Shown here in pieces: positions 1-64,000 of a DNA stretch of 64,000 bases (positions are counted from its first letter, which is position 1; each line of letters begins with the position of its first letter). The notes beneath the pieces were generated by a model. It had not been told where the DNA came from. It searched no databases and saw only the letters and a program-made list of their open reading frames with translations. The position numbers were made by a program, and so were the translations under genes. The DNA comes from Pyrinomonadaceae bacterium (GTDB lineage: Bacteria > Acidobacteriota > Blastocatellia > Pyrinomonadales > Pyrinomonadaceae), in contig JAHCHG010000002.1 of assembly GCA_026129865.1 (NCBI GenBank), forward strand, positions 62,001 through 126,000, given 5' to 3'.

Positions 1-111
1 CCGCCCGTTGTCTCCGAACGACGTGTCTATATCGCCCGCTCTCCGGGCAGATGCCGCGCCCGCCGCCGCGGTTAAAAACACTAATACGATCAGGAATAGA
101 GTTGTTTTCAT
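1..111 (-). CDS. Secreted delta-60 repeat protein, N-terminal part only
   Basis: This is the first 37 codons of a minus-strand gene that leaves the window at its left edge. The visible protein begins with a signal peptide (MKTTLFLIVLVFLTAAAG) ending near an Ala-rich cleavage site. It then reads DIDTSFGDNG, the start of a delta-60 (DTSFG) beta-propeller-like repeat. The same repeat builds the complete protein at 51986-53488, which suggests an exported protein of similar kind. The ATG follows a strong hairpin by only 12 bases, so it has its own promoter in or before that hairpin or is read through. It looks like host sequence rather than phage. Function unknown. Confidence 0.75.
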   Translation of the reverse strand, partial: MKTTLFLIVLVFLTAAAGAASARRAGDIDTSFGDNGR

Positions 112-123
112 CGCTCTAATTTA

Positions 124-163
124 ATCGAAAAACCGGGAAGAAACAATAGATTTCTTCCCGGTT
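124..163 (-). terminator. Rho-independent terminator after the P-domain gene
   Basis: A perfect 13 bp stem (131-143 with 151-163, loop 144-150) is followed on the minus strand by a short T run. It lies 27 bases past the stop of the P-domain gene and immediately before the delta-60 gene, so it closes the transcript that comes from the right. Confidence 0.8.
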
Positions 164-189
164 GCTTTGTTTGCCGAAAACCTTCGGAT

Positions 190-1095
190 TTATTCCGGAT
201 CGGCTGTCCAGTCGTATGTAAAAGGATCGTTATTCGGTGTGATCGCATCGATGGACGGCGTAAACACGTGGCGTCCCGCCGTCACCTGAATAATATGCTG
301 CGAACCGCTGACGACATTGGCAAAGGAATAAAACCCGAACGAGCCGGATGTCGTATAGCGCGGGTTGCCGTCCGGTCCGAGCAGTTTGACGATCGCGCCG
401 GCGATCGGCGTGCCGGTCGCGGTTTTTACCGTTCCCTGGACGGTTACCGGCGCGCTCGTGACGCTCACGTGATAGATCTCCAGCGTCCATCCGCCGGCAA
501 GCGTTCCCGAGCCGCCCTTGCTGTTGTCGTCGACATATAGTTTCCAGACGCCGTTCGGGCTGTTCGTCCCGTTAAAAACGCTCAGATCGTCCGGATACGC
601 TCCGACCGGCGCCGGAAACGGCATCGAATCGCCGTGCTCCTGCGATATTCCGTCCGTCGAGCCTTTATATGGTTTATACGAACCTGACGGAATGTCTGTG
701 TTTGGATTATCCCAAATGTCCGTCAGAGCATTCTCGTCGATAATCAAATTTACATTCTGAATTCCATCACCGCCGCCGCTGCTCATACAGTCGGCAAACA
801 GCCACGATTTCTGACCGGTCGGGCTGACGAGCAGCATTCCGATGTCGTCCGGATAATCGTGCGACAGGTTATTGAGTTTGACGACGACGCGGACGACGCT
901 GCCCGCCGGCACGCCGGAAACCGTGATCTCCGACGGATACGAAGGCGCCACCGAATTGTCGTAAATTTCGAGCTCCGACGAGTTTGAAAAAGGATATTTC
1001 TCCTGCGCCGACGCCTGTACGGCAAAGATGCCGGTTAAAATAAATAGACCGATTGCCGCTGCAATTGCGGCAAATGCTTTGTTTTTGTTTTTCAT
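190..1095 (-). CDS. Secreted protein with P (proprotein convertase) domain and carboxypeptidase-regulatory domain
   Basis: The 301-residue protein has an N-terminal signal peptide (about residues 1-30, cleavage after VQASA). A P/Homo-B type jelly-roll domain follows at about 45-208; its marks are the HDYPDDIGMLLVSPTG block and the ending GVWKLYVDD...GTLAGGWTLEI. A C-terminal beta-sandwich of the carboxypeptidase-regulatory type spans about 215-285 (VQGTVKTATGTPIAGAIVKL). No protease domain is present, so this is a binding module pair without visible catalytic residues. It lies 54 bases beyond the last tail gene, in the same direction, and before a strong terminator. It could therefore be the distal gene of the late phage transcript (a moron) or the first host gene beside the prophage. 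The C-terminal module resembles that of the host protein at 51986-53488, which favours host origin. Confidence 0.75.
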   Translation of the reverse strand: MKNKNKAFAAIAAAIGLFILTGIFAVQASAQEKYPFSNSSELEIYDNSVAPSYPSEITVSGVPAGSVVRVVVKLNNLSHDYPDDIGMLLVSPTGQKSWLFADCMSSGGGDGIQNVNLIIDENALTDIWDNPNTDIPSGSYKPYKGSTDGISQEHGDSMPFPAPVGAYPDDLSVFNGTNSPNGVWKLYVDDNSKGGSGTLAGGWTLEIYHVSVTSAPVTVQGTVKTATGTPIAGAIVKLLGPDGNPRYTTSGSFGFYSFANVVSGSQHIIQVTAGRHVFTPSIDAITPNNDPFTYDWTADPE

Positions 1096-1123
1096 AATTT
1101 ATCGATTTTGGACGGTTTTTCAG

Positions 1124-1145
1124 CCGCCGCCCGGCGGTTTTTTTT
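1124..1145 (+). terminator. Hairpin with T8 tail, rightward
   Basis: Stem CCGCC (1124-1128) pairs with GGCGG (1133-1137) and eight T follow on the plus strand. It is oriented against the surrounding minus-strand genes, so it would stop transcripts entering the prophage from the left. On the minus strand the hairpin lacks a T run. It lies in the only gap between the tail genes and the P-domain gene, near the presumed left prophage end. Confidence 0.5.
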
Positions 1146-1149
1146 AACA

Positions 1150-2289
1150 TTAAGCGATCGTCCAGCCTTTGCCGGTCGCGATCGAGGGATTGGATTGCGG
1201 GTAGCCGTGGCAGCCCGTAACTCTCAGCTGGCGAACTCCGCCGGTCGCGATACCGACCGACGTATAAAGAGCGTCGAGCGCCGCCGCCGACAGCATTTTT
1301 ACGTTTTGCGAGAGATCTATCGTCACCAGACCGGCGTTGGGCAGCAGCAGAGACCGCAGCGCGTTGCAGCTGGTAAATGTTCCCGTCGCGCTTGTTACCG
1401 AGCCGAAATCGAGGCTCAATTCGCGCAGGCTCGAACAGCCGTTAAATGCGCTATTGGCATTCGTAACGGACGCGAAATTGATGTTTACCGTTTCGAGCAG
1501 AGCGCATGTTCCAAACATCGTGTTTGCCGTCGTCACCGCGCCGGAGTTGAGATCGATCCGCCGCAGGCTGTAGCAGAAATTAAAGGCAAAGCTGGCGTCG
1601 GTTACGTTTGCAAAGTCGATGAGCACCTTTTGCAGTGCCCAGCAGTAGCGAAACAGGGTCACCGCCGACACAAGCTGGTTCGTGCCGTAAAATTCGAAGA
1701 TCTCCAGATTGCGCTGCGCCGCGTTCAGGTTTGAAACCGCCAAACTTCCAATCTGCGAGCCGCGCATTCGGATATCCAGAAATCCGCCGGTGTAAAATGT
1801 CCCGACTGCGGAATGATTTTTATTAAAATCTACGCTGGTCAGGTTTTCGCCCGCCTGCGGGGTAATGGTGATTATCGCCTGGCGGTAACCGCGCGCGCAC
1901 CAGGTTGCCGAGCCGATGGATTCATAGTTGTATTTCTTTTCGGCGGTTGCTCCCGCGGCAAAATTTTGCGGCGCGCCGCCGTCGCCCCAATCGACGGTAT
2001 ATGCGCCCGATATCTGAAACGCGACGAAATTGGCATCCGACGGGTAAACCGCGTGCAGCGCGACGATCTTCTGCTCCGCTGCGCCGATCGCGGGCAGCTC
2101 CAGCCAATCTGCCGGACGCCGGTATTCCGCGCTCGACGGCGGCGGTTCTGGTCCGGGAATCGCGGCGATCTTTCCGGGATAATCCGAAAAAGGTTCGGCG
2201 CCTACGCTGACGCCTTTTGCCGCAATGGCGTTCTTTATCTGCGTTTTCGTGTCGGATAAAAGCAGCAGTTTTTCGGCAATGGTCGTCAT
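1150..2289 (-). CDS. Tail appendage protein with BspA-like leucine-rich repeats
   Basis: A 379-residue protein at the distal end of the tail operon. Its N-terminus (about 1-45, ending in the PFSDYPGKI block) is the short helical motif common in phage appendage proteins that contain 'TKxxIKxAIxxKGV'. A region with LPAIGAAEQKIVALHAVYP follows. Five consecutive 23-residue repeats run from about 211 to 325, each with F..C..L and VT.A positions; this is the DUF285/BspA type of leucine-rich repeat. The C-terminus is IATGKGWTIA, also typical of this kind of protein. Position after the tail tip genes suggests a surface or receptor-binding role, which is inference. It is separated by three bases from the preceding fibre-like gene, so the two are probably co-translated. 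Confidence 0.7.
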   Translation of the reverse strand: MTTIAEKLLLLSDTKTQIKNAIAAKGVSVGAEPFSDYPGKIAAIPGPEPPPSSAEYRRPADWLELPAIGAAEQKIVALHAVYPSDANFVAFQISGAYTVDWGDGGAPQNFAAGATAEKKYNYESIGSATWCARGYRQAIITITPQAGENLTSVDFNKNHSAVGTFYTGGFLDIRMRGSQIGSLAVSNLNAAQRNLEIFEFYGTNQLVSAVTLFRYCWALQKVLIDFANVTDASFAFNFCYSLRRIDLNSGAVTTANTMFGTCALLETVNINFASVTNANSAFNGCSSLRELSLDFGSVTSATGTFTSCNALRSLLLPNAGLVTIDLSQNVKMLSAAALDALYTSVGIATGGVRQLRVTGCHGYPQSNPSIATGKGWTIA

Positions 2290-2292
2290 GTT

Positions 2293-2757
2293 CTATTCTC
2301 CGTTTATCGCATCGAGCGCCGCGCCGATATCTCCTAAAAAGGCGTCGACCTCGGCTTTTGTATAGTAATTTCCAAGTGCGAGTGCTATCAGGGAGTTGAC
2401 GGTTTCGGGCGCATCGACAACCGCGCCGCCGGCGCGCAGGCTGTCCTTATTTAAAGGACTTCCGTCGCCGTATTCGAGCAGGGCGTACCAGACGGTGCCG
2501 TCCGGTTCGGTAAATTTCAGCGGCGGCTGGATAAATCCGTCTGCGTTGCACCATAGCAGAAACGGGTCGGGATTGTTTTGCGAATCGATCTGCGGAATCG
2601 CGCCGTCGGCATCGAGGATCGTAACGATCTCAAATCGCTGGATCGAACCGTCGAGCGTGTAATCGTTTTCGCACAGTTCTATTTTCAGCGGCTTCCCGGC
2701 GGCGGGTTTGCCGTTTGCCAGGTAAAATGTTCCGGTAATCTGTCGTTTTCTGATCAT
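2293..2757 (-). CDS. Tail-fibre-like protein
   Basis: 154 residues. The first 110 residues form a beta-rich domain (RQITGTFYLANGKPAAGKPLKIEL...WYALLEYGDG) similar in style to phage adhesin head domains. The C-terminus carries NYYTKAEVDAFLGDIGAALDAI, a form of the YYTKxEVD coiled-coil motif that recurs in tail fibre and baseplate upper proteins. It lies between a lectin-like tail protein (two bases away) and the LRR tail protein, in one operon. A trimeric fibre linking the tail tip to the LRR protein is a reasonable guess. No enzyme motif is seen. Confidence 0.6.
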   Translation of the reverse strand: MIRKRQITGTFYLANGKPAAGKPLKIELCENDYTLDGSIQRFEIVTILDADGAIPQIDSQNNPDPFLLWCNADGFIQPPLKFTEPDGTVWYALLEYGDGSPLNKDSLRAGGAVVDAPETVNSLIALALGNYYTKAEVDAFLGDIGAALDAINGE

Positions 2758-2759
2758 TT

Positions 2760-3758
2760 TTATTGCACCTCGATCGCGTCAAACGCGTAGTTGAATCTAA
2801 AGGAAACCTCTCCGCCCTGTTCTCTGATCGGCGAAGCCGTTTTGACGATCGAGATCCTTTCGGGCGAAAACCTGTGATCGCGCAGAGCAAAAGGTGCGAT
2901 CGGATAGTGGAGCGCGTGAAACGCCTCGGCGGCTTCGTATTCTTCCTGGCGTCGGAGCGCAAACGGCAGTTCGAACGATCGCCGCATCTGCCCGCGCACC
3001 AGCGCTTTTTCCTGCCCGGAATACGGTTCGCTCAAATAATGTTCGCGCCCGCGTTCGGACGACCGCGCGCGGTCGTGCGGAAAGGGAAATATCAGGTGGG
3101 TCGCGTCATATTCTTCCCACAATCGAAATTTCATCGCGAAATACTGGTAGATCGACTCGCGCTCTTTGGCGGCTTTTTCCTGCGAATAGATCAGCTGTTC
3201 AACAAACCAGCCCTTAAATTTCCGGTCGGTCAGGGTTTTCTGCTGCCCGATCTGGATGCCGTCCATCGTAATTCCGGGCGGATATTTGATCTCGATCAGC
3301 TTAAAATTTGCGCTCATCGGCGCTTTTTGGGTCGATTCGGTAAAAATGCGGTTTGCCTTGCGGTATTCATAGCTCCCGAATGCGGTGTAGCCGAAATCGA
3401 AAAATTCGTCGGTGCCGGTGTCGCCGGTCAAAACGTCGCCCGCCGTCGCGCCGGATAATATTCCGCGATACCCCGTAAATACGGCTTCATCAGCCGCGCA
3501 GACGAGGAATATATGCCGAGCGGTCAGCGCGCCGGTGTATTTCAGCGGAGTTCGCGAACCGTTGAAATACCATGCCGGTCTGCCGTTTAAAACCGCCGAG
3601 GTCAGCACCGGCTCATTGCCGACGGTGCACGAAATATGTCGCCCTTTTCCCGAATAATCGTAGATTATCTCGTGCCCGGATTCGCCCGCCTGGTACTGGT
3701 GCCAGGCTTCCATATCTCCGAGCGGCAGAATATTTTTTTTCGTCCAATCGTCGATCAT
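2760..3758 (-). CDS. Tail protein with concanavalin/LamG-like domain
   Basis: The start at 3758 has GGAGG five bases upstream and forms an ATGA overlap with the stop of the preceding gene; a longer frame to 3788 has no such signal. The 332-residue product has a jelly-roll-like stretch at about 15-215 with features of the LamG/concanavalin fold (YDYSGKGRH near the start, RPAWYFNGSR, ILSG, and a C-terminal GWFVEQLIYSQEKAAKERESIYQYF typical of such domains). A compact C-terminal part (about 240-332, ALRDHRFSPERISIV) follows and may anchor it to the tail. It is probably a carbohydrate-binding tail component. Coupling to the hub gene upstream implies matched production. Confidence 0.6.
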   Translation of the reverse strand: MIDDWTKKNILPLGDMEAWHQYQAGESGHEIIYDYSGKGRHISCTVGNEPVLTSAVLNGRPAWYFNGSRTPLKYTGALTARHIFLVCAADEAVFTGYRGILSGATAGDVLTGDTGTDEFFDFGYTAFGSYEYRKANRIFTESTQKAPMSANFKLIEIKYPPGITMDGIQIGQQKTLTDRKFKGWFVEQLIYSQEKAAKERESIYQYFAMKFRLWEEYDATHLIFPFPHDRARSSERGREHYLSEPYSGQEKALVRGQMRRSFELPFALRRQEEYEAAEAFHALHYPIAPFALRDHRFSPERISIVKTASPIREQGGEVSFRFNYAFDAIEVQ

Positions 3759-5434
3759 TTTTCCTCCGATTCTGTCTCCTTGCCCCATTCGAGCAGTTTG
3801 AAGATGCGTTCGTCGGCAGCCGAATCTATCGATTTATCGGCGGCTTCAAGGCAGAGAAACGGTTTGTTCGTCCACCCCGAAAGCTCGTGAGTTACGGTTA
3901 CCAGGTCGCCGGGCAAAACGCCGAGCGTTTCCGGCATTCCCTCAAATTCGCAGATATTCCGCGCGGTTTTAAGCTTTGCGTAATGCTCCAGATTTTTCAG
4001 CGCCTGCCAGTGTGTGGCGTTGCCGACATAGACGGTTTCCGAAATACTCCGCCCGGCGATCGCGCGCAGCTCCGGCACGTCGTAGATCACCTTCGGATCG
4101 AATTTTCCCAGGTAACGGTTCATCAGATCGCGACCTTCGGCAATGTACCTGTTCGGCAGGTTCAACAGATCCTGCTGGCTGTAGCGCGGCGAGAATTTAA
4201 ATGTGTTTTTTACGATATTGGTTTCGTCGAATGTAAAAGAGGCTGTCAGATCGTCTATGCAGAAAAATTTCAGTTTCCCGTCCGCGTCCTGAAATCCGCC
4301 GTTGCAGCTGAGCATTACCTGGCGCAGAAATTCGTCGAAGTTCGTCCGCCCGGTGAACGCGGCGTGGCATTCGAACCGTTTAGCCGATTCGTTTTTCGGA
4401 TAGAGCCTGTCCTGCGGAACGACGGCGCGCGGCTGCGAAGCGCTCTGCCATTCGAATTTAAACTGCGAATCGCCCGCCGCGTTGTTCCATTCGAGCTTGA
4501 TGTCGTACCACTGGTCGGCGGTGGCGGCAAAGGTCGCCGTATGTTCCCCGGTCGTGCCCCATTGATCTATCAGCGGCGTCGAAAGGTTATTTATCCACAA
4601 TCTGCCGCCGTCGTTATGAGTCAGATAGAGCGTATAGGTCTCGGAATACCGGAACCTGATCTTGCCTTCCCATCGGACGCTGAATCCGGTCGGAGTCAGG
4701 TTCAGCGCGGGAGCGCCGGTCGACGGTTCGTATTGAATGATCGGGTCGAATCGTTTGGATTTCAGCGTGTTAAATGCCGTACCGTCGTAGTATCGACCGG
4801 TCAGCCCCAATCCCTGCGGCAGAGTCGTGTAATCGGGCGTCTCGATCTGGTCGCAGGCGACACGCAGCGCTTCGAGTGCGGGAAAATTCAAACGCGAGTT
4901 GGGATAACGCCGAATCTCCTTACAGCCGAAGACCGCCACATCCGCCGGATTCGTCAGCAGTTCGTCCGTTGTGACGATCGTGCCGGAATCGTCGTAAATA
5001 TCGCCGAGCTGGCAGTTGTAAATGCCGCTCAAACCTTCGGGCGGATCGTTTTTCGTGTCAAACGCCGGAATGCCGGTTTCCGATCCGTTCGGGCATTCGA
5101 CCCGTATCCATGCCGTGTTCGAATGCGGAGTGTCTTTATCGAAAACCGAATCTATGCCTTGTGTCGCGTCGCCGTCGCCGGGCGACTTGATGCCCGGATA
5201 GAATTTATATTTCGCCGCCGCCCGGTTGATGCCGCGAAACCATACGCCGACGGGACCGAACCAGCCTTTGCCGAATGCCTCGCCGAGCATCTGCTGAATC
5301 TTGACGACGTGCGTCGGCGACGCGCCGGTGACGACCGATTTCGCCAGGTCGCCTTCGATAACATGCCTGCCGAACGCCACTTCGAGAAAAAGCTCGTCGG
5401 TTTCCTTTCCTTTTAAATGGTCGACAACTGTCAT
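3755..5434 (-). CDS. Tail tip/hub protein with inserted PA14 domain
   Basis: 559 residues. The N-terminal part (about 1-205) contains ASPTHVVKIQQMLGEAFGKGWFGPVGVWFRG. The C-terminal part (about 355-559; DEFLRQVMLSCNGGF..DGKLKF and LGVLPGDLVTVTHEL) looks like the hub/gpJ-type proteins that follow DUF2163-type genes in long-tailed phages. Between them (about 210-350) lies a PA14-like beta-barrel: GLTGRYYDG at its start, a central YTLYLTHNDGGRLWINN and the ending WYDIKLEWNNAAGDSQFKFEWQS. PA14 domains bind glycans in other proteins, so the tip itself may recognise a surface sugar. The gene begins three bases after the DUF2163-like gene and overlaps the next one by ATGA. Confidence 0.7.
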   Translation of the reverse strand: MTVVDHLKGKETDELFLEVAFGRHVIEGDLAKSVVTGASPTHVVKIQQMLGEAFGKGWFGPVGVWFRGINRAAAKYKFYPGIKSPGDGDATQGIDSVFDKDTPHSNTAWIRVECPNGSETGIPAFDTKNDPPEGLSGIYNCQLGDIYDDSGTIVTTDELLTNPADVAVFGCKEIRRYPNSRLNFPALEALRVACDQIETPDYTTLPQGLGLTGRYYDGTAFNTLKSKRFDPIIQYEPSTGAPALNLTPTGFSVRWEGKIRFRYSETYTLYLTHNDGGRLWINNLSTPLIDQWGTTGEHTATFAATADQWYDIKLEWNNAAGDSQFKFEWQSASQPRAVVPQDRLYPKNESAKRFECHAAFTGRTNFDEFLRQVMLSCNGGFQDADGKLKFFCIDDLTASFTFDETNIVKNTFKFSPRYSQQDLLNLPNRYIAEGRDLMNRYLGKFDPKVIYDVPELRAIAGRSISETVYVGNATHWQALKNLEHYAKLKTARNICEFEGMPETLGVLPGDLVTVTHELSGWTNKPFLCLEAADKSIDSAADERIFKLLEWGKETESEEK

Positions 5435-5437
5435 AAT

Positions 5438-6559
5438 TTAATCCAGATCGAATGGACTTTTGGCGTTATGCGCGACGATCATCTTTTCCGCCGTGTCGCC
5501 GGCACAGTAAATATGCCCGGTTTCGAGCTCGATCTTTAGCACGTCGCCGCGCCCGGCGCGCGAACCGAGCAGCATTTTCGACGCGGCGGTTTCGTGTCCT
5601 GCGGTCGTCAAAACTGCATCGCCGGGTTTGAATTTCGACACCGCCAGACCGTCGCGATCGGAATCGTTCCGAATCGCTTTATGCGACCGGCTCGAATAGC
5701 ACACCGCGCCGTTTGCCGCGATAAATTCAAAGATCTCGACGTTCTCAAAAAGCTCCAGGCTTTTTATCCGGTTAAATTCTTTTGCGATCGGGTCGAAAAG
5801 CAGATCGGTTGCACGCAAAAAACCGACCATCGCCGTGCGTGGCTTACCGCCGCCGCCGTCGATCAGGCAGTATTGATCAAGTCTAGGGCATGATGGTCGT
5901 ATGCCGCCTCCCGTGTTGCCGCCGGTTCCGGGAATGTCCTGATCCGGCGGATAGCGGTGCTGCATACCGCCGAAATGATGCGCGTTGCCTTTGCCGTCGC
6001 AGCCCAATTTCGCGGTCAAATGATGATTGCATTCCGTTTCGCCGCCCGCGTACGCGCAGGTTTTGGCATCCTTAAAGACAAATTCGCACTGCTGCGCAAG
6101 CGTCCGGCTGCAGACGATGCCGCCCGGCGCGATCGTGTCGGCAACAATGTCGAACGAAACACGCAGATCGTCCGCTTCCGGACGCTGGACCGTACCCCGA
6201 AACATCTCGATCCATTCGTTTACGCCGGTCGGTTCTCCGTTTGCGAGCTGCCGGTAATATCTGCCGATAACCGCCTCCGCCTGCTGCCATTTCTGCCAGT
6301 TTGCCGCAAGGTTCAGCCCCGCGGCGCGGTCTTTATTTTGTATCGAAACGGAAACGCTGTCGGTCGCGCTTTCCAGCGTTTGCAGGATCTCCGACACATT
6401 TTCCAAATCGTTCGGGTAAATTCCGGCGGCGATATTCAGCGGCGACGTAGCGAATTTCAGCGTCGTCGAATCGGGGAAATCGAGATCGAGCGTATAGTCG
6501 ATCTCGCGTTCGGCTCCGGATAAGATTGTCGTCAGATTTGTCGATAATGTTCGCGGCAT
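5438..6559 (-). CDS. DUF2163/gpL-type minor tail protein fused to a Hint-like domain
   Basis: 373 residues. Residues 1-200 match the plan of DUF2163 (phage BR0599) tail proteins, including a four-cysteine cluster (C150, C158, C168, C177) comparable to the metal or Fe-S site of lambda gpL. After a Gly-rich linker (211-219) the protein continues with features of a Hint (hedgehog/intein) fold. These are a block A-like cysteine C231 (DQYCLID), a block B-like histidine H293 (SRSHKAI), KPGDAVLT, and a C-terminal GHIYCAGD...IVAHN with H364-N365. The residue after HN is Ala rather than Cys/Ser/Thr, so splicing is unlikely, but autocleavage remains possible. The gene abuts the tape measure gene (stop and start adjacent) and is followed by the hub gene. 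Confidence 0.7.
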   Translation of the reverse strand: MPRTLSTNLTTILSGAEREIDYTLDLDFPDSTTLKFATSPLNIAAGIYPNDLENVSEILQTLESATDSVSVSIQNKDRAAGLNLAANWQKWQQAEAVIGRYYRQLANGEPTGVNEWIEMFRGTVQRPEADDLRVSFDIVADTIAPGGIVCSRTLAQQCEFVFKDAKTCAYAGGETECNHHLTAKLGCDGKGNAHHFGGMQHRYPPDQDIPGTGGNTGGGIRPSCPRLDQYCLIDGGGGKPRTAMVGFLRATDLLFDPIAKEFNRIKSLELFENVEIFEFIAANGAVCYSSRSHKAIRNDSDRDGLAVSKFKPGDAVLTTAGHETAASKMLLGSRAGRGDVLKIELETGHIYCAGDTAEKMIVAHNAKSPFDLD

Positions 6560-9500
6560 CTATCTGATTTTTCCTTGTTTTTTCGCTCCGTTTATCAATT
6601 TGACCAGCGTCCGCTCGCCGCCGTCGCTCTGCATATAGCCGTCGGCGCGTTCGTCAAACGTGTCGCCGTTCAAAACGACCGTCAGATTTGGTTTCACCAC
6701 TATCTGCGGCGGCTGCGGCGCGAAAACAGGTCTCGTGCCCGACAGATCTGCGCCGCCCGCAAAGCGCGGACGCGGCATTGAGGGTTTCGACGGATAATTG
6801 GGTATCTGCGCCTCGGCAAAAACATCGAATCCCGCGCTGGCGCGAATGCGCGCCTGCTGCTGCGGATTTAAGACCATCTCACCGCGCGAGATCATCGCCA
6901 GCAGATCGTCTTTTTTGTCGAAAACGCCCGGTATCAGCCCGTTCGGCTTGAAATAATCGGCAAAATAATTGCCGCCGGCAAATTCCGGCAGGATCCGCTT
7001 TGTCCGGTCTCCCGCTGCCCGCGCTTCCTCGACCGCCTTTTTCAGCTGCTCCATCAATCCGTCCGGAACCCGGTCGATCTCAGCCAGCTTTTGCTGAATT
7101 ATTCTCTGCGATTCCTTACGGTATTTTTTCGATTCAAACTGCAGTCCGAATCCTGATGCGATCTGATTACGCAGTTCGCGACCGCGCGAAATGGCAGAAT
7201 CGGGGTCGGCGCGCAGGAATCTCACGTCTTCGATCAGCTGGCGAAGTTCGTTAAACGCATCGGCAAAGCCCTGATTCAGCTGCGGCATTTTCTCGCGTTT
7301 ATCGCGTTTTCGTTTCGGATCGCCGCCGAATAGCCCGAACAGCGCACCGATTCCCGCGCCGATCGCCGCGCCCCACGGTCCGAACATCGAACCGATGCTC
7401 ATGCCCGTTCCCGCGCTCGACAGAATTCCGCCGAAACGACCGCCGATCAATCCGCCGGCAAGCGCGGCGATGTCGCCTGCTCCGCCCAAAATGCCTGCCA
7501 GACGGCTCGAACCGCCGAAGACATTTTTTCGCGGAGCGAAAATTCCGCCGTCTTTTGTGCCGAACAGTCCTTTTATTGAAGAAAGAAAACCTCCGCCGCC
7601 GGGCTGCCCGAGCCCGAGCGCGTTCGGTCCCAGACCCGAAAGCGCCGGTCCCGCGCCCGGCACGCTTTGACCGCCGCCGAAATTAAAGATGCCGCCGCCG
7701 GCGTTGCCGCCGAATATGCTGCCGAGATTGATGCCGCCGATGCTCGGTAAGCCCGCCGCCGCGCCGCCGGAATTCAAAACCAATTGGCGGAGCAGCTTGT
7801 TCGTTTCGTCGAGTTTGCCGACGATCGGTTTAGCCACCGGATTGTCGGTCGCGTTCGGATCGAACCCGAGAATGTTCGTCGCCAAAAATTCCGACAATTT
7901 ATTTATGAAATTGTCTTTTACGCGATTGGCAAAATTGGTGAAAAGACCCTGAATATCGCCTTCGGAAAGCAGAGTGATCGTTTCGCGGAAGAAATCCGTC
8001 AGCTCTGCGTGAAGTCTTCGCAGCTCGGTCTGGGCGTCGATCTCCGCCGCCAGATTCAAGAGATATTCTTTCTGCGCCGGATCCAGATCGCGGTAGCCGC
8101 GCTCCAGATCGCGCAGCGTCCGCTCGTATTCGGTCAGCTCGCGACCGTTTCGGCGAATCTGATCGAGTTCGTCTTCGAGCGATTGTTTGAATGAGTCAAA
8201 CCGCTGATCGCGCCGGGCGATACTGTCTTTATTAAATCCTTCGGTCGCGCCGCGGAGTTTTGCGACGACCTCGTCGATCTTCGCCGCGTCGAACGTGCCG
8301 AATGCGGCGAGCATCGTCAGCCATTCGCGGACATATTCGGCAAATTTATCTGTGTCGATCAGGCTGCCGGCGGTGAAAAGTCCGCGAATCTCGGTCAGCG
8401 CGCCGCCGTCAAACCGGAGTTCGGCGATCTGCTCGATCGAGCGGAGAAAATCCAGCGCGTCCGATTTATTGAGGTCTTCGGTCGCGGTACGGAAATTTTC
8501 CGAAATGCCGCCCAGCGCATCTGCCGCCGCGCGCGCCGCCTCGCGCAGCTTTTTGGCTGTCCCGGCGTCCGCCGCTTTCTGCATTTCGATCCGGGTTTTT
8601 TCGATCGCCGGCGTCAGGACGTTTTCGAAGAATTCCGCCGTAAATGCGCCCGCGTCTTTGAGCTTTCGGATTTCCAGGTCGAACATCGCCAGCGGCGTAA
8701 TGCCGTTGTCAAACTCGGCGCCGAGCTCGATCACCTGCCGCGCCGCATCTTCGCGCAGCTGTTTGAAATTTTCGAGCGTCGATTTCAACAGGTCGAGCTC
8801 CGCGCGTTTTGCCGCCGCCGCATTTTCCGTCGCCGGCATCATCACGACCAGCTGGTCGTCCAGCACACCGAGCTCGTTTATCTCGCGGATCGTCGCTTCG
8901 ATAGACTGCAGATTGGATTCGAATTCGCGCAGCGCGGTCAGTTCCTCCTGGATCGCGTCCGCGCCGCCTTCGATCAGTTTATTGATTCGATATCGGGTTT
9001 CCTCGATTTCGCGCAATGACTGAGCAGCGGCATCGAATTCGATAAATGCAAATTCTTTTCCTCCGCCTGCCGCTCGTTGCGTTTTTTCGAGTACTTTTGT
9101 CGTATATTCCCGAAATGACGGCTCGCCTTTACGAAACACCTTCGGATCGTCATATCGATGCATCGCACCCTGACCGCCATACCACGCCGCCGCCGCCATT
9201 CTGACGGCTTTATTGACGTCGCCGCCGGATTTTTTCATCGCCGCCTGCAGGTATTTCCCCATTTCGCCGTTAAAAACCTTTATCTGGGCATCGACATCGT
9301 TTTTAAACTGTTCGGCAGATAGGATTTTTCCGACGTATTTCTTCGTCCAGTTGGGAATGTTCGCCGGCATCACCTGAAACAGGCTGAGTGCACCCGTCCG
9401 CGCATTTCTGGCGTTAATATTTCCGCCGGATTCCTGTGCCATCGTGCCCTTGCGCATTGCGTCCAGAACCGACTGCAAATCACCCAGTTCGTCTTTTAGC

Positions 9501-12163
9501 TCACGCACCGATTTACGGGCGGCGTCGGCATCGGTCTTGATGCGGTTGGACCCGCTTTTTTCGGAAGGCTGGAGAAAATCTCTTCCGCGTGTGTGTTTGC
9601 TGTTAATCTCGTTTACCGCATCGATATCGTTTTTTAAATCTTTTTTCGCTCGCTTTAGATTTTCCAGAAAATCGGCGTCGGTTTTTGAATATTTAATGAC
9701 ATTGAATAGGCGCGTATCGATGTTTTGCTGATTAACGCTGACGAGTTTTGCGAGTTCGCCTCTTAGGTCGGTAACCTTTTGGGTCTGCTCGGCGATCGCC
9801 CGGCTGGTCGCATCCATTTTGCCCGCCAGATCTGTCTGCGCGCTGCCGGCGGCGGTCAGCGATTGGATGAAATCGCCGTTCACGTCCGTCATCTGGCGCG
9901 CGGCGGTTTTTGCCTGGACAAATTTATCGGCGGTGGTACCCAAAATTCCGGCGCCGGTCTGGAGCCCTTGTTTGAGCGTTTCAAATTCCGCCGCGGCTGT
10001 TCGCGAAGCTTCGGCGGTTTCGATCTGCGATTTTCTAAGCGATTCGAACTGCTGCTCGACCGATACGCGAACCGTCTGCTGTCCCGTTTTTACGTTTGTC
10101 GAAAGCAGATCGCGAAGCCCGTTTTCCCGTGCTTTCTGCAGCGCTTCTTCGGCTTTTCGCGCGGCTTCCGCCGCCTCCGCCTGTTTCAGATATGCGGTAT
10201 AGGTCGTTTGCGCAAGTTCGGTCAACCGCGAATCGAGCTCCAAGCCCTTTGCCCGGTTAAGCCGTTCGAGCTCGTCGGCAAGCGCGCCGACGGCGCCTTT
10301 TTCCGCGACGGCACCGTCGACGCGGTTTTTCGAAGCGGTATCGAGAGTTTTATAGATTGCGGCGAGCTCGCCCTGTTCCAGCGTCAGCTCTCCGACGCCG
10401 CCGGTTAGCGACGCGAGAGTTTTGCTCTGTTCGCCGAGCGCGTTCATTTGTGTTTTCGCCGCTTCGATCGCTTTCAGATGCTCGTCCGTCGATTTTTCCT
10501 GCGCCGCCGAATACTGCGAATACGCGTAAACGCCGATCCCGATCGCTGCGGCGAGCAGCGTCAGCCCGCTGGTCGCGACCGCCAGCGTCGTCGTCAGCGT
10601 CGCCGTGCCCGCCGCCACGCTCAGAACTGCGCCCCACATCAGCTGCAGCGCGGCGATCGCATTGCCGATTCCGGCACCGGCGGTAACTATCATCTGGGTA
10701 TTTAAGAGCAGCCACGCAAGCTTCAAACCGCCGACTGCGACCGTAACGGCGACGATCGCCGGCAAAAGGGTGTCGAGCGCGGCTAAAACGAATTTAATGA
10801 CGGGCTCCGCCGTTTGAAACGCGCTGATAAATCCCTTGGTTATCCGGTTTGTAAAATTGTCAAACTGCACACCGAGCGATTGCTGCTGTTTGGCAAATGC
10901 GGAATCGACCGTTCCGGCGGCATCGCCGATCGCTGTCAGATTTTCGGCAAATTTATCGGCGTTTTGCCCGGCGAGCGAGGCGACGATATTAAAGCCCTGG
11001 ATATCGCCGAAAAGAACGGCAAGCTTATCGGCGCTGTTGCCGGTTTTTTCCGAAACTTCCCGGAGAAACTGCGCAAAACCTTTGGCTTTGAGCGCGGCGG
11101 CGTTAAATTCCAGCCCGATCGATTGCGCCAGCTCTTTTGCCTGCTCGCTCGGTTTGATCACGTTCGAGAGTGCGGTTCTTAGTCCTTCTATTGCGATCGA
11201 CGGTTTATTGGTCAGCGTCGCGGTGGCGACCGCCGCAAAGAGTTCGTCGAGCGTGACGCCGGCGATTGCCGCCACCGCCGTTACCTGCCCGATCGACTGC
11301 GCCAGCTGCGGCATTTCGACCTTCCCGCGGTTGACGACCTCGAACATCTTGTCGTAAACGTCGGCGGCATCCTTCGCCTGCAGATTATAGCTGGCGATGA
11401 TCGTCGTCCCGGCGTCGATCGTCTGCGACAAATCCGCAACGCCCGCTTTTGCGGCTTTTGCGGAATCGACCAGAAACGACATCGCGTCCTGTTCGGCAAT
11501 GTCCGATCCGAGCGCGAGGTACAGTCCTCTGGCGAGTTCCGTCGCGCCGCCCAGCGCCGGGTTGAGCTCTAAAATTTCATCGCGGAATTTTTCGACGTTT
11601 CCGCCGCTGCCCAATATCGTGTCGATCTTTGCCAGCTCGCGTCCGTAATCCTGATATTCGCGCCAGCCTTCACCGATCTTTTCGGTCAAAAACGCGATCG
11701 CGCGTGCCGCCAGATCGGCTTTGATCAGCATCGCCTGGAGCCCGTTCGCTCCGTGTGCGGCATCGCCGCCAAGTCCGCGAATGTTTTGCCCGAGCCCGGC
11801 GGCGTCGCGCATCGCCCGCTGCATCAGCGGCGGCATCGACGCCACCCGGCGGTTGAAATCTTCCTGGCTGAACGAACCGGCTTTTAAATTTTCCTGCAGA
11901 GTGCGCAGCTGCGGGGCAAATTGGCGCAGGACTTCCTGATATTGCCGCATTCCGCCGGAATTGATCATTTCGTTGAGAAACTGTTTGCTGGTGCCCGCGG
12001 CTTTGGAAAACACGTCCTTATCCGTGATGGTGGACGAGGCTTGTGCTGCGCGGCGGGCGGCGGTTTCGGTCTGCTCGAAGGCATTGGTCAGCCGTCGGAC
12101 GACGCGTTCGCTGTCGCCGCCTTCGACCCGGATGCTGATTTTTACATCTCTTCCCGCTGCCAT
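6560..12163 (-). CDS. Tail tape measure protein with lytic transglycosylase domain
   Basis: At 1867 residues this is the longest gene here, as expected for a tape measure protein; it sets tail length and is ejected into the cell. The N-terminal part is helical. Residues about 300-400 show the TP901/Mu-like tape measure core (LDELFAAVATATLTNKP, then AVLFGDIQGFNIVASLAG). Hydrophobic segments follow at about 460-490 and 505-555. A soluble transglycosylase (SLT/lysozyme-fold) domain lies near 905-1010, with catalytic-type MAQESGGNINA and the GALSLFQVMP block. The C-terminus is Gly-rich (about 1520-1640) and ends in a basic domain. The muralytic domain would locally open the wall at DNA entry. Its start lies 182 bases after the frameshifted chaperone gene. 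Confidence 0.92.
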   Translation of the reverse strand: MAAGRDVKISIRVEGGDSERVVRRLTNAFEQTETAARRAAQASSTITDKDVFSKAAGTSKQFLNEMINSGGMRQYQEVLRQFAPQLRTLQENLKAGSFSQEDFNRRVASMPPLMQRAMRDAAGLGQNIRGLGGDAAHGANGLQAMLIKADLAARAIAFLTEKIGEGWREYQDYGRELAKIDTILGSGGNVEKFRDEILELNPALGGATELARGLYLALGSDIAEQDAMSFLVDSAKAAKAGVADLSQTIDAGTTIIASYNLQAKDAADVYDKMFEVVNRGKVEMPQLAQSIGQVTAVAAIAGVTLDELFAAVATATLTNKPSIAIEGLRTALSNVIKPSEQAKELAQSIGLEFNAAALKAKGFAQFLREVSEKTGNSADKLAVLFGDIQGFNIVASLAGQNADKFAENLTAIGDAAGTVDSAFAKQQQSLGVQFDNFTNRITKGFISAFQTAEPVIKFVLAALDTLLPAIVAVTVAVGGLKLAWLLLNTQMIVTAGAGIGNAIAALQLMWGAVLSVAAGTATLTTTLAVATSGLTLLAAAIGIGVYAYSQYSAAQEKSTDEHLKAIEAAKTQMNALGEQSKTLASLTGGVGELTLEQGELAAIYKTLDTASKNRVDGAVAEKGAVGALADELERLNRAKGLELDSRLTELAQTTYTAYLKQAEAAEAARKAEEALQKARENGLRDLLSTNVKTGQQTVRVSVEQQFESLRKSQIETAEASRTAAAEFETLKQGLQTGAGILGTTADKFVQAKTAARQMTDVNGDFIQSLTAAGSAQTDLAGKMDATSRAIAEQTQKVTDLRGELAKLVSVNQQNIDTRLFNVIKYSKTDADFLENLKRAKKDLKNDIDAVNEINSKHTRGRDFLQPSEKSGSNRIKTDADAARKSVRELKDELGDLQSVLDAMRKGTMAQESGGNINARNARTGALSLFQVMPANIPNWTKKYVGKILSAEQFKNDVDAQIKVFNGEMGKYLQAAMKKSGGDVNKAVRMAAAAWYGGQGAMHRYDDPKVFRKGEPSFREYTTKVLEKTQRAAGGGKEFAFIEFDAAAQSLREIEETRYRINKLIEGGADAIQEELTALREFESNLQSIEATIREINELGVLDDQLVVMMPATENAAAAKRAELDLLKSTLENFKQLREDAARQVIELGAEFDNGITPLAMFDLEIRKLKDAGAFTAEFFENVLTPAIEKTRIEMQKAADAGTAKKLREAARAAADALGGISENFRTATEDLNKSDALDFLRSIEQIAELRFDGGALTEIRGLFTAGSLIDTDKFAEYVREWLTMLAAFGTFDAAKIDEVVAKLRGATEGFNKDSIARRDQRFDSFKQSLEDELDQIRRNGRELTEYERTLRDLERGYRDLDPAQKEYLLNLAAEIDAQTELRRLHAELTDFFRETITLLSEGDIQGLFTNFANRVKDNFINKLSEFLATNILGFDPNATDNPVAKPIVGKLDETNKLLRQLVLNSGGAAAGLPSIGGINLGSIFGGNAGGGIFNFGGGQSVPGAGPALSGLGPNALGLGQPGGGGFLSSIKGLFGTKDGGIFAPRKNVFGGSSRLAGILGGAGDIAALAGGLIGGRFGGILSSAGTGMSIGSMFGPWGAAIGAGIGALFGLFGGDPKRKRDKREKMPQLNQGFADAFNELRQLIEDVRFLRADPDSAISRGRELRNQIASGFGLQFESKKYRKESQRIIQQKLAEIDRVPDGLMEQLKKAVEEARAAGDRTKRILPEFAGGNYFADYFKPNGLIPGVFDKKDDLLAMISRGEMVLNPQQQARIRASAGFDVFAEAQIPNYPSKPSMPRPRFAGGADLSGTRPVFAPQPPQIVVKPNLTVVLNGDTFDERADGYMQSDGGERTLVKLINGAKKQGKIR

Positions 12164-12171
12164 GTTATAAT
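12141..12171 (+). promoter_or_regulatory. Candidate promoter for the small plus-strand membrane protein gene
   Basis: A perfect TATAAT stands at 12166-12171, with TTTACA at 12141-12146 (19 bp spacing, longer than ideal). A transcript would begin about at 12178, which is the ATG of the small gene, giving a leaderless message. It lies inside the 5' end of the tape measure gene on the other strand. Confidence 0.35.
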
Positions 12172-12177
12172 CGCGTT

Positions 12178-12381
12178 ATGTTGAAGATCGCTTACCGATG
12201 GATAATGCTGCCGTTTGTGTTCCTCGTTTGGGCGCTCGCGGCGATCTGGGCGGTCGGTCAGCCGCTTGTGATCGGACTCTCGATACTCGCTTTTGCGATG
12301 TTGCTTATCGCTCTGCGACCGTATGCCAAACGCCGCCAGGCGCGTCTAGCCCGCCGTGCTGAATATCGACTCCGTAAGTAA
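12178..12381 (+). CDS. Small two-span membrane protein, antisense in the late operon
   Basis: 67 residues with two hydrophobic spans (WIMLPFVFLVWALAAIWAV at about 8-26 and LVIGLSILAFAMLLIAL at about 30-46), then a strongly basic tail (RPYAKRRQARLARRAEYRLRK). That is the layout of an inner-membrane protein with a cytoplasmic tail. It fills the only sizeable gap between the tail chaperone and tape measure genes but reads the opposite way, overlapping the chaperone 3' end by 36 bases. No Shine-Dalgarno is present, but a TATAAT six bases upstream would give a leaderless start. Such a protein could act during lysogeny (for example superinfection exclusion), which is inference. It may also be a chance ORF. 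Confidence 0.4.
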   Translation: MLKIAYRWIMLPFVFLVWALAAIWAVGQPLVIGLSILAFAMLLIALRPYAKRRQARLARRAEYRLRK

Positions 12382-13493
12382 AGCGACGTTTGCCTGATGT
12401 TCGGCGTCCATCTGCCGTTCCACCCGGTGCCACATTTTCAAGGCTTCCCATTCGAGCGGCGGGATCGAACCGGGCGAAACCGTTTCGCCGGCGCGCTGCG
12501 CGATCCGCATTTCCTCGATATCGTCCACCAGCTCGTCTATCCATTCCGCCGTTTCCCGATATTTCGTTGAAAAAAGTTTGCAGCCGAAGCAAACTGCCTC
12601 TTCCTTTTGTTCGTGCGTTTGTCCGGCTGCAGCCGCCCAATCCTGACAGGACTCTTCACCCGGACATTGCGGTCCGGTTTCGGAATGCTCCCGCACCCGC
12701 TTTGCAATGGCGGGCGCGAGAGCCGCTAGTTTCCCGCCAGTGTTTCCTGTTCCTGACCCAAATGTTCGAGTATTACCGCCATCTTATGGTGCAGAGGAAC
12801 GCGACCCGCATATCCCTCGACGCGCTCGACCAGCCGGTCGTAGAGATTTGCCAGCGGTTTTGCCTTTGACGGCACGCGGATATCGGCTTTGTTCAGCCGC
12901 CGTCCGCGCACGGTATAGCTCGTTCGCATCAGATCTTTGTACTGCTTGAGATCGGCTGCGCTCGGCGCGCGAAGCGTATGCAGAGTCGTCAGCTGGTCTT
13001 CGCCGGCGAAACAGCTCAGCTCTACCGTCGCGATGAGTTCGCCGTCGTCGTCAAAATCCAGAAGATCTTCCGCGCCGGCGGATTCCGCCTCGGGCGAATA
13101 GGCTTCGCAGGCAAGCAGACCCTGAGTAACCGCATATTCTTTGTCCTGCGGCGAAACCTTTTCGCGCCAGTTGTCGGCGTTGACATAGCCTTCCAGCCGC
13201 AGCGCCAGCCTGTCCCACAGCCAAATCGCCGCTTTTTCCGAATCGCTCTGCATAGCCATTCCGCGTTCGCCGAGCTCCGCCTTATTTGCCTCGCGCATGC
13301 GCACGTTGCGGCGGCGTTCATATTCGACCAGATCGTCGTCCGTCGGCGGTCTGAAAATATGAGCCACCTTATAAATTTTTCCTTTGCGTTCGAGGCTTAA
13401 GGGAACGCGCTGCTCCGCCGCATCCGCGTCGAAAACGATGGGTTGTTTTGACCGGCTCACATTTTCGGCGGTCGTTTGGGTTGATTCGTTCAT
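12346..13493 (-). CDS. Tail assembly chaperone, long frameshift product (GT type)
   Basis: Ribosomes that slip -1 at the GGGAAAC heptamer (12729-12735) leave the upstream frame one codon before its TAG stop. They then continue through an open frame to 12346 with no stop in the junction. The added part is about 127 residues. It contains two cysteine pairs (CPGEESC and CFGC, a possible zinc site) and a helical C-terminal half (RETAEWIDELVDDIEEM). In lambda the equivalent G-GT pair forms on GGGAAAG and wraps the tape measure protein before tail tube assembly; the same gene order holds here. A free-standing start in this frame would be a GTG at 12696 without a convincing ribosome site, which supports frameshifting. 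Confidence 0.75.
12726..13493 (-). CDS. Tail assembly chaperone, short product (G type)
   Basis: 255 residues, ending at TAG directly after the slippery heptamer. The protein seems to contain two related halves. Residues about 35-150 contain IYKVAHIFRPPTDDDLVEYERR and residues about 160-250 contain ATVELSCFAGEDQ..TLRAPSAADLKQYKDL. Both have the 'xRxPTxxDxxxY' block and a later LxDRLxxRxEGY helix. That suggests an internal duplication. It lies between the tail tube gene and the tape measure gene, the standard place for a G-type chaperone. It acts in the cytoplasm during tail assembly and should be absent from the virion. Confidence 0.75.
   Translation of the reverse strand: MNESTQTTAENVSRSKQPIVFDADAAEQRVPLSLERKGKIYKVAHIFRPPTDDDLVEYERRRNVRMREANKAELGERGMAMQSDSEKAAIWLWDRLALRLEGYVNADNWREKVSPQDKEYAVTQGLLACEAYSPEAESAGAEDLLDFDDDGELIATVELSCFAGEDQLTTLHTLRAPSAADLKQYKDLMRTSYTVRGRRLNKADIRVPSKAKPLANLYDRLVERVEGYAGRVPLHHKMAVILEHLGQEQETLAGN
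12729..12735 (-). other. Programmed -1 frameshift site GGGAAAC
   Basis: On the minus strand the 0-frame codons read GCG GGA AAC TAG, so the heptamer G GGA AAC fits the X XXY YYZ rule exactly. It lies one codon before the stop. It differs only in its last base from the GGGAAAG site of lambda G-GT. Confidence 0.8.
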
Positions 13494-13566
13494 ATTGTTT
13501 TACAGTCTCCTGATTAAATTTTGGGCGCCGCGCGATCGATCGACCCCGCGGCGCGGTTAGCGAAGG

Positions 13567-14640
13567 TTAAAATGCCGCTGAATAATCGGCGACGTCGTTT
13601 GTTAGTTCGATTTGAAAGAGGCGGTTTGTCGCCGTGTTAAAGAATGCCTGTCCCTGGATCGCAAACTGCCAGATGCCGTCCACAAGTACCGGTTTTGTCG
13701 TGCGGTATTTTGCGATCGAGATCAGCACTTTCAGCTCAAACGGGATCGCACCCTCGATAATTCCGCCCGTTGCCGCGATCGTCAGATTGATCGGACGATT
13801 GTCCTGCACGGCTTCAAATTCCGGTGTTCCGGCAGCCATATCGACATTGAAACTAAAATCAAGCATCTGCTTGTCAAATTCCAAAGCCGAGCGGATCATC
13901 CCGCTGTTCGGATTTCCGGGTACCAGAAAATTCGCACAGCCCGGTTTGAATCCTGCCTCTTCGAGCAGCGTCTTTTTGAACGCGACCTCGAACGACCGGT
14001 ACCGGCAGGCGTACGGAGCGGTGTAGCTGCCGCCGTCATTCGGCGTAATGCCGACCTGCGTATTGTAAAATTTGTAGAGGTTCGAGAGATTCGTAACCGT
14101 CGGCGTCGCCGTCGGCGGATACGTAACCGCCGGGTTATTGACGACCTTGCCCGATCCGACCAGCGACAAATCGCAGGTCAGAATGCCGCTGCCCTCGCCT
14201 TTTAAAACAAATCCGTCCGATACGCCCGACGGCATCAATTTATGCCAGCCGGCACCGACCTTTTCGACATACGACACCGCTTTGTCCTGGCGCGTAACGG
14301 CGGGATCGGTCGGCACGAACGTATGCTTGCGCGAAACCGTTCCGCCGGAGGGCGTTGTGACCGTGTCGCCCATATTCAAAAAGAAGATCTTGCCGAGTTC
14401 CTGGGCAAAGCCCGGAATCGTGTGCGAAACGCGCACGTCGTGCGCTTCGAGCCATTCTTCGGTCGGTGAATTGACACCGTGCGACCAATCCTCGTTATTA
14501 TTCAGCCGCGGCTGGTATTCGAGCGTGTTCTCGTCCGTTACGATCAGCTGTTTATACGCTGCCGCGGCAATCGCTTTCTGCGTCGCGTAATCGGTCTGCA
14601 GCGCCCAGGCATAGGTTCTGTTGGTTTTTGTATCTGACAT
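13567..14640 (-). CDS. Major tail tube protein
   Basis: 357 residues, soluble, beta-rich, without signal or membrane segments. It lies between the head-tail joining genes and the chaperone pair, the fixed position of the tube protein in siphoviruses. The N-terminal RTYAWALQTDYATQKAIA and the repeated hydrophobic beta strands in the C-terminal half (LKVLISIAKYRTTKPVLVDGIWQFAIQGQAFFN) fit phage tail tube families, although I cannot name the exact one. Its ATG overlaps the stop of the small upstream gene by one base (TAATG) and uses the GGAGG inside that gene, so translation is coupled and strong. Identification rests mainly on position and size. Confidence 0.65.
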   Translation of the reverse strand: MSDTKTNRTYAWALQTDYATQKAIAAAAYKQLIVTDENTLEYQPRLNNNEDWSHGVNSPTEEWLEAHDVRVSHTIPGFAQELGKIFFLNMGDTVTTPSGGTVSRKHTFVPTDPAVTRQDKAVSYVEKVGAGWHKLMPSGVSDGFVLKGEGSGILTCDLSLVGSGKVVNNPAVTYPPTATPTVTNLSNLYKFYNTQVGITPNDGGSYTAPYACRYRSFEVAFKKTLLEEAGFKPGCANFLVPGNPNSGMIRSALEFDKQMLDFSFNVDMAAGTPEFEAVQDNRPINLTIAATGGIIEGAIPFELKVLISIAKYRTTKPVLVDGIWQFAIQGQAFFNTATNRLFQIELTNDVADYSAAF

Positions 14641-14846
14641 TATTTCGTTCCTCCGTCGCTTTCCTTATTGTTTTCGGGCGCCGCCGGTTCGTCTTCGGTC
14701 AATCCGTGTTCGCGGATCAGATAATCCGCAAAGCCGCGGTTCTCGACCGTAATACTTCCGCCGGGTTTGAATTTCGCGTGAAAATTTCCCACGCTGACCG
14801 TTTCCGTCGCCGTCTTTTTTGGTATTCGCAGTTTTATTTTGCTCAT
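14640..14846 (-). CDS. Small virion-module protein of unknown function
   Basis: 68 residues. It starts with a short beta-like stretch (IKLRIPKKTATETVSVGNFHAKFKPGGSITV). A short helix (FADYLIREHGL) and an acidic disordered tail follow. Similar tiny proteins with a 'FxPGGxVxVxxxxFAxYLxxxxGF' pattern occur beside tail tube genes. Its last bases carry the ribosome site of the tube gene and the two overlap by TAATG. It may be a joining or assembly factor; no catalytic motif is visible. Confidence 0.55.
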   Translation of the reverse strand: MSKIKLRIPKKTATETVSVGNFHAKFKPGGSITVENRGFADYLIREHGLTEDEPAAPENNKESDGGTK

Positions 14847-14858
14847 TTTTTCTCCTAG

Positions 14859-15320
14859 TTACCTGTAGTTTTCTCCGCTCGGATTAATGATCAGCGGGAT
14901 GGACGCGACCGCGTAGGGTTCGCCGTCGTAAACGTCATAGCCGCGCGCGCCGCGCAGCAAAACGGTGTCGCAAACCCTGCCGCCGAGGCTGCCGTTATTT
15001 CTGATCAGCGTATAGATCGACCGCTGAAGCCGAAAAACATCCGTCAGCGCGGGCTGGCGGGCGGATTTGTTCTTGCCCTCCACTCTCGAAAACACAACCA
15101 CCTCGATGGCGGCGTCAAATTCTTTTTCCGCGTCGCCGTAGGGCGAAAACGCCGCGCTGCAGTCCGAGATTCGCGCGCCGCGCTTTCGCGTGATTTTTTG
15201 ATAGATCGTATCGTGCAGCTCGATCTCCCAAAACAGCGAATCCGGCACAGCCGCGCCAAATTGCTCCGCCAAAAATTCGTAGAGCAAAACCTCAGCCGGT
15301 TTGTCGATTATTTGACTCAT
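14859..15320 (-). CDS. Tail terminator/completion-type protein
   Basis: 153 residues, alpha/beta, with AAIEVVVFSRVEGKNK in the middle and a C-terminal strand pair (YDVYDGEPYAVASIPLII). Size and position, directly after the HK97 gp10-like gene and before the tube gene, match the tail terminator (gpU-like) slot of long non-contractile tails. It overlaps the preceding gene by the ATGA type (15317-15320). Sequence recognition is weak, so the role comes from gene order. Confidence 0.5.
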   Translation of the reverse strand: MSQIIDKPAEVLLYEFLAEQFGAAVPDSLFWEIELHDTIYQKITRKRGARISDCSAAFSPYGDAEKEFDAAIEVVVFSRVEGKNKSARQPALTDVFRLQRSIYTLIRNNGSLGGRVCDTVLLRGARGYDVYDGEPYAVASIPLIINPSGENYR

Positions 15321-15865
15321 TCAAAGATCCTTCGCAGCACGTCTTCGGCGATGGAAACCGCCTTTTGCTCGACACGCTCCGCAGCGCGCAGATCGTAGCG
15401 GTTTGCTTTGACCGCCGCCGCCGACCGGCGAAAGACGAACATCTGCCCGTCGGCGATCAGATAACTTTCGCCTTTCGGCGTTTCCGCGACCGGTATGATC
15501 AGCGTCTTTGCCCGTTTCGGTTTTATCGACGGACGCCCGAGCGCTACGTCTTCGGCATAATTCCTTGCCTTTTGCGGTCGGAGCGAGACGGTTTTCTTTT
15601 CGCGCCCGTCCGCGCCGATCAGCCGCGCCGTCCGCTTTCCGGTCCTGCCCGATTTAGCGGAAACCGTCAAAACCGCGCTCATCCGCGAATAATTGACATC
15701 CGGCGGCGCCACGCCCTGTTTCAGGTTTCCGGTCGCTACCGGCACCTCTTCGCGAAGCGCCCGGTAGCCGTATTCCGCCAGCCGCCCGAGCAGTTCGCGT
15801 TTTGCCCGCTCGATCTCGCTGCCGAGTTCGAGCAAAGCCGATTTGTCGACGTCAACACGAGCCAT
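15317..15865 (-). CDS. HK97 gp10-like head-tail joining protein
   Basis: I place the start at the ATG at 15865, preceded by GGGGAGG; the longer frame to 15892 would need a TTG. The 182-residue product starts with a helix (SALLELGSEIERAKRELLGRLAEYGYRALREEVPVATGNLKQGV). This is the 'helix then P.xTGxLrxsi' signature of gp10-like/virion morphogenesis proteins. A basic beta-rich remainder follows. It overlaps the upstream connector gene by 14 bases and the next gene by four, in a tightly packed connector block. It probably seals the head-tail interface. Confidence 0.65.
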   Translation of the reverse strand: MARVDVDKSALLELGSEIERAKRELLGRLAEYGYRALREEVPVATGNLKQGVAPPDVNYSRMSAVLTVSAKSGRTGKRTARLIGADGREKKTVSLRPQKARNYAEDVALGRPSIKPKRAKTLIIPVAETPKGESYLIADGQMFVFRRSAAAVKANRYDLRAAERVEQKAVSIAEDVLRRIFE

Positions 15866-16298
15866 CGATCGTAAAATCCTCCCCGGCGACAAATTCGATC
15901 GTCGACTGCGTTTCGACCAGATACGGCTCGCATATCTCGCGCGCCTTTTCCAAAAACTGCATTTCCACGCGCGCGGTTTCCTCCGGCGTCAGATATTTGC
16001 GCATCTCGCGCCCTTCGTTCGACATCGCCGTCGCGACGATCCCTTTGCTCGACAGCGGATAATTTAATCCGCAGATGGCGAAATGCATCGCCAGATGCGC
16101 CTCGGCATTTTTCAGATCATCGCGGAGCTCGTCGTGCGCCTGCTGCTGCCCTGCGGCAAGCTGGTATTGATCATCGCCGACCCATTGCCGCAGACGCCGC
16201 GAAGCGCTGCCGATCGCCGGTTTGATCCGGGCGTCGTCGATGTCGTCGCTGATGTCGAAGCGCTGACGAAAATCGTCCGCGATGATCAATGCCGCCAT
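15852..16298 (-). CDS. Head-tail connector protein (Mu gp36-like position)
   Basis: 148 residues, mostly helical: ADDFRQRFDISDDIDDARIKPAIGSASRRLRQWVG near the start and a mid-helix LRDDLKNAEAHLAMHFAICGLN. This 'helix bundle with xxAexxLaxhx' plan is that of small connector proteins such as Mu gp36 and HK97 gp6. It follows the capsid gene block and precedes the gp10-like protein. Its ATG overlaps the stop of the 67-residue gene (16298). The assignment is from architecture and order. Confidence 0.55.
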   Translation of the reverse strand: MAALIIADDFRQRFDISDDIDDARIKPAIGSASRRLRQWVGDDQYQLAAGQQQAHDELRDDLKNAEAHLAMHFAICGLNYPLSSKGIVATAMSNEGREMRKYLTPEETARVEMQFLEKAREICEPYLVETQSTIEFVAGEDFTIDGSC

Positions 16299-16501
16299 TA
16301 TTTTTTCGCCTTATCGTCGTCCGATTTACCTTTCGAAACGTTCACTTTGACCAGACCGCCGCTCAAAAGTGCGGTCGCCGTCAAGCCTGTCGCTTTGTCC
16401 GGGTCGATCTCCGCCGTGTCGCCGGCGACCATCTTCAAACCCGATTCGTCGTCGTAAAAGCTTGCCGCGCCGTCGCGCAGTTTATAGGTTTCCTTGCTCA
16501 T
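16298..16501 (-). CDS. Small head-module protein of unknown function
   Basis: The start at 16501 has AAGGAGA seven bases upstream; a frame extension to 16519 has no such site. The 67-residue product is acidic and soluble (SKETYKLRDGAASFYDDESGLKMVAGDTAEIDP) and ends in a charged tail (KGKSDDDKAKK). The content resembles small 'phage DUF2635-like or Gp35-like' accessory proteins found between capsid and connector genes, but I cannot name it. Its stop overlaps the next start. Confidence 0.55.
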   Translation of the reverse strand: MSKETYKLRDGAASFYDDESGLKMVAGDTAEIDPDKATGLTATALLSGGLVKVNVSKGKSDDDKAKK

Positions 16502-16567
16502 AAAATGTCTCCTTTTCAAGAATTATCGAAAGAGGACCGGCGGCGAACCGCCAGCCCATTTCCGTGA

Positions 16568-17737
16568 TTAGAGCGGTTTGAACCAGCTCGGGAAGTAATT
16601 GGCACCCGTTCCGAAATTGATCTGGAGCGACGTGTCGATCGTGATCCGCGCGTGGCGCAGAATGTTCATAAACCCGATATACGCACTCGCGACGGATTCA
16701 TAAAACTGCCCGTTGATCACCTTGTCGGTTTCGATCATCAGCGCCTGTTCGACAAGTTCGGCGAACGCCACGTTGGTGTTGATCAGCTGAAACTGCGTCG
16801 ACGGCATATTCGGTGCGATATAGACCGGCAGATCGGCAGGGATCGGCGTCTGCAGCCGCAAATTCATCAGCGCCGTTCCGGTCTGGCGGTTTTTCACCTC
16901 CGGCATATCCAGCCATTCTTCCGCCATCAGTTCGCTGGCGAGAATCGCGTTCGGCGTCTGCCCCATCAGCCCCATGCGGACGAAGGCGCGAACCACGTCG
17001 CGATACTTAAAGCCTTCGGTGGTCGATTTGATACCGATCACCGCCGCCGATTCGGACAGGTCAGCCTGATCGCCGTTAAGCGATACGGTCGTCAGATCGC
17101 GGTTCAGATCGGCGCTCATCAGCGCGCCGAGATGCTCGAAATAGATCTGAATGAAATTGAGCGAATGCCGGCGAAGAGCCTCGTACGAGATCTCCAGCGC
17201 GCGCTGCGTTTTTTCGAACGAAACCTTTTTCTTGCCGGTCGTGACCGTTCCCCGGTTTGCCCTGGACATCTCGGTGCCTTTTTCCATCTTGGCGTCCGAG
17301 ATCTCGATCTTCGGCACGGTAACGGAATCGCTGTTCACATCTTCCATCGCCGCGATCAGGCGGTCGTAAAACGACGATTGGATCGCTCCGGTCTGGATCG
17401 GAGTCAAAATCACCTCGGGCGTGATGTAGGTATCGCGACCCTGCGTGATTATCGACAGCGATTCCGTCGCCTGTCCCATTCCCTTGGCGATCGCCGTCAG
17501 GATCATCTCGCTGACGACCAGGCGCGCTTCCGTGCCCTTTGCCCAGGCGTCTTCGAGCCGCATACTGCCGCGAATGTCCAGCTCGCTCAGCAAATGCTCG
17601 ACCTTGGCGTCCGGGCAGCTCGCTTCCAGATGCTCGCGAAATGTTATCTGCCGCTTACCGTTTTCGTCGCCGTTCTGGCGGATGTCGTTTGCCTCAGCGA
17701 CCAGGGCGGCGACTCTGTTTTTTAAGCCTTTACTCAT
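16568..17737 (-). CDS. Major capsid protein (HK97-like fold expected)
   Basis: 389 residues. A helical, charged N-terminal part (1-60) precedes ILTPIQTGAIQSSFYDRLIAAMEDVNSDSVTVPKIE, the start of the typical N-arm and P-domain strands. A long central section includes TGKKKVSFEKTQRALEISYEALRRHSLN and the spine-helix-like NFIQIYFEHLGALMSADLNRDL. MAEEWLDMPEVKNRQTG and VAFAELVEQALMIETDKVINGQFYESVASAYIGFMNI follow and fit the end of a coat protein. Location after protease/scaffold and decoration genes makes the capsid assignment strong, even though sequence similarity to a named family is not obvious by eye. Confidence 0.8.
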   Translation of the reverse strand: MSKGLKNRVAALVAEANDIRQNGDENGKRQITFREHLEASCPDAKVEHLLSELDIRGSMRLEDAWAKGTEARLVVSEMILTAIAKGMGQATESLSIITQGRDTYITPEVILTPIQTGAIQSSFYDRLIAAMEDVNSDSVTVPKIEISDAKMEKGTEMSRANRGTVTTGKKKVSFEKTQRALEISYEALRRHSLNFIQIYFEHLGALMSADLNRDLTTVSLNGDQADLSESAAVIGIKSTTEGFKYRDVVRAFVRMGLMGQTPNAILASELMAEEWLDMPEVKNRQTGTALMNLRLQTPIPADLPVYIAPNMPSTQFQLINTNVAFAELVEQALMIETDKVINGQFYESVASAYIGFMNILRHARITIDTSLQINFGTGANYFPSWFKPL

Positions 17738-17778
17738 ATTTTTTTCTCCTCATTTTTTGACTCAGTCAAATTCAGCCT

Positions 17779-18162
17779 TTACTGAATAAAGACCTCGGCG
17801 GTATCGCCCGTGTTTCCTCCGACCCAGACCACGCCCGCGCGCAGCTCGATCGCGTCCGTGCCCGCGACCCACGGCGCGATCCGGTTTTCGCCGGTCGTTC
17901 CGTCAACCGCGCCGAACTTGAAACTCTGCCCGGCTGTTACGGCGGTCTGGATCTTGCATCTTGCGTGATGTTTGGCGACGACGTCTATCGTGCCGTTGTT
18001 ATTAGCGTTTCTCTTCGCCGTAACGACGCCGATGAAGGTGCCGGTACCGCCGTGCTTGTCCACCGTTTTATTGGCGCTGATCCGTACCGCCGTGTCGATA
18101 TCGAGATCTGCGGCAAAAACGGCTGTTACCCCGAAATGAACGTCCGATTTTAGAACTTGCAT
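17779..18162 (-). CDS. Capsid decoration/stabilising protein
   Basis: 127 residues, almost entirely short beta strands and turns. Its blocks are TVDKHGGTGTFIGVVTAKRN, AKHHARCKIQTAVTAGQSFKFG and a C-terminal AIELRAGVVWVGGNTGDTAEVFIQ. This 'G.F.GV.t......G..v.V...g...v.......aG..v' plan is that of DUF2190/decoration-like small proteins found between scaffold and coat genes. It probably trimerises on the capsid surface. No membrane segment or cysteine cluster is present. Confidence 0.6.
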   Translation of the reverse strand: MQVLKSDVHFGVTAVFAADLDIDTAVRISANKTVDKHGGTGTFIGVVTAKRNANNNGTIDVVAKHHARCKIQTAVTAGQSFKFGAVDGTTGENRIAPWVAGTDAIELRAGVVWVGGNTGDTAEVFIQ

Positions 18163-18205
18163 TAGATTTATCTCCTGTTTCTGATTGGATTACGATTTTT
18201 TCCGA

Positions 18206-18658
18206 TTACAACAGCCGCGTCGGTTTGATCGCCGGTGTCGTGACCTCCTCATTTTTGCCGTCTGCCGCAGACGACGCCGCTTCTACGCCAGCAACGTTTT
18301 CCTGCGAACTCCGCCCGCCCGGCGGCAGGCGTTTTTCGATCCGGCTGCGGTAATCCGCCTCCAGCGTCAGCAGTTCGTCCGCGTCGGCATTGTCGATCAT
18401 CTTAACGATCACCGGATTCAGTGTGCCTTCCGATCCGCCGAATTCCGCAAGCGCCGCGACCTGTTTGACCTCCGCGCGTTTAGCCGCCAGCAGCCGTTCG
18501 CCCTGTGTCGCTTTCAAACTCAGTTCGGCGATCTCCGTCGGCGTAAATTTATTAGCTTTTGCCAGCGATTCCGCCGCGCTCAGCACCGTTTCTTCCGGCA
18601 CATCCCCGCCTTCGGCAGATATGCCCAGCATCTGTTTTTGCTCTTCTGAAATTTTCAT
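18206..18658 (-). CDS. Internal scaffold product within the protease gene (Mu gpZ-like)
   Basis: An in-frame ATG at 18658 (codon 265 of the protease gene) has GGAGA nine bases upstream and begins exactly where the helical scaffold part starts (MKISEEQKQMLG). Translation from it gives 150 residues of free scaffold. In Mu the scaffold gene Z is nested the same way in gene I. The separate product is inference, but the ribosome site is clear. Confidence 0.55.
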   Translation of the reverse strand: MKISEEQKQMLGISAEGGDVPEETVLSAAESLAKANKFTPTEIAELSLKATQGERLLAAKRAEVKQVAALAEFGGSEGTLNPVIVKMIDNADADELLTLEADYRSRIEKRLPPGGRSSQENVAGVEAASSAADGKNEEVTTPAIKPTRLL

Positions 18659-19450
18659 CGTTGTTGTCTCCAGCCCGTGGGCTTTTTCTGCGTTTAGATT
18701 TTGCGCGGAAGCCCGCGTCGTTTGCGATTCGAACGATTCCGCGGGCAGCGCGCGCGCCAGCCGGTCTTCGCCCATAAAAACAAAACTCATCTCCCAAAAT
18801 TCGATTATTCGCGTGGCGATCAGACGAACGATCTCGCCGTCGACCTCTTCCAGAAATTTCCGCCAGAAATCGCCGCTCTGGACGAGTGCGGGATGCGAAA
18901 ACTCCACCTCCGAAAAAACCGTCACGCTTGCCGCGTTTATCGCCGGCGGTTCCATCATCAGCCCGCAGGCGGTTCGATAGTTCAAAAATGCATCGACCTT
19001 TGTCCGGACATTTATGCCCGGCACGCCTCCCGCGTTTGCGCCGCCGGCATCCCAAACCGCTTCGGCGATAACGCCGCGCCAGTTGTCGATGTCCCGAAAA
19101 TCGTGATTCGCATAGATCGTCTTGCCCTTCAGCAGATCGACCGATTTCTCAAGTACGCCCGGTCGCGAAAAATCGAGTCCGCGGCTTTGCAGAAAAACCT
19201 GCGAAAGCGCGCGAAAATCTCTGTACACATAGCGTTCGTCGCCGAGCTCGACCGCGCCCGCCGGGATCTGCACATTGTCCTGAGCCTTGCCGTGACGCGT
19301 TTCGTGGTACAGCAGCGATGCGGCATTGAGCACCTTTGCCGACTGCGCGTCCGGCGCCGCCGCAGGTATCTCGGCAAACAATCTGATCTCGGCGATCCGG
19401 TTGTCATGGATCGACAGGCTGTCGCTGATTTTTAGAATTTCTTTGCTCAT
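18206..19450 (-). CDS. Prohead protease fused to scaffold (Mu gpI-like)
   Basis: 414 residues in two parts. Residues 1-250 are a protease-like domain with VLNAASLLYHETRHGKAQDNVQIP, IYANHDFRDIDNWRGVIAEAVWD and ASVTVFSEVEFSHPAL. These carry the H-D/N and S positions expected for herpes-protease-fold phage proteases (U35 type). Residues about 265-414 are a charged helical scaffold (ISEEQKQMLG, then AESLAKANKFTPTEIAEL, LEADYRSRIEKRLPPGGRSSQE). The fused protein would cut scaffold and coat N-termini during maturation. An internal start at codon 265 should give scaffold alone. It overlaps the KTSC gene by four bases. Confidence 0.75.
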   Translation of the reverse strand: MSKEILKISDSLSIHDNRIAEIRLFAEIPAAAPDAQSAKVLNAASLLYHETRHGKAQDNVQIPAGAVELGDERYVYRDFRALSQVFLQSRGLDFSRPGVLEKSVDLLKGKTIYANHDFRDIDNWRGVIAEAVWDAGGANAGGVPGINVRTKVDAFLNYRTACGLMMEPPAINAASVTVFSEVEFSHPALVQSGDFWRKFLEEVDGEIVRLIATRIIEFWEMSFVFMGEDRLARALPAESFESQTTRASAQNLNAEKAHGLETTTMKISEEQKQMLGISAEGGDVPEETVLSAAESLAKANKFTPTEIAELSLKATQGERLLAAKRAEVKQVAALAEFGGSEGTLNPVIVKMIDNADADELLTLEADYRSRIEKRLPPGGRSSQENVAGVEAASSAADGKNEEVTTPAIKPTRLL

Positions 19451-19680
19451 AGCTCGATCTTTTCCGCCGGCAGCTGCCGAATGTTCTGGCTGAAAAATCT
19501 TCCGGCTGACTCGCCGCTCTCCGGGTCGAAGGTCGCTCTGAATTTATCGAATAATTCAGGCGAAACGTTTTCGTAGCGGTACGCGCCGCCGTTTTTGAAT
19601 TTGACGATCAGTTCGCCCGTCTGCGCGTCGTAAGCCGCAGCGTCGAGATTGCTTGATGCGATCGGGATAAATTTACTCAT
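19447..19680 (-). CDS. KTSC domain protein
   Basis: 77 residues, nearly all one KTSC domain (named from the C-terminus of some lysyl-tRNA synthetases). It has IASSNLDAAAYDAQTGELIVKFKNGGAYRYENVSPELFDKF, then the SAGRFFSQNIR ending. KTSC proteins are frequent in phage head operons and may bind nucleic acid or assist head assembly; the role is not established. The start overlaps the stop of the Mu F-like gene by eight bases and the end overlaps the protease start by four. Confidence 0.8.
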   Translation of the reverse strand: MSKFIPIASSNLDAAAYDAQTGELIVKFKNGGAYRYENVSPELFDKFRATFDPESGESAGRFFSQNIRQLPAEKIEL

Positions 19681-20524
19681 CTACGCCTCCGATAATTCCT
19701 TCGAGCCGCGTCCTGCAGTTTGCATGCAGCGGCGGTATCGCAAAACCGTTCTTTGTCATTTTTTCGCTCACCGTACCGTCGCTGCCGATCTCCGTTTCCA
19801 GCCATCCGACCGGATCTTTTCTAAAATTTTTAGCGGCAGTACTCTCATACAGCTCTTTGGCAAATTCGCCCGGCTCCAATCCGTTCAATCGCTCGATCGC
19901 CTTTTGCGCCGTTCCGACCGCGATCCGTTTGCCGTTAATTCCGCGGCAGAGATCCGTCGTCCGCTCGTCCAGCGTCGCCGCGTAGCGCGCGTATTTTATT
20001 CGCGCCTGTGAAAGAGTTCCGACATGCGCCCAGTTTCTGATCCGCTGAGTTCCGGTCGTAACGATCGTATTAATCTGCCGGTCGGTATTGTTTTTATATT
20101 TTTCGCCGAGCGCCTTGCGAAAATCGTCGAGCGATTCTGACGTCTGGCGTCCGAAAAGCGCGGCTCCGTTCTGGAAATATTCTTTAACAAAGAATTTTTT
20201 GAGCGAATCGCTGGTGTTGTCGGCGAATTTCGAAAAATAGAAATGGTCGAGATCCGAGAAAAACGCGATGCTGACCCGGTCCGGTCCGCCGAGACGGAGC
20301 CTGACAGGACTTTTCTTTCCGCCAAACGGCGATAAATCGCGAAGCCGGTAAAATTCGTAGACCGAGCGCGTTGTTCGCCGGATCGTGCCGACGGCTCCGC
20401 GCGCCGACCAGACTCGGCTGCGAACGGATTCCATTTCGCGGACGAGAGTCCGGGCGAAATCGTCCCCGTCGCGGAAATCGTCGAATTTGTTTTCGCGTAG
20501 GAATTGACGCACGCGCTCAAGCAC
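19673..20524 (-). CDS. Mu F-like/SPP1 gp7-like minor head protein (start unresolved)
   Basis: The C-terminal half carries the head-morphogenesis signature: IVTTGTQRIRNWAHVGTL, then YARYAATLDERTTDLCRGINGKRI and PPLHANCRTRLEGI. The coordinates use a GTG at 20524 (283 residues), the first standard start codon in the frame. However, the frame is open and coding-like upstream to 20641 (EEIDDILDRFISKYVRAVSG lies in it) and contains no ATG, GTG or TTG there. A GAGGAGGAG ribosome site at 20603-20611 is nine bases before an in-frame ATT and four before an out-of-frame ATG. The frame is reached from the portal gene by a -1 shift at a run of nine A. It is needed for head assembly and binds portal in related phages. 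Confidence 0.8.
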   Translation of the reverse strand: MLERVRQFLRENKFDDFRDGDDFARTLVREMESVRSRVWSARGAVGTIRRTTRSVYEFYRLRDLSPFGGKKSPVRLRLGGPDRVSIAFFSDLDHFYFSKFADNTSDSLKKFFVKEYFQNGAALFGRQTSESLDDFRKALGEKYKNNTDRQINTIVTTGTQRIRNWAHVGTLSQARIKYARYAATLDERTTDLCRGINGKRIAVGTAQKAIERLNGLEPGEFAKELYESTAAKNFRKDPVGWLETEIGSDGTVSEKMTKNGFAIPPLHANCRTRLEGIIGGVDE

Positions 20525-20613
20525 AAGGCGAATGTCAGTATTGCGAATGCCGCTGACCGCGCGAACGTATTTCGAAATAAATCTGTCAAGAATGTCATCT
20601 ATCTCCTCCTCGG

Positions 20614-22128
20614 TCAGCCGGCGAAGGCTGACTGTTTTTTTTTAATCGGCACGACGTTGCCGCGCTCGATATCGTCGTCGTCCCGCGCACCGGATAGATT
20701 TATCCCGATCCGCGGGCGAATAAATTCGTACCTCTGGCTCTCTTTGGCAAACCTGAAATGAAAACGGTTCGACACGCGGGAATCCGCGGCTAAAACTCCC
20801 AGCGCCTCTCCGAGCGCCGCGCCCTCTTCCAGAATCGCCGGGTCGAATGCCGATTCGTAACCGAGTTCCTGCGCCGCCTGATCAGCCGATATTATTCCGG
20901 CGCGCGCCTTGTCCAGCGCCGTGCGCACTCTGATCTCGTCAGCCTGCGCCTCGGCGAGCGTGTTGCGCGAAAACGATTTGTTGAATTTCAGCGAAACGCC
21001 GTCGACCTCAACACCGCCGAGCCGCAGATCGAATCGATACGTCCGCTCGCGCCGCCGTTTTGCGATTCGCTGAAAATTATGCGCGCGCGAAAGCAGCAGC
21101 TGGTAAACCACATCGGCGTAGGTTTCGGTCGTCGAATCGGTTCTGCCGAAAAAAGCCGGCTGCTGACCCAGACCGCTCATGAAGGTTTCGGCGATCACGC
21201 GGTACACGTCATAAAATCCGCTGCCGTTCGCCGCTACCGAATCGCCCTTAAACTGCATGTTGTCGAACGCAACGAGCAGCCCTTTGTTGAACGATCCGCT
21301 CAGGCTGTCGCGAACTTCGCCAAGATATTTCTGCGAACGCAGATTAAATTCGCCCTCGGTTTCCGTCGGTTTTCGCGTCAGGCGGCGGACCATTACGCTC
21401 AGCAAGCCCAGGATCGAAAATTTATTGACGATGTATTTCACGTTGTCGATCACTTCCTGCTGCATTTCGGTAATCGCCTGCACGGCTGCCGTCGCCGGCG
21501 GTTTCGCATACGGCGAATTGTCGATCGTCTCGATCGCAAAATACCGGTAGGTTTCCGGATGCAGCGGGATCAAACCGTTTTTCGTGCTCCGCCCGGCGAA
21601 GGAAACCTGCTGGTACGGCTTCCATTCCTCGTCTTCCCAGCGAAACCTGATATCTTCGACCGGCACGAAAACGCATTTTTCGATCCGCCGCGCCGCAACA
21701 TTTACTACATCTTCGGTCGAGCACGCTCCGCTCCAGACCAGCGACGTCAGTTCCTGGTTGATCAATCCGTCGACGCCCGCGCCGTTGCGGTAAATGCGCG
21801 CCGCCGTCTCATTCAGCCGGTCGAGCGCGCGTTCCGCCGCAGCCTCGTTTTTTGCGTTTACCGTCAGCTGATGCCCGGTGTTTGCCAGATTGACCAGATT
21901 CTGTACGTGCTGTGAAAATTCCGGATGATAGAGCCACAAATTTTTCAAGCAGGTCAGCATTTCGAAACTGATCACCGGCGATATGCCGGCGTACTGCCCG
22001 GAAAAATTCGTCAGCGAATAGTTCAGTCCGATCTTTTCGACGGAGCTGCGCCCGTCCGTCGGCAGGCTTAGCGGCTCGCTTCGTCCGAACGATGCCAGCC
22101 ACAGTTTCATTTTTTGCAGAATCGTCAT
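20614..22128 (-). CDS. Portal protein
   Basis: 504 residues, the expected size and position (after large terminase, before the F-like gene). Typical portal features are the N-terminal ISPVISFEMLTCLKNLWLYHPEFSQHVQNLVNLANTGH and the mid-protein AITEMQQEVIDNVKYIVNKFSILG. LGEVRDSLSGSFNKGLLVAFDNMQFKG, GLGQQPAFFGRTDSTTETYADVVYQLLLSRAHNFQRIAKRRRERTYRFDL and the late FNKSFSRNTLAEAQADEIRVRTALDKARAGIISADQAAQELGY also fit. These correspond to wing, stem and helix regions in SPP1/Mu gp29-type portals. The C-terminus is charged and ends in a codon run AAA AAA AAA. Confidence 0.85.
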   Translation of the reverse strand: MTILQKMKLWLASFGRSEPLSLPTDGRSSVEKIGLNYSLTNFSGQYAGISPVISFEMLTCLKNLWLYHPEFSQHVQNLVNLANTGHQLTVNAKNEAAAERALDRLNETAARIYRNGAGVDGLINQELTSLVWSGACSTEDVVNVAARRIEKCVFVPVEDIRFRWEDEEWKPYQQVSFAGRSTKNGLIPLHPETYRYFAIETIDNSPYAKPPATAAVQAITEMQQEVIDNVKYIVNKFSILGLLSVMVRRLTRKPTETEGEFNLRSQKYLGEVRDSLSGSFNKGLLVAFDNMQFKGDSVAANGSGFYDVYRVIAETFMSGLGQQPAFFGRTDSTTETYADVVYQLLLSRAHNFQRIAKRRRERTYRFDLRLGGVEVDGVSLKFNKSFSRNTLAEAQADEIRVRTALDKARAGIISADQAAQELGYESAFDPAILEEGAALGEALGVLAADSRVSNRFHFRFAKESQRYEFIRPRIGINLSGARDDDDIERGNVVPIKKKQSAFAG

Positions 22129-22219
22129 ATTTCGATTTATTTACCCGCCTGCCGCCTTACCCAGCCGTCAGCGAAAAAAACATCACAGGGACAGCAAGGG
22201 ACACCTTTAACGCATATAT

Positions 22220-23995
22220 TCACCTGGCATCTCCGACGACCGGCAGCACCTCTAAACCCTGCCGCTGCCCGATAAGCTGCATCCGGACGTAATTGGCGAT
22301 CGCCAGCGCCATAAATCTATCGTCGTGATAACCGCTCAACGCGCCCCATTTTCCGTTGTCGAACCAGACGACCGTTTTCGCCTGTTCGCACCATTCCCGA
22401 TTAGAGAGTCCGAGCTCGCCCGTCCTGACCGCCTGCTCCAGGAAAACAGCCATCTCGCCTTTGTTCGCTCCTGTCGTCGGCAATCCGAATTCGGCTTTGT
22501 CCATTGCCTCGTCAATTGTCAATATCGCGTCTTCGACCGCCCGCTGCAGACGCCGGTCGAGATATTTGAATATCCTCTCTTCGCCGATCAGTTTCTGCAG
22601 CTCGCGGATCGCCGCGATTCCGGTGTTGTTTCGTTCCACGACGACCATTGCCCAGTTGTAACGATCGGAAAGCTCAGCCAGGCGATGTGCCAGCAGATCC
22701 GGCGACCGCTTCAGCTGCTCTGAAAAAACCTGTCTGCCGGTCAGCAGATCGAGAATTTCGATCGCCGAATAGTCGCCGTGTTCCAATCCGAGCGACGTGT
22801 CCGCTCCGATCAGATATTCGCGCCCTTCGACCGGCTCCTGCGCGTCGCACGAAACTTTCAAATATCTCGCCTGGATGACCGGGCGACCCGTCTGTTCGAA
22901 ACAGTCCCGATCGTTTTCCGGGTATTCGACCTTAAACTGCTGCAGACCGCCCGCAAGCTCCTCGATCTTCGCCCGCCGCCACGCCAGGTATTCCGCGACC
23001 TCCCTGCAAACCCATGTCGCGTTTTGCGGCGCATAATTCTTACTTTTCAAATGTGCGAGGATCAGCTCGCACGTTTTTTGTTCGTCGTCGTCAACTTTTG
23101 CCGCATCGAGCCGCGATGCATTTCGCTGCACTTCTTTTAGCGATTCGTCCGGCTTGAGCAGAAAATAAACGCCTTTTGCATATCCGAATTTCGCTCCCTC
23201 GACTCGGTATTCGCGTTTCCACCACCACTCGAAAAAGAAAGATTTCCATCCCGCCTCGCCCTTTTTCCCTTGGTTGTAAACCTGGTGCGTCCAGTCGATC
23301 CCGAAAGGCGTCGATTCGACCGCCACGTCGCCGCCCTGCGCTGCTTCGAGCAAACTCGTCGCCGCTTTTTTCGCGTCGCCGCGCCAGAACGGCGGCTCGG
23401 TCAAATGCAGATCGGTGATCGTCTGCCCGCGACCCTTGCCCTCGTGCCCGGGCTGGACGGAGGCTGTCGAAACTCTGGAATTGATCGTTCCCTTTGCCGC
23501 GTCTTTAAATTCGATCAGATCTTCCGAATAGTATTTCGTCTGCGGTTTCAAATGCGGCGGCAGGTTTTCGTACATCACCCTGAAATCCGCCCGAAACTGC
23601 GCTTCCGTGTCCGGGTCGTGCGGTACCTCGCGAAAATTCCGCCCGCTCATAACGACCGTCTTTGCAAAAAACCTCGCCTTGAAAAAGGTCGATAAACCCT
23701 GCCGCCGCGATTTGATCACAATATCCTTGCCCGTGCAGTTGAAATGCAGATGGTTCTGAATATCGTTAAATTTCAAAAGCGTCAGCTTGTTTTCGTCAAA
23801 CGCGTCGCGAATATAGATAAAGTTTTCAATGAACTGTTTCTGCACGTCTTTCGAGTGCCAATTTTCCCGCCACCAGCCGAGCGGCTTAAAGGAGATGTCC
23901 GTTTCGCTTTTTGCAGATACCCGTGTCCGGATGCGGTCATTCGCCGCCTTCATCCGTTCCAGGCTTTGCTCCGCCGCCGGTTTCTTCTTTGCCAT
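22220..23995 (-). CDS. Terminase large subunit
   Basis: The start at 23995 has GAGG six bases upstream; the frame can be extended to 24061 but that part has only overlap sequence. The 591-residue protein has the ATPase core (DIVIKSRRQGLSTFFKARFFAK, an adenine/Walker A region near 92-112, and TITDLHLTEPPFW as Walker B with the catalytic Glu). The nuclease half starts at EYLIGADTSLGLEHGDYSAIEIL, with further acidic positions in AEFGLPTTGANKG and GYHDDRFMALAIANYVRM. It packages phage DNA by headful cutting in transposable phages. It overlaps the small subunit gene by 59 bases. Confidence 0.92.
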   Translation of the reverse strand: MAKKKPAAEQSLERMKAANDRIRTRVSAKSETDISFKPLGWWRENWHSKDVQKQFIENFIYIRDAFDENKLTLLKFNDIQNHLHFNCTGKDIVIKSRRQGLSTFFKARFFAKTVVMSGRNFREVPHDPDTEAQFRADFRVMYENLPPHLKPQTKYYSEDLIEFKDAAKGTINSRVSTASVQPGHEGKGRGQTITDLHLTEPPFWRGDAKKAATSLLEAAQGGDVAVESTPFGIDWTHQVYNQGKKGEAGWKSFFFEWWWKREYRVEGAKFGYAKGVYFLLKPDESLKEVQRNASRLDAAKVDDDEQKTCELILAHLKSKNYAPQNATWVCREVAEYLAWRRAKIEELAGGLQQFKVEYPENDRDCFEQTGRPVIQARYLKVSCDAQEPVEGREYLIGADTSLGLEHGDYSAIEILDLLTGRQVFSEQLKRSPDLLAHRLAELSDRYNWAMVVVERNNTGIAAIRELQKLIGEERIFKYLDRRLQRAVEDAILTIDEAMDKAEFGLPTTGANKGEMAVFLEQAVRTGELGLSNREWCEQAKTVVWFDNGKWGALSGYHDDRFMALAIANYVRMQLIGQRQGLEVLPVVGDAR

Positions 23996-24503
23996 AATGC
24001 GCCTCAGCCAGTTCCGCCAGTTTTTCGCCGTGCTTGACCAGCGCCGCGGCTGCCTCCGCATCCAGTTCGCTCAGCCAGCCAAGCAGCTTTTCGTAACCGC
24101 TGACGAACGTTTCGAAATTGTCCCGCGACAGATCCAGATTTCGCCGCGCTTCGATCTCCAATTTGCAGAAATCCCTGTACTGGTAAACCTCGTCGCGCGT
24201 CGCGTTTTTTCCCATCGCTTTGAGCTGCGACGCCTTTCGCATCTCGCGGATCGAGATATACAGATCCTGCTCGTCGTCGTTAACCGATTCGGTCAGTTTC
24301 TGCAGGTGAATTTTCAAAGAATTCTGAAACCCGTAATTTGCGATCCAGCCCAATCTGCCGCGGCGATCGATCAGATTCTGCTTGCGCCAGCCGGGATATT
24401 CCTTGCGCATTTCGCGCTCGATGGCGTCGAAATTTTTTCCGCCGAAACGGCAGTAAAGCGCGCGGCATTTTTCGATCGCTTCTTGTCCGTATGTTCTCGG
24501 CAT
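23937..24503 (-). CDS. Terminase small subunit-like protein
   Basis: 188 residues with an N-terminal HTH-like region (KCRALYCRFGGKNFDAIEREMRKEYPGWRKQNLIDRRGRLGWI), then a long helical centre. A Gly/acid-rich tail ends the protein. It immediately precedes and overlaps the large subunit gene. The layout agrees with DNA-recognition subunits of Mu-type phages (DUF1804/gp27-like), although I assign it by position and HTH plan. In transposable phages this subunit recognises a pac site near the phage end. Confidence 0.7.
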   Translation of the reverse strand: MPRTYGQEAIEKCRALYCRFGGKNFDAIEREMRKEYPGWRKQNLIDRRGRLGWIANYGFQNSLKIHLQKLTESVNDDEQDLYISIREMRKASQLKAMGKNATRDEVYQYRDFCKLEIEARRNLDLSRDNFETFVSGYEKLLGWLSELDAEAAAALVKHGEKLAELAEAHYGKEETGGGAKPGTDEGGE

Positions 24504-24619
24504 AAATTTGGGCGGCTCTTTTTGGAAGGTCGGCGTATCCTATCGCCATTCGCTTTTACTCATTCCGCATTGTCAGAGCCGCACTTTTCGAGCCGCGCCA
24601 ACCCGTACGCGCCCGAAAC

Positions 24620-25102
24620 CTATTTCATTAACGATCCGGCGACGATTCCCGCCGCCGCACCGACCAGCGCGTATTTCAGCCCTTTCCAGACGGTGAAACG
24701 CTTCTTTTTCAGCATTTTCACCTGGTCTTCCAAACCGGCGATGGCGCGATCTTTCGCCGCCAGCGCCGATCTGAGCTCCAGCTTTTCCCGTTCGCTTAAG
24801 TTTTCGATCGTGCGCAGTTTCGCCGCGATCTCTCCCTCGATGCCGAGCAGCTCGCGCTGCTTTTCGATCAAGATCCCTTGTTTTTCCAGCGCAATGCGCG
24901 AAACCTTTAATTCCTCGACCGCTTCGGCGCAGGCTTTTCTAAGCGCTTCATCGTCCGCACGGGTAACCGAGTCCGGCGAGCTCTCTGCAGAGTTCGTCTG
25001 CGGACGGACTGTCGCGGCGAGGCTCACGACGAGCCCGACGAACAGCGCCAGCAGCAGCGCTTGCCTCATCGTCAGCTTTTTTAAGATCCATTCGTTTTTC
25101 AT
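24620..25102 (-). CDS. Coiled-coil membrane protein nested after the i-spanin-like gene
   Basis: 160 residues with an N-terminal hydrophobic segment (QALLLALFVGLVVSLAATV, about 14-32), then a central coiled coil (about 50-130, SRIALEKQGILIEKQRELLGIEGEI). A second hydrophobic segment lies at the C-terminus (GLKYALVGAAAGIVAGSL). GGAGG lies eight bases before its ATG. Its first 155 bases overlap the preceding gene in another frame, as Rz1 does with Rz, but there is no lipobox cysteine. It is either a lysis protein spanning the envelope or a DNA-ejection component. The lysis cluster around it favours the first. Confidence 0.55.
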   Translation of the reverse strand: MKNEWILKKLTMRQALLLALFVGLVVSLAATVRPQTNSAESSPDSVTRADDEALRKACAEAVEELKVSRIALEKQGILIEKQRELLGIEGEIAAKLRTIENLSEREKLELRSALAAKDRAIAGLEDQVKMLKKKRFTVWKGLKYALVGAAAGIVAGSLMK

Positions 25103-25370
25103 CCCGTTTTTCCTCCAAAATCTTTACCGCCGTCTGCTGACGCCTTATTTCCGTTGCGATCGCCGCCGCTTTCTGGAGCGAAACCTCAGCCTCGGCTTTC
25201 GCCTCTTTTATCCCTTTTTCCAGAGCGCGGTTCTCCAGATAAAATCTGCCGCTGTTGATCCAGCCGAGCGTCAGAAATCCGAAGATCGTCGCTACGATCA
25301 GTCCGATCGCCCAGCGCTGTCGCCGCGTCGCCGTTTCCCACAAAATTTTTATCTGCTCGCGCGTCGTCAT
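24948..25370 (-). CDS. Coiled-coil single-span membrane protein (i-spanin-like)
   Basis: 140 residues: a short cytoplasmic N-terminus, one membrane span (WAIGLIVATIFGFLTLGWI, about 20-38), then a long coiled coil (about 45-105). A basic tail ends in ELAGLGYPCGR. This matches inner-membrane spanin topology. The 3' end is shared in another frame with the next gene. It starts four bases inside the preceding holin-like gene. Spanins fuse the inner and outer membranes in the last step of lysis of a diderm host. The assignment is from topology, not from sequence similarity. Confidence 0.5.
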   Translation of the reverse strand: MTTREQIKILWETATRRQRWAIGLIVATIFGFLTLGWINSGRFYLENRALEKGIKEAKAEAEVSLQKAAAIATEIRRQQTAVKILEEKRDEKRMDLKKADDEASAAAGAVRRARREPRRDSPSADELCRELAGLGYPCGR

Positions 25371-25675
25371 TTTTTTTCCGATATTCGATCCAGCTTGTCG
25401 TTTATCTGCTTCAGCTGCTGTTCGATATGCGTAAACCGGCGTTCGTTCGACGCCTCCACCTGTGTGCTGATCCGCAGATTAAAATGGATGTCGGCATTCA
25501 GCTGGTGCTTATCGAAAGCGCTGCGCAGTTCGTGAAGCTCCGTTTCCAGCCGCCCGATCGCGCCGGCATTTGCCGCCACCTTGCTCTCGATCCTGATCTG
25601 CCAGGCGACATATCCGACCAGCGCAGCCGCCACCGTAAACAAAAACGCCGGATGCAGGTAAGGTGCTAATTCCAT
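25367..25675 (-). CDS. Holin-like small membrane protein
   Basis: 102 residues with one N-terminal span (PAFLFTVAAALVGYVAWQI, about 9-27) and a long amphipathic coiled-coil tail (HELRSAFDKHQLNADIHFNLRISTQVEASNERRFTHIEQQLKQINDKLDRI). Tail and span resemble the small 'hemolysin XhlA-like/holin' proteins found next to endolysins. It begins right after the endolysin stop. With a single clear span it could also be a pinholin or a coiled-coil partner of the next gene. Confidence 0.45.
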   Translation of the reverse strand: MELAPYLHPAFLFTVAAALVGYVAWQIRIESKVAANAGAIGRLETELHELRSAFDKHQLNADIHFNLRISTQVEASNERRFTHIEQQLKQINDKLDRISEKK

Positions 25676-26749
25676 TTATCGATAGATGATTTCGTACCCG
25701 AGCGTTTCAAGCGCAGGGAGATTTGATTTGTCGACCAGGACGACCTGATTCCCGTCGGTCGAATTTGCCTGGATCAGATTATTAGTCAATTCCAATTCGC
25801 GTTTTTGATCGTTTCGCCAATCGAGATATTTGTAGATCAGATAAACGACCGAGCCCGCCAATACGATCAGCCCGAGAATGGTCCAAAAACGCGAACTGAA
25901 CCCGAATGCCGACGCCTGCTGCGCCTGATCTATACACGCCTGAACTCCGCCGTTTCCGGCGACCAATGCGCCGACCTCCGTCTTGACCTCTTTGATAAAT
26001 CCGGTTCCCTCCGGCTTTTCGATCGCCACGCGCTGCGGCAGCGGCGCATTTTCCGAGGTCGAGACCGAAACACTGCCGTCGCGAACCTCGACCTTTGTTT
26101 CCGTTTTCGGCGGCTCAGCATTTTCATCGCGTCCGATTCCATTTTCAGCGGTAGAATCTTTGGAAGTTTCTGCAGCCGCCGCCGAATTTTTTAAAATTGC
26201 TTCAAATTTCTTTGCGTGTCCGGCGATCTCGTCGGCTTTGTCCAGCCCGTTTATGATCCGCCGCGCATTGCGGTAATCGGTTTTGGAATCGTTGATATAG
26301 TCGCCAAGCGCTTTGCCGGTGAACCATCCCCCGAACATGCCGGCGGTCATGATCGCAAAGGCATGTTCCGGCTCCAGTGCGAGATCCGGATTTTTATCGA
26401 GGTCGATGCCGAGATCTTTGCCCGCTTTTCGATAGTTACGCTGCCAGGTCAGCTGAACATAGCCGCGTCCGTAATATCCGCTCAGCCAGTAGCGGTCCTG
26501 ATTCGCACGCGCTTTCGTTCCTGCACGAGAGCGGTATTCGCGAATCGGCTTAAACGTCCAGGCGGTTTCATGCGCGATCGTCGCCAGCGCATAGGCGATA
26601 TGCCGGATGTCCGTCCAGCCGCGCGACCGTTCGAATTTTTCAATCAGGAAATTGAGACCGTCTACCTGCGATTGATCGAGTCCGCCGCCGCGAACCTGGC
26701 TGTGATAGGCGCGAACTCCTTTGAAAAATTTTGCTCGGTCGACTTTCAT
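25676..26749 (-). CDS. Endolysin, GH19 chitinase/lysozyme family, with C-terminal membrane anchor
   Basis: 357 residues. The first about 185 form a GH19-like muramidase domain. HIAYALATIAHETAWTFKPIREYRS carries the two likely catalytic acids (E61 and E71), and GYYGRGYVQLTW is the family's substrate-cleft block. A Thr/Glu/Ser-rich linker follows (about 190-240). A membrane span lies at about 286-308 (FWTILGLIVLAGSVVYLIYKY) and an about 50-residue tail ends in LETLGYEIIYR. GH19 enzymes cut the peptidoglycan (or chitin) beta-1,4 bond. The C-terminal anchor is unusual; release or membrane depolarisation may control it. It leads the late operon, with lysis genes before head genes. Confidence 0.85.
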   Translation of the reverse strand: MKVDRAKFFKGVRAYHSQVRGGGLDQSQVDGLNFLIEKFERSRGWTDIRHIAYALATIAHETAWTFKPIREYRSRAGTKARANQDRYWLSGYYGRGYVQLTWQRNYRKAGKDLGIDLDKNPDLALEPEHAFAIMTAGMFGGWFTGKALGDYINDSKTDYRNARRIINGLDKADEIAGHAKKFEAILKNSAAAAETSKDSTAENGIGRDENAEPPKTETKVEVRDGSVSVSTSENAPLPQRVAIEKPEGTGFIKEVKTEVGALVAGNGGVQACIDQAQQASAFGFSSRFWTILGLIVLAGSVVYLIYKYLDWRNDQKRELELTNNLIQANSTDGNQVVLVDKSNLPALETLGYEIIYR

Positions 26750-26759
26750 CTCGTTTATC

Positions 26760-26786
26760 GGGACCGACCGATCTCTCGACCGGTCC
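26760..26786. other. Hairpin upstream of the endolysin gene
   Basis: GGGACCG (26760-26766) pairs with CGGTCCC (26780-26786) around a loop that can pair further. It stands 11 bases before the endolysin ATG (minus strand), so it could attenuate transcription or shape ribosome access. No T run follows it on either strand. Confidence 0.35.
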
Positions 26787-26841
26787 CTTCTCAGGTCGCG
26801 GGCTGTATTTCATCCCGCCTTTTGGTGAATTCAACCCATCA

Positions 26842-26874
26842 GCGAAAATCAGCGTAAATCCGCGGGCAAACTTT
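26842..26874 (-). repeat. Family D intergenic repeat copy
   Basis: A copy of the 'TTTGCCCGCGGATTTACGC' type element, inverted here, lies against the 3' end of the 64-residue gene. Other copies are at 27083-27145, 38584-38620, 39088-39110, 41953-41965, 44862-44885 and 45101-45125. Family D is present both inside the prophage and in the host part. Confidence 0.6.
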
Positions 26875-27068
26875 TAATCTTCCAAAAGTTCGACCTGCTT
26901 AGAGTTCAGGGTTACAAATGCGTGAACATTTGACGGTCCGTTGTCTGCCTCATAGCCAATTTTCAATTGAACATTGCAATATTCGTCACCCGAATAGCAT
27001 TCGCCGATTACGGCTTCGACCTTAACTCTGTCGCCGGTCTTTAACGGCTTTCCATTTTTATCGTGCAT
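26874..27068 (-). CDS. Small hypothetical phage protein
   Basis: 64 residues with AGGAGG eight bases before the start. The fold looks like a small beta-barrel (GDRVKVEAVIGECYSGDEYCNVQLKIGYEAD). The opening 'MHDxNGKPLKxGDxVxV' is common in tiny phage and mobile-element proteins. Function unknown. It is separated from the lysis operon by a family D repeat and a hairpin, and from the Gam-like gene by more repeats, so it may be an independent insert. Confidence 0.6.
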   Translation of the reverse strand: MHDKNGKPLKTGDRVKVEAVIGECYSGDEYCNVQLKIGYEADNGPSNVHAFVTLNSKQVELLED

Positions 27069-27082
27069 TTTTTCCTCCTAAA

Positions 27083-27232
27083 AATTCCGCGTAAATCCGC
27101 GGGCAAAACCTTCCGCGCCTTTCCGCGTATTTCGCGGGCAAATTGTTTTCCGATCGCGGCGTTCGCACACTTACTGCGTGCGTGTTTCTGCAATGCGGAT
27201 CCGATGCGGAAGCCCGCACGCAGTAAGGGCGC
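27083..27232 (-). repeat. Composite of family D and family B repeats, inverted
   Basis: Two family D units (27083-27145) are followed by the complement of the GCGATCGGAAAACA block and by family B hairpins (27165-27191 and 27212-27231, containing ACTGCGTGCG and its complement). The same composite in the other orientation stands at 38206-38268 and 39035-39097. It fills the gap between the 64-residue gene and the Gam-like gene. Confidence 0.7.
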
Positions 27233-27248
27233 CTTCTCCCTTGGGCTG

Positions 27249-27731
27249 TTAGTTCAGCCGCAAGGTCGTCGTATAGCTCTCGCGTTTATCCGAGATCTCG
27301 TCGACCGCGTTTTTACCCAGCAGCTTTTCCGCACCGGCGATCTTGACCGAAACCGTCGCCCAAAATTCAGCCGTTTTCACTTTGACCAGGTCAAAATATC
27401 GACCGACGTCGATCACCCGCGCGCCTTCTTTTTTCTCGACCGCCGCCGTCGCTTTGTCCGACGAAACCATCACCGGCACCGGATTGCCCGCCTCGTCGCG
27501 GTTTGCCTCGACCATCGCTTTGATCTCGGCTTCCAGCTCTGCCGCCCGCTCGCGCAGCGGCGCCGCTTTTTTATCGAAATTTTCCAGGATCGGTTTGATC
27601 TCTTCGTTATGCGCCTCGACGATCGGCGCCAGCTTTTTATTCTTCGCGTCGTCCGCCGCGGAGATCCGTTTCTGCACCGCCGCCCATTCTTCCAGTTTTT
27701 GCTTTACCGCCGTTTTGTTTACACGTGCCAT
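27249..27731 (-). CDS. Mu Gam-like host-nuclease inhibitor
   Basis: I chose the ATG at 27731 (160 residues); the longer frame to 27857 begins with a GTG and adds poorly coding sequence. Residues 5-90 form a long antiparallel coiled coil (VKQKLEEWAAVQKRISAADDAKNKKLAPIVEAHNEEIKPI...AAELEAEIKAMVEANRDEAGN). Short beta strands follow (GARVIDVGRYFDLVKVKTAEFWATVSVKI). This is the plan of Mu Gam, which binds DNA ends and blocks RecBCD-type and Ku-like attack. In Mu, gam lies in the early operon with A and B. Here it is on the late strand next to the switch. Similarity is by architecture. Confidence 0.5.
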   Translation of the reverse strand: MARVNKTAVKQKLEEWAAVQKRISAADDAKNKKLAPIVEAHNEEIKPILENFDKKAAPLRERAAELEAEIKAMVEANRDEAGNPVPVMVSSDKATAAVEKKEGARVIDVGRYFDLVKVKTAEFWATVSVKIAGAEKLLGKNAVDEISDKRESYTTTLRLN

Positions 27732-27873
27732 CTTTTTGTTGACGCTCCCGCGAAAAATCGCTAAATTAACCTCGGAGATCAGGTTCTCCGATACGCAGAT
27801 TAATCGACCGGCACCCGGCGCCGCGACCCCGATTTTTTCCAAATTCACGATTTCCACTATTTTAACGATTTTT

Positions 27874-28173
27874 ATGGATCACGTACTCCGAATGAATTAC
27901 GGTCAGGCATTGTTCGATTTCGTTCCCAGGACGAAACTCACCCTCGCCGCCGTCGAACAGCGGATCAGAAAATTTCGAATAATCGAACCCTGCCCGTCGC
28001 GTCCGACGCTGATCGCCATGTGTCTCGACGGCACGTTCGAATCCGTCGGCAAGGACGGCGGCGGATTTCCTGCGCCGACCCGGTTCGGCTGGCTGATCTA
28101 TGAAGAAAGCTTTTTAAATTGGGCTCGCCAATTGGATGGACTCGCGCCTGTGGATCTGCGCAAAGCGGCGTGA
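27874..28173 (+). CDS. Small hypothetical protein, possible DNA-binding
   Basis: 99 residues on the plus strand between minus-strand genes. A second possible start lies at 27892. The sequence has YGQALFDFVPRTKLTLAAVEQRIRKFRIIEPCPSRPTLIAMCLDGTFES and TRFGWLIYEESFLNWARQL. The latter resembles the recognition part of MerR/excisionase-like proteins (xxxGWxVxxxSLxxWxRxL). A 13 bp bidirectional terminator follows 20 bases after the stop, which supports a real transcript. It could be an excisionase-like or helper DNA-binding protein. No ribosome site is evident. Confidence 0.5.
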   Translation: MDHVLRMNYGQALFDFVPRTKLTLAAVEQRIRKFRIIEPCPSRPTLIAMCLDGTFESVGKDGGGFPAPTRFGWLIYEESFLNWARQLDGLAPVDLRKAA

Positions 28174-28193
28174 AATCGTTCTAACTTTTAAGC

Positions 28194-28228
28194 AAAAAAA
28201 GCGTCCTTTGAGCGGGACGCTTTTTTTT
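28194..28228. terminator. Bidirectional terminator
   Basis: GCGTCC (28201-28206) pairs with GGACGC (28215-28220), flanked by A7 and T8 which extend the stem and serve as U tracts in both directions. It separates the convergent plus-strand gene at 27874 from the ImmA-type gene. Confidence 0.9.
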
Positions 28229-28259
28229 CGGCTTGTACCGAATTTATTCTCCGGGAAAA

Positions 28260-28694
28260 CTAAATCCTGAATTCCCGCAATATTTCAAATCTGATCCGCA
28301 GCATTTCCGCCGGGTAATATCCGTCCGAATAGCTCTCGTTCTCATTTTCGATCAGATATTTCGGCAGCAGCGCGACCGCTGCAAAAAAATTCGCCTCTCT
28401 ATCCATTTTCCGCGCCGTTCCCCGGCTGAAACGGTGATTTGCCGTGTGCAAAAAATGGTGACCGAGCTCGTGAAAGGCTATCCAGCGCCGTTCGCCCTCG
28501 CCTAAGTTAGCTCGCAGGATGATCATATTCCGGTTTGAAAACCGCAGATATTCGCCCTTCGCTCGTCTCCCGATCGATTCCACAAAGATCAGCCGCTCGC
28601 GCACGCAGATCGCTTGCAGATCTTTTATCCCGAAGATCTTCTCGTTCCATTCCGGCAGTTTCTTCTTTATCAGCTGTGAGAGAATAAACGACAT
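28260..28694 (-). CDS. ImmA/IrrE-type metallopeptidase
   Basis: 144 residues. The zinc-protease motif HELGH is at 75-79 in FHELGHHFLHT, with E100 in KMDREANFFAAVALLP as the likely third ligand; this is the M78 (ImmA/IrrE) pattern. Family members cleave or inactivate an HTH repressor after DNA damage (ImmA on ImmR of ICEBs1, IrrE on DdrO of Deinococcus). Here it lies two genes downstream of the repressor, in the same direction, so they are probably co-transcribed in the lysogen. The repressor lacks an S24 autoproteolysis domain, so this peptidase is a good candidate for prophage induction. Confidence 0.85.
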   Translation of the reverse strand: MSFILSQLIKKKLPEWNEKIFGIKDLQAICVRERLIFVESIGRRAKGEYLRFSNRNMIILRANLGEGERRWIAFHELGHHFLHTANHRFSRGTARKMDREANFFAAVALLPKYLIENENESYSDGYYPAEMLRIRFEILREFRI

Positions 28695-28700
28695 TTCCGG

Positions 28701-28949
28701 CTATTTTCGCTTCATCTTTTTCGACGCCGTTTCCAGATCGGTACCGAAATCGTCCATCCGGTCAAATACGATTCCCGTCAGCTGCGCCAGATGATCGAAC
28801 CGCCGGGTCAGCAGCGCCTCCGCACGCCTGTGCTGTGCCCGCATTTCGGCAAAACGCTCTTCCCACACGGTTTCACTCTTGATCTGCATCCGGTTCATCT
28901 CGGCTATCTGCTCCGCAATTATTTTTATATTTTCTTCAACGCTTTTCAT
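28701..28949 (-). CDS. Small coiled-coil protein, copy 1
   Basis: 82 residues, starting MKSVEENIKIIAEQIAEMN and continuing as amphipathic helix (WEERFAEMRAQHRRAEALLTRRFDHLAQLTGIVFDRMDDFG). It is a paralogue of the next upstream gene: the first about 20 residues are nearly identical and the second helix (LAQLTGIVFDRMDDFG versus LAELTGIAFKTLDDLG) is conserved. It lies between the peptidase and repressor genes in a lysogenic operon. It might modulate either partner. No known domain. Confidence 0.6.
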   Translation of the reverse strand: MKSVEENIKIIAEQIAEMNRMQIKSETVWEERFAEMRAQHRRAEALLTRRFDHLAQLTGIVFDRMDDFGTDLETASKKMKRK

Positions 28950-28970
28950 ACACCTTACCGCTCTTTGTGC

Positions 28971-29291
28971 TCAGCTCCTCGATCTTCGCTTGACCCGCCG
29001 TCCCGCTTCTTCCATATCGTCGCCCAGATCGTCCAGCGTTTTGAACGCTATTCCCGTCAGCTCTGCCAAATGTGCAAATTTCGCATCCAGATGCCTGCGC
29101 TGTCGCCGCCATTCCTCATCCGATTCCGCCGCCCGCGCGTCCCGTTCGGCAATTCGAGCGTCCCATTCGGCTACGCGCGCCCGCATTTCGGCAAACCGCT
29201 CTTCCCAATCGGTCCGGCTTTTGATGTTCATCCGGTTCATCTCGGCTATCTGCTCCGCAATTATTTCTATATTTTCTTCAACGCTTTTCAT
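28971..29291 (-). CDS. Small coiled-coil protein, copy 2
   Basis: 106 residues, paralogous to the gene at 28701-28949. It has the same N-terminus (MKSVEENIEIIAEQIAEMN) and C-terminal helix, but an extra heptad-rich insert (RVAEWDARIAERDARAAESDEEW) in the middle. The DNA of the two 5' ends (28840-28951 and 29182-29293) is close to 90 percent identical, which means a recent tandem duplication. Strong coiled-coil nature suggests dimerisation. Function unknown; position ties it to the repressor/ImmA switch. Confidence 0.6.
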   Translation of the reverse strand: MKSVEENIEIIAEQIAEMNRMNIKSRTDWEERFAEMRARVAEWDARIAERDARAAESDEEWRRQRRHLDAKFAHLAELTGIAFKTLDDLGDDMEEAGRRVKRRSRS

Positions 29292-29347
29292 ACTTCGTTT
29301 ATATAAATGATCCGGATCGCCCCAAACCGGAAAAGCTTTTTTTCCGA

Positions 29348-29932
29348 TTATTTTTTCTCCGCCCTCTCGTCGTCAAACGTCCGCGCCCGCGGATGCAGCG
29401 GTTTTGCCATTATCCGCCGTTCCTTTTCCAGTTCCCGCAGCAAAAATAATTCCTTTTCGCTCAGCTCCTCGTCCGTTTCCTCCACCCGATATCTGCCCGT
29501 CCCGTCGTCAAAATGCAATCCGCGCAGCTCCTGCAAGTCCCGCTCCGGCTCGCCGCGCTCGTACCGCTTTAATTCGTCCGATTTAATTCGCACGTCCAGC
29601 TCGCTCATTATCAGCTCAAGCCGCTTTTTCAAAAATATCGGATCGTCCGTTTTTTTGATCTCAATTTCCAAATTTTCGAATATATCGTCGTTTTCCGTCT
29701 CGTCCGAGGAAACCGGTTTTTCCGGAAAGGGATCGCCTTCGCCGGTTAGAAGCCAGTGTAAGTTACAATTCGTTACTGCCGAAATGCGCTGAAGCTTCTC
29801 TCCGTCCGGAATCCTCCCCGACACGTAATTCTGGACGGCAGGCGCTGTCACGCCCAATTTATCAGCTATTTCTTGGTTTGTAGCTCCGTCGAAGACACGC
29901 TTCAAGCGGGCGCCAAATTGCGAACGCGGCAT
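29348..29932 (-). CDS. Phage repressor, lambda-type HTH without S24 protease domain
   Basis: 194 residues. Residues 5-65 form an XRE/CI-type HTH (ATNQEIADKLGVTAPAVQNYVSGRIPDGEKLQRISAVTNCNLHWLLTGEG). The remainder is a charged helical domain (DPIFLKKRLELIMSELDVRIK, ...EELSEKELFLLRELEKERRIM). There is no S24 serine/lysine dyad, so RecA-stimulated self-cleavage is not expected; the ImmA-type peptidase downstream may do this job. It is transcribed leftward, divergent from the Cro/Ner-like gene. Repeated TTACTG-type half-sites stand in the shared intergenic region and one inside its own coding part. Confidence 0.85.
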   Translation of the reverse strand: MPRSQFGARLKRVFDGATNQEIADKLGVTAPAVQNYVSGRIPDGEKLQRISAVTNCNLHWLLTGEGDPFPEKPVSSDETENDDIFENLEIEIKKTDDPIFLKKRLELIMSELDVRIKSDELKRYERGEPERDLQELRGLHFDDGTGRYRVEETDEELSEKELFLLRELEKERRIMAKPLHPRARTFDDERAEKK

Positions 29933-29953
29933 TATTTTATCAATAAACTTACA

Positions 29954-30027
29954 ATTCGTTACTTTTTCCTTGACGTCAGTAACAAATCGTCTTATTCTGT
30001 CCTTACTACTCAGGTAGTCAGTAACAG
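29954..30027. promoter_or_regulatory. Operator region between repressor and early genes
   Basis: Half-sites of the form ATTCGTTACT/CAGTAACAAAT occur at 29954-29963 (plus), 29977-29987 (minus) and 30018-30027 (minus). Another perfect ATTCGTTACTG copy lies inside the repressor gene (29769-29778). The two at 29954 and 29977 form an inverted pair. Spacing and placement over the early promoter fit repressor and Cro binding. Confidence 0.65.
29970..29998 (+). promoter_or_regulatory. Early rightward promoter
   Basis: TTGACG (29970-29975) and TATTCT (29993-29998) are separated by 17 bp, a good sigma70-type match. A CAGTAAC half-site (29977-29987) lies in the spacer, so repressor binding would block polymerase. 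Transcription would start about 40 bases before the Cro/Ner-like ATG. Confidence 0.65.
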
Positions 30028-30046
30028 CAACAACAAGGAAACAATT

Positions 30047-30292
30047 ATGACCGAAAACGAGATACGAAAACTTTTAATCGACAAAGGACTTAAACAGAGC
30101 GACATCGCGCGCCGTATGGCGGGCGATTTCGGACTCGCTTACCAATCGGCGCGCGTTTCGGTAAATCACCTGATCACCGGCGCCCGCTGGTTCCCGAAAT
30201 ATGCCGACTGGCTGAAAAAAAATTACGGCATCGTCATCGATAAGCCCGATTGGGCAAAACCCGTCCGCGAGCGTCTGCGCGCGGCGGCGTAA
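30047..30292 (+). CDS. Cro/Ner-like small HTH regulator
   Basis: The ATG at 30047 has AAGGAA upstream; the same frame is open further left but crosses the operators and repressor start. The 81-residue product is one helix-turn-helix domain: IRKLLIDKGLKQSDIARRMAGDFGLAYQSARVSVNHLITGARWFPKYADWLKKNYGI. It is the first gene of the rightward early transcript and divergent from the repressor, the place of cro in lambda and ner in Mu. It probably shuts down repressor synthesis and limits early transcription. It could be read from the promoter at 29970. Confidence 0.75.
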   Translation: MTENEIRKLLIDKGLKQSDIARRMAGDFGLAYQSARVSVNHLITGARWFPKYADWLKKNYGIVIDKPDWAKPVRERLRAAA

Positions 30293-30426
30293 AAAAATAT
30301 TTGCAAAAAAAGCGGCTCAAAAAGAGCGGCGCAATGCCTGCAAATTTACCAGTCAACCGTCCGGAAATCAAGAAATTCCGGCACCTAATGAATCAATGGA
30401 AACCAATATGCTGACACGTCAAAAAA

Positions 30427-30696
30427 TTAAACGAGTTTCAGACCGCTACCACCGGGCGATGGCTCGCCGTCTTCGGCACCGTCTGGCGGAGAATAAAGAT
30501 CGCGAAACGGCAGACCGCGCTGCTCCAGCAGCTCAAGAAAATAATCTATCGTGTGATCAGCCCATAGATCGATTCTCCGGTCCGCCTCCGCATCCGGTAT
30601 CTCCGTAATTTTTGAAACGATAAAAAAGATCGTTTCGATCTTTGCCTCCAGCATCGCTATTTCCTGCCGGAGCTTTACCAAATCAGAATTTTTCAT
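30427..30696 (-). CDS. Possible small coiled-coil protein on the minus strand
   Basis: 89 residues: MKNSDLVKLRQEIAMLEAKIETIFFIVSKI is a convincing heptad helix, followed by an acidic part (RRIDLWADHTIDYFLELLEQRGLPFRDLYSPPDGAEDGEPSP). It reads against all neighbouring early genes and no Shine-Dalgarno precedes its ATG; the upstream bases are the complement of the Rha-like gene's ribosome site. A plus-strand ORF (30396-30608) covers the same DNA but its protein is low-complexity after 35 residues. The minus-strand version is the more protein-like, but either could be silent. Confidence 0.4.
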   Translation of the reverse strand: MKNSDLVKLRQEIAMLEAKIETIFFIVSKITEIPDAEADRRIDLWADHTIDYFLELLEQRGLPFRDLYSPPDGAEDGEPSPGGSGLKLV

Positions 30697-30710
30697 AAGG
30701 AGAAAATTTT

Positions 30711-31286
30711 ATGTCAGTCAACCCGAAATTAACAGTAAAAAATGGAAATGTTTATGCCACGTCGATTGATATCGCCAAATACTTTCAGCGCGGTCATCGA
30801 GAGGTGCTCCGTGCTATACGCAACATTTTGCAGCATCTTTCAGAGGAGTTTTTACGGCTGAATTTTCAGCCGGTTTATGGTGCAAAATTGCACCATAAAC
30901 GAACCGAAATTTATCAATTAACGAAAGATGGATTTGCGATGATCGCGCTCGGTTTCACCGGCGAAAAGGCGATCAAATTTCGCGAAGCGTATATCACCGC
31001 CTTCAACGAAATGGAGGCAAAACTCCGCGCCAGGGAATTTCACACCGCTCAGGACCGCCAGTTAAAACTTTTTCCCGAATTTAACCGTGCGGTCAGCGAA
31101 TCGCGACCGGCTATGCCGCTGCGTTTTGCCTACGAACAGACGGTTCGCCGCGGCATTCCCGCGCCGGTGCCGAAAACCCTGCGCCGGATGGTCGCCGCGG
31201 GCGAGATCGAAGGCTACAAGGCGTCCGGCGTCTGGCTCGTTTACCAGGACTCGTTTGCCGCTTTTTTGAAAAACCGCCGCGTCTGA
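30711..31286 (+). CDS. Rha family phage regulatory protein
   Basis: 191 residues with AAGGAG before the ATG. Residues 1-105 match the Rha domain. Its marks are VKNGNVYATSIDIAKYFQRGHREVLRAIRNIL, FQPVYGAKLHHKRTEIYQLTKDGFAMIALGFTGEKAIKFREAYITAFNEMEAKL. The C-terminal part (about 130-190) is a second HTH-like unit (RRGIPAPVPKTLRRMVAAGEIEGYKASGVWLVYQDSF), like excisionase or antirepressor C-termini. Rha of phi80 interferes with growth when the host lacks IHF. In this early position it is probably a DNA-binding regulator. Confidence 0.85.
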   Translation: MSVNPKLTVKNGNVYATSIDIAKYFQRGHREVLRAIRNILQHLSEEFLRLNFQPVYGAKLHHKRTEIYQLTKDGFAMIALGFTGEKAIKFREAYITAFNEMEAKLRAREFHTAQDRQLKLFPEFNRAVSESRPAMPLRFAYEQTVRRGIPAPVPKTLRRMVAAGEIEGYKASGVWLVYQDSFAAFLKNRRV

Positions 31287-31309
31287 CGCGAAAAAAAGGA
31301 GATCGAATT

Positions 31310-31537
31310 ATGACAACCCGCAGATTTGACGAAGTATTTGAAACCTATCTCAGCTCGACCGACCGGACGCGCCGCGTCTGTCTGGTTTTAATGAGCGCCG
31401 TGCGCGACATCGCCGTATCGGAGATCTCGCTCGACGGCGGCATAGCGATGAAGCATCTCGCCGAACAGGCGCTGATCGATTCGACCGCCATTTTGAACGA
31501 AGGAGGAAATGAAAAATGCCAAAGTACCGCAGCCTGA
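31310..31537 (+). CDS. Small early protein of unknown function
   Basis: 75 residues with AAAGGAG before its ATG. It is helical and has no known motif (RRFDEVFETYLSSTDRTRRVCLVLMSAVRDIAVSEISLDGGIAMKHLAEQALIDSTAIL). The last 22 bases overlap the GemA/gp16-like gene, so the two are translationally linked. Early operons of transposable phages often carry such small proteins before gp16. Confidence 0.6.
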   Translation: MTTRRFDEVFETYLSSTDRTRRVCLVLMSAVRDIAVSEISLDGGIAMKHLAEQALIDSTAILNEGGNEKCQSTAA

Positions 31538-32004
31538 CACAAAACCGCCGTCTTTTCGGCGTCGCCGGACGCCTTGGTCTGACGCACGAAGATCTGCGCG
31601 ATATCGCCTTTGAGGCGACAAACGGTCGCACCGAACATACGTCCAAACTTTATGCGACGGAGGCGGACGCGATCATCCGTTCGCTCGAATCGAAACTGCC
31701 CGAATCCGAACGCCGCCGCCGGGCGCGAAAATCGCCGCCGCTCCGCACCGTTCAATATCACCGCCAGAAAGCGGGCGTGCCCGTCATCGCCACCGCCACC
31801 CATATCGATTTTATGAACCGCCTGCGCCGCAAACGCGGCATCAGCGAATCGGGGCTTGAAGATCTTTCGGCACGCGTCAACGGCGGCAAGCGAAAACCCA
31901 AAACCGCAGCCGAGGTGAACCGCGTCATCGAGGCGCTCAAGGCAATGATCCGCCGCGATGCAAAACCCGCCGCTTCGACCGGCGGTTCGAAGGAGGCAGC
32001 ATAA
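31516..32004 (+). CDS. GemA/Mu gp16-like protein (DUF1018)
   Basis: 162 residues with GGAGG eight to nine bases before the ATG. It has a twofold arrangement typical of this family. RSLTQNRRLFGVAGRLGLTHEDLRDIAFEATNGRTEHTSKLYATEADAIIRSLE is followed by a second half with FMNRLRRKRGISESGLEDLSARVNGGKRKPKTAAEVNRVIEALKAM. Mu gp16/GemA alters host gene expression and DNA relaxation; the exact action is not settled. It lies in the early operon as in Mu. Arg-rich linker residues (about 60-80) suggest nucleic-acid contact. Confidence 0.65.
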   Translation: MPKYRSLTQNRRLFGVAGRLGLTHEDLRDIAFEATNGRTEHTSKLYATEADAIIRSLESKLPESERRRRARKSPPLRTVQYHRQKAGVPVIATATHIDFMNRLRRKRGISESGLEDLSARVNGGKRKPKTAAEVNRVIEALKAMIRRDAKPAASTGGSKEAA

Positions 32005-32006
32005 AT

Positions 32007-32300
32007 ATGGATATCTTTGAGATCGCCAATTTCGCAATGCTTTTTCTCGCCGGTATTTTCATCGGCATGTCCGTCGGCGAACACACCGCCTTGCGCCGCG
32101 CCCGCCGTGAAATTCGCCTGCCCGCCCTGTTTCCGGTGCGAAGCGCGCGCCGGAACGCGGGTCTCCAGCCTTCCCGTTTCACGATGCGAAGTCCGCGCCG
32201 GAACGCAGGCTGCCAGCCTGCCGGTTTCCCCGCACCGGTCGCCCGGGCAAATCGCCGGATGGACGAGCGCGACATTCTAAATGCGGAGGTCATCGAATAA
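32007..32300 (+). CDS. Small membrane protein with REP-derived C-terminal part
   Basis: 97 residues with AGGAGG before the ATG. One membrane span (IANFAMLFLAGIFIGMSVG, about 6-24) is followed by a basic tail. From about residue 45 two degenerate copies of the family A palindrome are translated (as RRNAGLQPSRF and RRNAGCQPAGF). So the original protein was probably about 45 residues plus a new C-terminus captured from repeats. It could be a small holin or superinfection protein, but no specific function can be given. Its stop overlaps the next start (TAATG). Confidence 0.55.
   Translation: MDIFEIANFAMLFLAGIFIGMSVGEHTALRRARREIRLPALFPVRSARRNAGLQPSRFTMRSPRRNAGCQPAGFPAPVARANRRMDERDILNAEVIE
32150..32225 (+). 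repeat. Two tandem family A (REP-like) units inside a coding region
   Basis: Units at about 32153-32170 and 32201-32223, the second with the family's perfect core CAGGCTGCCAGCCTG. They are 48 bases apart and share the flanking GATGCGAA/GGTGCGAA. They belong to the same palindrome family that flanks the RAYT gene at 56172-56780. Confidence 0.75.
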
Positions 32301-32920
32301 TGCTAAATTCCGACACCAATTTTCAGGACCGGCTCTGCGGCTTTGCCGACGATTGCGAATGCCTGCGCTGTATCGACACAGGCGTTTGGCTGACGCCGCG
32401 CGGCGAGGTAAATGTTTGCCCCAATATCCTTTTGCGCCTCCCGCATCCGGAACCCAATCCGGCAGCGTCAATATTTCGCCGCGCCGCGCTCCGCTTGTCC
32501 GAAACCGGCTGTCAGATATTTTCCCAGCCCTTTTATCTCGCCCGGTTTCTGACGCGGTTCACATCCGCCCAGCCGTGCCCGCGAACGGAGATCTTCCGAT
32601 CGGTTTTCGATGCCGCCGATCATTCCGAATCTTTTCGTCTGCGCCGGTTTCATTCGCTTGTCGAAGAGCTTCGCCGCGTTTGGCTGCTACCTGTCGGCAG
32701 CCGGAAAGAGGTGCCGAGCGGTTACTGGCTGATCACCGAGCTTGACGATTACAAGCAGTGGTTTGCCCGTACCGCCTCGGCGCCCGTTACCCAGCTCTCA
32801 ACTCTGCACAGAAACGCCCGGCATAATTTTCCGGTTTTTGCCGAGCAGATCGAACTCGATTTTTGGGGGGATTTTTCCGATGCCGAATTACATAGTCGAG
32901 AAAACGGTCGAGAGTTTTAA
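32300..32920 (+). CDS. Early protein with cysteine cluster and C-terminal winged-helix-like part
   Basis: 206 residues. The N-terminus has four or five cysteines (C13, C19, C21, C24 in GFADDCECLRCIDTG, then C40), a possible zinc or iron-sulfur site. The C-terminal third (SLVEELRRVWLLPVGSRKEVPSGYWLITELDDYKQWF) looks like a winged helix, as in replication initiation accessory proteins. It overlaps the next HTH gene by 41 bases. A DNA-binding helper in phage replication is plausible; I do not recognise a family. Confidence 0.6.
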   Translation: MLNSDTNFQDRLCGFADDCECLRCIDTGVWLTPRGEVNVCPNILLRLPHPEPNPAASIFRRAALRLSETGCQIFSQPFYLARFLTRFTSAQPCPRTEIFRSVFDAADHSESFRLRRFHSLVEELRRVWLLPVGSRKEVPSGYWLITELDDYKQWFARTASAPVTQLSTLHRNARHNFPVFAEQIELDFWGDFSDAELHSRENGREF

Positions 32921-33113
32921 GGTCCTCGAAGCGCTCGACCATAAACCGGCTTCGCTCCCGGAAATCGTCAGCCGCGTCGGCGTCGTTCCCGGGCTCAACC
33001 GCAGATTAAAAACCGACGCCGTCAGACGCATTTTGATTACGCTCGAAGCTCTCGGATACGCCCGGGTCGAGCAAAAAAGCAAATTTTGGAGGAGAGGTTA
33101 TAAAACCCTTTAA
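32880..33113 (+). CDS. IclR-like winged-helix DNA-binding protein
   Basis: I start it at the ATG at 32880 behind a G-rich site; longer frames run through the preceding gene. The 77-residue product is one winged helix: VEKTVESFKVLEALDHKPASLPEIVSRVGVVPGLNRRLKTDAVRRILITLEALGYARVEQKSKFWRRGYKTL. This is the DNA-binding fold of the IclR/MarR type without effector domain. Palindromes with ATTCCGA...TCGGAAT begin at its stop codon and lie before the next gene, making them possible targets. Confidence 0.7.
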   Translation: MPNYIVEKTVESFKVLEALDHKPASLPEIVSRVGVVPGLNRRLKTDAVRRILITLEALGYARVEQKSKFWRRGYKTL

Positions 33114-33208
33114 ATTCCGAAATTTCGGAATTTAAAACGCCAATTTCAGCCGATTTTCGGCGTAAACCATTGATTTTATTGAAAACACCGATTCCGATGT
33201 TTCGGAAT
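33109..33208. promoter_or_regulatory. Two ATTCCGA/TCGGAAT palindromes between early genes
   Basis: A perfect 28 bp palindrome (33109-33136) contains ATTCCGAAATTTCGGAAT at its centre. A second inverted repeat with the same arms, ATTCCGA (33191-33197) and TCGGAAT (33202-33208), stands 11 bases before the ATG at 33219. The shared arms suggest a binding site for a dimeric regulator, possibly the winged-helix protein just upstream. Confidence 0.6.
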
Positions 33209-33218
33209 TTAAAAACTT

Positions 33219-34055
33219 ATGGACGATAAACTTGCAAAACTGAAAGAAAAACACGAATTGGAAGAATGGGAACTTCTCTCCGGTGAAGCCAGAGAAAAGT
33301 TAAAAGAGCAGGCGCTAATGTTTTTAGGCGGCATTCATACCGTCGGAAAACTTTCCGAAGCGTTAAGCAGTCAGGAAATGCGCGCGCTCGAAACGTTTCA
33401 AAAAGAGCGGCTGTATCACGCATTCGGCTTTCAAACCTTTGTTGAATTTTTGGGCAGCGATTATTCGCGGATGACCAAAAGCCAGTATTACGAGCGGCTT
33501 CGAATTCTCGACATTGAGGGCGACCGCATTTTCGATCTCTTGAACGATGCCGGGCTTTCCGTTTCAAAGCGCAAACTTCTCGGCAAAGGAAATATCCAGC
33601 TCGACGGCGAAACACTGATCGTCGTCGGCGACGACGGCGACGAAACCGAGATCGAGATCTCCGACCGCTCGCGCATCCTCGAAACGCTCAGCGCGCTTGC
33701 CGATGCAAACGCCGACAAATCCAGAAAGATCGAACGCGGCGAAGCCGACAATAAACGGCTGAAGGAAAAGGTTGTCGAGCTCGAAAACACGCCCGGCGCG
33801 CGCGGACGCCTTTCGCCGATGGACGAGGCTGCCGCCGGTGCTCTCGTCCATCTCGCCGCGCTCGCCGCGCAGATCGAGCAATCGCCGGTTGCCGAGATCG
33901 ACCAATTTCTACACCGCGATTTCAATCTGCTGGTCGCCCAGTGGAACCGGATAAATTACGCTCTGGCAGACAACGGTTTGAGCGAAAAGGCACGCGAGCT
34001 GACCGAATCGGACGAAGACCGCATCGCCGCGCTGCTCGACGACGGACTGCTCTAA
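33219..34055 (+). CDS. Early protein of unknown function, helical DNA-associated type
   Basis: 278 residues, highly charged and helical. The N-terminal part (about 1-60) is a coiled coil. The middle (about 60-115, FQKERLYHAFGFQTFVEFLGSDYSRMTKSQYYERLRIL) resembles the KfrA/ParB-accessory type of helical DNA-binding segment. A second coiled coil follows near 150-190 (ADKSRKIERGEADNKRLKEKVVELEN). The last part is helical. It may bind DNA and organise the phage genome during transposition, but that is inference. Two palindromic sites precede it, suggesting regulated expression. Confidence 0.6.
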   Translation: MDDKLAKLKEKHELEEWELLSGEAREKLKEQALMFLGGIHTVGKLSEALSSQEMRALETFQKERLYHAFGFQTFVEFLGSDYSRMTKSQYYERLRILDIEGDRIFDLLNDAGLSVSKRKLLGKGNIQLDGETLIVVGDDGDETEIEISDRSRILETLSALADANADKSRKIERGEADNKRLKEKVVELENTPGARGRLSPMDEAAAGALVHLAALAAQIEQSPVAEIDQFLHRDFNLLVAQWNRINYALADNGLSEKARELTESDEDRIAALLDDGLL

Positions 34056-34095
34056 TAAAACACCCGATACATTATTAATAGGAGATTTTTCGATT

Positions 34096-34722
34096 ATGAA
34101 ATACAAAATGACATACGAACAGGCGGAGTTTGCCGCCGAGCTGTGCGAAACCTACGGCATCGACCCGGACGAGGTCTTGTTTTTTACCGAAGATTCGCGC
34201 CCGTTTTTAACGTACGAGGCGACCTGTTCGCTGTGCAACCGGCTGACCGAGCTGCGCTCGATAAATATCGAACCGGTGAAAACCGTTTTCCCGGACAGTT
34301 TGTCGATGAAATGCACGCTGACGCTCGCCTCCGGCGATACGCGCTCGGCGGTCGGGGTTGCCAATCTCAACGAAGAGGTCGACGGCAAAAAGCTGACCGA
34401 AGCGCAGGCATACCAGCTGGCAAGTTCGCGCGCTATCAGAGCCGCGCTGCGCACCGCCGGAATCGACCTGTTAAAACTCCATAACCAGCAGAAAACCGGC
34501 TTTTCCGGCGAAAAACAAAAATCCAATTTCAATACCCTGCTCGGGCAGGCACACAAGCTCGGCGCCGCCGCCGGGCTGATCGTCGGCGACGACAAAAGCG
34601 CCTGGCGAACCATTCTGTCCAACCGCTACGGCGTTTTTCACAGCAATCATCTGGCAGAAGACGAACTGGCGGATTTTGTCGCAGTTTTAAGCACGCTGGC
34701 GCCGAAACGGCGCACAGTCTGA
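34096..34722 (+). CDS. Early protein, possibly recombination/annealing-related
   Basis: 208 residues with AGGAG about ten bases before the ATG. It contains the pattern LTEAQAYQLASSRAIRAALRTAGIDLLKLH, which recalls the 'A.SrAlR.Al..aG' block of single-strand annealing and Rad52-like phage proteins. Before it, KCTLTLASGDTRSAVGVANLNE fits paired beta strands. The C-terminal HKLGAAAGLIVGDDKSAWRTIL is helical. The family is not certain, so I do not give a name. A terminator separates it from the transposase gene. Confidence 0.5.
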   Translation: MKYKMTYEQAEFAAELCETYGIDPDEVLFFTEDSRPFLTYEATCSLCNRLTELRSINIEPVKTVFPDSLSMKCTLTLASGDTRSAVGVANLNEEVDGKKLTEAQAYQLASSRAIRAALRTAGIDLLKLHNQQKTGFSGEKQKSNFNTLLGQAHKLGAAAGLIVGDDKSAWRTILSNRYGVFHSNHLAEDELADFVAVLSTLAPKRRTV

Positions 34723-34737
34723 ATTTTGTAATCGGGC

Positions 34738-34773
34738 AAAAACGCGTCTTTCCGCCAACCCGGGCGCGTTTTT
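34738..34773 (+). terminator. Terminator before the transposase gene
   Basis: AAAAACGCG (34738-34746) pairs with CGCGTTTTT (34765-34773), a nine-bp stem with U tail. It lies 15 bases after the stop of the previous gene and 14 before the transposase ATG. It may hold transposase expression low, with partial read-through from the early promoter. Confidence 0.7.
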
Positions 34774-34787
34774 ATAAAAAAACGAAT

Positions 34788-36551
34788 ATGAAAACTATGT
34801 CGAACCGCAAACTCTCAGAATCGGATTGTGCCGATATTTGCGCTGCTCTTAAAGGGCTCAAGGGTGCGAAACTGTCGGCGGAAGCCGCGCGTTTAGCCGA
34901 ATTTTACCGGGTGTCCAAGGCGACGATTTACGAACGCACGCGCTCCGCGCGTCCGCGCCGCAAAAAGCGCAGCGATGCCGGAACGCGAAAGATCGATCTG
35001 ATGGAAAACGAAGCCGTTCGCGGCGTGGCGGAGTTTGTTGCCAATCAAAAACTGGCGCCGGTGCTGGCGCTCGAAACCGTCAGGGAAAATCCTCATATTT
35101 TTGGGGAACTGCCGGAAATGTCTATCGGCACCATGCGCCGGTATTTACGCGAACACGGCATCAGCCGCGTTCAGCAAACGAAAATTCGTATGATTCACAG
35201 ATCGTTTAGGGCTAAATTGCCCGGCGACATTTTTCAATTCGATATGTCGGGCGTCAAGGAACGCTGGGTCGATGTCCGCACCAGACGGATCCACAAAGTC
35301 TCCGTTCTGGAGGTTTCCAAAAATCACGCCAATCGCCGCAGCGACCGGATACCGCTCTGGAAATTTACCCTGGTCGACGATCATTCCTCGAAAAAATTTG
35401 CGCGTTTTGCCGCCTGTTCGAAACCGAACACGCTGCACGTCGTGGAGTTTTTAAAACAGGCGTTTTCGGCGATGGGTTTGCCGAAAATGCTCTATACCGA
35501 TCGCGATGCGATCATCCATAACAAACGGATGCAGCGCGGCGCGGCATTTATCAACGAGGCGTTCAAAACCAGCGGCGGATTTCAGATCGTCGCCCATACG
35601 CCGGGCAATCCGCAGGCGACCGGCAAGGTCGAACGCGCCCACCAGATCGTCGAAGAATACGAACGTCTGATCGGCATCAAAGCCGAATTCGGCAACCAGC
35701 CGCATATCGAATCGCTTAACCGGTTTGCCGATTGGATGTGCGACCGCTATAACAACCGGACACACAGCACGCTCGGTTCGGCGCCTAATATTTTGTTCAG
35801 AAATACGACCGGTGCCGTGCGCGAGATCGACCCGGCGCAGTTCGATGCCGCGTTCAAGGCTCGCGATCTGGTTTGCCGCGTCAATCCGGACGTTTCGATC
35901 GCGGTCGACGGCGTCAAATACCAGCTGTCGCGCCGCGCCGCCGATCCGTTTATCGAGCTTGCCGCCGCCGGTGCGAAGATCGAGGTTTACTGGATCGACG
36001 ACGACGATTTTTTTGCCTGCATAACGCCTGCCGGCGACGAATATATCGTCGAAAAGATCGAGGCGCGAGCCGACGATGCCGGCGAATTCAAATCCTTGCC
36101 CGAAACAAAAAGCCAATCGACGCGCAAGGCGCTCAAAGAGTCGCAGAATCTGCGAAAATCCGAGATCAAGGAGATCCAGAAAACGCAGGACGAACCCGTT
36201 CTGATCGTTCCCGGCATCGACACCGATATTCCCGAAAAAGAATCGACCGGCATTCTCGAATTTCCGCAGAAAACCGACGGGGGCGACCGCGACCGGCTTG
36301 ACGAGCTGACCCATAATATCGCCGCCGAACGCCATTACCGGCGCAATCTGGATCTCTTCGACGCGCTCGATCTGATGCAGAACGAAGGGCTTGCCCCGGC
36401 AAAACCGTGCGGCGAATTGACCGAAACCAAATCGTGGCTGCGCGGCATTTTCGCCGGACGCGATTTGATCGACGAAGACGAGCTCCGGACGGCGATCGGC
36501 GCGCGCGACCGGCGAAACGACGAACCCAAACGCGCTTTGAAATTTGCTTAA
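34788..36551 (+). CDS. MuA-like DDE transposase
   Basis: 587 residues. An N-terminal HTH (about 8-55, KATIYERTR) and basic linker precede a second DNA-binding region (about 70-130, FGELPEMSIGTMRRYLREHGIS). The rve/RNase H-like core has the acid triad D152 (FQFDMSG), D238 (LYTDRDAII) and E282 (NPQATGKVERAHQ). A beta-barrel region typical of Mu transposase C-terminal parts follows (about 360-430). The C-terminal tail is charged and probably contacts the ATPase. The protein joins phage ends to target DNA in integration and replicative transposition. The MuB-like gene starts six bases downstream. Confidence 0.93.
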   Translation: MKTMSNRKLSESDCADICAALKGLKGAKLSAEAARLAEFYRVSKATIYERTRSARPRRKKRSDAGTRKIDLMENEAVRGVAEFVANQKLAPVLALETVRENPHIFGELPEMSIGTMRRYLREHGISRVQQTKIRMIHRSFRAKLPGDIFQFDMSGVKERWVDVRTRRIHKVSVLEVSKNHANRRSDRIPLWKFTLVDDHSSKKFARFAACSKPNTLHVVEFLKQAFSAMGLPKMLYTDRDAIIHNKRMQRGAAFINEAFKTSGGFQIVAHTPGNPQATGKVERAHQIVEEYERLIGIKAEFGNQPHIESLNRFADWMCDRYNNRTHSTLGSAPNILFRNTTGAVREIDPAQFDAAFKARDLVCRVNPDVSIAVDGVKYQLSRRAADPFIELAAAGAKIEVYWIDDDDFFACITPAGDEYIVEKIEARADDAGEFKSLPETKSQSTRKALKESQNLRKSEIKEIQKTQDEPVLIVPGIDTDIPEKESTGILEFPQKTDGGDRDRLDELTHNIAAERHYRRNLDLFDALDLMQNEGLAPAKPCGELTETKSWLRGIFAGRDLIDEDELRTAIGARDRRNDEPKRALKFA

Positions 36552-36557
36552 AAAACC

Positions 36558-37697
36558 ATGATGGATTTCGACGCCTTCGACGCGTTCTTAAAACGCCATA
36601 AACTTTCCAGCCGCCGTTTTGCCGATCTCGCCGGACAATGGTCGATCGGGAAAACGAGTGTGTCGCGCCTGCGCGGCGCAAATACCGACAGCGCAGCGGT
36701 TTCGCAATCGTTTTTGCGAAAGGTCGAACCGCTGCTTATTCAAACAATAACCCGATTTCTGCAGGATACCGGTCATTCCGCCGCCGAGATTCGCGCAGAA
36801 CTTGTAAAAATTTTTGAGGAGATCCCGGATATGATCGCAACCCGTACAAAACTCGATTACGACGTTTTAGATTTTTTCGGTCTCGAACGCGACCCGTTCG
36901 CGCTCGAATCCGACCCGCGCAGCGCGCAGGAAGTTTTTAATACAAAACCGCTCGACCGGCTCGTGCGCCGCATCGAAGATGCCGTCAATTACCAGGGCTT
37001 TCTGGGCATTCTCGGCGAGGTCGGTGCGGGTAAAACGACGTTGAAAAACCGCATTGTCGACGCCCATCGGCGTTCCGGTAAAATTCATTTTCTTTTCCCG
37101 AAATTTGCCGAAATGCGCAAGGTTTCCGCCGCCGCGATAGTTTATTTCATTTTGGAATATTTCGGTCAGAAACCGCGCCAGCGTCTGGTTTCGGCTCAGG
37201 CACAGCTCGAACGCCTGCTTGCCGAACTCAACGAACGCGGCGAACGCGTCTGTCTCGGGTTCGACGAATGCCACCGGCTGCACGACGTAACGCTCACCGC
37301 TCTTAAAAACTTTTACGAACTCGGCACCGGCGGATACGACCGCTTTCTCGGGCTCGTCCTTTTCGGTCAGCCGCAGTTCGAAATGCGCCTGATCACCGCA
37401 AATTTCCGCGAGATTGCCGAACGGCTCGAGATCGTAAAAATGCCGCCGGTCGGGAAGGTCGCCGCCGAATATATCGATCACCGGCTTCGCCTGGCGGGAG
37501 GCTCGATCGACAATCTGTTCGAAAAACGCGCCGTCGAGCTGATCGCCGCCGCCGCTTCTTCGCCCCTCGCCATCGGCAATATGGCAAATAAAGCGCTCGT
37601 TGCGGCATACGAAAAAGGCGAACCAAAGGTGCTTGCCCGATTTATTGAAATAGACAAGGAACCGAAAACGTTTCGCGCCGCCCGTGCGGCTCGATAG
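36558..37697 (+). CDS. MuB-like AAA+ transposition ATPase
   Basis: 379 residues. The N-terminal region (1-95) has an HTH-like start (RHKLSSRRFADLAGQWSIGKTSVSRLRG), as MuB has a DNA-binding HTH there. The AAA+ core begins near 100 (FFGLERDPFALESDPR), with Walker A GEVGAGKTT (153-161), Walker B CLGFDECH (232-239) and a sensor region LGLVLFGQPQF. This is the ExeA/TniB/MuB type. It forms filaments on target DNA, selects targets and confers immunity near phage ends. It lies just downstream of the transposase and is presumably co-expressed. Confidence 0.9.
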   Translation: MMDFDAFDAFLKRHKLSSRRFADLAGQWSIGKTSVSRLRGANTDSAAVSQSFLRKVEPLLIQTITRFLQDTGHSAAEIRAELVKIFEEIPDMIATRTKLDYDVLDFFGLERDPFALESDPRSAQEVFNTKPLDRLVRRIEDAVNYQGFLGILGEVGAGKTTLKNRIVDAHRRSGKIHFLFPKFAEMRKVSAAAIVYFILEYFGQKPRQRLVSAQAQLERLLAELNERGERVCLGFDECHRLHDVTLTALKNFYELGTGGYDRFLGLVLFGQPQFEMRLITANFREIAERLEIVKMPPVGKVAAEYIDHRLRLAGGSIDNLFEKRAVELIAAAASSPLAIGNMANKALVAAYEKGEPKVLARFIEIDKEPKTFRAARAAR

Positions 37698-37708
37698 GAG
37701 AAATTTTA

Positions 37709-38071
37709 ATGCTGAAATTCTTAAAAAATATCTCGCCCGATGCCGCCGTTCATATTTTCGGCACCGGCGAGGTCCGCTCGGTCGTCGTCGGCACCGTTCA
37801 CCGGCTCGACGGCTCGTCGAACGAAGCCGTTATCTTTATCGCCGAATCTCCGCGCCCGGCTTCCGCGGAATTTAAACAGCGGCTCGATTCGGTCGCGTGC
37901 ATCTGCGGCGATCAGAAACAAAAAGGGCTGCCGTTTTGCGGAAAATGCTTTTGCCGTCTGCCCGTCGAACTGCGCGACCTGCTCCGCGCCAAACGCGGCG
38001 CCGAGCTCGAAGCCGTCTACGATTTCGCGCTCGCCAGCCGCCGCCGCGCCGCAAGGAGAAAAACGCGATGA
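37709..38071 (+). CDS. Small zinc-ribbon-like protein
   Basis: 120 residues with AGGAG before its ATG. The N-terminal half is beta-rich (AVHIFGTGEVRSVVVGTVHRLDGSSNEAVIFIAE). Four cysteines follow in VACICGDQKQKGLPFCGKCFCRL, with CxC and CxxCxC spacing, a zinc-ribbon. A basic C-terminus (ASRRRAARRKTR) suggests nucleic-acid binding. It is the third gene of the transposase operon and may assist transposition or replication. Its stop overlaps the next small ORF. Confidence 0.65.
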   Translation: MLKFLKNISPDAAVHIFGTGEVRSVVVGTVHRLDGSSNEAVIFIAESPRPASAEFKQRLDSVACICGDQKQKGLPFCGKCFCRLPVELRDLLRAKRGAELEAVYDFALASRRRAARRKTR

Positions 38072-38133
38072 TCTTTTCGATCTTTAATTCGATCCGATTC
38101 GCCGCGCGCTGGCTCGCCGCCTGGATGAAATAA
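38068..38133 (+). CDS. 21-residue amphipathic peptide
   Basis: A very short ORF (MIFSIFNSIRFAARWLAAWMK) with AAGGAG nine bases before its ATG, overlapping the stop of the preceding gene by ATGA. Both the good ribosome site and the coupling suggest real translation. The peptide is hydrophobic with spaced Arg/Lys and could lie along a membrane. It is followed two bases later by a family A palindrome. Function unknown. Confidence 0.5.
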   Translation: MIFSIFNSIRFAARWLAAWMK

Positions 38134-38134
38134 A

Positions 38135-38340
38135 GGAGCGCAGGCTGCCAGCCTGCGCAAACCAAAGGCAGAAACGCGACCGCCAGGAAGCGTGCCCGCT
38201 TGAAAGGGCAGAAACGCGACCGCTAGGGAGCGTGCCTGCTCGCGATCGGAAAACATTTTGCCCGCGAACCAAAGGCAGAAACGCGACCGCTAGGAAGCGT
38301 GCAGACTGCAGAAACACGCACGCAGTAAGTGTGCTGACAG
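38135..38340 (+). repeat. Cluster of family A and B palindromes
   Basis: One family A unit (38135-38158) and four family B units (38167-38199, 38206-38239, 38273-38303 and 38307-38335) lie head to tail. Family B has the core AACGCGACCGCTAGGGAGCG or the variant ACACGCACGCAGTAAGTGTG. The second B unit continues into a family D fragment; this 63-base composite (38206-38268) is repeated exactly at 39035-39097. No gene is seen here. Confidence 0.85.
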
Positions 38341-38352
38341 CACGGAGGAAAG

Positions 38353-38577
38353 ATGGAAATTACAATGATGTATTCATACGAGGACGAGCGCGCCGAGCTA
38401 CTCCACCGGTGCAAACACTGCGGCTATAAACCGCAATTTCTGGAAGAGGAGGACACGCCCGCCGCGGTTGTGTGCAGCAATACCAATTGCCCGGAGATGC
38501 CGCACATTTTCGGAGAGTTTGGCGACACCGATTCAAAGATTATCGCCCTCTGGAATGCCCAGCATCCGGATCACTAG
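38353..38577 (+). CDS. Lar-like (restriction alleviation) zinc protein
   Basis: 74 residues with GGAGGAAAG before its ATG. It has HRCKHCGYKPQFLEEE, VVCSNTNCPE and the ending SKIIALWNAQ. This is the 'CPFCG...C..C.......AI..WN' plan of Lar-type proteins (CxxC...CxxxxC with a terminal WN). Lar of Rac prophage relieves type I restriction of unmodified DNA by raising host methylation. A similar role here is plausible and would fit the accessory early region, but it is inference from the motif alone. Confidence 0.6.
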   Translation: MEITMMYSYEDERAELLHRCKHCGYKPQFLEEEDTPAAVVCSNTNCPEMPHIFGEFGDTDSKIIALWNAQHPDH

Positions 38578-38634
38578 GAAAAATTTTGCCCGCGAATTAA
38601 CGCTGATTTTCGCGGATTTTATGAAGGAGAATTT

Positions 38635-39018
38635 ATGCACGTAAATAAATTGATTGAAATTTTGTCAAAACATCCGGGCGACACGCCGGTTGAAGTTTTG
38701 AGCGACTGTCCCAACCCTGAGTGCGGGTTTATTTACAGTAAAAAAGTCGTGGGCGCTTTTAGTTCCGATCGATTGAATCAGGACTCAACCGATCTCGAAC
38801 CGTGTTTGGATCTAGTTACGGACGACACCCAATACCAAGAAGTTTTTTCGGCTCAGGATAGATTGACGGAAATAAAACGGGCTTTTCTGGAATATGACGA
38901 GGCGCGCCACATCGATGAACGCTGCTTGCAAAAAGCGCTGATCAGCAAGATCAGTGAAATTCTGGACAAAGTCGACTGGATCTATTTAGAAAAACCTGCA
39001 GAAACGCGCACGAAGTAA
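38635..39018 (+). CDS. Hypothetical early protein, C-terminus read from a repeat
   Basis: 127 residues with AAGGAG before its ATG. The start, MHVNKLIEILSKHPGDTPVEVLSDCPNPECGFIY, has the 'kPxdTpVevlsDC' pattern of small phage proteins. The centre is acidic and helical (EIKRAFLEYDEARHIDERCLQKALISKISEILDKVDWIYLEK). The last residues (PAETRTK) are encoded by a family B repeat that supplies the stop, so the natural C-terminus was lost or replaced. Function unknown. Confidence 0.55.
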   Translation: MHVNKLIEILSKHPGDTPVEVLSDCPNPECGFIYSKKVVGAFSSDRLNQDSTDLEPCLDLVTDDTQYQEVFSAQDRLTEIKRAFLEYDEARHIDERCLQKALISKISEILDKVDWIYLEKPAETRTK

Positions 39019-39110
39019 GCGTGCTGCTTTAACAGGGCAGAAACGCGACCGCTAGGGAGCGTGCCTGCTCGCGATCGGAAAACATTTTGCCCGCGAAATA
39101 CGCGGAAAGG
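38998..39110 (+). repeat. Family B and D repeat cluster
   Basis: Family B units at 38998-39026 (variant with CACGAAGTAAGCGTG) and 39035-39068 are followed by a family D composite up to about 39110. The first unit overlaps the end of the previous gene. The composite 39035-39097 is identical to 38206-38268. Confidence 0.85.
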
Positions 39111-39141
39111 CGCGGAAGGAGTTTTGCCCGCGAAAATATAT

Positions 39142-39381
39142 ATGAGATATCTTCTCGAAATCGGACAGTGCGGAGTTGTCAGCCAAAATTATGAGTACAC
39201 CAGGCTCGCCTTAGGAGTCCTGCGTTTAATCACTTTTCAACAAGAATCAATGTCTGACAGCGTTGACTTTTTAACTAAGCGATTTTACGAGAAATTCGCG
39301 CCTTACGGCTGTTACGCAAGAATTTCAGATATGAGCACCGGAAAGGTCGTATTTACAAACAAAAGTGAGTTTAGATATTGA
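39142..39381 (+). CDS. Small hypothetical protein
   Basis: I start it at 39142; the frame extends left only through repeat sequence (39061-39141), which is not credible coding. The 79-residue product MRYLLEIGQCGVVSQNYEYTRLALGVLRLITFQQESMSDSVDFLTKRFYEKFAPYGCYARISDMSTGKVVFTNKSEFRY has no recognised domain. Its ATG lacks a strong ribosome site but follows an AT-rich stretch. It lies alone between repeat clusters, a typical accessory gene place. Confidence 0.45.
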   Translation: MRYLLEIGQCGVVSQNYEYTRLALGVLRLITFQQESMSDSVDFLTKRFYEKFAPYGCYARISDMSTGKVVFTNKSEFRY

Positions 39382-39393
39382 ATTTCCGGTTTA

Positions 39394-39430
39394 AGGCAGA
39401 AACGCGACCGCCAGGAAGCGTGCCTGCTCG
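39394..39430 (+). repeat. Family B repeat unit
   Basis: One unit with AACGCGACCGCCAGGAAGCG after the preceding gene's stop. A short hairpin-like extension follows to about 39440. It separates two small accessory genes. Confidence 0.8.
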
Positions 39431-39492
39431 GCGGTCTTAATAAATGACCCGATCACGTCTAAACGTGATGTTCCGAATTATCGCTAATTTAA

Positions 39493-39795
39493 ATGATGCA
39501 GACTAAAAATTCATCAGAGCTCCAAAAAATTTATGTTCGCAATGTAAGCGACCTAGCCATCGGCTCGACACTTGAAATGTGCGTGAACGGTCAAACGATA
39601 AAATTTAACAACTTGGGCATAATTTCCGGTGAGGCGTACGCCGCCGTCCAGCAGCGCGACGGGGCGTTCGAACTCGTCATTCAATATCTCGCCTACCCGG
39701 ACAGCGAGCACAAAGATTACCTAGTCCGCTACTGGGCAACCGCGCTCGGGCACTGGTCGCGAAAACTTTACCAACTTGCAGGAGAATATTTATGA
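39493..39795 (+). CDS. Small hypothetical protein
   Basis: 100 residues. A beta-rich start (KIYVRNVSDLAIGSTLEMCVNGQTIKFNNLGIISGEAYAAVQQRDGAFELVIQYLAYPDSEHKDYLVRYWATALGHW) suggests a compact barrel. No metal site or HTH. The stop overlaps the next start (ATGA), so the two proteins are probably made together and may interact. Confidence 0.5.
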   Translation: MMQTKNSSELQKIYVRNVSDLAIGSTLEMCVNGQTIKFNNLGIISGEAYAAVQQRDGAFELVIQYLAYPDSEHKDYLVRYWATALGHWSRKLYQLAGEYL

Positions 39796-40343
39796 GCGCG
39801 ATTGAATCCCTAAAACCTCATGCAGAACTATATTCCGCCAAACCGCACGGAACCCGTCTGCGATATATGTCCGGCTGCAAATGCGTACCGTGCAAAGCGG
39901 CAAATTCAACCTACGAAGTTGGACGGGCGAAAGCCAGGAAAAACGGGGAGTGGAACGGGATTGTTCCGGCTGACCGGGCGCGGCGGCACATCGCGCACCT
40001 TTCAAAAGTTGGCATCGGCTATAAAACCGTCGCCGACATCGCCGGAATGGCTCATTCTACCGTTTTCAAAATTCAATCGGGCAGGCGTAAGAATCTTCGA
40101 AAACAAAATGAGTCCGCAATTTTATCAATTGACGAAACCGCCCTGCCGGACTCGGCGCTGGTCGACGCACGTCCGACTTGGAAAAAGATCAACTGGCTTT
40201 TAGAGGGAGGTTTTACAAAGAAATCTTTAGCGCGAGCGCTCGGTTACAAAGCACCGGCTATTCAATTTAGAAAATCGAAAATTCGAGCCAAAACCGCATT
40301 AAAAATCGAACAATTTTACAACCGGATTAGAGTGGGGGAATAA
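39792..40343 (+). CDS. Phage protein with HTH-like segments
   Basis: 183 residues. The N-terminus has HGTRLRYMSGCKCVPCKAANSTYEVGRAK, the 'HGTxxRYxxGCrCxxCxxA' motif of many phage-encoded DNA-binding proteins, where the cysteines may hold zinc. Two HTH-like segments follow: SKVGIGYKTVADIAGMAHSTVFKIQSGRR and EGGFTKKSLARALGYKAPAIQFRKSKI. It overlaps the preceding gene by four bases and ends right before the DUF5131 gene. A regulator is likely; targets are unknown. Confidence 0.6.
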   Translation: MSAIESLKPHAELYSAKPHGTRLRYMSGCKCVPCKAANSTYEVGRAKARKNGEWNGIVPADRARRHIAHLSKVGIGYKTVADIAGMAHSTVFKIQSGRRKNLRKQNESAILSIDETALPDSALVDARPTWKKINWLLEGGFTKKSLARALGYKAPAIQFRKSKIRAKTALKIEQFYNRIRVGE

Positions 40344-41138
40344 ATGGGACGAGACTCAAAAATCGAATGGACGAAACATACCTGGAACCCGATTCAGGGC
40401 TGCACAAAGATCTCGCCGGCGTGCAAAAACTGTTATATGTATGCCGAGAAAAAAAGATTTGGTCAGGACGGATCGGTTTTTCACCGATCGTCGGACGCGA
40501 CGTTCTACAAACCCCTCATCTGGCACCGGCAGCTGCGCGGCGACGAACCAATCACCGAGCGGCTCGTTTTCACCGCCAGTTATTCCGATTGGTTTCTCGA
40601 ATCCGCCGACGAGCATCGTCCGGAAATGTGGAAAATCGTCCGCGAAACCCCGAATCTGATCTATCAAATCCTAACCAAACGAACCGATCGGATACTGGAG
40701 AATTTACCGGACGATTGGGGAACCGGTTATCCAAACGTCTGGCTCGGCGCGACCGTTGAAATTCAGGATTACGATTGGAGAATTCGCGATCTTCTCAATG
40801 TGCCGGCAGTCAAGCGTTTTTTAAGCTGTGAACCGCTGCTGGGACCGTTGAATCTCAATCCTTATCTCAACACGAAATTTATTGATAGCGGTTGTTACGC
40901 GGCACATGCGATGATCGATTGGGTGATCGTCGGCGGCGAGTCTGGCACCGGTGCGCGACCGATGGAATTGAGGTGGGTTCGGTCGATCCGCAATCAGTGT
41001 TTAGATCCGGGTACAGCATTTTTCTTCAAACAGTGGGGCGCATTCGGCGCTGATGGAGTTCGCCGGTCAAAATCGGCAAACGGCAGACTGCTCGACGGTC
41101 GAACATGGGACGAATTTCCGGAGGCGTTTAACGGATGA
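40344..41138 (+). CDS. DUF5131 (Gp37/Gp68-type) radical-SAM-like phage protein
   Basis: 264 residues with the full family pattern: SKIEWTKHTWNPIQGCTKISPACKNCY (cysteines C20, C27 and C30 form a CX6CX2C cluster), then FTASYSDWFLES, LIYQILTKRTDRI, VWLGATVEIQDY, KRFLSCEPLLGPL, WVIVGGESGTGARPMELRWVRSIRNQC and FFFKQWG. These blocks mark the Gp37/Gp68 family, thought to be radical-SAM-like and often found on phages. The reaction is not known. The stop of the preceding gene directly abuts its ATG. It may modify a nucleic acid or small molecule during infection. Confidence 0.88.
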   Translation: MGRDSKIEWTKHTWNPIQGCTKISPACKNCYMYAEKKRFGQDGSVFHRSSDATFYKPLIWHRQLRGDEPITERLVFTASYSDWFLESADEHRPEMWKIVRETPNLIYQILTKRTDRILENLPDDWGTGYPNVWLGATVEIQDYDWRIRDLLNVPAVKRFLSCEPLLGPLNLNPYLNTKFIDSGCYAAHAMIDWVIVGGESGTGARPMELRWVRSIRNQCLDPGTAFFFKQWGAFGADGVRRSKSANGRLLDGRTWDEFPEAFNG

Positions 41139-41374
41139 AAAACCCAGCCCGCTCGACAATTTGCGTGGAACCGGAGCCCGGAATTCGCCTTCGCGTTTCC
41201 CGCAATGCGCCGCCGGAAACTATAAATGCGCTGGTTGAGATGATGAAGATCGCTGCCAAACAGCTCCCGGCTGAAATCGACGCCGCGCCTGGGTCGAAAT
41301 TAGATACCCTCACCAAAAATGGAATCTCGCCGAACTCACAATCTCCGGAATTTAAAGTTGACACAGTCAAATAG
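41135..41374 (+). CDS. Small hypothetical protein, last early gene
   Basis: 79 residues, overlapping the preceding stop by ATGA. The sequence (MKNPARSTICVEPEPGIRLRVSRNAPPETINALVEMMKIAAKQLPAEIDAA...) is a short beta strand plus one helix and a flexible tail. No domain recognised. It is the last gene that belongs to the phage operon; after it GC falls and no phage-like ORF follows, so the prophage end lies close by. Confidence 0.5.
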   Translation: MKNPARSTICVEPEPGIRLRVSRNAPPETINALVEMMKIAAKQLPAEIDAAPGSKLDTLTKNGISPNSQSPEFKVDTVK

Positions 41375-41548
41375 ATTGAATCAAAATTCCCAACATATTC
41401 TTTAAATTCCAACCATTATCGTGTTTACCTACGTCCCATTATCAAGTTCCCGGACAAACTGGAAAATTAACGACGAGGCGGATACTAAAACATCTCTAAG
41501 TACGTTTCGCAATTATCAATTAAGTTACTAATTACCTTCGAACCGATC
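41375..41548. other. Presumed right end of the prophage
   Basis: An AT-rich stretch without an ORF between the last phage gene and host-type palindromes. The hexamer ATTATC occurs three times in the same direction (41415, 41438 and 41512), the first two as CCATTATC. Repeated transposase-binding sites would be expected here in a Mu-like element. I could not match it to a left-end sequence. Confidence 0.4.
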
Positions 41549-41629
41549 GTCCCGTAGGGACAAGACGAAAATAGCCCAGCAATTCATTGCTGGGCTTCGA
41601 GTTTGGAACACGTTTAGTCCCGTAGGGAC
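41549..41629. repeat. Intergenic hairpin flanked by GTCCCGTAGGGAC copies
   Basis: A perfect 10 bp stem with loop TC (41574-41595, arms GCCCAGCAAT and ATTGCTGGGC) is flanked by two identical palindromes GTCCCGTAGGGAC (41549-41561 and 41617-41629). It marks host sequence beyond the prophage. From 41630 to 41974 I see only a degenerate ORF and a short family D fragment near 41953, no supported gene. Confidence 0.75.
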
Positions 41630-41974
41630 GAAAGTCTTTCGCCCAAAAGGGATGAAAAATGAAATCGACCCAAAAAATCCGACAATAAATTGCCCCGCCT
41701 GCTTATTTAATCCCAACACAGATCAGTTCGGATCTTCACACGACCCGATAATCTTTCCAACCTTTTACATCCATCAACCCATCAAGTATTATCTTCGTTT
41801 TGCCTGCGGGCGTCTTTACGGGCTTTCCGCGTATGCAATGCTTAAACTTTTCCCGAAACCTGACCGGAACCGTTTCATTATTTCCATTTTCAAGTTTCCA
41901 GAAATCAGCCGGCTGATCGCCGGTCATCTTTTTTATTGACCGGCGCCGATCATTTGCCCGCGGATTTTTATTTA

Positions 41975-43513
41975 ATGATCTTTTTAAAACGTCTTAAGAA
42001 TAACGAATACAATTTAAAGAACGAGATCCTGTCCGGATTGACCGTTGCGCTTGCGCTTGTGCCCGAAGCGGTCGCGTTTTCTATTATCGCCGGTGTCAGC
42101 CCGCTTATCGGGCTTTACACGGCTTTTATTATCGGTCTTATCGCCGCCGCTTTCGGCGGGCGCCCGGGAATGATCTCCGGTGCGACCGGTGCGATAGCGG
42201 TTGTCGTTGTTGCCCTCGTTGCGCGGCACGGTGTGGAATATCTTTTCGCCGCTGTTGTCCTTATGGGCTTGATACAGCTTGCCGTCGGCGCGCTTAAACT
42301 CGGAAAATTTATCCGTCTTGTTCCTCATGCCGTTATGTTCGGCTTTGTAAACGGGCTTGCGATAGTTATTTTTATGTCGCAGTTCGCACAGTTTAAGACG
42401 AAAACGCCGGACGGCGCGGAAACATGGATGACCGGGCAAAATCTTTTCATCATGCTCGGGTTTGTTCTGCTGACGATGGCGATAATCTTTCTTCTGCCGA
42501 AACTTACGCGCGCCGTTCCGTCTTCGCTGGTAGCTATTCTTACGGTTTCGATAATTATCATCGGCTTCGGAATCGATACCAGAACCGTCGGCGACATTGC
42601 GTCTATCGGCGGCGGGCTTCCGCAGTTTCATATTCCTCTTGTGCCGCTTAATTTTGAAACTTTGGCGATAATTTTTCCATATTCGCTGATCATGGCTCTC
42701 GTCGGTCTTATCGAATCTCTGCTTACGCTTTCCGTTATCGACGAAATGACGGAAACGCGCGGCAAGGGCAACAAGGAATCTTTGGCGCAGGGCGCGGCAA
42801 ATCTGGTTTGCGGTTTTTTCGGCGGAATGGGCGGCTGCGCAATGATCGGTCAGAGCGTTATTAATGTCAGTTCCGGCGGCAGAAACCGCATTTCGGGAAT
42901 AGTCGCGGCGGTCGGGCTGCTCACTTTTGTCGTTTTCGGATCATCGCTGATAGAGCAGGTTCCGATGGCGGCGCTTGTCGGGCTGATGTTTATGGTCGCT
43001 ATCGGAACTTTTGAATGGGCGAGCCTGAAAATTTTCCGCAAGGTTCCCGCGACAGACGTTCTGGTGATGATAATCGTCGCCGGAATAACAGTCGTTTTCC
43101 ATAATCTCGCCGTTGCGGTCATTGCCGGCGTGATCATTTCCGCGCTTGCCTATGCCTGGGAAAATGCGAAACGGATTCGCGCGCGCAAACGGATCGATGA
43201 GAACGGCGTGAAGCATTATGAGATCTACGGTCCGCTGTTTTTTGGATCGGTTGCCGGATTTGAGGAAAAATTTGACATCGCCGGCGACCCGATGGAGATC
43301 GTCATCGATTTTGAAGAATCACGCGTTGCCGACCACTCCGCCATCGAAGCGCTGCATAAGATCACCGAAAGATATGCAAAGGTCGGAAAAGTAGTTCATC
43401 TCCGCCATCTCAGCCCCGATTGCCGCGCATTGCTCGACAATGCTTCCGCGATCATCGACGTAAACCATTGGGAAGACCCCAGCTACAAGCTTGTTTCCGA
43501 TACGCTCGGCTAA
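41975..43513 (+). CDS. SulP family anion transporter with STAS domain
   Basis: I start it at ATG 41975; the frame extends to 41936, but that part comes from repeat-like sequence. The 512-residue protein has about 12-14 membrane spans. The SulP signatures are GLTVALALVPEAVAFSIIAGVSPLIGLYTAF near the start and GGRPGMISGATGAIAVVVVALVARHG. A later TRGKGNKESLAQGAANLVCGFFGGMGGCAMIGQSVINVSSGGR is also typical. A cytoplasmic STAS domain (about 405-512, EIVIDFEESRVADHSAIEAL) ends it. SulP proteins move sulfate, bicarbonate or other anions, often with Na+ or H+; BicA-like bicarbonate uptake is possible. No linked gene reveals the substrate. Confidence 0.92.
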   Translation: MIFLKRLKNNEYNLKNEILSGLTVALALVPEAVAFSIIAGVSPLIGLYTAFIIGLIAAAFGGRPGMISGATGAIAVVVVALVARHGVEYLFAAVVLMGLIQLAVGALKLGKFIRLVPHAVMFGFVNGLAIVIFMSQFAQFKTKTPDGAETWMTGQNLFIMLGFVLLTMAIIFLLPKLTRAVPSSLVAILTVSIIIIGFGIDTRTVGDIASIGGGLPQFHIPLVPLNFETLAIIFPYSLIMALVGLIESLLTLSVIDEMTETRGKGNKESLAQGAANLVCGFFGGMGGCAMIGQSVINVSSGGRNRISGIVAAVGLLTFVVFGSSLIEQVPMAALVGLMFMVAIGTFEWASLKIFRKVPATDVLVMIIVAGITVVFHNLAVAVIAGVIISALAYAWENAKRIRARKRIDENGVKHYEIYGPLFFGSVAGFEEKFDIAGDPMEIVIDFEESRVADHSAIEALHKITERYAKVGKVVHLRHLSPDCRALLDNASAIIDVNHWEDPSYKLVSDTLG

Positions 43514-43657
43514 ATTCCTCGTTTTTTGCCTTTGAATTGCATCCGGACGGAAATTGGTATATTTTTCCGGCTAAATAGACCGGTCCGTCCTCCGGAAATT
43601 TATTTATGCGCTTTTGCGCGTTTATAAATAAGAGCAACTTAAAAGGAGAAAAACTAT

Positions 43658-44680
43658 ATGCAGCAGGCACCACAGGTTACACCCGACAGAATTTTTTCAA
43701 CATTAACGGCTTACCAGCATTCGGCGGCGCTCAAAGCCGGTATCGATCTCGAACTTTTTACAATTCTTTCCGGCGGCGGCAAAACCGCTAAAGAGATCGC
43801 CGAAAAAACAGGCGCCGCAGAGCGCGGTATTCGAATTCTTGCCGATTCGCTTACTATTATGGGTTTCTTAATTAAGGACAACGAACACTATTCCTTAACC
43901 GAAGAGTCCGCTTTTTTCCTCGATAAAAATTCTCAGGCATATTTCGGCGGCGCGGCTCAATTTCTTTTGTCCGATAAACAGCGCGAAGGTTTTGCCGATC
44001 TGACAAATGCCGTCAAAAAAGGCGGTTCGACCGTCAGCAGCGAAGGATCGCTCGACCCCGAAAGCCCCATGTGGGTAAAATTTGCGCGCGGTATGGCGGG
44101 AATGATGGCGATGCCCGCGCAGATGATGGCGGAAAAGCTCGGGTTTGAAGCCGACCGCGAGCTGAAAATTCTCGACATCGCCGCCGGGCACGGCATTTTC
44201 GGCATTATGATCGCGAATAAGTACAAAAACGCCGAAATTTATGCGCTCGATTGGGCAAATGTTCTGCAGGTCGCGTCGGAAAACGCGGAAAAATTCGGCG
44301 TTGCCGACCGGCATCACCTTATCGAAGGCAGCGCTTTCGAAGTCGACATGGGAAACGACTATGATGTCGTCCTTTTAACAAATTTCCTTCATCATTTCGA
44401 CGTTCGGACAAATATCGATCTGCTCAAGAAGATACGCGCCGCGATGAAGGACGACGGAAAACTTCTGACGCTCGAATTTGTCCCGAACGAAGACCGCATT
44501 TCCCCGCCGATTCCGGCGATGTTTCCGCTTGTAATGCTCGCCGGAACTCCCGCGGGCGATGCTTTTACGGAAAAGGAATTGAACGAGATGTTCGAAGCCG
44601 CAGGTTTTTCGGATAATAGACTTATCCCGCTCGACCCGATGCCGCAATCTTTGATGATCTCGACCAGCGGCGGCATTTAA
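43658..44680 (+). CDS. SAM-dependent O-methyltransferase
   Basis: 340 residues with AAAGGAG before its ATG. The N-terminal winged-helix dimerisation domain (about 10-100; AYQHSAALKAGIDLELFTIL, TAKEIAEKTGAAERGIRILADSLTIMGFL) is typical of plant- and bacterial-type O-methyltransferases. The Rossmann core begins with LKILDIAAGHGIFGI (SAM motif I, about 167-182), then EIYALDWANVLQVASENAEKFGV. The late HHFDVRTNIDLLKKIRAAMKDDGKLLTLEFVPNED fits the catalytic region. It methylates a small molecule, perhaps a quinone-like or secondary metabolite; the substrate cannot be seen. It stands alone between a transporter and a repeat block. Confidence 0.88.
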   Translation: MQQAPQVTPDRIFSTLTAYQHSAALKAGIDLELFTILSGGGKTAKEIAEKTGAAERGIRILADSLTIMGFLIKDNEHYSLTEESAFFLDKNSQAYFGGAAQFLLSDKQREGFADLTNAVKKGGSTVSSEGSLDPESPMWVKFARGMAGMMAMPAQMMAEKLGFEADRELKILDIAAGHGIFGIMIANKYKNAEIYALDWANVLQVASENAEKFGVADRHHLIEGSAFEVDMGNDYDVVLLTNFLHHFDVRTNIDLLKKIRAAMKDDGKLLTLEFVPNEDRISPPIPAMFPLVMLAGTPAGDAFTEKELNEMFEAAGFSDNRLIPLDPMPQSLMISTSGGI

Positions 44681-44779
44681 ATAGATATCAAAAGCGATCT
44701 GCGAAAGCCGGAGAGGAATTAATCCTTTATCATTCCGGCTTTTCCTTCGCGTTCTTTGCGGTTAGAAAAAACATTTTTA

Positions 44780-45221
44780 CCGCAAAAGACGCTAAGTTTG
44801 TTTGAATGTACACTTTTCGATAGTCGCCGCGAGGGTCTTAGCTTGAACTAAAATTTTGCCCGCAAATTACGCTAATTTACGCGAAACATTTCCTCGGAAT
44901 CGCTCGGGACACTTCGTCCAGCGATTTTTTGCGATCGAAGAAACCCTTCGCGAACTTTGCGCAGACCTTTGCGTCCTTTGCGGTTAAATGTTTTTTTCTA
45001 CCGCAAAGAACGCAAAGTTTGGCGCAAAGGTCGCAAAGTTTGTTTGATTTAGCACTTTTCGACCGGCGCGGTAATATTAATGGCTTGAATTTAATATTTG
45101 CCCGCGAATTACGCTAATTTACGCGAAAAATTTTCTCGTAATTGGTCTGGAAACTTCGTCCATCGCTTTTTGTGATCGATGGAAAACCTTTGCGTCCTTT
45201 GCGGTTAAATGTATCTTTCTA
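44780..45221. repeat. Tandem pair of 221 bp intergenic repeat units
   Basis: Two consecutive units (44780-45000 and 45001-45221) share the same order of blocks. A start CCGCAAAG/AACGC type stretch leads into GTTTGTTTGA, then CACTTTTCGA, a family D element, CTTCGTCCA with a following inverted stretch, and the closing TTTGCGTCCTTTGCGGTTAAA. They are diverged by point changes and one insertion in unit 2. The block lies in a gene-free stretch of about 900 bp (44681-45594) between the O-methyltransferase and a small gene; a further family D copy is near 45300. Confidence 0.75.
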
Positions 45222-45594
45222 CCCAAAGGTCTCTAAGGATCGTTTTGTCAGCGACTTTACGACATATACCGGACGGGTTGAAGAATCGATCTGTTTATAC
45301 CCGCGGAATACGCTGAATTCGCGGAAGGTTTTTTGAAAATGCTTTCGCGCGTTTTCCCTTGGATAGGATTCCCGACCGCGATCTCAAACCCCTTTTTCCG
45401 TAAAACCTTGCAATCTCAACAAAATTAGCTATATAATCGCGGAAATTTTTGTACAGGGCGCATCGTTTGAAATATCTTATCGACAGCAGTTAGGGGAATA
45501 TCTCATGTTCCCGTTTCGCATTATTTATTCCCAAACCGCCTGTATCACCGTCCGAACAAAAATTTGTAGATCGAAAAAAGGAGTTCCGTGTCCT

Positions 45595-45897
45595 ATGCCC
45601 CGATTTATCCCGAATTTCGCCCGCGTTCGTCAACACGCTGCGCCGAAATCCCAAACAATGCCGAACGACAATATGGAAGTAGATTTCCGCCGCTCCGACG
45701 CCGTCCGCGTGGAGTTTAAGAAAAAAGGAGGCACCTGGACTCCGGGCGCCATCCTGACATCAAGTCCCGGGACATTCAGCATCATCCCCGAATCCCCCGG
45801 CGACGCCGAAAACCTGGAGATCAGAGCGATCTTCCTGCAAAAAAATCAACCATTCGGAGACTATTCCCCGATCTATTCGGTCGTGGCGAGTGGATAG
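45595..45897 (+). CDS. Hypothetical protein with SH3-like appearance
   Basis: I start it at the ATG at 45595, preceded by AAGGAG 13 bases upstream; longer frames start in unlikely sequence. The 100-residue product has an unstructured start and a beta-rich core (MEVDFRRSDAVRVEFKKKGGTWTPGAILTSSPGTFSIIPESPGDAENLEIRAIFLQKNQPFGDYSPIYSVV). No known domain. Function unknown; host gene between the repeat block and the ATPase gene. Confidence 0.5.
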   Translation: MPRFIPNFARVRQHAAPKSQTMPNDNMEVDFRRSDAVRVEFKKKGGTWTPGAILTSSPGTFSIIPESPGDAENLEIRAIFLQKNQPFGDYSPIYSVVASG

Positions 45898-46118
45898 GAA
45901 CTATCGAAACTCAATTTTTAAATTGTGATTTGAGCGATAAATGTATAAGTGATTTTTATCACTTAACCTTCCACTTCCACCTTAATTAAAAAGCCTTCAT
46001 TTTAAGGATTGGAAAGGGATTCCAAATAACGATTCTAGGAACATTATTAACTGAAGCTGTCGACGCTTTATTGTTCACACTTAAACCTGCTTAGAAAACC
46101 CAAATAGGGAGGATACTC

Positions 46119-48371
46119 ATGAATTTACTGAAATTAAATCTTGAAAATTGCTACGGCATAAAAAAATTGGAAACAAATTTTGACTTCTCAGCCCTTAAGA
46201 CAATCGCAGTCTATGCTCCGAACGGAGTTATGAAGACATCGCTCGCAAAAGCGTTTAGAGATTTATCTAGGGGCGAGGAGTCACGGGACCTGATTTATCC
46301 TGACCGAAAAACTCTACGAGATATTAGGGACGAAAATGATGTCGATATAGCGAAAGAGGATGTTTTTGTTGTCTTAAGATATTCGGAGGAGTTCTCTTCT
46401 GAGCGGATGTCTTCGCTCGTCGCTCGAAAAGAGTTAAAAAAAGAATATGATCTAATTCAAGCAGACATTGATGATAGAAAAAAAGCGTTTTTGAAGGTTT
46501 TAAAACCGCTATCGGGACTTAGTGGCTATAACGATAATATTGAATTAGCAATTGAGAAGGCGTTTAAAGGGGAATTCTTTGACGTACTCGAAGAGGTAAA
46601 GGCTGATGTGATTAGCGGTTTCTCACCCCCATTTTCTGAAGTACGGTATGCGGAAATCTTCGATGACAAGATACTGGCGTTTCTCAATACTAAAGATTTT
46701 CGAGGTCTCCTAAAGGAATATATCGAAAAATACGACGAGCTAATTCAGAACTCGAAATATCTTAAAAAGGGCTTTAATCACTACAATGCGTTAACCATTC
46801 ACACAAACTTACTTAAACATGGCTTTTTTCACGCCAGCCATTCGCTAAATCTCTATGATGGAATCTCTAAGACAGAAATTTCCGATGCTGATACGCTGGA
46901 AGAGACAATACGCTGCGAGCTTGAATCAGTTTTAAACGATCAGGATTTAAAAAAGCGATTCGATGAGATTGACAAAAGGCTTACCAACGACCAGTTACGA
47001 GGATTTCGCAACTACTTATTTGATCACAAAGAATTACTAACCGAGCTCGCGGATCTAGATAATTTCGCAAAAAATATATGGATCTCTTATTTCATCAAAG
47101 AACGAGAAATCTATTTGGAATTAATGAAGCAGTATGAGAAAGGAAAACAGCGAATTATAGAGATTGCAAAACTTGCGAATGATGAGCAAACCGAGTGGGA
47201 ACGCGTAGTACGCCAGTTTAACGAACGATTCACACCGCCTTTTAGAGTCTTCTTGGAAAATAAACGGGATTCCATTCTAAAAGGAAATATTCCTAGTTTA
47301 GGTTTTGATTTCCACGATTTCTCCAATAACAATGGAAAGAAATTGATTGATCGCACAAGTCTTCTAGAGGTGCTAAGTGAGGGGGAAAAAAGAGCGTTTT
47401 ATCTTCTAAATATTATCTTCGAAGTTGAAGCGCGGAAAAAACTTAACTCCAACACAGTATTCATTGTCGATGACATAGCGGACTCCTTTGACTACAAAAA
47501 TAAATATGCAATCGTTGAATACCTTAAGGAGATTTCAACGACCTCAAATTTTAATCAACTTATCCTTACTCATAACTTTGATTTTTTTAGGACTATTCAA
47601 GGAAGAATTCTTGGCAATGCAAGATGGAAGAACTCCTTTGTTTCCCAAAGAGATGAAGAGGGAATTGTACTCGTTAAGGGTGGAAGCAAAAATGTTTGCA
47701 ATCCGTTTTCAAATTGGCGCAAGAGTATCAACGACGACCAAAAGGTAGTGATCGCAACAATCCCCTTTGCGCGCAATTTATTTGAATTTAAAGACGGAAA
47801 TAAATCACCAGAGTTCTTGTTTCTAACACATCTGTTACATCAAAAGCCCGAAAAAGAATATAAAAAGTCAGGCTGCATAGTACCTGAAACTAAAAAAATC
47901 TCACTTAAAGATCTTAAGGAAGTGGTTGAGAAGTTAATTTCTAATGTAAGTTTCGATAAATTTGACCTATCAATGTCCGTGATTGATATTATCTATAGAT
48001 GTGCAGACGAGTTGTTGACTTCACCTGTACCGAATGAAATCGTGCTTGAGAATAAGATTGTGCTTTCTATAGCAATAAGATTGAGAGCTGAAGAATACAT
48101 ATTATCCAAGATTTCGGATCAATCCGAGATAAAAGAAAGCCAAACCGGGATTTTAGTTGATCGATTCAAGCGCGAGTTTGGAAGCAACCCAAAACAATTT
48201 GAAGCTGAAAATAAAATCATTCCGCTTTTGAATAGGGTAAATTTGATTACCCCGGAGAACATTCATATTAATTCATTTATGTACGAGCCGATCCTAGATA
48301 TGTCGGACAACCATCTTAAATCACTTTATTCTGATATTGTCGCTAATTGCAGTGTAAAGGTTGGTAATTAA
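46119..48371 (+). CDS. Stand-alone ABC/SMC-type ATPase, likely defence-related
   Basis: 750 residues with GGGAGG before its ATG. Walker A is YAPNGVMKTS (32-41), a variant lacking the usual GKS. A long coiled-coil middle follows, then the ABC signature LSEGEKRAFYLL (about 420), Walker B TVFIVDDIADSFD (about 450) and an H-loop LILTHNFDFF (about 480). The C-terminal 250 residues form a further domain that contains IVLSIAIRLRAEEYILSKI. This 'APNGxxKT' and 'VDDIADSFD' combination is typical of large ATPases of mobile and anti-phage loci (RloC/PrrC and related stand-alone forms). The gene is clearly AT-rich compared with its neighbours. No second component is adjacent, so it may act alone. Confidence 0.75.
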   Translation: MNLLKLNLENCYGIKKLETNFDFSALKTIAVYAPNGVMKTSLAKAFRDLSRGEESRDLIYPDRKTLRDIRDENDVDIAKEDVFVVLRYSEEFSSERMSSLVARKELKKEYDLIQADIDDRKKAFLKVLKPLSGLSGYNDNIELAIEKAFKGEFFDVLEEVKADVISGFSPPFSEVRYAEIFDDKILAFLNTKDFRGLLKEYIEKYDELIQNSKYLKKGFNHYNALTIHTNLLKHGFFHASHSLNLYDGISKTEISDADTLEETIRCELESVLNDQDLKKRFDEIDKRLTNDQLRGFRNYLFDHKELLTELADLDNFAKNIWISYFIKEREIYLELMKQYEKGKQRIIEIAKLANDEQTEWERVVRQFNERFTPPFRVFLENKRDSILKGNIPSLGFDFHDFSNNNGKKLIDRTSLLEVLSEGEKRAFYLLNIIFEVEARKKLNSNTVFIVDDIADSFDYKNKYAIVEYLKEISTTSNFNQLILTHNFDFFRTIQGRILGNARWKNSFVSQRDEEGIVLVKGGSKNVCNPFSNWRKSINDDQKVVIATIPFARNLFEFKDGNKSPEFLFLTHLLHQKPEKEYKKSGCIVPETKKISLKDLKEVVEKLISNVSFDKFDLSMSVIDIIYRCADELLTSPVPNEIVLENKIVLSIAIRLRAEEYILSKISDQSEIKESQTGILVDRFKREFGSNPKQFEAENKIIPLLNRVNLITPENIHINSFMYEPILDMSDNHLKSLYSDIVANCSVKVGN

Positions 48372-48544
48372 AGGATGGGTATAACCCTTTATCGAATGTA
48401 GTTCGCATAAGCTTTCTGAAAGTAATTAAATCGCATTGCATCTAATTAGCTGCTCTTTTTGCTTAAATCACTTCTTCGCGAATAGATGTGAAAAAATCGC
48501 CCGCAAGAAGGGTCTAAAGAAATCTTCAATAGTTTTGGATAAGG

Positions 48545-48571
48545 GCAGACCCTTCAAGGTGTCTGCTTTTT
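48545..48571 (+). terminator. Terminator after the ATPase gene
   Basis: GCAGAC (48545-48550) pairs with GTCTGC (48561-48566) and five T follow. The 380 bp between the ATPase and the next ORF (48372-48752) shows this hairpin but no gene. Confidence 0.7.
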
Positions 48572-48752
48572 CTCGATAAAGGGTAGTTTCAGGGAACTCG
48601 AACTCCTAGATTTCTCTTATGTTCTTCTCTGAAGATGATTCACAAAGTACTCTTCCTGCACTACTTTTACCGTAATGAAAATTGTCTTCTTGACATTATA
48701 GATGTGGAACCTTTTTTCCAGAAAGAAAAATAAAAAATCAGGAGAGACCTAT

Positions 48753-49025
48753 ATGCGAGAGTCTTTATTTCCCGGCAAGATCGGGCGGTGGTGTTTGGGG
48801 GCGGTTTTGGCGGCGGCGGTTTTGTTTGGCGGTGTTGGTCAGGCGGCGGCTTATGACGATGACACGCATTTTTGGCTGACATATTTTCTGGCGGTAAAGG
48901 CTGGATATACCAGGATACAGGCGGCGCAGATAGCGAGCGCGAAAACAAGCGTCGATACGGATAAACATTCAGCCGCGGCAGCGCCCGTACGTCAGCTTAG
49001 CGGTCTTTTTTCGGTCAACACCTAG
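48753..49025 (+). pseudogene. Truncated secreted protein with YDDDTHFWLTY start
   Basis: From ATG 48753 (AGGAG 13 bases upstream) 90 residues are encoded. A signal peptide (RWCLGAVLAAAVLFGGVGQAAA) is followed by the mature start YDDDTHFWLTYFLAVKAGYTRIQAAQIASAKTSVDTD. This is the N-terminus of a family of longer exported proteins that begin YDDDTHYWLTYYLA. The frame then runs into unrelated residues and stops at 49023-49025, so only the first part of the family fold remains. It may be a dead remnant cut by insertion or deletion; a short functional peptide is less likely. Confidence 0.6.
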
Positions 49026-49171
49026 ACAGGTTCGTTTTATCCGACAATTAAATGCGTTCAGACCGGTTTTTTTAATGATATTTTTGCGAAATTAGTGCAT
49101 TGTAAGTTTTACTAAACGGTCAATTTGCATTCGTATTCTTTAAATCCTTCGAATAAATTAATTATAAATTT

Positions 49172-50014
49172 ATGGAAAATGTCGAGATCATCGTGTCCAC
49201 AGATTCGGTCAAGGCGCAAACCCAAAATTACTTGATCGATTCCGAAGCGGTATTAAATCCGCTTCGCTGGAGCGTAACAATAACTCAGGGAACGGCAGTT
49301 CAGATTTCCCGTGTGTGGACGGATTTTACTATTTCGTATTCGGGAAATGGTCGCACGGATGTTTTTCGGAGCTCTATGGAGCTTCGCGCCGCATTTGGGG
49401 AACAAGAGCTTTTTCATTCGGTTCCCGAGATTCACGGCGGAACTTACGAAGCCATATTTTACGCGACTGTGAAATATAGGGGATACAGCAGATGGGAAAC
49501 CGAGTCGTCAGGACCCTCGATTAGATCTATCGGTGCGGTAAGTCCCGCGAAAGGGAGAGTTCGTCAATATCTTAACGATGTTCATCTGGAATCGGTGGTT
49601 TATCTTAGGTCGCGTTTTATTCAATTTGTGAATGGCGACCCCGATTTTGACGGCGGCTTCGGACTTTATCGTTTGAAAAATCCCACGGCGCAGGAGATTT
49701 GGAGCTGGAAACAGAATGCCGACCACGCCCGTGCGGATTTTGCCGCGCGCAAGACAAAGGCGGCGCAGATTCCCGAAACCCTGCGAAATCAGGATCCGCA
49801 GACATATGCCGGTCTGCCGGATTTTACCGAAGAGCAGATCACGCTTGAGGCTCTTCAATCATACGGTTCGGGAACTTTTTTCAAGCCTACAAGACCAAAT
49901 CCGCAAACAGAATGGACGTGGACACAGAATCAGGCAAACGACGGCTTTGGGGAAAGATGTATGACGATCGTAAAACGAGTCGCGGAAGGAAACGAGCCGC
50001 CCGATTGGAACTAA
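49172..50014 (+). CDS. Protein with a possible lysozyme-like domain
   Basis: 280 residues, no signal peptide. The N-terminal half is beta-rich (VLNPLRWSVTITQGTAVQISRVWTDFTISYSGNGRTDVF). From about 135 it has HLESVVYLRSRFIQFVNGDPDFDGGFGLYRLKNPTAQEIWSWKQNADHARADFA. This resembles the 'E...F......GGyGl.QLtNP.p....iWnWK.N' block of lysozyme-fold proteins in contractile-injection and secreted toxin contexts, where the Glu would be catalytic. The C-terminal part is aromatic (TWTQNQANDGFGERCMTIVKRV). No ribosome site is evident. The activity is uncertain. Confidence 0.5.
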   Translation: MENVEIIVSTDSVKAQTQNYLIDSEAVLNPLRWSVTITQGTAVQISRVWTDFTISYSGNGRTDVFRSSMELRAAFGEQELFHSVPEIHGGTYEAIFYATVKYRGYSRWETESSGPSIRSIGAVSPAKGRVRQYLNDVHLESVVYLRSRFIQFVNGDPDFDGGFGLYRLKNPTAQEIWSWKQNADHARADFAARKTKAAQIPETLRNQDPQTYAGLPDFTEEQITLEALQSYGSGTFFKPTRPNPQTEWTWTQNQANDGFGERCMTIVKRVAEGNEPPDWN

Positions 50015-50094
50015 ATTTGAGTTTCTATCTTTGACAGATTTGTGTAAGCCGCATTTCTATTTTATATTTCCCACAAAAAACGAAAGGAGCAATT

Positions 50095-50508
50095 ATGAAA
50101 CCGATAGTTCGAAACATTTTGGCTGTTATTGCGGGTATTCTTGTCGGCGGAATTGTAAATATGGGGGTCGTTATGATCAGCGGATCGGTCATTGCGCCGC
50201 CGCCGGGCGCCGACATGACAACTGCCGAGGGAATAACCGCGGCAATGCCGAACCTGACGCCGATACATTTCCTGATGCCGTTTCTTGCGCATGCGCTCGG
50301 CACTTTTGTCGGCGCGCTCGTTGCCGCTTCGATCGCCGTCAGCCATAAAATGAAGATCGCACTGGCTTTGGGAGCGTTTTATCTTCTTGGAGGAATAGTC
50401 GCCGCGATGATGATCCCCGCGCCGGGCTGGTTTATCGCGACCGATATCATCTTAGCCTATATCCCGACAGCATTTATCGCCGGAAGATTGGCTTCGAAGC
50501 GCGATTGA
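50095..50508 (+). CDS. Small integral membrane protein
   Basis: 137 residues with AAAGGAG before its ATG and four hydrophobic spans: about 8-30 (NILAVIAGILVGGIVNMGVVM), 57-80 (FLMPFLAHALGTFVGALVAASIA), 86-106 (IALALGAFYLLGGIVAAMM) and 113-131 (FIATDIILAYIPTAFIAG). It ends with SKRD. No transporter or enzyme motif is visible. It resembles widespread conserved four-span proteins of unknown function. A terminator follows directly. Confidence 0.8.
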   Translation: MKPIVRNILAVIAGILVGGIVNMGVVMISGSVIAPPPGADMTTAEGITAAMPNLTPIHFLMPFLAHALGTFVGALVAASIAVSHKMKIALALGAFYLLGGIVAAMMIPAPGWFIATDIILAYIPTAFIAGRLASKRD

Positions 50509-50524
50509 CCGAAGATCAAATGCA

Positions 50525-50558
50525 AAAGAGTGCAGTGCAAAATGCCTGCGCTCTTTTT
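50525..50558 (+). terminator. Terminator after the small membrane protein gene
   Basis: AAAGAGTGCAG (50525-50535) pairs with CTGCGCTCTTT (50546-50556) allowing one G-U, and a T run follows. The remaining sequence to the next gene (50559-50858) shows no supported feature. Confidence 0.85.
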
Positions 50559-50858
50559 ATTTTCGAAAAATACCTCACATTTTCCTGTGCTGAAATGGCG
50601 CTCTATAGACGAAACTTCGGGCTCTCGTTTTCTCTCTCAAAAAATTTTGACCGCTGCTTTTTTCTTTAAGAGCGGAATAAAACGAAAAATCGAAATAGAT
50701 CTCGCGCGGTGTTTTTGACGTCTTTCCCCGGATATTTTCAATGATCCAACTCCGTTCGCTCCAATTTCCGCGATGCGTTTCCAGATCGTTGTGCGCGTTA
50801 ACAAGCGGGAACCAAAATTCCGCCGGAAGAAAAAAGAAAAAAGGAGATTAGGAGCTTT

Positions 50859-51602
50859 ATGAGATCGAACGAATTTTTACAGAACGAGGTGAAATTATTA
50901 TCGCGGAAATTGCGGGCTGTATACGTGATCTTCGGCGCGATGCTGCTTGTTCAGGCAGCGATGTTTTTGGGCGTAACCACGCAGGCGGACAGCGAGATCG
51001 TTGATAATTCGGGCAAAATTATCAAAACAAAAGGCATTATTGTAGTCGATGAAAAAGGGCGCGAACGCGTTTTGATCGGCGCGCCGATCCCGGGTTCGCA
51101 TGACCGCGTGCTGACGGAAAAAGCAAAGGCGCTGGCTGCCTGGAAAAGCAAGATCCCGGAAGATCATCCGTATTGGAGCGAGTTTCATAAACTCCATACT
51201 GCTGCGGTAGGGATGCTCGTGCTGGATGAAAACGGTTTTGACCGCGTGGCTGTCGGCGACCGTCTTCCGGACGCAAATACGGGCAGACGCATCGGCGACG
51301 CGACCGGACTAACGATCCATAATGAACGAGGATTTGAACGCGCGGGTTTTGGGCTGATCAGAACGGGCGAAACTTCGCGGGTCGGACTCGGGATGGACGA
51401 TGAACACGGCGAAGCGCTGAATTTGTTTGTCGCAAAGGGATTCGGTGCCGGGCTCAGGATCAACGATTCGAAAAATCAGCTTCTTTTCGGAACGCTTGAA
51501 CCGAACAAATTGGACAACAATTCCGATCAGCCGTTTAGCGGCTATTACATCCGCCAGGGAAAGGACATAAAGCATCAACTTAATGTGCTCGAGAAAAAAT
51601 AA
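50859..51602 (+). CDS. Membrane-anchored protein with 'DxxGxxRV' beta repeats
   Basis: 247 residues with AAAGGAG and a second AGGAG before the ATG. A short coiled N-terminus and one membrane span (AVYVIFGAMLLVQAAMFLGV, about 20-39) precede an extracytoplasmic part. That part has repeated strand-turn units (IIVVDEKGRERVLIGAP, MLVLDENGFDRVAVGDRL, LTIHNERGFERAGFGLI, GLGMDDEHGEALNLFV). Such units form an elongated beta structure in unknown exported proteins. No enzyme motif. A REP-like hairpin follows directly. Confidence 0.75.
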   Translation: MRSNEFLQNEVKLLSRKLRAVYVIFGAMLLVQAAMFLGVTTQADSEIVDNSGKIIKTKGIIVVDEKGRERVLIGAPIPGSHDRVLTEKAKALAAWKSKIPEDHPYWSEFHKLHTAAVGMLVLDENGFDRVAVGDRLPDANTGRRIGDATGLTIHNERGFERAGFGLIRTGETSRVGLGMDDEHGEALNLFVAKGFGAGLRINDSKNQLLFGTLEPNKLDNNSDQPFSGYYIRQGKDIKHQLNVLEKK

Positions 51603-51615
51603 TGGTGTAGAAGAA

Positions 51616-51650
51616 GGTCAGAACCATCTGCGTAACCGGATGGTCTGACC
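51616..51650 (+). repeat. Family C hairpin, probably also a terminator
   Basis: GGTCAGA..CCATC pairs with GATGG..TCTGACC (51616-51628 with 51639-51650, one bulged A). Related copies lie at 53518-53548 and 63078-63109. The rest of the gap to the next gene (51651-51985) has no supported feature. Confidence 0.75.
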
Positions 51651-51985
51651 GATTCATTTCCCGTGATCATGCCGATCGGTCTCTTTTGCATGCGCTGCCG
51701 TCGATCGTGCAAGAAATTCCAACATTCTGCTATTGCCCACAAGCCCGATTCCCCAGCATTGTGAAATTCTACACCCTTTTTTGCTCGATTTTCCGGTCGC
51801 AGATCTTACCGTCTAACTTAAGAGATATAACCCGAAACAATCGTACCTTTCGGGAAGCTATCAGTAAAACCTATTTTAGATCGACATTTCTCCTTAAGCA
51901 ATTTTATTGACTATCTTTCCCCCCTGAAATACGATGGTTTCAGCCGACTATTTCCAAAAACTTCAGTTTAGGGGGCTTTATCTCA

Positions 51986-53488
51986 ATGAAATACTTATTC
52001 CGTCTTTTTATCATAATTTCAGCTTTCAGCATTTTTACATTTGCACAGGGAGAGTTGGATACGACATTTGGCGGTTCAGGCGCTTTTGTGCCAAACAATG
52101 GACCTTCGGGTGCGATCGTTGATTCGAAAATTCAGGAAGACAGTAAAGTTATCTCAGTCGGCAGCTGCCGAACGGTGGACGCAATATTTTATCCCGTGTG
52201 CCTGGTCCGTCTAACCAATACCGGTGCCGAAGATCCTGCGTTCGGAACAGGCGTCGGCGCTCCGTTTGGACATGTTCGCACGTCTATTCCCGGAAGCAGC
52301 ACCAGTCAGCCGATGGGAAGTCATTCATTGATCGTTCAAAACGACGGAAAGATCGTCGTTCTGGCTTTTGCAACGGTTTCGGGGCTGCCGAGATCTTATT
52401 TAATTCGCTATAACACTTCGGGAAGCCTCGACACGGGATTCGGCAATCAGGGTTTCAAGGAACTGGATGCCTTTTCCCTTTACAGCGTCAATAAAATGCT
52501 GAAGCAGCCGGATGAAAAGATGGTTATCATAGGTCAGCGCTATATTGCACGCTATCTGCCCGATGGGACAATTGATAATTCATTTGGAGTAAATGGAGTT
52601 TTCACTATTAACATAGATAACTTCCTTGCCACCGGAACCGACCTTGACCTAAGAAATGACGGAAAATTGTTGTTCGGCGGCAATAGAAATGGAGTCTCAT
52701 TCGTCGGGCGTGTTAATGCAGACGGCACTTTAGATACGAGTTTTGGCGATAGCGGTTATAAGATCATCGATGGAAACTCAGGAATCAAAGCTCTATCAAT
52801 TTCCGCAGATCATAAGATCGCAGCTTTGGGATCATCAAATCTCGTTTTTCGTCTGATGCCCGACGGCTTGCTCGATACGTCATTCGACGGTGATGGTTCG
52901 CGTCAGGTATTCGGAGGCAGTTCGTCTTTTACCGCATACGATCTGGTCGTAACTCCAAGCGGCAGAATCACTGTGATTGGAAATATATTGCCGCTAAACA
53001 GCGGCGTTTCGGTCGATTATCTTATCGCCCGCTATGTTCAAGACGGTTCTCCCGACACTACATTTAGCGGTGATGGTTTATTTAACTTGAATATTTTCGG
53101 GCAGGACAGCCCTCGAAGTATTGTTCTCGACCGCGAGGGAAAGGCAATTATTGCCGGGCTATCGGCTCGAGGAACAGTTCTCAATCCATGGGAAAATCCA
53201 TATTTTTCCATCGCACGTTTAGCGGCTCCGGCTGCTCAAAACGTCTCGGTTTCAGGTAAAGTAACCGACTCGAACGGAAGATTTGTCGTTTATGCATATG
53301 TCGTTCTTCGCCGGGGTTCGGAAATTGTCGGTTATACCCGCACCAATCCGTTTGGCTATTTCCGGTTCAATAACGTTCCGACGCCCTTCACTTACACGAT
53401 CACGTCCGGCACAAAGAATGTGCGTTTCAACGACCAAAGCATTTTAATTGATGACGCAATTTCCGATCTTCAGATCATAGGTCAATAA
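51986..53488 (+). CDS. Secreted delta-60 repeat protein with carboxypeptidase-regulatory tail
   Basis: 500 residues. A signal peptide (MKYLFRLFIIISAFSIFTFA) precedes at least six delta-60 type repeats. Their marks are LDTTFGGSG near 25, LDTGFGNQG, IDNSFGVNG, LDTSFGDSG, LDTSFDGDG and PDTTFSGDG, spaced about 50-70 residues. They probably form a beta-propeller-like body. The C-terminal about 80 residues are a carboxypeptidase-regulatory-like beta-sandwich (VSVSGKVTDSNGRFVVYAYVVLRRG). The protein is exported and may bind surfaces. A purine-rich site stands about ten bases before the ATG. The gene at the left window edge starts the same way. Confidence 0.9.
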   Translation: MKYLFRLFIIISAFSIFTFAQGELDTTFGGSGAFVPNNGPSGAIVDSKIQEDSKVISVGSCRTVDAIFYPVCLVRLTNTGAEDPAFGTGVGAPFGHVRTSIPGSSTSQPMGSHSLIVQNDGKIVVLAFATVSGLPRSYLIRYNTSGSLDTGFGNQGFKELDAFSLYSVNKMLKQPDEKMVIIGQRYIARYLPDGTIDNSFGVNGVFTINIDNFLATGTDLDLRNDGKLLFGGNRNGVSFVGRVNADGTLDTSFGDSGYKIIDGNSGIKALSISADHKIAALGSSNLVFRLMPDGLLDTSFDGDGSRQVFGGSSSFTAYDLVVTPSGRITVIGNILPLNSGVSVDYLIARYVQDGSPDTTFSGDGLFNLNIFGQDSPRSIVLDREGKAIIAGLSARGTVLNPWENPYFSIARLAAPAAQNVSVSGKVTDSNGRFVVYAYVVLRRGSEIVGYTRTNPFGYFRFNNVPTPFTYTITSGTKNVRFNDQSILIDDAISDLQIIGQ

Positions 53489-53517
53489 ATCGAATCAGAA
53501 GAAATTTGTAAAACGCC

Positions 53518-53548
53518 GGTCAGAACCATCTGCGGCAGCGGATGGTTT
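53518..53548. repeat. Family C repeat copy
   Basis: GGTCAGAACCATCTGCGGCAGCGGATGGTTT-type unit 30 bases after the delta-60 gene stop, a diverged relative of 51616-51650 with a shorter stem. Confidence 0.65.
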
Positions 53549-53735
53549 AACTTGAACATTTCAAAAGCCGGAATTCAACAGGTCGCTACCGCTCGCTGTT
53601 CTGACTTCATCGCAAAAACTTTCGCCGAACGTGCCAACGCCAAAATCGCGGTTTGAAGCGGAAAGAATATCTCTTCAAAACACAGCAATTGGAAATTCGC
53701 GAATATTCTTGTAACCTTAATTTTTATTAAATCTT

Positions 53736-54614
53736 ATGGCATCAGGTATTTTTGCAGTTTTGGATGATATTGCGATGTTAATGGACGATGTTGCTTTAGC
53801 CAGCAAGATCGCCACGAAAAAAACAGCCGGAATATTAGGTGATGATCTCGCGGTCAATGCGGAAAAAGCGACGGGTTTTGTTTCTTCGCGTGAACTGCCC
53901 GTTTTGTGGGCAATTACCAAAGGTTCATTTATTAACAAACTAATAATCGTTCCTTTAGTTTTTATATTGAACGTCATTTATTCGCCTATAATTACCGTCG
54001 CCTTGATTGCAGGCGGATTTTATCTGGCGTATGAAGGCGTTGAAAAAATACTGCATTGGATATTTCACCGCGGCGAACAAACTCATCCCATTGAAGTTGA
54101 GCATTCGGAAGACAGCGAAGAAGTCGAAAAAGCCAAAATAAAATCAGCCGTCTCGACTGATTTCATCTTGTCGATCGAAATTGTCATCATCGCGTTAGGA
54201 ACGGTGTTGGATAGGTCGCTGACCACTCAAATACTTACTGTTTCCATCGTCTCTTTTATCGCGACGGTCGGCGTTTACGGGTTTGTTGCCCTGATCGTCA
54301 GAATGGATGACAACGGGTATAAAATGATCGCTTCGTCCAAAAACAAAGGACTTGCCGCTAATTTCGGACAAATTTTAGTAAATTTATTGCCCATCGTTAT
54401 ACGTGGGCTAAGTATCATCGGAACGATCGCTCTGATCCTCGTCGCCGGGGGAATTTTTGCTCATAACATAGAATTTCTCCATCATCTCCTGCCGCAAGTT
54501 CCTTCGATCATCAAAGAAGTCGCCTATGGAATCGTCGCCGGTCTGATCGCGGTCGGTGTGGTGACGGTCGTCAAAAAAATTATTTTTTCCTCATTTCGTA
54601 AATCCGAAAGCTGA
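53736..54614 (+). CDS. DUF808 (YedI-type) inner-membrane protein
   Basis: 292 residues beginning MASGIFAVLDDIAMLMDDVALASKIATKKTAGILGDDLAVNAEKATGF, the exact family start. Then SRELPVLWAITKGSFINKLIIVPLVFILN and several membrane spans (about 75-115, 150-200, 225-245, 265-285), and the conserved YEGVEKILHWIFH. Members are inner-membrane proteins of unknown transport or stress function. Acidic residues around 120-135 lie in a cytoplasmic loop. No ribosome site is obvious. Confidence 0.92.
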   Translation: MASGIFAVLDDIAMLMDDVALASKIATKKTAGILGDDLAVNAEKATGFVSSRELPVLWAITKGSFINKLIIVPLVFILNVIYSPIITVALIAGGFYLAYEGVEKILHWIFHRGEQTHPIEVEHSEDSEEVEKAKIKSAVSTDFILSIEIVIIALGTVLDRSLTTQILTVSIVSFIATVGVYGFVALIVRMDDNGYKMIASSKNKGLAANFGQILVNLLPIVIRGLSIIGTIALILVAGGIFAHNIEFLHHLLPQVPSIIKEVAYGIVAGLIAVGVVTVVKKIIFSSFRKSES

Positions 54615-54770
54615 CTCATAACGATTAATTTTGTAACCGCTGAAAGATTAAAACCGCCAACGAAAACTGGTGAAAACTTAAATTGCTCGGCGCTTATTGA
54701 AACCAATTCTTTTCGTAAATCTCATTTAGTGATGATGTATTATTTGATTGTCAGCTAGATTTTCATTTGT

Positions 54771-55970
54771 ATGCTTGATCGGTATGGTCCAAATTCTCTT
54801 GAGGTTTCCGCTTATGTTCAAGCTTTAGATAATCTGACATCCCCACAACTTGAAAAGCTAAATTTAAGTGAATACGAATTTTCGGAAATCGAATCAATAA
54901 TAAAAAAAGCACATGTTTTTAAGGAAAGCCGTTCAGTTGAACAACTTAATGTCAGAACAGACGCTAGCAATGCTGTTAAAGGCAAAGGTCATGAATGGCA
55001 AAGGTTACTACTTGCTGAAATAGCAACCTGGCTTGTTCTAAGTGATTACTTTGAAATCGATGACAGAAGTTTTATTCGTCTCTATCTTATTGGACAAGTA
55101 GTGTCTTTAAGGGAGTTATATCAAAAATATGAAAATGAAGATTGGGCAATAGAAGTTTTCTGTGACCAAATTTCGAAAATTGATGGGCAAAGAGTAATAA
55201 TTAGTTCACGACCTGATGATAAAGGAAGAGGAGGAAAAAGCCTTCCCGACTTCATACTTAACCGTAAAGGGATAAAATATACTGTTGAACATACATCAGT
55301 AGAAAGTTTTGAAAAACAGAAACACTATAATGTTCTGTGGGACAAATACATAAAACCACTTGAGATCGAAAAAAAAGTAAGTGCTAGATTTCCTACGAAG
55401 TGGATTGGTATTCGAATACCAATTAATATATTTAATTCAGAAAATGAAGCAAGAAAATATGATTTTGATGGATTTCTGATCAAATTATTCAGTTTCGTTG
55501 AAGCGACCATTCAGGAAGCTCCAAAGACATACAATCTTGGCAAAAAATATGCATATCAATTCAACAATCCGAATTTTGAAATTTTCATTTCTTTAGGTGA
55601 AGGATTTAAGAGGTGCTTCGTTTTTCGAATTGCACCCACAACCATCGAGCAGGTGAAGACCTTTTTAAGTCAGAAAATAAGTGAGGCAATTAAGAAAAAA
55701 CAATCAAAACTTCAAACCGCAAAAGAAAGAGGTGAAAATACAATATTATTGTTAGATTCAGATGATAGTGCTTTCGTAAATGTCGATATTCTATCGGAGG
55801 CTTTTTCTAGCAATAAAACTGCAAATCTGAGCTTTTTGCGGGGAATTGATGAAGTTTATATTGTGCATCGTGGTGGTTCTGAAATCATCGTTCCTGTCAA
55901 ACTTTATAAGCGGTTCTATCCTGACATAAATGAATATAATGAGTATAAATATAAACAATTGGAATTGTAA
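54771..55970 (+). CDS. AT-rich hypothetical protein with possible nuclease core
   Basis: 399 residues, mostly lysine- and isoleucine-rich, coding GC well below the neighbours. Near residue 160 LPDFILNRKGIKYTVEHTSVESF has the spacing of a PD-(D/E)xK type core (PD, then E at the end of the next strand, here ExT instead of ExK). A beta-rich remainder follows (WIGIRIPINIF, FKRCFVFRIAPTTIE). This could be a restriction-like endonuclease or a relative without catalysis. Flanks are host genes on one side and the REP locus on the other. I do not recognise a named family; HGT is likely from composition. Confidence 0.55.
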   Translation: MLDRYGPNSLEVSAYVQALDNLTSPQLEKLNLSEYEFSEIESIIKKAHVFKESRSVEQLNVRTDASNAVKGKGHEWQRLLLAEIATWLVLSDYFEIDDRSFIRLYLIGQVVSLRELYQKYENEDWAIEVFCDQISKIDGQRVIISSRPDDKGRGGKSLPDFILNRKGIKYTVEHTSVESFEKQKHYNVLWDKYIKPLEIEKKVSARFPTKWIGIRIPINIFNSENEARKYDFDGFLIKLFSFVEATIQEAPKTYNLGKKYAYQFNNPNFEIFISLGEGFKRCFVFRIAPTTIEQVKTFLSQKISEAIKKKQSKLQTAKERGENTILLLDSDDSAFVNVDILSEAFSSNKTANLSFLRGIDEVYIVHRGGSEIIVPVKLYKRFYPDINEYNEYKYKQLEL

Positions 55971-56084
55971 GTAATTCAAAGTTAAAGTGTTTTGCTATAT
56001 TCTCATCAGAATTTCATTTCATTCTTTTCAGCAAAACAATTGCCTCTTAAAAACCCGCGTCAGCGTGGCAGACAAAGCGGAATG

Positions 56085-56200
56085 GGAGCGCAGGCTGCCA
56101 GCCTGCGTGTGGAATTCATAAACGTTGCTTCCAAAAGTCATACTCGCAGGCAAGCTGCCTGCGCTCCGTTTTTACTCACCGGCTGGCAGCCCGCGCTCCG
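56085..56200. repeat. Family A (REP) units left of the RAYT gene
   Basis: Three units: 56085-56111 (plus), 56143-56168 (minus) and 56178-56200 (minus), each with the core GCAGGCTGCCAGCCTGC or a variant, flanked by GGAGC. The third overlaps the RAYT 3' end. Opposite orientations give potential long hairpins. Confidence 0.9.
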
Positions 56201-56780
56201 TCTCCCGTCGATGCCAGGCGCTCGAAAATCGCCATTCGTTTTGATTTTCACATAATCCGGCTTTTACAGGATTTCTTTCAATGTAGTTGAACGCTTTCTC
56301 GAAATGTTCACAGTCGCGAATGTATCGGTCGAACGGTTCGGGAAACCAAAATCTTCCGGTTCGATTCAATAGTTTGTTTGCCTTTGTCGAAGTATAAGAT
56401 TTACAAGAATGCACGATCTCGCTGAGTGAAAAGCCCGCTTTTGGAGTGAGCAGCAAATGCATATGATTTGGCATGATGACCCATGCGTGAAGTTTGTATT
56501 TAATATCGGCGAATTTTAGGATGTTTTCCTCGACTATTTCTGCAATTTCGGGTTGGCGAAGGTAGCACTTGCCGATACCTTGATCTAAATATTTTTCGAC
56601 CTGAATGACTTTTTCCCGCTCAGTTATCAATTCCCGCTCGAGCTGAAATTCGAGATTTCTCAACACGTTTTGCGGAAGCGAATCTGCAAGTCTGTATGTC
56701 AAAAATTGAGTGATCTGTCCGCCATCGTAATGCGGCAAATAACCTCTGGAATACCAGCCTTTTGGAGATTTTTCGGTCAT
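56172..56780 (-). CDS. REP-associated tyrosine transposase (RAYT, Y1/IS200-like)
   Basis: 202 residues of the Y1 HUH transposase family: an N-terminal beta strand block (YSRGYLPHYDGGQITQFLTYRLADSLPQ), the metal-binding HMH motif at 106-108 (WVIMPNHMHLLLTP) and the catalytic Tyr at 153 (FDRYIRDCEHFEKAFNYIERNPVKAGL). REP-associated members nick and join palindromic repeats as single strands. The last residues (RGLPAGE) are read from a flanking REP unit, which also supplies the stop. Five REP units lie within 90 bases on both sides, so the gene sits in its own repeat bed. It is likely still active or recently so. Confidence 0.92.
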   Translation of the reverse strand: MTEKSPKGWYSRGYLPHYDGGQITQFLTYRLADSLPQNVLRNLEFQLERELITEREKVIQVEKYLDQGIGKCYLRQPEIAEIVEENILKFADIKYKLHAWVIMPNHMHLLLTPKAGFSLSEIVHSCKSYTSTKANKLLNRTGRFWFPEPFDRYIRDCEHFEKAFNYIERNPVKAGLCENQNEWRFSSAWHRRETERGLPAGE

Positions 56781-56787
56781 ATTCGAC

Positions 56788-56877
56788 GGAGCGCCGGCTG
56801 CCAGCCTGCGTGTGTTGCTTTAAGGTACCAAGTTTTTTTAAATACTAACTACTCGCAGGCTGGCAGCCTGCGCTCCG
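56788..56877. repeat. Family A (REP) units right of the RAYT gene
   Basis: Two units in inverted order: 56788-56814 (plus) and 56851-56877 (minus, directly touching the hutU stop at 56878). Cores are GCCGGCTGCCAGCCTGC and GCAGGCTGGCAGCCTGC. Confidence 0.9.
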
Positions 56878-58524
56878 TTAGATCATCGGAATTTTAACAT
56901 CATTTTTCTTGGCGAAATCAATCGCTTCCGTGTAACCCGCGTCAACATGGCGGACGACACCCATTCCGGGGTCGGTCGTGAGAACTCGTTCGATACGTCT
57001 GGCTGCTTCGGGCGTGCCGTCGGCGACGATTACTTGTCCGGCGTGGAGTGAATAGCCGATGCCGACTCCGCCGCCGTGATGAAGGGAAACCCACGTTGCG
57101 CCGCCGACGGCGTTTATCATTGCGTTTAAATAAACCCAATCGGCGATCGCGTCCGAGCCGTCTTTCATCGCTTCGGTTTCGCGGTTGGGCGAAGCGACGC
57201 TGCCGCAGTCGAGATGGTCGCGCCCGATGACGATTGGTGCTTTTAATTCGCCGCTTGCAACCATTTCGTTTAACTTTAATCCGGCTTTTGCACGTTCGCC
57301 GTAGCCGAGCCAGCAGATTCTCGCGGGCAAACCTTGAAATTCGACCTGTTCCTGAGCCATTGTGAGCCATCTTGTCAAATGATCGTTTTCGGGGAAAAGA
57401 TTCATTATCGCTTCGTCGGTTTTGTAGATGTCTTCTTTTTCGCCGGAGAGTGCGACCCAGCGGAAAGGTCCTTTGCCTTCGCAGAAAAGCGGGCGGATGT
57501 ATGCGGGAACAAAGCCGGGATAATCGAAGGCGTTTTGGACGCCGTTGTCCAAAGCTCTCTGGCGTAGATTGTTGCCGTAATCAAAGACAATCGCACCTCG
57601 CTTTTGAAATTCGAGCATTGCTTCAACGTGCGTCGCCATCGAATCCATCGCGCGTTTTTCGTATTCGGTTTGGTTTGATTTGCGGAGTTCATTTGCTTCT
57701 TCGATTGATAAACCTTGCGGAATATAGCCGAAAAGAACGTCGTGCGCGGAAGTCTGATCGGTAACGACATCGGGAATTATCCCGCGTTCTAATATCTGCC
57801 AATGAACATCAGCCGCGTTGCCCAAAAGCGCGATGGATTTCGCTTCGCCTTTATCGGTAAATTCTTTCACAAGCCGCAAAGCATCGTCCAAATCTTTCGC
57901 TTCCATATCAACCTGTTTGAGCTGCAAACGCCGTTCAATGCGCCACGGATCAACATCAACAAGCAAACCGACACCGCCGTTAAAAGTTATCGCCTGCGCC
58001 TGCGCTCCGCCCATTTCGCCTAAACCGGCGGTCAAGACAAATTTCCCTGAAAGATCACCCCAACCGTTTTGTCTTGCGAGAGAACCGAAAGTTTCATAAG
58101 TTCCTTGCAAAATCCCTTGCGTCCCGATATAAATCCAACTTCCGGCAGTCATCTGTCCATACATCATCAAACCTTCGCGCTCGTATGTGTCAAACTGTTC
58201 CTGCGTCGCCCAATGCGGCACGATGTTCGTATTGGCGATCAAAACTTTCGGCGCGTCCGCGTGCGTTTTAAAAACCGCGACAGGTTTTCCTGACTGCACA
58301 AGCAGAGTTTCGTCCGCTTCCAAATTTTTCAAACTTTCCAGAATCGCGTCAAACGAATCCCAATCCCGCGCCGCTTTTCCGCGTCCGCCGTAAACGATCA
58401 AATTGTCGGGATCGAACGCGACATCCGGGTCGAGGTTGTTTTGAATCATTCGATACGCAGCTTCGGAAAGCCAGTTTTTACAGGTCAGGTCGCTGCCTGT
58501 CGGTGCTTTTATCTTTCTTGTCAT
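56878..58524 (-). CDS. hutU: Urocanate hydratase
   Basis: 548 residues, full length for the family. It converts urocanate to imidazolone propionate, the second step of histidine degradation (EC 4.2.1.49), with NAD+ as a tightly bound cofactor. Hallmarks are [33 protein letters not shown], the Gly-rich [12 protein letters not shown] of the NAD+ site and [22 protein letters not shown]. The active-site block [29 protein letters not shown] and the late [21 protein letters not shown] complete it. No other hut gene is in the window, so the pathway is split or incomplete here. The gene ends exactly at a REP unit. Confidence 0.97.
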
Positions 58525-58749
58525 ATCTGTTTGCTTTTAGGCTCCGGCACGTGCCGGATCGTTTTGTGAATAGTCGATTTTCATGCCGACTTTTGAACTT
58601 TTGATAGAAATTGTACTAAGATTCGATTAATTTGGCATTTTTCGCAGCAATTTTACGCATATGCTTAAGACGGAAGCTTGAAAAATTTTCGAGTTTCCTC
58701 AGCTTTTCTGCATCGTTTTTTTGACTTTAGCATTAGGAGGCTAATTGAT

Positions 58750-59259
58750 ATGGCAGATGTAAAAACAGTTTTCGGCAATTGGCAGGAATGGGCAAAAACG
58801 GATTGGAAAGAGTTTTCAGTCTTTTTTGTACGGAAATGGGGCGTCGCGGCGTTCTCAAAGGCGGAAGCGGAATTTGCAAAACAAATGAGCGTCAGTCAAC
58901 ATTTTCTTGCCCAATTAACCGATATCGGCGTTGGAAAATTGATGGAAAAAGGACTTTCTGCGGGTTTTGCAACTGCCTTTTCGATCGGAGATATTTTGTC
59001 CCGACTGGGCGGAATCGGTTATGTCGCCGCGTGGAACCAACTTCAGGGCAGAACCCGCGAAAACCCGATAAAATGCATCAAAACCTCGGTTTTTTCCGAC
59101 GAATATACGTTTAATGAAGACCAGCTTAAGGACTACGTTCAATTCATTCTGTACTGGTACCCGAAAGATCTGCAGGCAGGCTTTTACGGATTCAGATATG
59201 GCGGTTTAGGTTCGCTCAGAACAAAAAAAGAAATAGGAACGCTTTATTTCGGAAGATGA
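58750..59259 (+). CDS. Hypothetical protein
   Basis: I start it at 58750 (GGAGG 10-14 bases upstream); the longer frame starts in AT-rich sequence. 169 residues: an amphipathic start (MADVKTVFGNWQEWAKTDWKEFSVFFVRKWGVAAFSKAEAEFAKQMSVSQHFLAQLTDIGVGKLMEKGLSAGFATAFSIGDILSRL) and an aromatic C-terminus (LKDYVQFILYWYPKDLQAGFYGFRYGGLGSL). No known domain, no signal peptide. Function unknown. Confidence 0.6.
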   Translation: MADVKTVFGNWQEWAKTDWKEFSVFFVRKWGVAAFSKAEAEFAKQMSVSQHFLAQLTDIGVGKLMEKGLSAGFATAFSIGDILSRLGGIGYVAAWNQLQGRTRENPIKCIKTSVFSDEYTFNEDQLKDYVQFILYWYPKDLQAGFYGFRYGGLGSLRTKKEIGTLYFGR

Positions 59260-59447
59260 TTTGAGATTTGCTCTTTTTTTGGGACAATTCGTCCGTATTG
59301 TTCGACCGTACTATATGTACCGCGTGAATGAAAATTACGATCGCTGCACGGTTTTCCGATCACAGTCCGGAGTCTGAATAGTTATTTTTAACTCGAATTC
59401 TTCGATGTTTTTAAATATGATTCGGAAAAGTTCGTTTTGCGAAAACT

Positions 59448-60326
59448 ATGCGGTCGTTAATCTTCATTCTGTCTTTTGTTATTCTATTCGGCACCGGACA
59501 AGCCCAAAAACCGAAGAAAGTTACCGGTAAAGGCATTACAAACCAGCTTTATCGATACAAGAAGTTTAAATCAAATTTCATCGGCAAACGAATCTTTGAT
59601 GTCTGGGTGCCGGCGGATTATTCCGCGGCGCAAAAATATCCCGTCATCTATATGCATGACGGTCAGAACTTGTTCGATCCGGCTTTGGCATATAACAGCA
59701 TGGATTGGGGCGTCGATGAAACGATGCAGCGGATAATTGCTGAAGGAAAAGCGCGCCCGGCGATCGTTGTTGGAATTTGGAGCAGCGACAGCCGTCCGAA
59801 GGAATTCTCGCCCGAACGTGCGTTTAATGAAAATAATGCCGATCCGAAAAAGTATAAAATGCCGCCCGGAACCGGTTCCGATAATTATTTAAGGTTTATC
59901 GTTGAAGAACTTAAACCCTTTATCGATAAAAATTATTCAACGCTTTCCGATCGCGAAAATACTTTCGTTATCGGTTCAAGCATGGGCGCGCTGATGTCGC
60001 TTTACGCCATTTCGGAATACCCTGAAATTTTCGGCGCTGCTGCGTGCATGTCTACGCATTTCCCTTTGGGCGACGGCGTAATGGTCGATTATATGGAAAA
60101 ATATCTGCCTTCGCCGGAAACTCACCGCTTATATTTCGATTTCGGCACTATCGATCTCGACACCGAGTACAAAAAATATCAGGAACGCGCAGACAAGATC
60201 GTTGAAAAGAAAGGATTCGTAAAAGATATAAATTGGAAGACGATCAATTTTCAGGGCGACGGGCACAACGAATATTTCTGGCGAAGACGGATCAATGTTC
60301 CATTAGAGTTCCTTCTGAGAAAATAG
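59448..60326 (+). CDS. Secreted esterase, alpha/beta hydrolase (PF00756 type)
   Basis: 292 residues with a signal peptide (MRSLIFILSFVILFGTGQAQ). The esterase-D/enterochelin-esterase type core has YPVIYMHDGQNLFDP, a nucleophile elbow GSSMG with Ser178, then PEIFGAAACMSTHFP and a late GDGHNEYFWRRR holding the catalytic His. The Asp is probably in FDFGTIDLDTEY. Enzymes of this family cut feruloyl, carbohydrate or siderophore esters; the substrate is unknown. Exported to the periplasm or outside. No ribosome site is evident, so start could be internal. Confidence 0.88.
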   Translation: MRSLIFILSFVILFGTGQAQKPKKVTGKGITNQLYRYKKFKSNFIGKRIFDVWVPADYSAAQKYPVIYMHDGQNLFDPALAYNSMDWGVDETMQRIIAEGKARPAIVVGIWSSDSRPKEFSPERAFNENNADPKKYKMPPGTGSDNYLRFIVEELKPFIDKNYSTLSDRENTFVIGSSMGALMSLYAISEYPEIFGAAACMSTHFPLGDGVMVDYMEKYLPSPETHRLYFDFGTIDLDTEYKKYQERADKIVEKKGFVKDINWKTINFQGDGHNEYFWRRRINVPLEFLLRK

Positions 60327-60735
60327 ACCGGTCGCGGCATGCCTGGCGAAAATCGCTCGAAACGCGTTCTTGCGGTTTTGCGGGATCACTTTTCGGTCCG
60401 GAATGTGAAGTCCAAGCGTGTTCATGAATTGAAAGAGAATATTCAGTCAGCGACGTTTACAGCCCACACGCCGAAACGTTCACTTCATCTGTTTGCGCCC
60501 AAATAGTCGAATCTGCCAACCTAGTCGCACCCAAGTTCATAGATTCCTGAATGCATTCTGTTTCGGTTCGGTTCTAATAAGCAAGCGGTGTTCGATCATC
60601 CTTCTCCGGAAAAAAGACGCATTTCCGACGTTACTTATGTTATAAATCAAGGTAATCAGAGACATTCTTTCGTTGTCATACAGAACCGGTAAACGCCTCA
60701 GACAATCAAAAATTTAGGCTGCAATTTCAACTTTT
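60327..60735. other. Gene-free stretch
   Basis: About 400 bases between the esterase and the DUF2339 gene. I see no convincing ORF, hairpin or member of repeat families A-D here; a promoter for the DUF2339 gene is expected but not evident. Confidence 0.5.
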
Positions 60736-63108
60736 ATGGAAGATCTTAACGAACAAATTGAACGTTTGACTGCCAAAATAAATAGCGTCGCGGCACTTCA
60801 GGTCGACGCGCAGCAGCAGATCGCGGAGTTGCGAGTTGAGCTTTTCCGGCTGAAAAAGATGTCATCTGCGCAAGGCGCGATAAACGCCGAGCCTGAAAAA
60901 ATTAGCGAGTCAAAACTGGTTGAAATACCTTCGAAACCCGTAAACGAGGCGGCGGGAAAAGTTTACGAAAAGATATTCGACCACGAGGCGGCTGCACCCA
61001 AATCCGAAACGAAACGCCAGGAAAGATTGGAGGACTCGGGCGGTTCGGAGCTGGAAAAATTTATCGGCGAAAATCTGATCAGCAAGATCGGTATCGTCAT
61101 TCTCATTATCGGCGTCGGAATTTTCGCGAAATTTGCCATCGACAATAATTGGGTAACACCTTTGATGCGAATAGTTGGCGGGTACTCCGCGGGAATTTTG
61201 CTGGTCGGACTCGCCGTCAGGCTAAAGCCGAAATATTTAAATTTCAGCGCGGTTCTTTTAAGCGGCGGAATGACGATAAATTATTTCATCACTTTTTTCG
61301 CTTATTCGTTTTACGGTTTGATCGATCAAACCACTGCATTTTTATTGATGGTGATGTTCACAGTCTTCACCGTCGCGGCGGCTTTGATCTATGAAAGACA
61401 GATTATCGCGCATCTCGGACTGGTTGGCGCGTATTTCGTCCCATTTTTGTTCAGCGAGGACACCGGTCGCTACGACGTTCTTTTTTCGTATATTGCGATA
61501 ATAAATCTCGGAATACTCGCAGTTTCGGTCAAAAAATACTGGAAACCGCTCTTTTACACTTCCTATGCCGCCACGTGGCTGATCTTTGGCGCATGGTTTC
61601 TTGAAAATTATTCGCCCGGCAGTCATTTTTCGCTCGCTCTCGGGTTTTCGTTCATTTTCTTCCTGATCTTTCACATCACTTTTATCGTTTACAAACTAAT
61701 TTCAGAAGAAGATATTGCGATTGAAAATGTCGGATTGGTTCTCGCAAACGCGTTTATTTTCTATGGTTTCGGCTATTCGATGATAGACGGAAACGAGCGT
61801 TTCGATCATTTACTGGGAAGTTTCACCGTTGCCAACGCGGGCATTCATTTTTTCTTTGCGCTGATAATAGACCGGCTAAAACTACCGCAGAAAGATCTTG
61901 TTTACCTTTCCGCAATTCTCGTTTTAACCTTTATTACCATCGCCGCGCCCGTCCAGATCGACGGCTCTGTCGTTACGCTGTTCTGGTCGGCTGAGGCAGC
62001 ATTTCTCTTCTGGTTAGGTCGTTCGCGAGCGATCAGACTTTTCGAATATTTTTCCTATCCGGTAATGGTTTGCGCATCGTTGAGCCTGTTTCACGATTGG
62101 ATATCGCTCTACGATCTCTCGCCAAGTTTTGCGCAGGCGATCTATCCGCTGTTCAACGCGCAATTTGCTGTCGGTCTATTTTTCATCGCCGCTTTTGCAC
62201 TGATCGTTTTGATCAATCGCTCGACAGAGTTTGAAAACGACGAGATCGGCGACGATTTCCGGCAGTTGTTTAGCATTTTGATCGGAACTGTTCTGATCTT
62301 CGCCGTTTACAACGTATTTCGAATGGAGATAGGAAACTATTTCTACTATCCGCTTGTTGCCGAATCCGAAAATCAAGCGGGAGTTTGGCGCAATGATTAC
62401 GAAGTTTTTAACATAATCTGGCAGCTAAATTATTCAATGCTTTTCTGTGCGGCGCTCGGATTTATCAATCTGAATCGATTGAAAAGCGCCGTGCTCGGCT
62501 TTGCAAATCTCCTCGCCAGCGGTTTCATCGTTTTCGTATATTTAACGCTCGGCTTGTATTTGCTCGACGTGCTGCGTGCGGAGTATTTCAATGAAAGCGG
62601 CGAAGCGGGAGTTCATTACTTTTTGATCCGCTACGTTTGCGCGGCGTGCTTTGCGATCTTGAGTTACGTTTTGTACAAATATTCTCGATCTCCGGTGATT
62701 TCAACATTTATACCGGAAAAACTGCTTAGTACGGTCTTTGATATCGCGTTTTATATTGCCATCCTTGTGCTGACGAGTTTCGAGATAATGACCTGGTTTG
62801 AGATCTTGAAATATGCGGACGGATTAAAATACGGTTTGAGCATAACCTGGGGGTTTTATTCGGTTTTCCTGATCGTCCTTGGAATTATCCATCGTAAACT
62901 GCATTTAAGAATATTCGCCATCGCACTTTTGGCTGTGACGGTCGCAAAATTGTTCCTTTACGACATAGCCGACTTGCCGACGATTCCAAAAACTATCGTA
63001 TTCGTTGCGCTCGGCATTCTTTTGCTTTTCGTTTCATTTCTGTATACGAAATATAAGAATGTGATCTTCGATGAAAAGTCAGATCCGCCTGCGGTCGCGG
63101 ATGGTTAA
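60736..63108 (+). CDS. DUF2339 multi-span membrane protein
   Basis: 790 residues: an N-terminal coiled coil (about 1-40, DLNEQIERLTAKINSVAALQVDAQQQIAELRVELFRLKK), a disordered acidic linker, then about 20 or more membrane spans from about residue 110. The family start KFIGENLISKIGIVILIIGVGIFAKFAIDNNWVTPLMRIVGGYSAG and the following GGMTINYFITFFAYSFYGLI are the DUF2339 hallmarks. A large inner-membrane protein of unknown role, sometimes linked to cell-envelope processes. The last codons (SDPPAVADG) and the stop are read from a family C repeat. Confidence 0.92.
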   Translation: MEDLNEQIERLTAKINSVAALQVDAQQQIAELRVELFRLKKMSSAQGAINAEPEKISESKLVEIPSKPVNEAAGKVYEKIFDHEAAAPKSETKRQERLEDSGGSELEKFIGENLISKIGIVILIIGVGIFAKFAIDNNWVTPLMRIVGGYSAGILLVGLAVRLKPKYLNFSAVLLSGGMTINYFITFFAYSFYGLIDQTTAFLLMVMFTVFTVAAALIYERQIIAHLGLVGAYFVPFLFSEDTGRYDVLFSYIAIINLGILAVSVKKYWKPLFYTSYAATWLIFGAWFLENYSPGSHFSLALGFSFIFFLIFHITFIVYKLISEEDIAIENVGLVLANAFIFYGFGYSMIDGNERFDHLLGSFTVANAGIHFFFALIIDRLKLPQKDLVYLSAILVLTFITIAAPVQIDGSVVTLFWSAEAAFLFWLGRSRAIRLFEYFSYPVMVCASLSLFHDWISLYDLSPSFAQAIYPLFNAQFAVGLFFIAAFALIVLINRSTEFENDEIGDDFRQLFSILIGTVLIFAVYNVFRMEIGNYFYYPLVAESENQAGVWRNDYEVFNIIWQLNYSMLFCAALGFINLNRLKSAVLGFANLLASGFIVFVYLTLGLYLLDVLRAEYFNESGEAGVHYFLIRYVCAACFAILSYVLYKYSRSPVISTFIPEKLLSTVFDIAFYIAILVLTSFEIMTWFEILKYADGLKYGLSITWGFYSVFLIVLGIIHRKLHLRIFAIALLAVTVAKLFLYDIADLPTIPKTIVFVALGILLLFVSFLYTKYKNVIFDEKSDPPAVADG

Positions 63109-63109
63109 A
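63078..63109 (+). repeat. Family C repeat copy at the end of the DUF2339 gene
   Basis: TCAGATCCGCCTGCGGTCGCGGATGG-type unit that overlaps the last codons and stop of the gene, related to 51616-51650 and 53518-53548. Confidence 0.6.
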
Positions 63110-63146
63110 TTTTGTGTTTCGAGAATTACAAGATTTTTCCAACTAT

Positions 63147-63992
63147 TCAGCTTTTACCGCCCACATACGAAGGCGGTTTTGACTTGTACGGCAACAAGTT
63201 TCCTGCAAATTCGCCGATCTTTTGAACAAAATCCTTTGGAACTTCATTCAGATTCGGCGTTAAATTCATCATTTCTTTGACGATCGCCGAACCGACAACC
63301 GCCGCATCTGCATATTTCCAGGTTTCCGCAACTTGTTCGGCGTTTGAAATGCCGAAACCGACGGCAATCGGCAGATCGGTAAATTTTCGCAATCTTTCTA
63401 CAAGATTTTCCGCTTCCGAACTCATCTCATTTCTCGCGCCCGTAACGCCCGCACGCGAAACCGCATAAACAAAACCGCTCGCTTTTTTGCAGATTTTTTC
63501 AAGACGTTCATCGCTCGATGTCGGCGCGGCGAGCATAATCAAACAAAGTTCATTTGCGGTTAAAATCTCGTGAAATTCCGCCGCTTCTTCGGGAATCAAA
63601 TCCGTAATTAAAATTCCATCTGCTCCTGCTTTTTTGGCAGTTTCAGCAAAATTCTTTAAACCGAATTGCAAGATCGGATTAAAATAACTAAACAAAATAA
63701 TCGGCGTTTCGCAGCCTTCATTTCTCACCTCGCCGACAACATCCAGAATTTTTCCGACCGAAATAGAATTCCGCAAAGCGCGTTCCGCCGAAGCCTGAAT
63801 CGTCACGCCGTCAGCTACAGGATCAGAAAACGGAATACCGAGTTCGATAACACCCGCATCTTGTTTTCCTAATTCTAGAATTAGTTTTTTTGTTGTGTCT
63901 AAGTCCGGATCGCCCGCGACAATAAACGGAATAAATCCGCCTCGATCTTCGGTTTTTAATTCGTTAAATTTTCTAATAATTCGGTTGTTCAT
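63147..63992 (-). CDS. trpA: Tryptophan synthase alpha chain
   Basis: 281 residues, full length (starts MNNRIIRKFNELKTEDRGGFIPFIVAGDPDLDTTKKL). It cleaves indole-3-glycerol phosphate to indole and glyceraldehyde-3-phosphate in the last step of tryptophan synthesis, with TrpB as partner (EC 4.2.1.20). Catalytic acids are E50 and D61 in VIELGIPFSDPVADGVTIQ, and the phosphate-binding block AVGFGISNAEQVAETWKYADAAVVGSAIV is present. The usual neighbours trpB/trpF are not in the window; they would lie beyond the right edge. It is convergent to the DUF2339 gene. Confidence 0.97.
   Translation of the reverse strand: MNNRIIRKFNELKTEDRGGFIPFIVAGDPDLDTTKKLILELGKQDAGVIELGIPFSDPVADGVTIQASAERALRNSISVGKILDVVGEVRNEGCETPIILFSYFNPILQFGLKNFAETAKKAGADGILITDLIPEEAAEFHEILTANELCLIMLAAPTSSDERLEKICKKASGFVYAVSRAGVTGARNEMSSEAENLVERLRKFTDLPIAVGFGISNAEQVAETWKYADAAVVGSAIVKEMMNLTPNLNEVPKDFVQKIGEFAGNLLPYKSKPPSYVGGKS
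63157..63180 (+). terminator. Terminator between the convergent DUF2339 and trpA genes
   Basis: CCGCC (63157-63161) pairs with GGCGG (63172-63176), followed by TTTT. It lies inside the last codons of trpA on the opposite strand and would end the DUF2339 transcript. Confidence 0.6.
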
Positions 63993-64000
63993 ATAATTTT

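Follow-up and report, generated by a model that had tools for sequence, protein, structure and literature searches.

Genetic organization of the locus

The window (the whole 64-kb stretch of DNA analysed here, part of a 4.4-Mb Pyrinomonadaceae genome) contains a four-gene operon on the - strand, which encodes an HTH repressor devoid of an S24 domain, two duplicated small proteins and an M78 (ImmA/IrrE-type) metallopeptidase; within the Mu-like prophage, this operon faces the genes for Ner, GemA and MuA. The features are as follows.

28198..28229, no strand assigned: terminator-like hairpin with A and T runs, 3' of immA, recognized by eye (stem at 28210-28222 on the + strand)
28260..28694, - strand: immA-like M78 metallopeptidase, 144 aa (H75, E76, H79, E100)
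28701..28949, - strand: cc2, 82 aa, second tandem copy
28971..29291, - strand: first tandem copy, cc1, a small charged protein of 106 aa
29348..29932, - strand: lysogeny repressor (rep), 194 aa, without S24 domain (HTH at residues 9-69)
29763..29777, - strand: operator-like site AGTAACGAATTGTAA, exact, within the 5' portion of rep
29949..29963, - strand: operator-like site AGTAACGAATTGTAA, exact, in the rep-ner intergenic region
29970..29998, + strand: promoter-like site that would serve the early (ner) operon and overlaps the third operator-like site
29978..29992, + strand: third operator-like site, one mismatch to the degenerate 15-mer
30047..30292, + strand: early protein of 81 aa resembling Ner, encoded divergently from rep, with relatives at the same place in sister phages
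30711..31286, + strand: Rha-type phage regulatory protein (Phage_pRha, 4.6e-25)
34788..36551, + strand: MuA-like transposase, the mark of a transposable phage (phrog_310, 4.3e-31)

The features and coordinates that a first-pass annotation had assigned to the repressor and the peptidase are all present as given. The gaps of 56, 21 and 6 nt that separate rep, cc1, cc2 and immA fit a single operon. The HTH region of the repressor matches Pfam HTH_3 (7.6e-9) and Phage_CI_repr (4.4e-6), and the protein was rightly described as lacking an S24 domain, since no match to the S24 profile was obtained up to E = 1. No S24 domain was found on the window's contig; the S24 matches of this genome sit on contigs C9, C19 and C21, the last of which carries a LexA-type match (1.8e-16). 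The single-sequence structural model of the repressor (pLDDT 48) is unusable beyond the HTH.

On the + strand, the early genes follow in the order Ner-like, Rha-type, GemA-like (phrog_286, 7.6e-8) and MuA; the match to Mu Gam is weak (0.0019) and below the cut-off. The MuA-type transposase, together with these Mu-type early genes, confirms that the element is a transposable phage, as first proposed. With up to two mismatches allowed, the 15-mer is found at 6 places in the 64 kb against 2.2 expected, a count which is only descriptive since the pattern was derived from these very sites. The promoter scan as a whole remained at chance level (3 sites found versus 2.5 expected). Beyond the operon, a small ORF convergent with immA (27874-28173, + strand) carries a PSRPT..DGTFES-like motif, and look-alikes of this ORF were seen by eye in the sister phages L031, L002/L038, L039 and L043.

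The duplication of the two genes located between the repressor and the peptidase, also noticed in the first-pass annotation, is clearly confirmed: the 5' ends of cc1 and cc2 are identical at 104 of 115 nt, and the proteins share 66% identity. Apart from cc1 and cc2 themselves, the 119 genomes of the family gave no more than weak matches, in G013 and G118; there was one short match within a much larger protein (L182) in IMG/VR, and none in 50,697 phage records; the weak matches are partly repetitive-looking. At a guess, cc1 and cc2 may modulate or bridge the repressor and the peptidase.

The M78 peptidase and its probable partner

The 144-aa protein matches the Peptidase_M78 profile above its curated cut-off (4.4e-13) and displays the motif H75-E76-x-x-H79. 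The residues H75, E76, H79 and H83 are invariant in all 19 aligned homologues, and E100, which we take to be the expected third zinc ligand, is nearly so (18/19; by eye, the L077 protein has a Q). The claim that the lysogenic operon carries an HExxH M78 peptidase is thus well founded. An AlphaFold model built from 16 sequences (pLDDT 83) was closest in Foldseek to Deinococcus PprI/IrrE (8sln and 8slm; probability 1.00, the best E-value being only 3.7e-3), and VIA-align gave a Z-score of 11.9 for CapP and of 10.0-11.2 for IrrE/PprI over 132-135 residues, unrelated zinc proteases reaching Z 5-6, well below these values. Both the profile match and the IrrE-like predicted fold place the window peptidase in family M78 (IrrE/ImmA).

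Its nearest relatives are phage-borne (48% identity with L031, a viral contig; 43-44% with L002/L038 from G029), and the ImmA proteins of the window, L031 and L038 constitute a supported clade (95/89), in which the window branch is long (1.37 versus 0.3 for L031). In L031 and L038 the immA gene lies directly behind an HTH gene; no HTH neighbour was found in L032. Among phage records, the sole match to the window ImmA comes from a Bacillus phage; the 21.9 kb read there contain a recombinase gene in place of MuA. More broadly, an M78 homologue (E <= 0.001) is present in 47 of the 119 family genomes, and most of those outside the nearest relatives belong to one genus, g22 (41 genomes, G044-G084). 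Many family genomes also encode another M78 protein, in most cases of some 200-240 aa, which is distinct from the phage-borne one (e.g. G000:C18:280846-281172).

The C-terminal domain (CTD) of the window repressor was subjected to 15 pairwise comparisons with shuffled controls, including cc1 and cc2, and none was significant when the number of tests was allowed for; the best of the 15 involved L040 (17/500 shuffles) and L065 (52/2000 shuffles). The CTDs of the L031 and L038 repressors are clearly alike (0/500 shuffles). The HTH of the window repressor is most like the L040 and g22 type. As its CTD is not significantly similar to those found beside the closest ImmA proteins and its HTH resembles those of L040 and g22, repressor and peptidase may have different histories, and the window pair may be recombinant. 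The window CTD has no significant relative, and its cleavage by the window ImmA is regarded here as probable.

Apparent exchange of the induction protease among related phages

The window genes were compared with 20 MuA-positive regions of the family, a subset beside which many further MuA places lie outside the comparison, and with the viral contigs L031 and L183. Nine phages having several early or packaging genes in common and a complete repressor region were retained: the window, L031, L038 (G029), L039 (G069), L040 (G044), L043 (G033), L044 with its continuation L184 (G028), L045 (G072) and L183. From the 20 MuA regions, L038, L039, L040, L043, L044 and L045 were thus kept, and L041, L042 and L046-L057 left out. 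MuA is in view in seven of the nine phages and lies outside the stretch read in L031 and L183; the transposase closest to that of the window is from L045 (59%).

Eight of the nine repressors lack S24. An M78 gene is located behind the repressor in four phages, after cc1 and cc2 in the window and directly behind the S24-less HTH gene in L031, L038 and L039. Two phages have a separate S24 protein in the same slot (L040, 4581-5015, - strand, 3.8e-20; L043, 3718-4146, - strand, 1.4e-19). The L184 repressor (2559-3398) is of the classical type with a fused S24 domain (2e-29), and the M78 profile found no match up to E = 1 in 11.5 kb of this region. In L045 and L183, no protease accompanies the repressor, which ends in a host-type CTD and is followed by a gene for a signal-peptide-like protein, as judged by eye (8880-9320 and 6204-6683, respectively). 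Neither M78 (up to E = 1) nor S24 (up to E = 0.001) was detected in the whole 37.9-kb L183 record, which may be a fragment; on the G072 contig carrying L045, S24 is absent and no M78 match passes the cut-off. Each phage thus has one candidate route of repressor inactivation, and the lysogeny module appears to have been swapped independently of the rest. The gene contents of this lineage show the putative protease function to be a replaceable module (M78 in four phages, separate S24 in two, fused S24 in one, none in two), so that the protease used for induction seems to be exchanged within the lineage.

The arrangement in L040 and L043 amounts to a split version of a LexA/CI-type repressor. The simple rule that a missing S24 domain means ImmA was rejected, since L045 and L183 have neither and L040 and L043 possess the separate S24 protein. 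Among the regions left out, L056 (G106) encodes near MuA a single 290-aa HTH-M78 fusion (6417-7289, - strand), a one-chain version of the switch, and L041 (G001) has overlapping HTH and M78 genes near MuA; M78 control thus appears to recur in other Mu-like groups of the family. An HTH protein with a fused S24 domain is encoded near MuA in L042 (G042) and L046 (G019).

A chromosomal HTH-M78 pair with the same repressor tail

On the chromosome of genus g22, an HTH gene that stands alone (~180 aa) adjoins an M78 gene (e.g. L058:7524-8680). In L058, L059 and L062, genes resembling xerC and trmFO are found beside the pair; otherwise, the seven g22 regions compared have largely unshared surroundings, and no phage genes were noticed by eye. 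The CTD of these repressors has the consensus EWFxxEGREYPxDFGVVFFxGWExFxxEEKxxAxxDAKKVLDRxL, and a search with the corresponding profile yielded 40 places, distributed over 37 of the 119 genomes, all of them g22. Within the genus, the CTD-bearing repressor and the M78 homologue are both present in 37 of 41 genomes and both absent from the remaining four (G049, G050, G054 and G060); when present, the two genes are within about 1 kb of each other in 33 genomes and apart in G063, G070, G077 and G080. The three extra CTD places correspond to a contig-end fragment (G070) and to the phage repressors of L039 and L045, and L183 is a further phage with this CTD (66% over 68 residues). The phage repressors with the g22-type CTD are located as follows.

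L045:8074-8883, + strand: repressor of a phage without its own protease
L183:5503-6207, + strand: repressor of a phage without its own protease
L039:8519-9091, + strand: repressor of a phage with its own M78

The L045 CTD shares 45-64% identity with 23 chromosomal CTDs, for which the mutual average is 58%, and its HTH part aligns only weakly with the chromosomal repressors. The M78 of L039 falls among the chromosomal M78 proteins of g22 (95/96), so that in this phage tail type and peptidase type go together. Taken together, this distribution suggests that the CTD is the part recognized by M78 peptidases, and L045 and L183 may use the peptidase of their host. The chromosomal M78 of g22 belongs to a different branch from that of the window, and these observations therefore support the principle and not the window pair directly.

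A clear LexA (E under 1e-10) is encoded by 14 of the 41 g22 genomes versus 76 of the 78 other family genomes. The pair is nonetheless no simple replacement for LexA: it is found in 13 of the 14 genomes with LexA and in 24 of the 27 without, which shows no mutual exclusion, and three genomes have neither. A search of the literature found nothing on IrrE/DdrO in Acidobacteria.

Discussion

From the architecture of the locus and, above all, from the comparison of related phages, we consider it probable that this Mu-like prophage has an ImmR/ImmA-type switch between lysogenic and lytic growth, with the M78 protein as the likely anti-repressor. In the lysogen, the HTH repressor would probably bind the AGTAAC-type sites between rep and ner and hold down the early operon (ner, the rha-like gene, the gemA-like gene and muA); on a signal, the M78 zinc peptidase would probably cut the repressor behind its DNA-binding domain, and with the peptidase as trigger, induction would need no self-cleaving S24 domain.

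The likeness to the ImmR/ImmA system of ICEBs1 from Bacillus subtilis, already proposed for this locus, lies in a single operon which runs divergently to the early genes and combines an S24-less HTH repressor with an M78 peptidase, and in the presence of several operator-like sites, which are pattern-based here. It is upheld by this anatomy and by the lineage comparison, in which M78 or a separate S24 protein fills the slot behind the repressor; the window CTD has no significant similarity to the CTDs beside the closest ImmA proteins. In contrast to ICEBs1, the window represents a transposable phage in an Acidobacteria genome, with two extra duplicated genes between the pair. The window repressor is also longer (194 aa) than ICEBs1 ImmR, which has 127 aa and is cut in a linker of the C-terminal region (PMC8960796).

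The Deinococcus IrrE(PprI)/DdrO system, in which a peptidase likewise inactivates an HTH repressor, provides with CapP the closest solved fold, but IrrE, with solved chains of 240-248 residues, is longer and controls a chromosomal repair regulon, whereas the window protein has 144 aa and is phage-encoded. With phage Mu c/Ner, the locus shares the divergence of repressor and Ner and a Mu-like early operon; Mu is not known to have an M78 gene behind c. No description of an M78 switch in a transposable phage was found in the literature searched, and one report describes a single strain with ImmR/ImmA and C/Ner switches in different prophages (PMC11318856).

The first-pass annotation had also proposed that induction would be independent of RecA-stimulated self-cleavage. 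This follows from the missing S24 domain, but not independence from RecA itself: ImmA-type prophages can be RecA-dependent, RecA-independent or even RecA-repressed (PMC12637031). Since their need for RecA differs in this way, the claim is limited to S24 self-cleavage.

The window element being Mu-like, its repressor might also be controlled as in Mu. Host proteolysis, for example by ClpXP, removes the Mu repressor, which is equally without S24, and the M78 protein of the window would then act elsewhere, for instance on the repressors of other prophages. That the window CTD does not match the other M78-linked CTDs fits such a scheme, but the occurrence of M78 behind the repressor in four of the nine phages, and its replacement by proteases of another family in three of the nine, make it unlikely. 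The mismatch of both repressor type and ImmA type with those of the relatives, the long ImmA branch and the intervening genes without relatives could alternatively betray a recent recombinant, whose ImmA no longer recognizes the repressor and whose degenerate switch leaves the prophage to be induced otherwise or never; we regard this as improbable, however, given the intact immA frame, the retention of all zinc-site residues and the tight gene spacing.

That the HTH-M78 pair would be a toxin-antitoxin system or a defence regulator (CapH/CapP-like) and not an induction switch is suggested by the rank of CapP among the best structural matches, by a PADLOC hit to CapP (2.5e-8) and by an HTH/M78-like pair described as a toxin-antitoxin system in Brucella. 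Yet cc1, cc2, the Ner-like protein and the 30427-30696 ORF are all without a PADLOC match, and the HTH gene occupies the position of the lineage's master repressor, divergent from ner, which renders this interpretation very doubtful indeed.

For an ImmR/ImmA-type switch, a precedent for the action of one peptidase on the repressors of several elements is offered by Listeria. MpaR, a DUF955 (M78-type) peptidase of a cryptic phage element, has been proven at the bench to cleave CI-like repressors, namely those of the Listeria monocin and of phage phi10403S, including prophages without their own peptidase; the cleaved repressors have a common conserved region downstream of the HTH, where the cut occurs (PMC6872733). 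The MpaR targets without their own peptidase parallel L045 and L183 with their host-type CTD. In contrast to the cryptic-element-encoded MpaR, the candidate partner here is a stand-alone chromosomal pair across one Acidobacteria genus, known from sequence alone.

These elements can be assembled into a model of modular induction, which we put forward tentatively, as a possibility falling somewhat short of an even chance. The protease would be swapped between M78, S24 and nothing, and the portable CTD would be a recognition tag for M78; L045 and L183 would have dispensed with a protease of their own and would wear the tag of a chromosomal DdrO/IrrE-like pair, so that the host peptidase would decide on their waking. 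In the window, where repressor and peptidase would differ in origin, cc1 and cc2 may form a bridge between the two. What a specialist would find surprising is that proteases are exchanged and that phages devoid of a protease carry a host-type tail.

If this is true, the sensor-protease of the lysogeny switch can be replaced within a lineage of transposable phages without change to the rest of the early region, and some of its members may hand the decision over to a host peptidase by carrying the tail of the host repressor. Since a chromosomal repressor and phage repressors that differ in their HTH domains have the same tail, the recognition of repressors by M78 peptidases becomes directly testable. 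The finding also draws attention to the HTH-M78 pair on the chromosome of an Acidobacteria genus from which LexA is patchily missing.

Follow-up and report, generated by a model that had tools for sequence, protein, structure and literature searches.

Genes and palindromes at the RAYT locus

The stretch of DNA analyzed here (the window; 64,000 nucleotides, G000:C12:62001-126000 of a 4.4-Mb genome) contains a Y1 HUH transposase gene adjacent to the urocanate hydratase gene hutU, as well as a Mu-like prophage farther to the left (Table 1). The 202-aa transposase has an HMH motif at residues 106-108 and a putative catalytic tyrosine at position 166. It scores 84.1 bits against the NF047646 REP_Tyr_transpos model, above the cut-off of 80, and also matches Pfam Y1_Tnp; the generic IS200 model gives 24.9, below that model's cut-off of 55. 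A sequence match to the E. coli TnpA-REP protein (PDB 4er8, E=1.8e-8) covers residues 91-198 and aligns the HMH and NYIERNP motifs with the corresponding HUH and tyrosine motifs of 4er8, although the host protein has a longer N-terminus and is associated with a different palindrome. Judged by these matches, the gene encodes a genuine REP-associated tyrosine transposase (RAYT), whose closest named relative is found in Pyrinomonadaceae bacterium Bin_76_1.

As stated in a first-pass annotation of this DNA, five palindromes of one family (family A) flank RAYT on both sides. Read GGAG-first, the palindrome is GGAG-CGCAGGCTGsCAGCCTGCG, and the GGAG heads are at 56085(+), 56167(-), 56199(-), 56788(+), and 56876(-). 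Two units have the exact core, one carries a single substitution, one belongs to the CAGGCAGCTTGCCTG subtype, and one is decayed; they are arranged as one inverted pair on each side of the gene plus the decayed unit at its 3′ end. Computed as single strands, both pairs fold as long hairpins, whereas folding of the decayed unit (56172-56199) was no better than that of shuffled sequences. In five shuffled windows, the same hairpin scan returned 0-2 units, and in 108 kb of control DNA it returned 3; taken with the strong folding of the pairs, this indicates that the RAYT-flanking palindromes exceed chance.

The decayed unit encodes the last eight codons of RAYT (ERGLPAGE) together with its stop codon, confirming the proposal that the 3′ end of the gene is made by a REP; the 3′ end also lies within a REP unit in several RAYT orthologs. 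Transposase ends overlapped by REPs were described earlier by Di Nocera et al. 2013 (PMC3733652). The parallel proposal for the end of hutU proved incorrect: hutU matches TIGR01228 over its entire length (positions 1-545 of 545), and the neighboring unit merely abuts its TAA (56880-56878), one base from the GGAG head. In other genomes, RAYT genes occur in frame inside long ORFs (L064/L065 in G073 and G077, L069 in G062, and L051 in G096) that carry DNA methylase domains (DUF1156; N6_N4_Mtase) or an aminotransferase, such that REP units are translated at these loci.

Table 1. Positions of the RAYT, REP, hutU, and prophage features within the window
Feature	Position	Strand	Evidence or remark
Two 48-nt tandem repeats, GGAACG-headed units	32114..32222	+	In frame in small early phage gene 32007-32300
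MuA-type transposase and MuB-type transposition protein	34788..37697	+	phrog_310 4e-31, phrog_296 5e-19
REP family A unit in prophage, perfect	38135..38157	+	No inverted partner
Second repeat family GGCAGAAACGCGACCGCYAGGRAGCGTGC, five units	38167..39423	+	Starts 38167, 38207, 38274, 39036, 39395
Decayed copy of hutU 3′ end	56003..56075	-	Local alignment score 66 vs best 38 in 2000 shuffles
REPIN (inverted pair) downstream of RAYT	56083..56169	.	Fold -29.2 kcal/mol, z -5.6
REP family A unit, exact	56085..56107	+	
REP family A unit, CAGCTTG subtype	56145..56167	-	
Decayed REP unit coding RAYT C-terminus (ERGLPAGE) and stop	56172..56199	-	
RAYT gene	56172..56780	-	202 aa, Y1 HUH transposase
REPIN (inverted pair) upstream of RAYT	56786..56878	.	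Fold -36.7 kcal/mol, z -9.75
REP family A unit, one substitution	56788..56810	+	
REP family A unit, exact, one base off hutU stop codon	56854..56876	-	
hutU, urocanate hydratase, full length	56878..58524	-	TIGR01228 938 bits, positions 1-545/545

Family A in the host genome and its relation to RAYT

Pattern searches of the host genome identified 17 exact GGARCG-headed sites, 16 of which are GGAG, and ~43 family-A sites at <=3 mismatches when the two strands of one palindrome are merged; a reversed-pattern control returned 0 sites. Among adjacent sites <=150 bp apart, 11 pairs are head-out, with their GGAG heads facing outward, and 0 are head-in, which is REPIN geometry. Of the other adjacent cases, 6 are head-to-tail and 1 is a same-direction minus pair; 12 sites are solitary. 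GGAACG heads are present in the host genome in the CAGCCTG subtype. One locus (L099, G000:C15:4156-4438) holds a head-to-tail family-A array with 46-58 bp steps; doublets are found elsewhere.

The host genome has 13 Y1 transposase matches, about 7 of them RAYT-like. Palindromes of other types adjoin the Y1 genes L007, L008, L010, and L013, and repeats adjoin L011; no palindrome or repeat was found in the neighborhood of L012. A better-fitting RAYT elsewhere in the genome was ruled out, as the hairpins at the other RAYT-like genes are of different kinds, where any were found. L007, the closest paralog of RAYT, contains an internal TGA and has its own palindrome, GGAGCGCGGACGGCTCGTCCGCG.

Across 97 genomes (host included), RAYT was detected at E<=1e-20 in 34, and the GGAG palindrome is confined to the host and G037, a genome from the host's family whose RAYT is the most similar to that of the host (77%) and has four GGAG units around it. 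When the search was extended to 396 genomes of the phylum, the GGARCG form was present in the host and, as GGAACG, in two further family members. The claim that this RAYT lies inside its own REP family therefore holds up, since the other RAYT-like genes of the host are accompanied by different palindromes or by none that was found, and the GGAG head with this subtype is present in 2 of the 97 genomes.

Most related RAYTs are accompanied by palindromes of their own, with heads such as GGAA or GGTA. Of 31 such loci, 24 carry GG[AT][AG]CG-headed hairpins, and the flanks of RAYT loci contain 64 units in 24 kb (2.7/kb) versus 3 in 108 kb of control DNA (0.03/kb), an enrichment somewhat favored by the hairpin definition, which was set after inspection of some RAYT loci. 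The hairpin arms differ among loci with pairing preserved, and arm similarity follows RAYT similarity (Mantel correlation 0.33, 11 of 5000 permutations). Established here are the gene itself, cognate palindromes on its two sides, a population of units across the genome with invariant head-out geometry, joint occurrence of palindrome and RAYT subtype, and correlated change of RAYT and hairpin.

Repeats of the hutU 3′ end

On its side away from hutU, the RAYT-REP block is bordered by a decayed copy of the hutU 3′ end (56003-56075), and in several relatives this place is a hot spot for insertions. The first-pass annotation had missed this copy, as well as the five prophage units of a second repeat family (38167-39423). 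Partial hutU-3′ copies also enclose the block in G037, with the same left junction (CTAACGGAGC), implying that the arrangement either existed in a common ancestor or was transferred whole. G037, G022, G026, and G032 contain additional partial copies separated by genes, which include PIN (twice), nucleotidyltransferase-like, HAD/TM, PDC-S28 helicase, and esterase genes; genes of these kinds are bordered by the copies in G037 and G022. Several of the enclosed genes (PDC-S28, PIN, HAD/TM) resemble defense or toxin genes. The repeat loci comprise 56003-56075 and 56878 in the window and L094, L143, L144, L145, and L148. A literature search for urocanate hydratase as an integration site or genomic island found nothing.

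Collectively, the hutU-end repeats look like the outcome of serial insertion that duplicates the target end, or of a cassette system. Insertion with long target duplication is associated with restriction-modification genes. The resemblance to the present case lies in the long direct repeats, derived from the target gene, that frame a gene block: hutU 3′ copies flank the G037 block on both sides, and the far copy in the window is decayed yet significant. The hutU site differs in having many different single genes and a recurrent sharp boundary.

The odds are about even that the REP-RAYT-REP block is a passenger of such a process, separate from RAYT itself, in which single genes, accompanied by a copy of the hutU 3′ end, are added at that site. 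If so, RAYT activity would not be the explanation of its own location. Passenger status would account for the partial copies on either side of the block in G037 and for those bordering other genes in G037 and G022, for the sharp start of many copies near GTCCGCCACGTTGACGCGGG, and for the host's sole second match to the hutU core being situated across the RAYT block from hutU; it accords less well with the decay of the window copy and with the failure to find a recombinase in the stretches examined. It also addresses location only and is compatible with the RAYT-REPIN explanation developed below. More tentatively, and with somewhat lower probability, the Pyrinomonadaceae hutU 3′ end may be a site-specific, cassette-like target that receives serial single genes, several of them defense- or toxin-like, each bringing a replacement hutU 3′ end that starts near a fixed core (GTCCGCCACGTTGACGCGGG); the RAYT-REP block would be one such cassette, and the REP system could thus move between genera as cargo.

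REP units in a Mu-like prophage

Genes of the MuA and MuB types occur in the window together with tape measure, capsid, protease, portal, terminase, and endolysin genes (PHROGs; minus strand, 6.5-26.8 kb), as in Mu-like phages. GC content differs between the phage and host parts of the window, and a sulfate permease gene at 41936 points to host DNA beyond the right edge of the prophage, which lies before that gene. In the adjacent DNA on this side, 46119-48371 encodes a 750-aa protein matching the candidate defense model PDC-S46 and phrog_38705.

Family-A palindromes had been reported inside the prophage at 32153-32225 and 38135-38158. The 17-nt core is indeed found at 32205 and 38140, but the former interval corresponds to the two 48-nt tandem repeats, only the second of which keeps a good palindrome (32200-32222), headed GGAACG, not GGAG. 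The unit at 38135 directly follows a short ORF downstream of MuB. In G056, the phage gene at the place of 32007-32300 is 29 codons shorter (68 vs 97) and lacks the repeat part, although similarity is weak; this one distant homolog suggests that the repeats may have inserted in frame into an early phage gene. The second repeat family has 78 exact core copies in the host genome and also surrounds the Y1 gene L011, so that the prophage appears to have received units of two repeat families. Units of this second family (GGCAGAAACGCGACCG...) cluster in the prophage early region and at C12:56786-58378, some 4-5 kb left of the window.

No RAYT is present inside the prophage, and its family-A units have no inverted partner and are not REPIN doublets; REP singlets are viewed by Bertels and Rainey as defunct remnants (PMC3116915). 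Stretches homologous to the prophage lack the REP inserts, and 0 family-A units were counted in four related prophage stretches. A related stretch (L090) contains a short GGAACG hairpin. Scanning IMG/VR with the phage MuB and MuA proteins revealed no relatives, and scanning with the 17-nt core returned 19 stretches, of which nearly all lack the GGAG head; L083 has it. The viral contig L081 (IMGVR_UViG_3300032007_002673) has a GGAATG-headed family-A-like core beside a GGAGTGCGGAC unit; the palindrome beside this core, GGAGTGCGGACGGCTCGTCCGC, resembles the L007 family. An argument for phage transfer from these core matches (L083, L081) was set aside as too little evidence.

The phage appears to be a recipient of REP units. 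The earlier suggestion that the REP system extends into a mobile phage and could spread between hosts is borne out for location, given the MuA/MuB-type genes and a homologous phage without the inserts. Spread by the phage is not demonstrated, because doublets and a phage RAYT are absent, the four related prophages lack family-A units, and IMG/VR yielded no relative. It is correspondingly improbable that the prophage acted as a vehicle carrying REP families between hosts, with the GGAACG unit at 32200 derived from a host such as G032 or G432. The exact palindrome of that unit, GGAACGCAGGCTGCCAGCCTGC, has one occurrence in the host genome, located in the prophage, compared with 13 in G032 and 2 in G432 of the same family, and the phage GC content is unlike that of the host part of the window; however, the host itself has GGAACG heads (CAGCCTG subtype), a single substitution suffices to convert GGAGCG to GGAACG, and the sequences flanking the G032 units differ from those around the unit at 32200, which speaks against its foreign origin.

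Nature of the system and proposed mechanism

With a probability of about 0.88, the locus represents a 'REPtron', a RAYT-REPIN unit belonging to the established systems related to IS200/IS605, with GGAG in place of GTAG as its tag. RAYT is flanked by REPs of its own family (five units, and likewise in G037), and the family occurs mostly as inverted doublets in fixed orientation, 12 singlets notwithstanding. In common with RAYT/REP/REPIN systems (Nunvar 2010, PMC2817692; Bertels and Rainey 2011, PMC3116915), a Y1 HUH transposase lies between its own tagged palindromes, inverted doublets are formed, and several RAYTs per genome each have their own palindrome. The host differs from those systems in its tag (GGAG/GGAA vs GTAG or GTGG) and in having only ~43 sites, two of them in a prophage. 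These two features, low copy number and tag, are points against this explanation: PMC2817692 gives >100 copies per genome as usual for REP families, and, in place of the unpaired GTAG at one end that defines the GTAG-tagged REP superfamily, the head is GGAG here and GGAA or GGTA in relatives. REPs over transposase ends and within ORFs are shared with the REPtrons, intragenic REPs, and TIRtrons of Di Nocera 2013 (PMC3733652); that paper lists TIR-flanked, not REP-flanked, transposases in Acidobacteria, whereas the Pyrinomonadaceae RAYTs described here have tagged REPs.

It is very improbable that the palindromes act as terminators or some other kind of host signal, form no transposase target family, and lie near RAYT incidentally, for although several units directly follow stop codons, enrichment at related RAYT genes is nearly 100-fold, the arms are specific to each RAYT, doublet geometry is fixed, and no T run follows the units.

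For the RAYT-REPIN unit, a mechanism can be proposed by analogy with TnpA-REP, in which the Y1 HUH protein would bind single-stranded units of its own family at the unpaired GGAG head and hairpin and would cut and mobilize inverted doublets (REPINs) in trans, while the RAYT gene itself would remain in place behind hutU. The prophage copies were probably deposited during residence of the phage in the present host or in another, related member of the Pyrinomonadaceae, the presumed direction of transfer being into the phage; both repeat families would have contributed units, of which those of family A are now solitary and probably inert.

These results extend tagged REP-RAYT systems to the acidobacterial family Pyrinomonadaceae, with a tag shifted to GGAG. 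Since head and arms vary with the transposase, the family offers natural pairs for testing how RAYTs read hairpins. Two repeat families have settled in a Mu-like prophage, a point of modest interest, in that REP insertion could be dated against the phage. The hutU-end repeats provide a separate lead on the movement of single defense-like genes, worth a study of its own.
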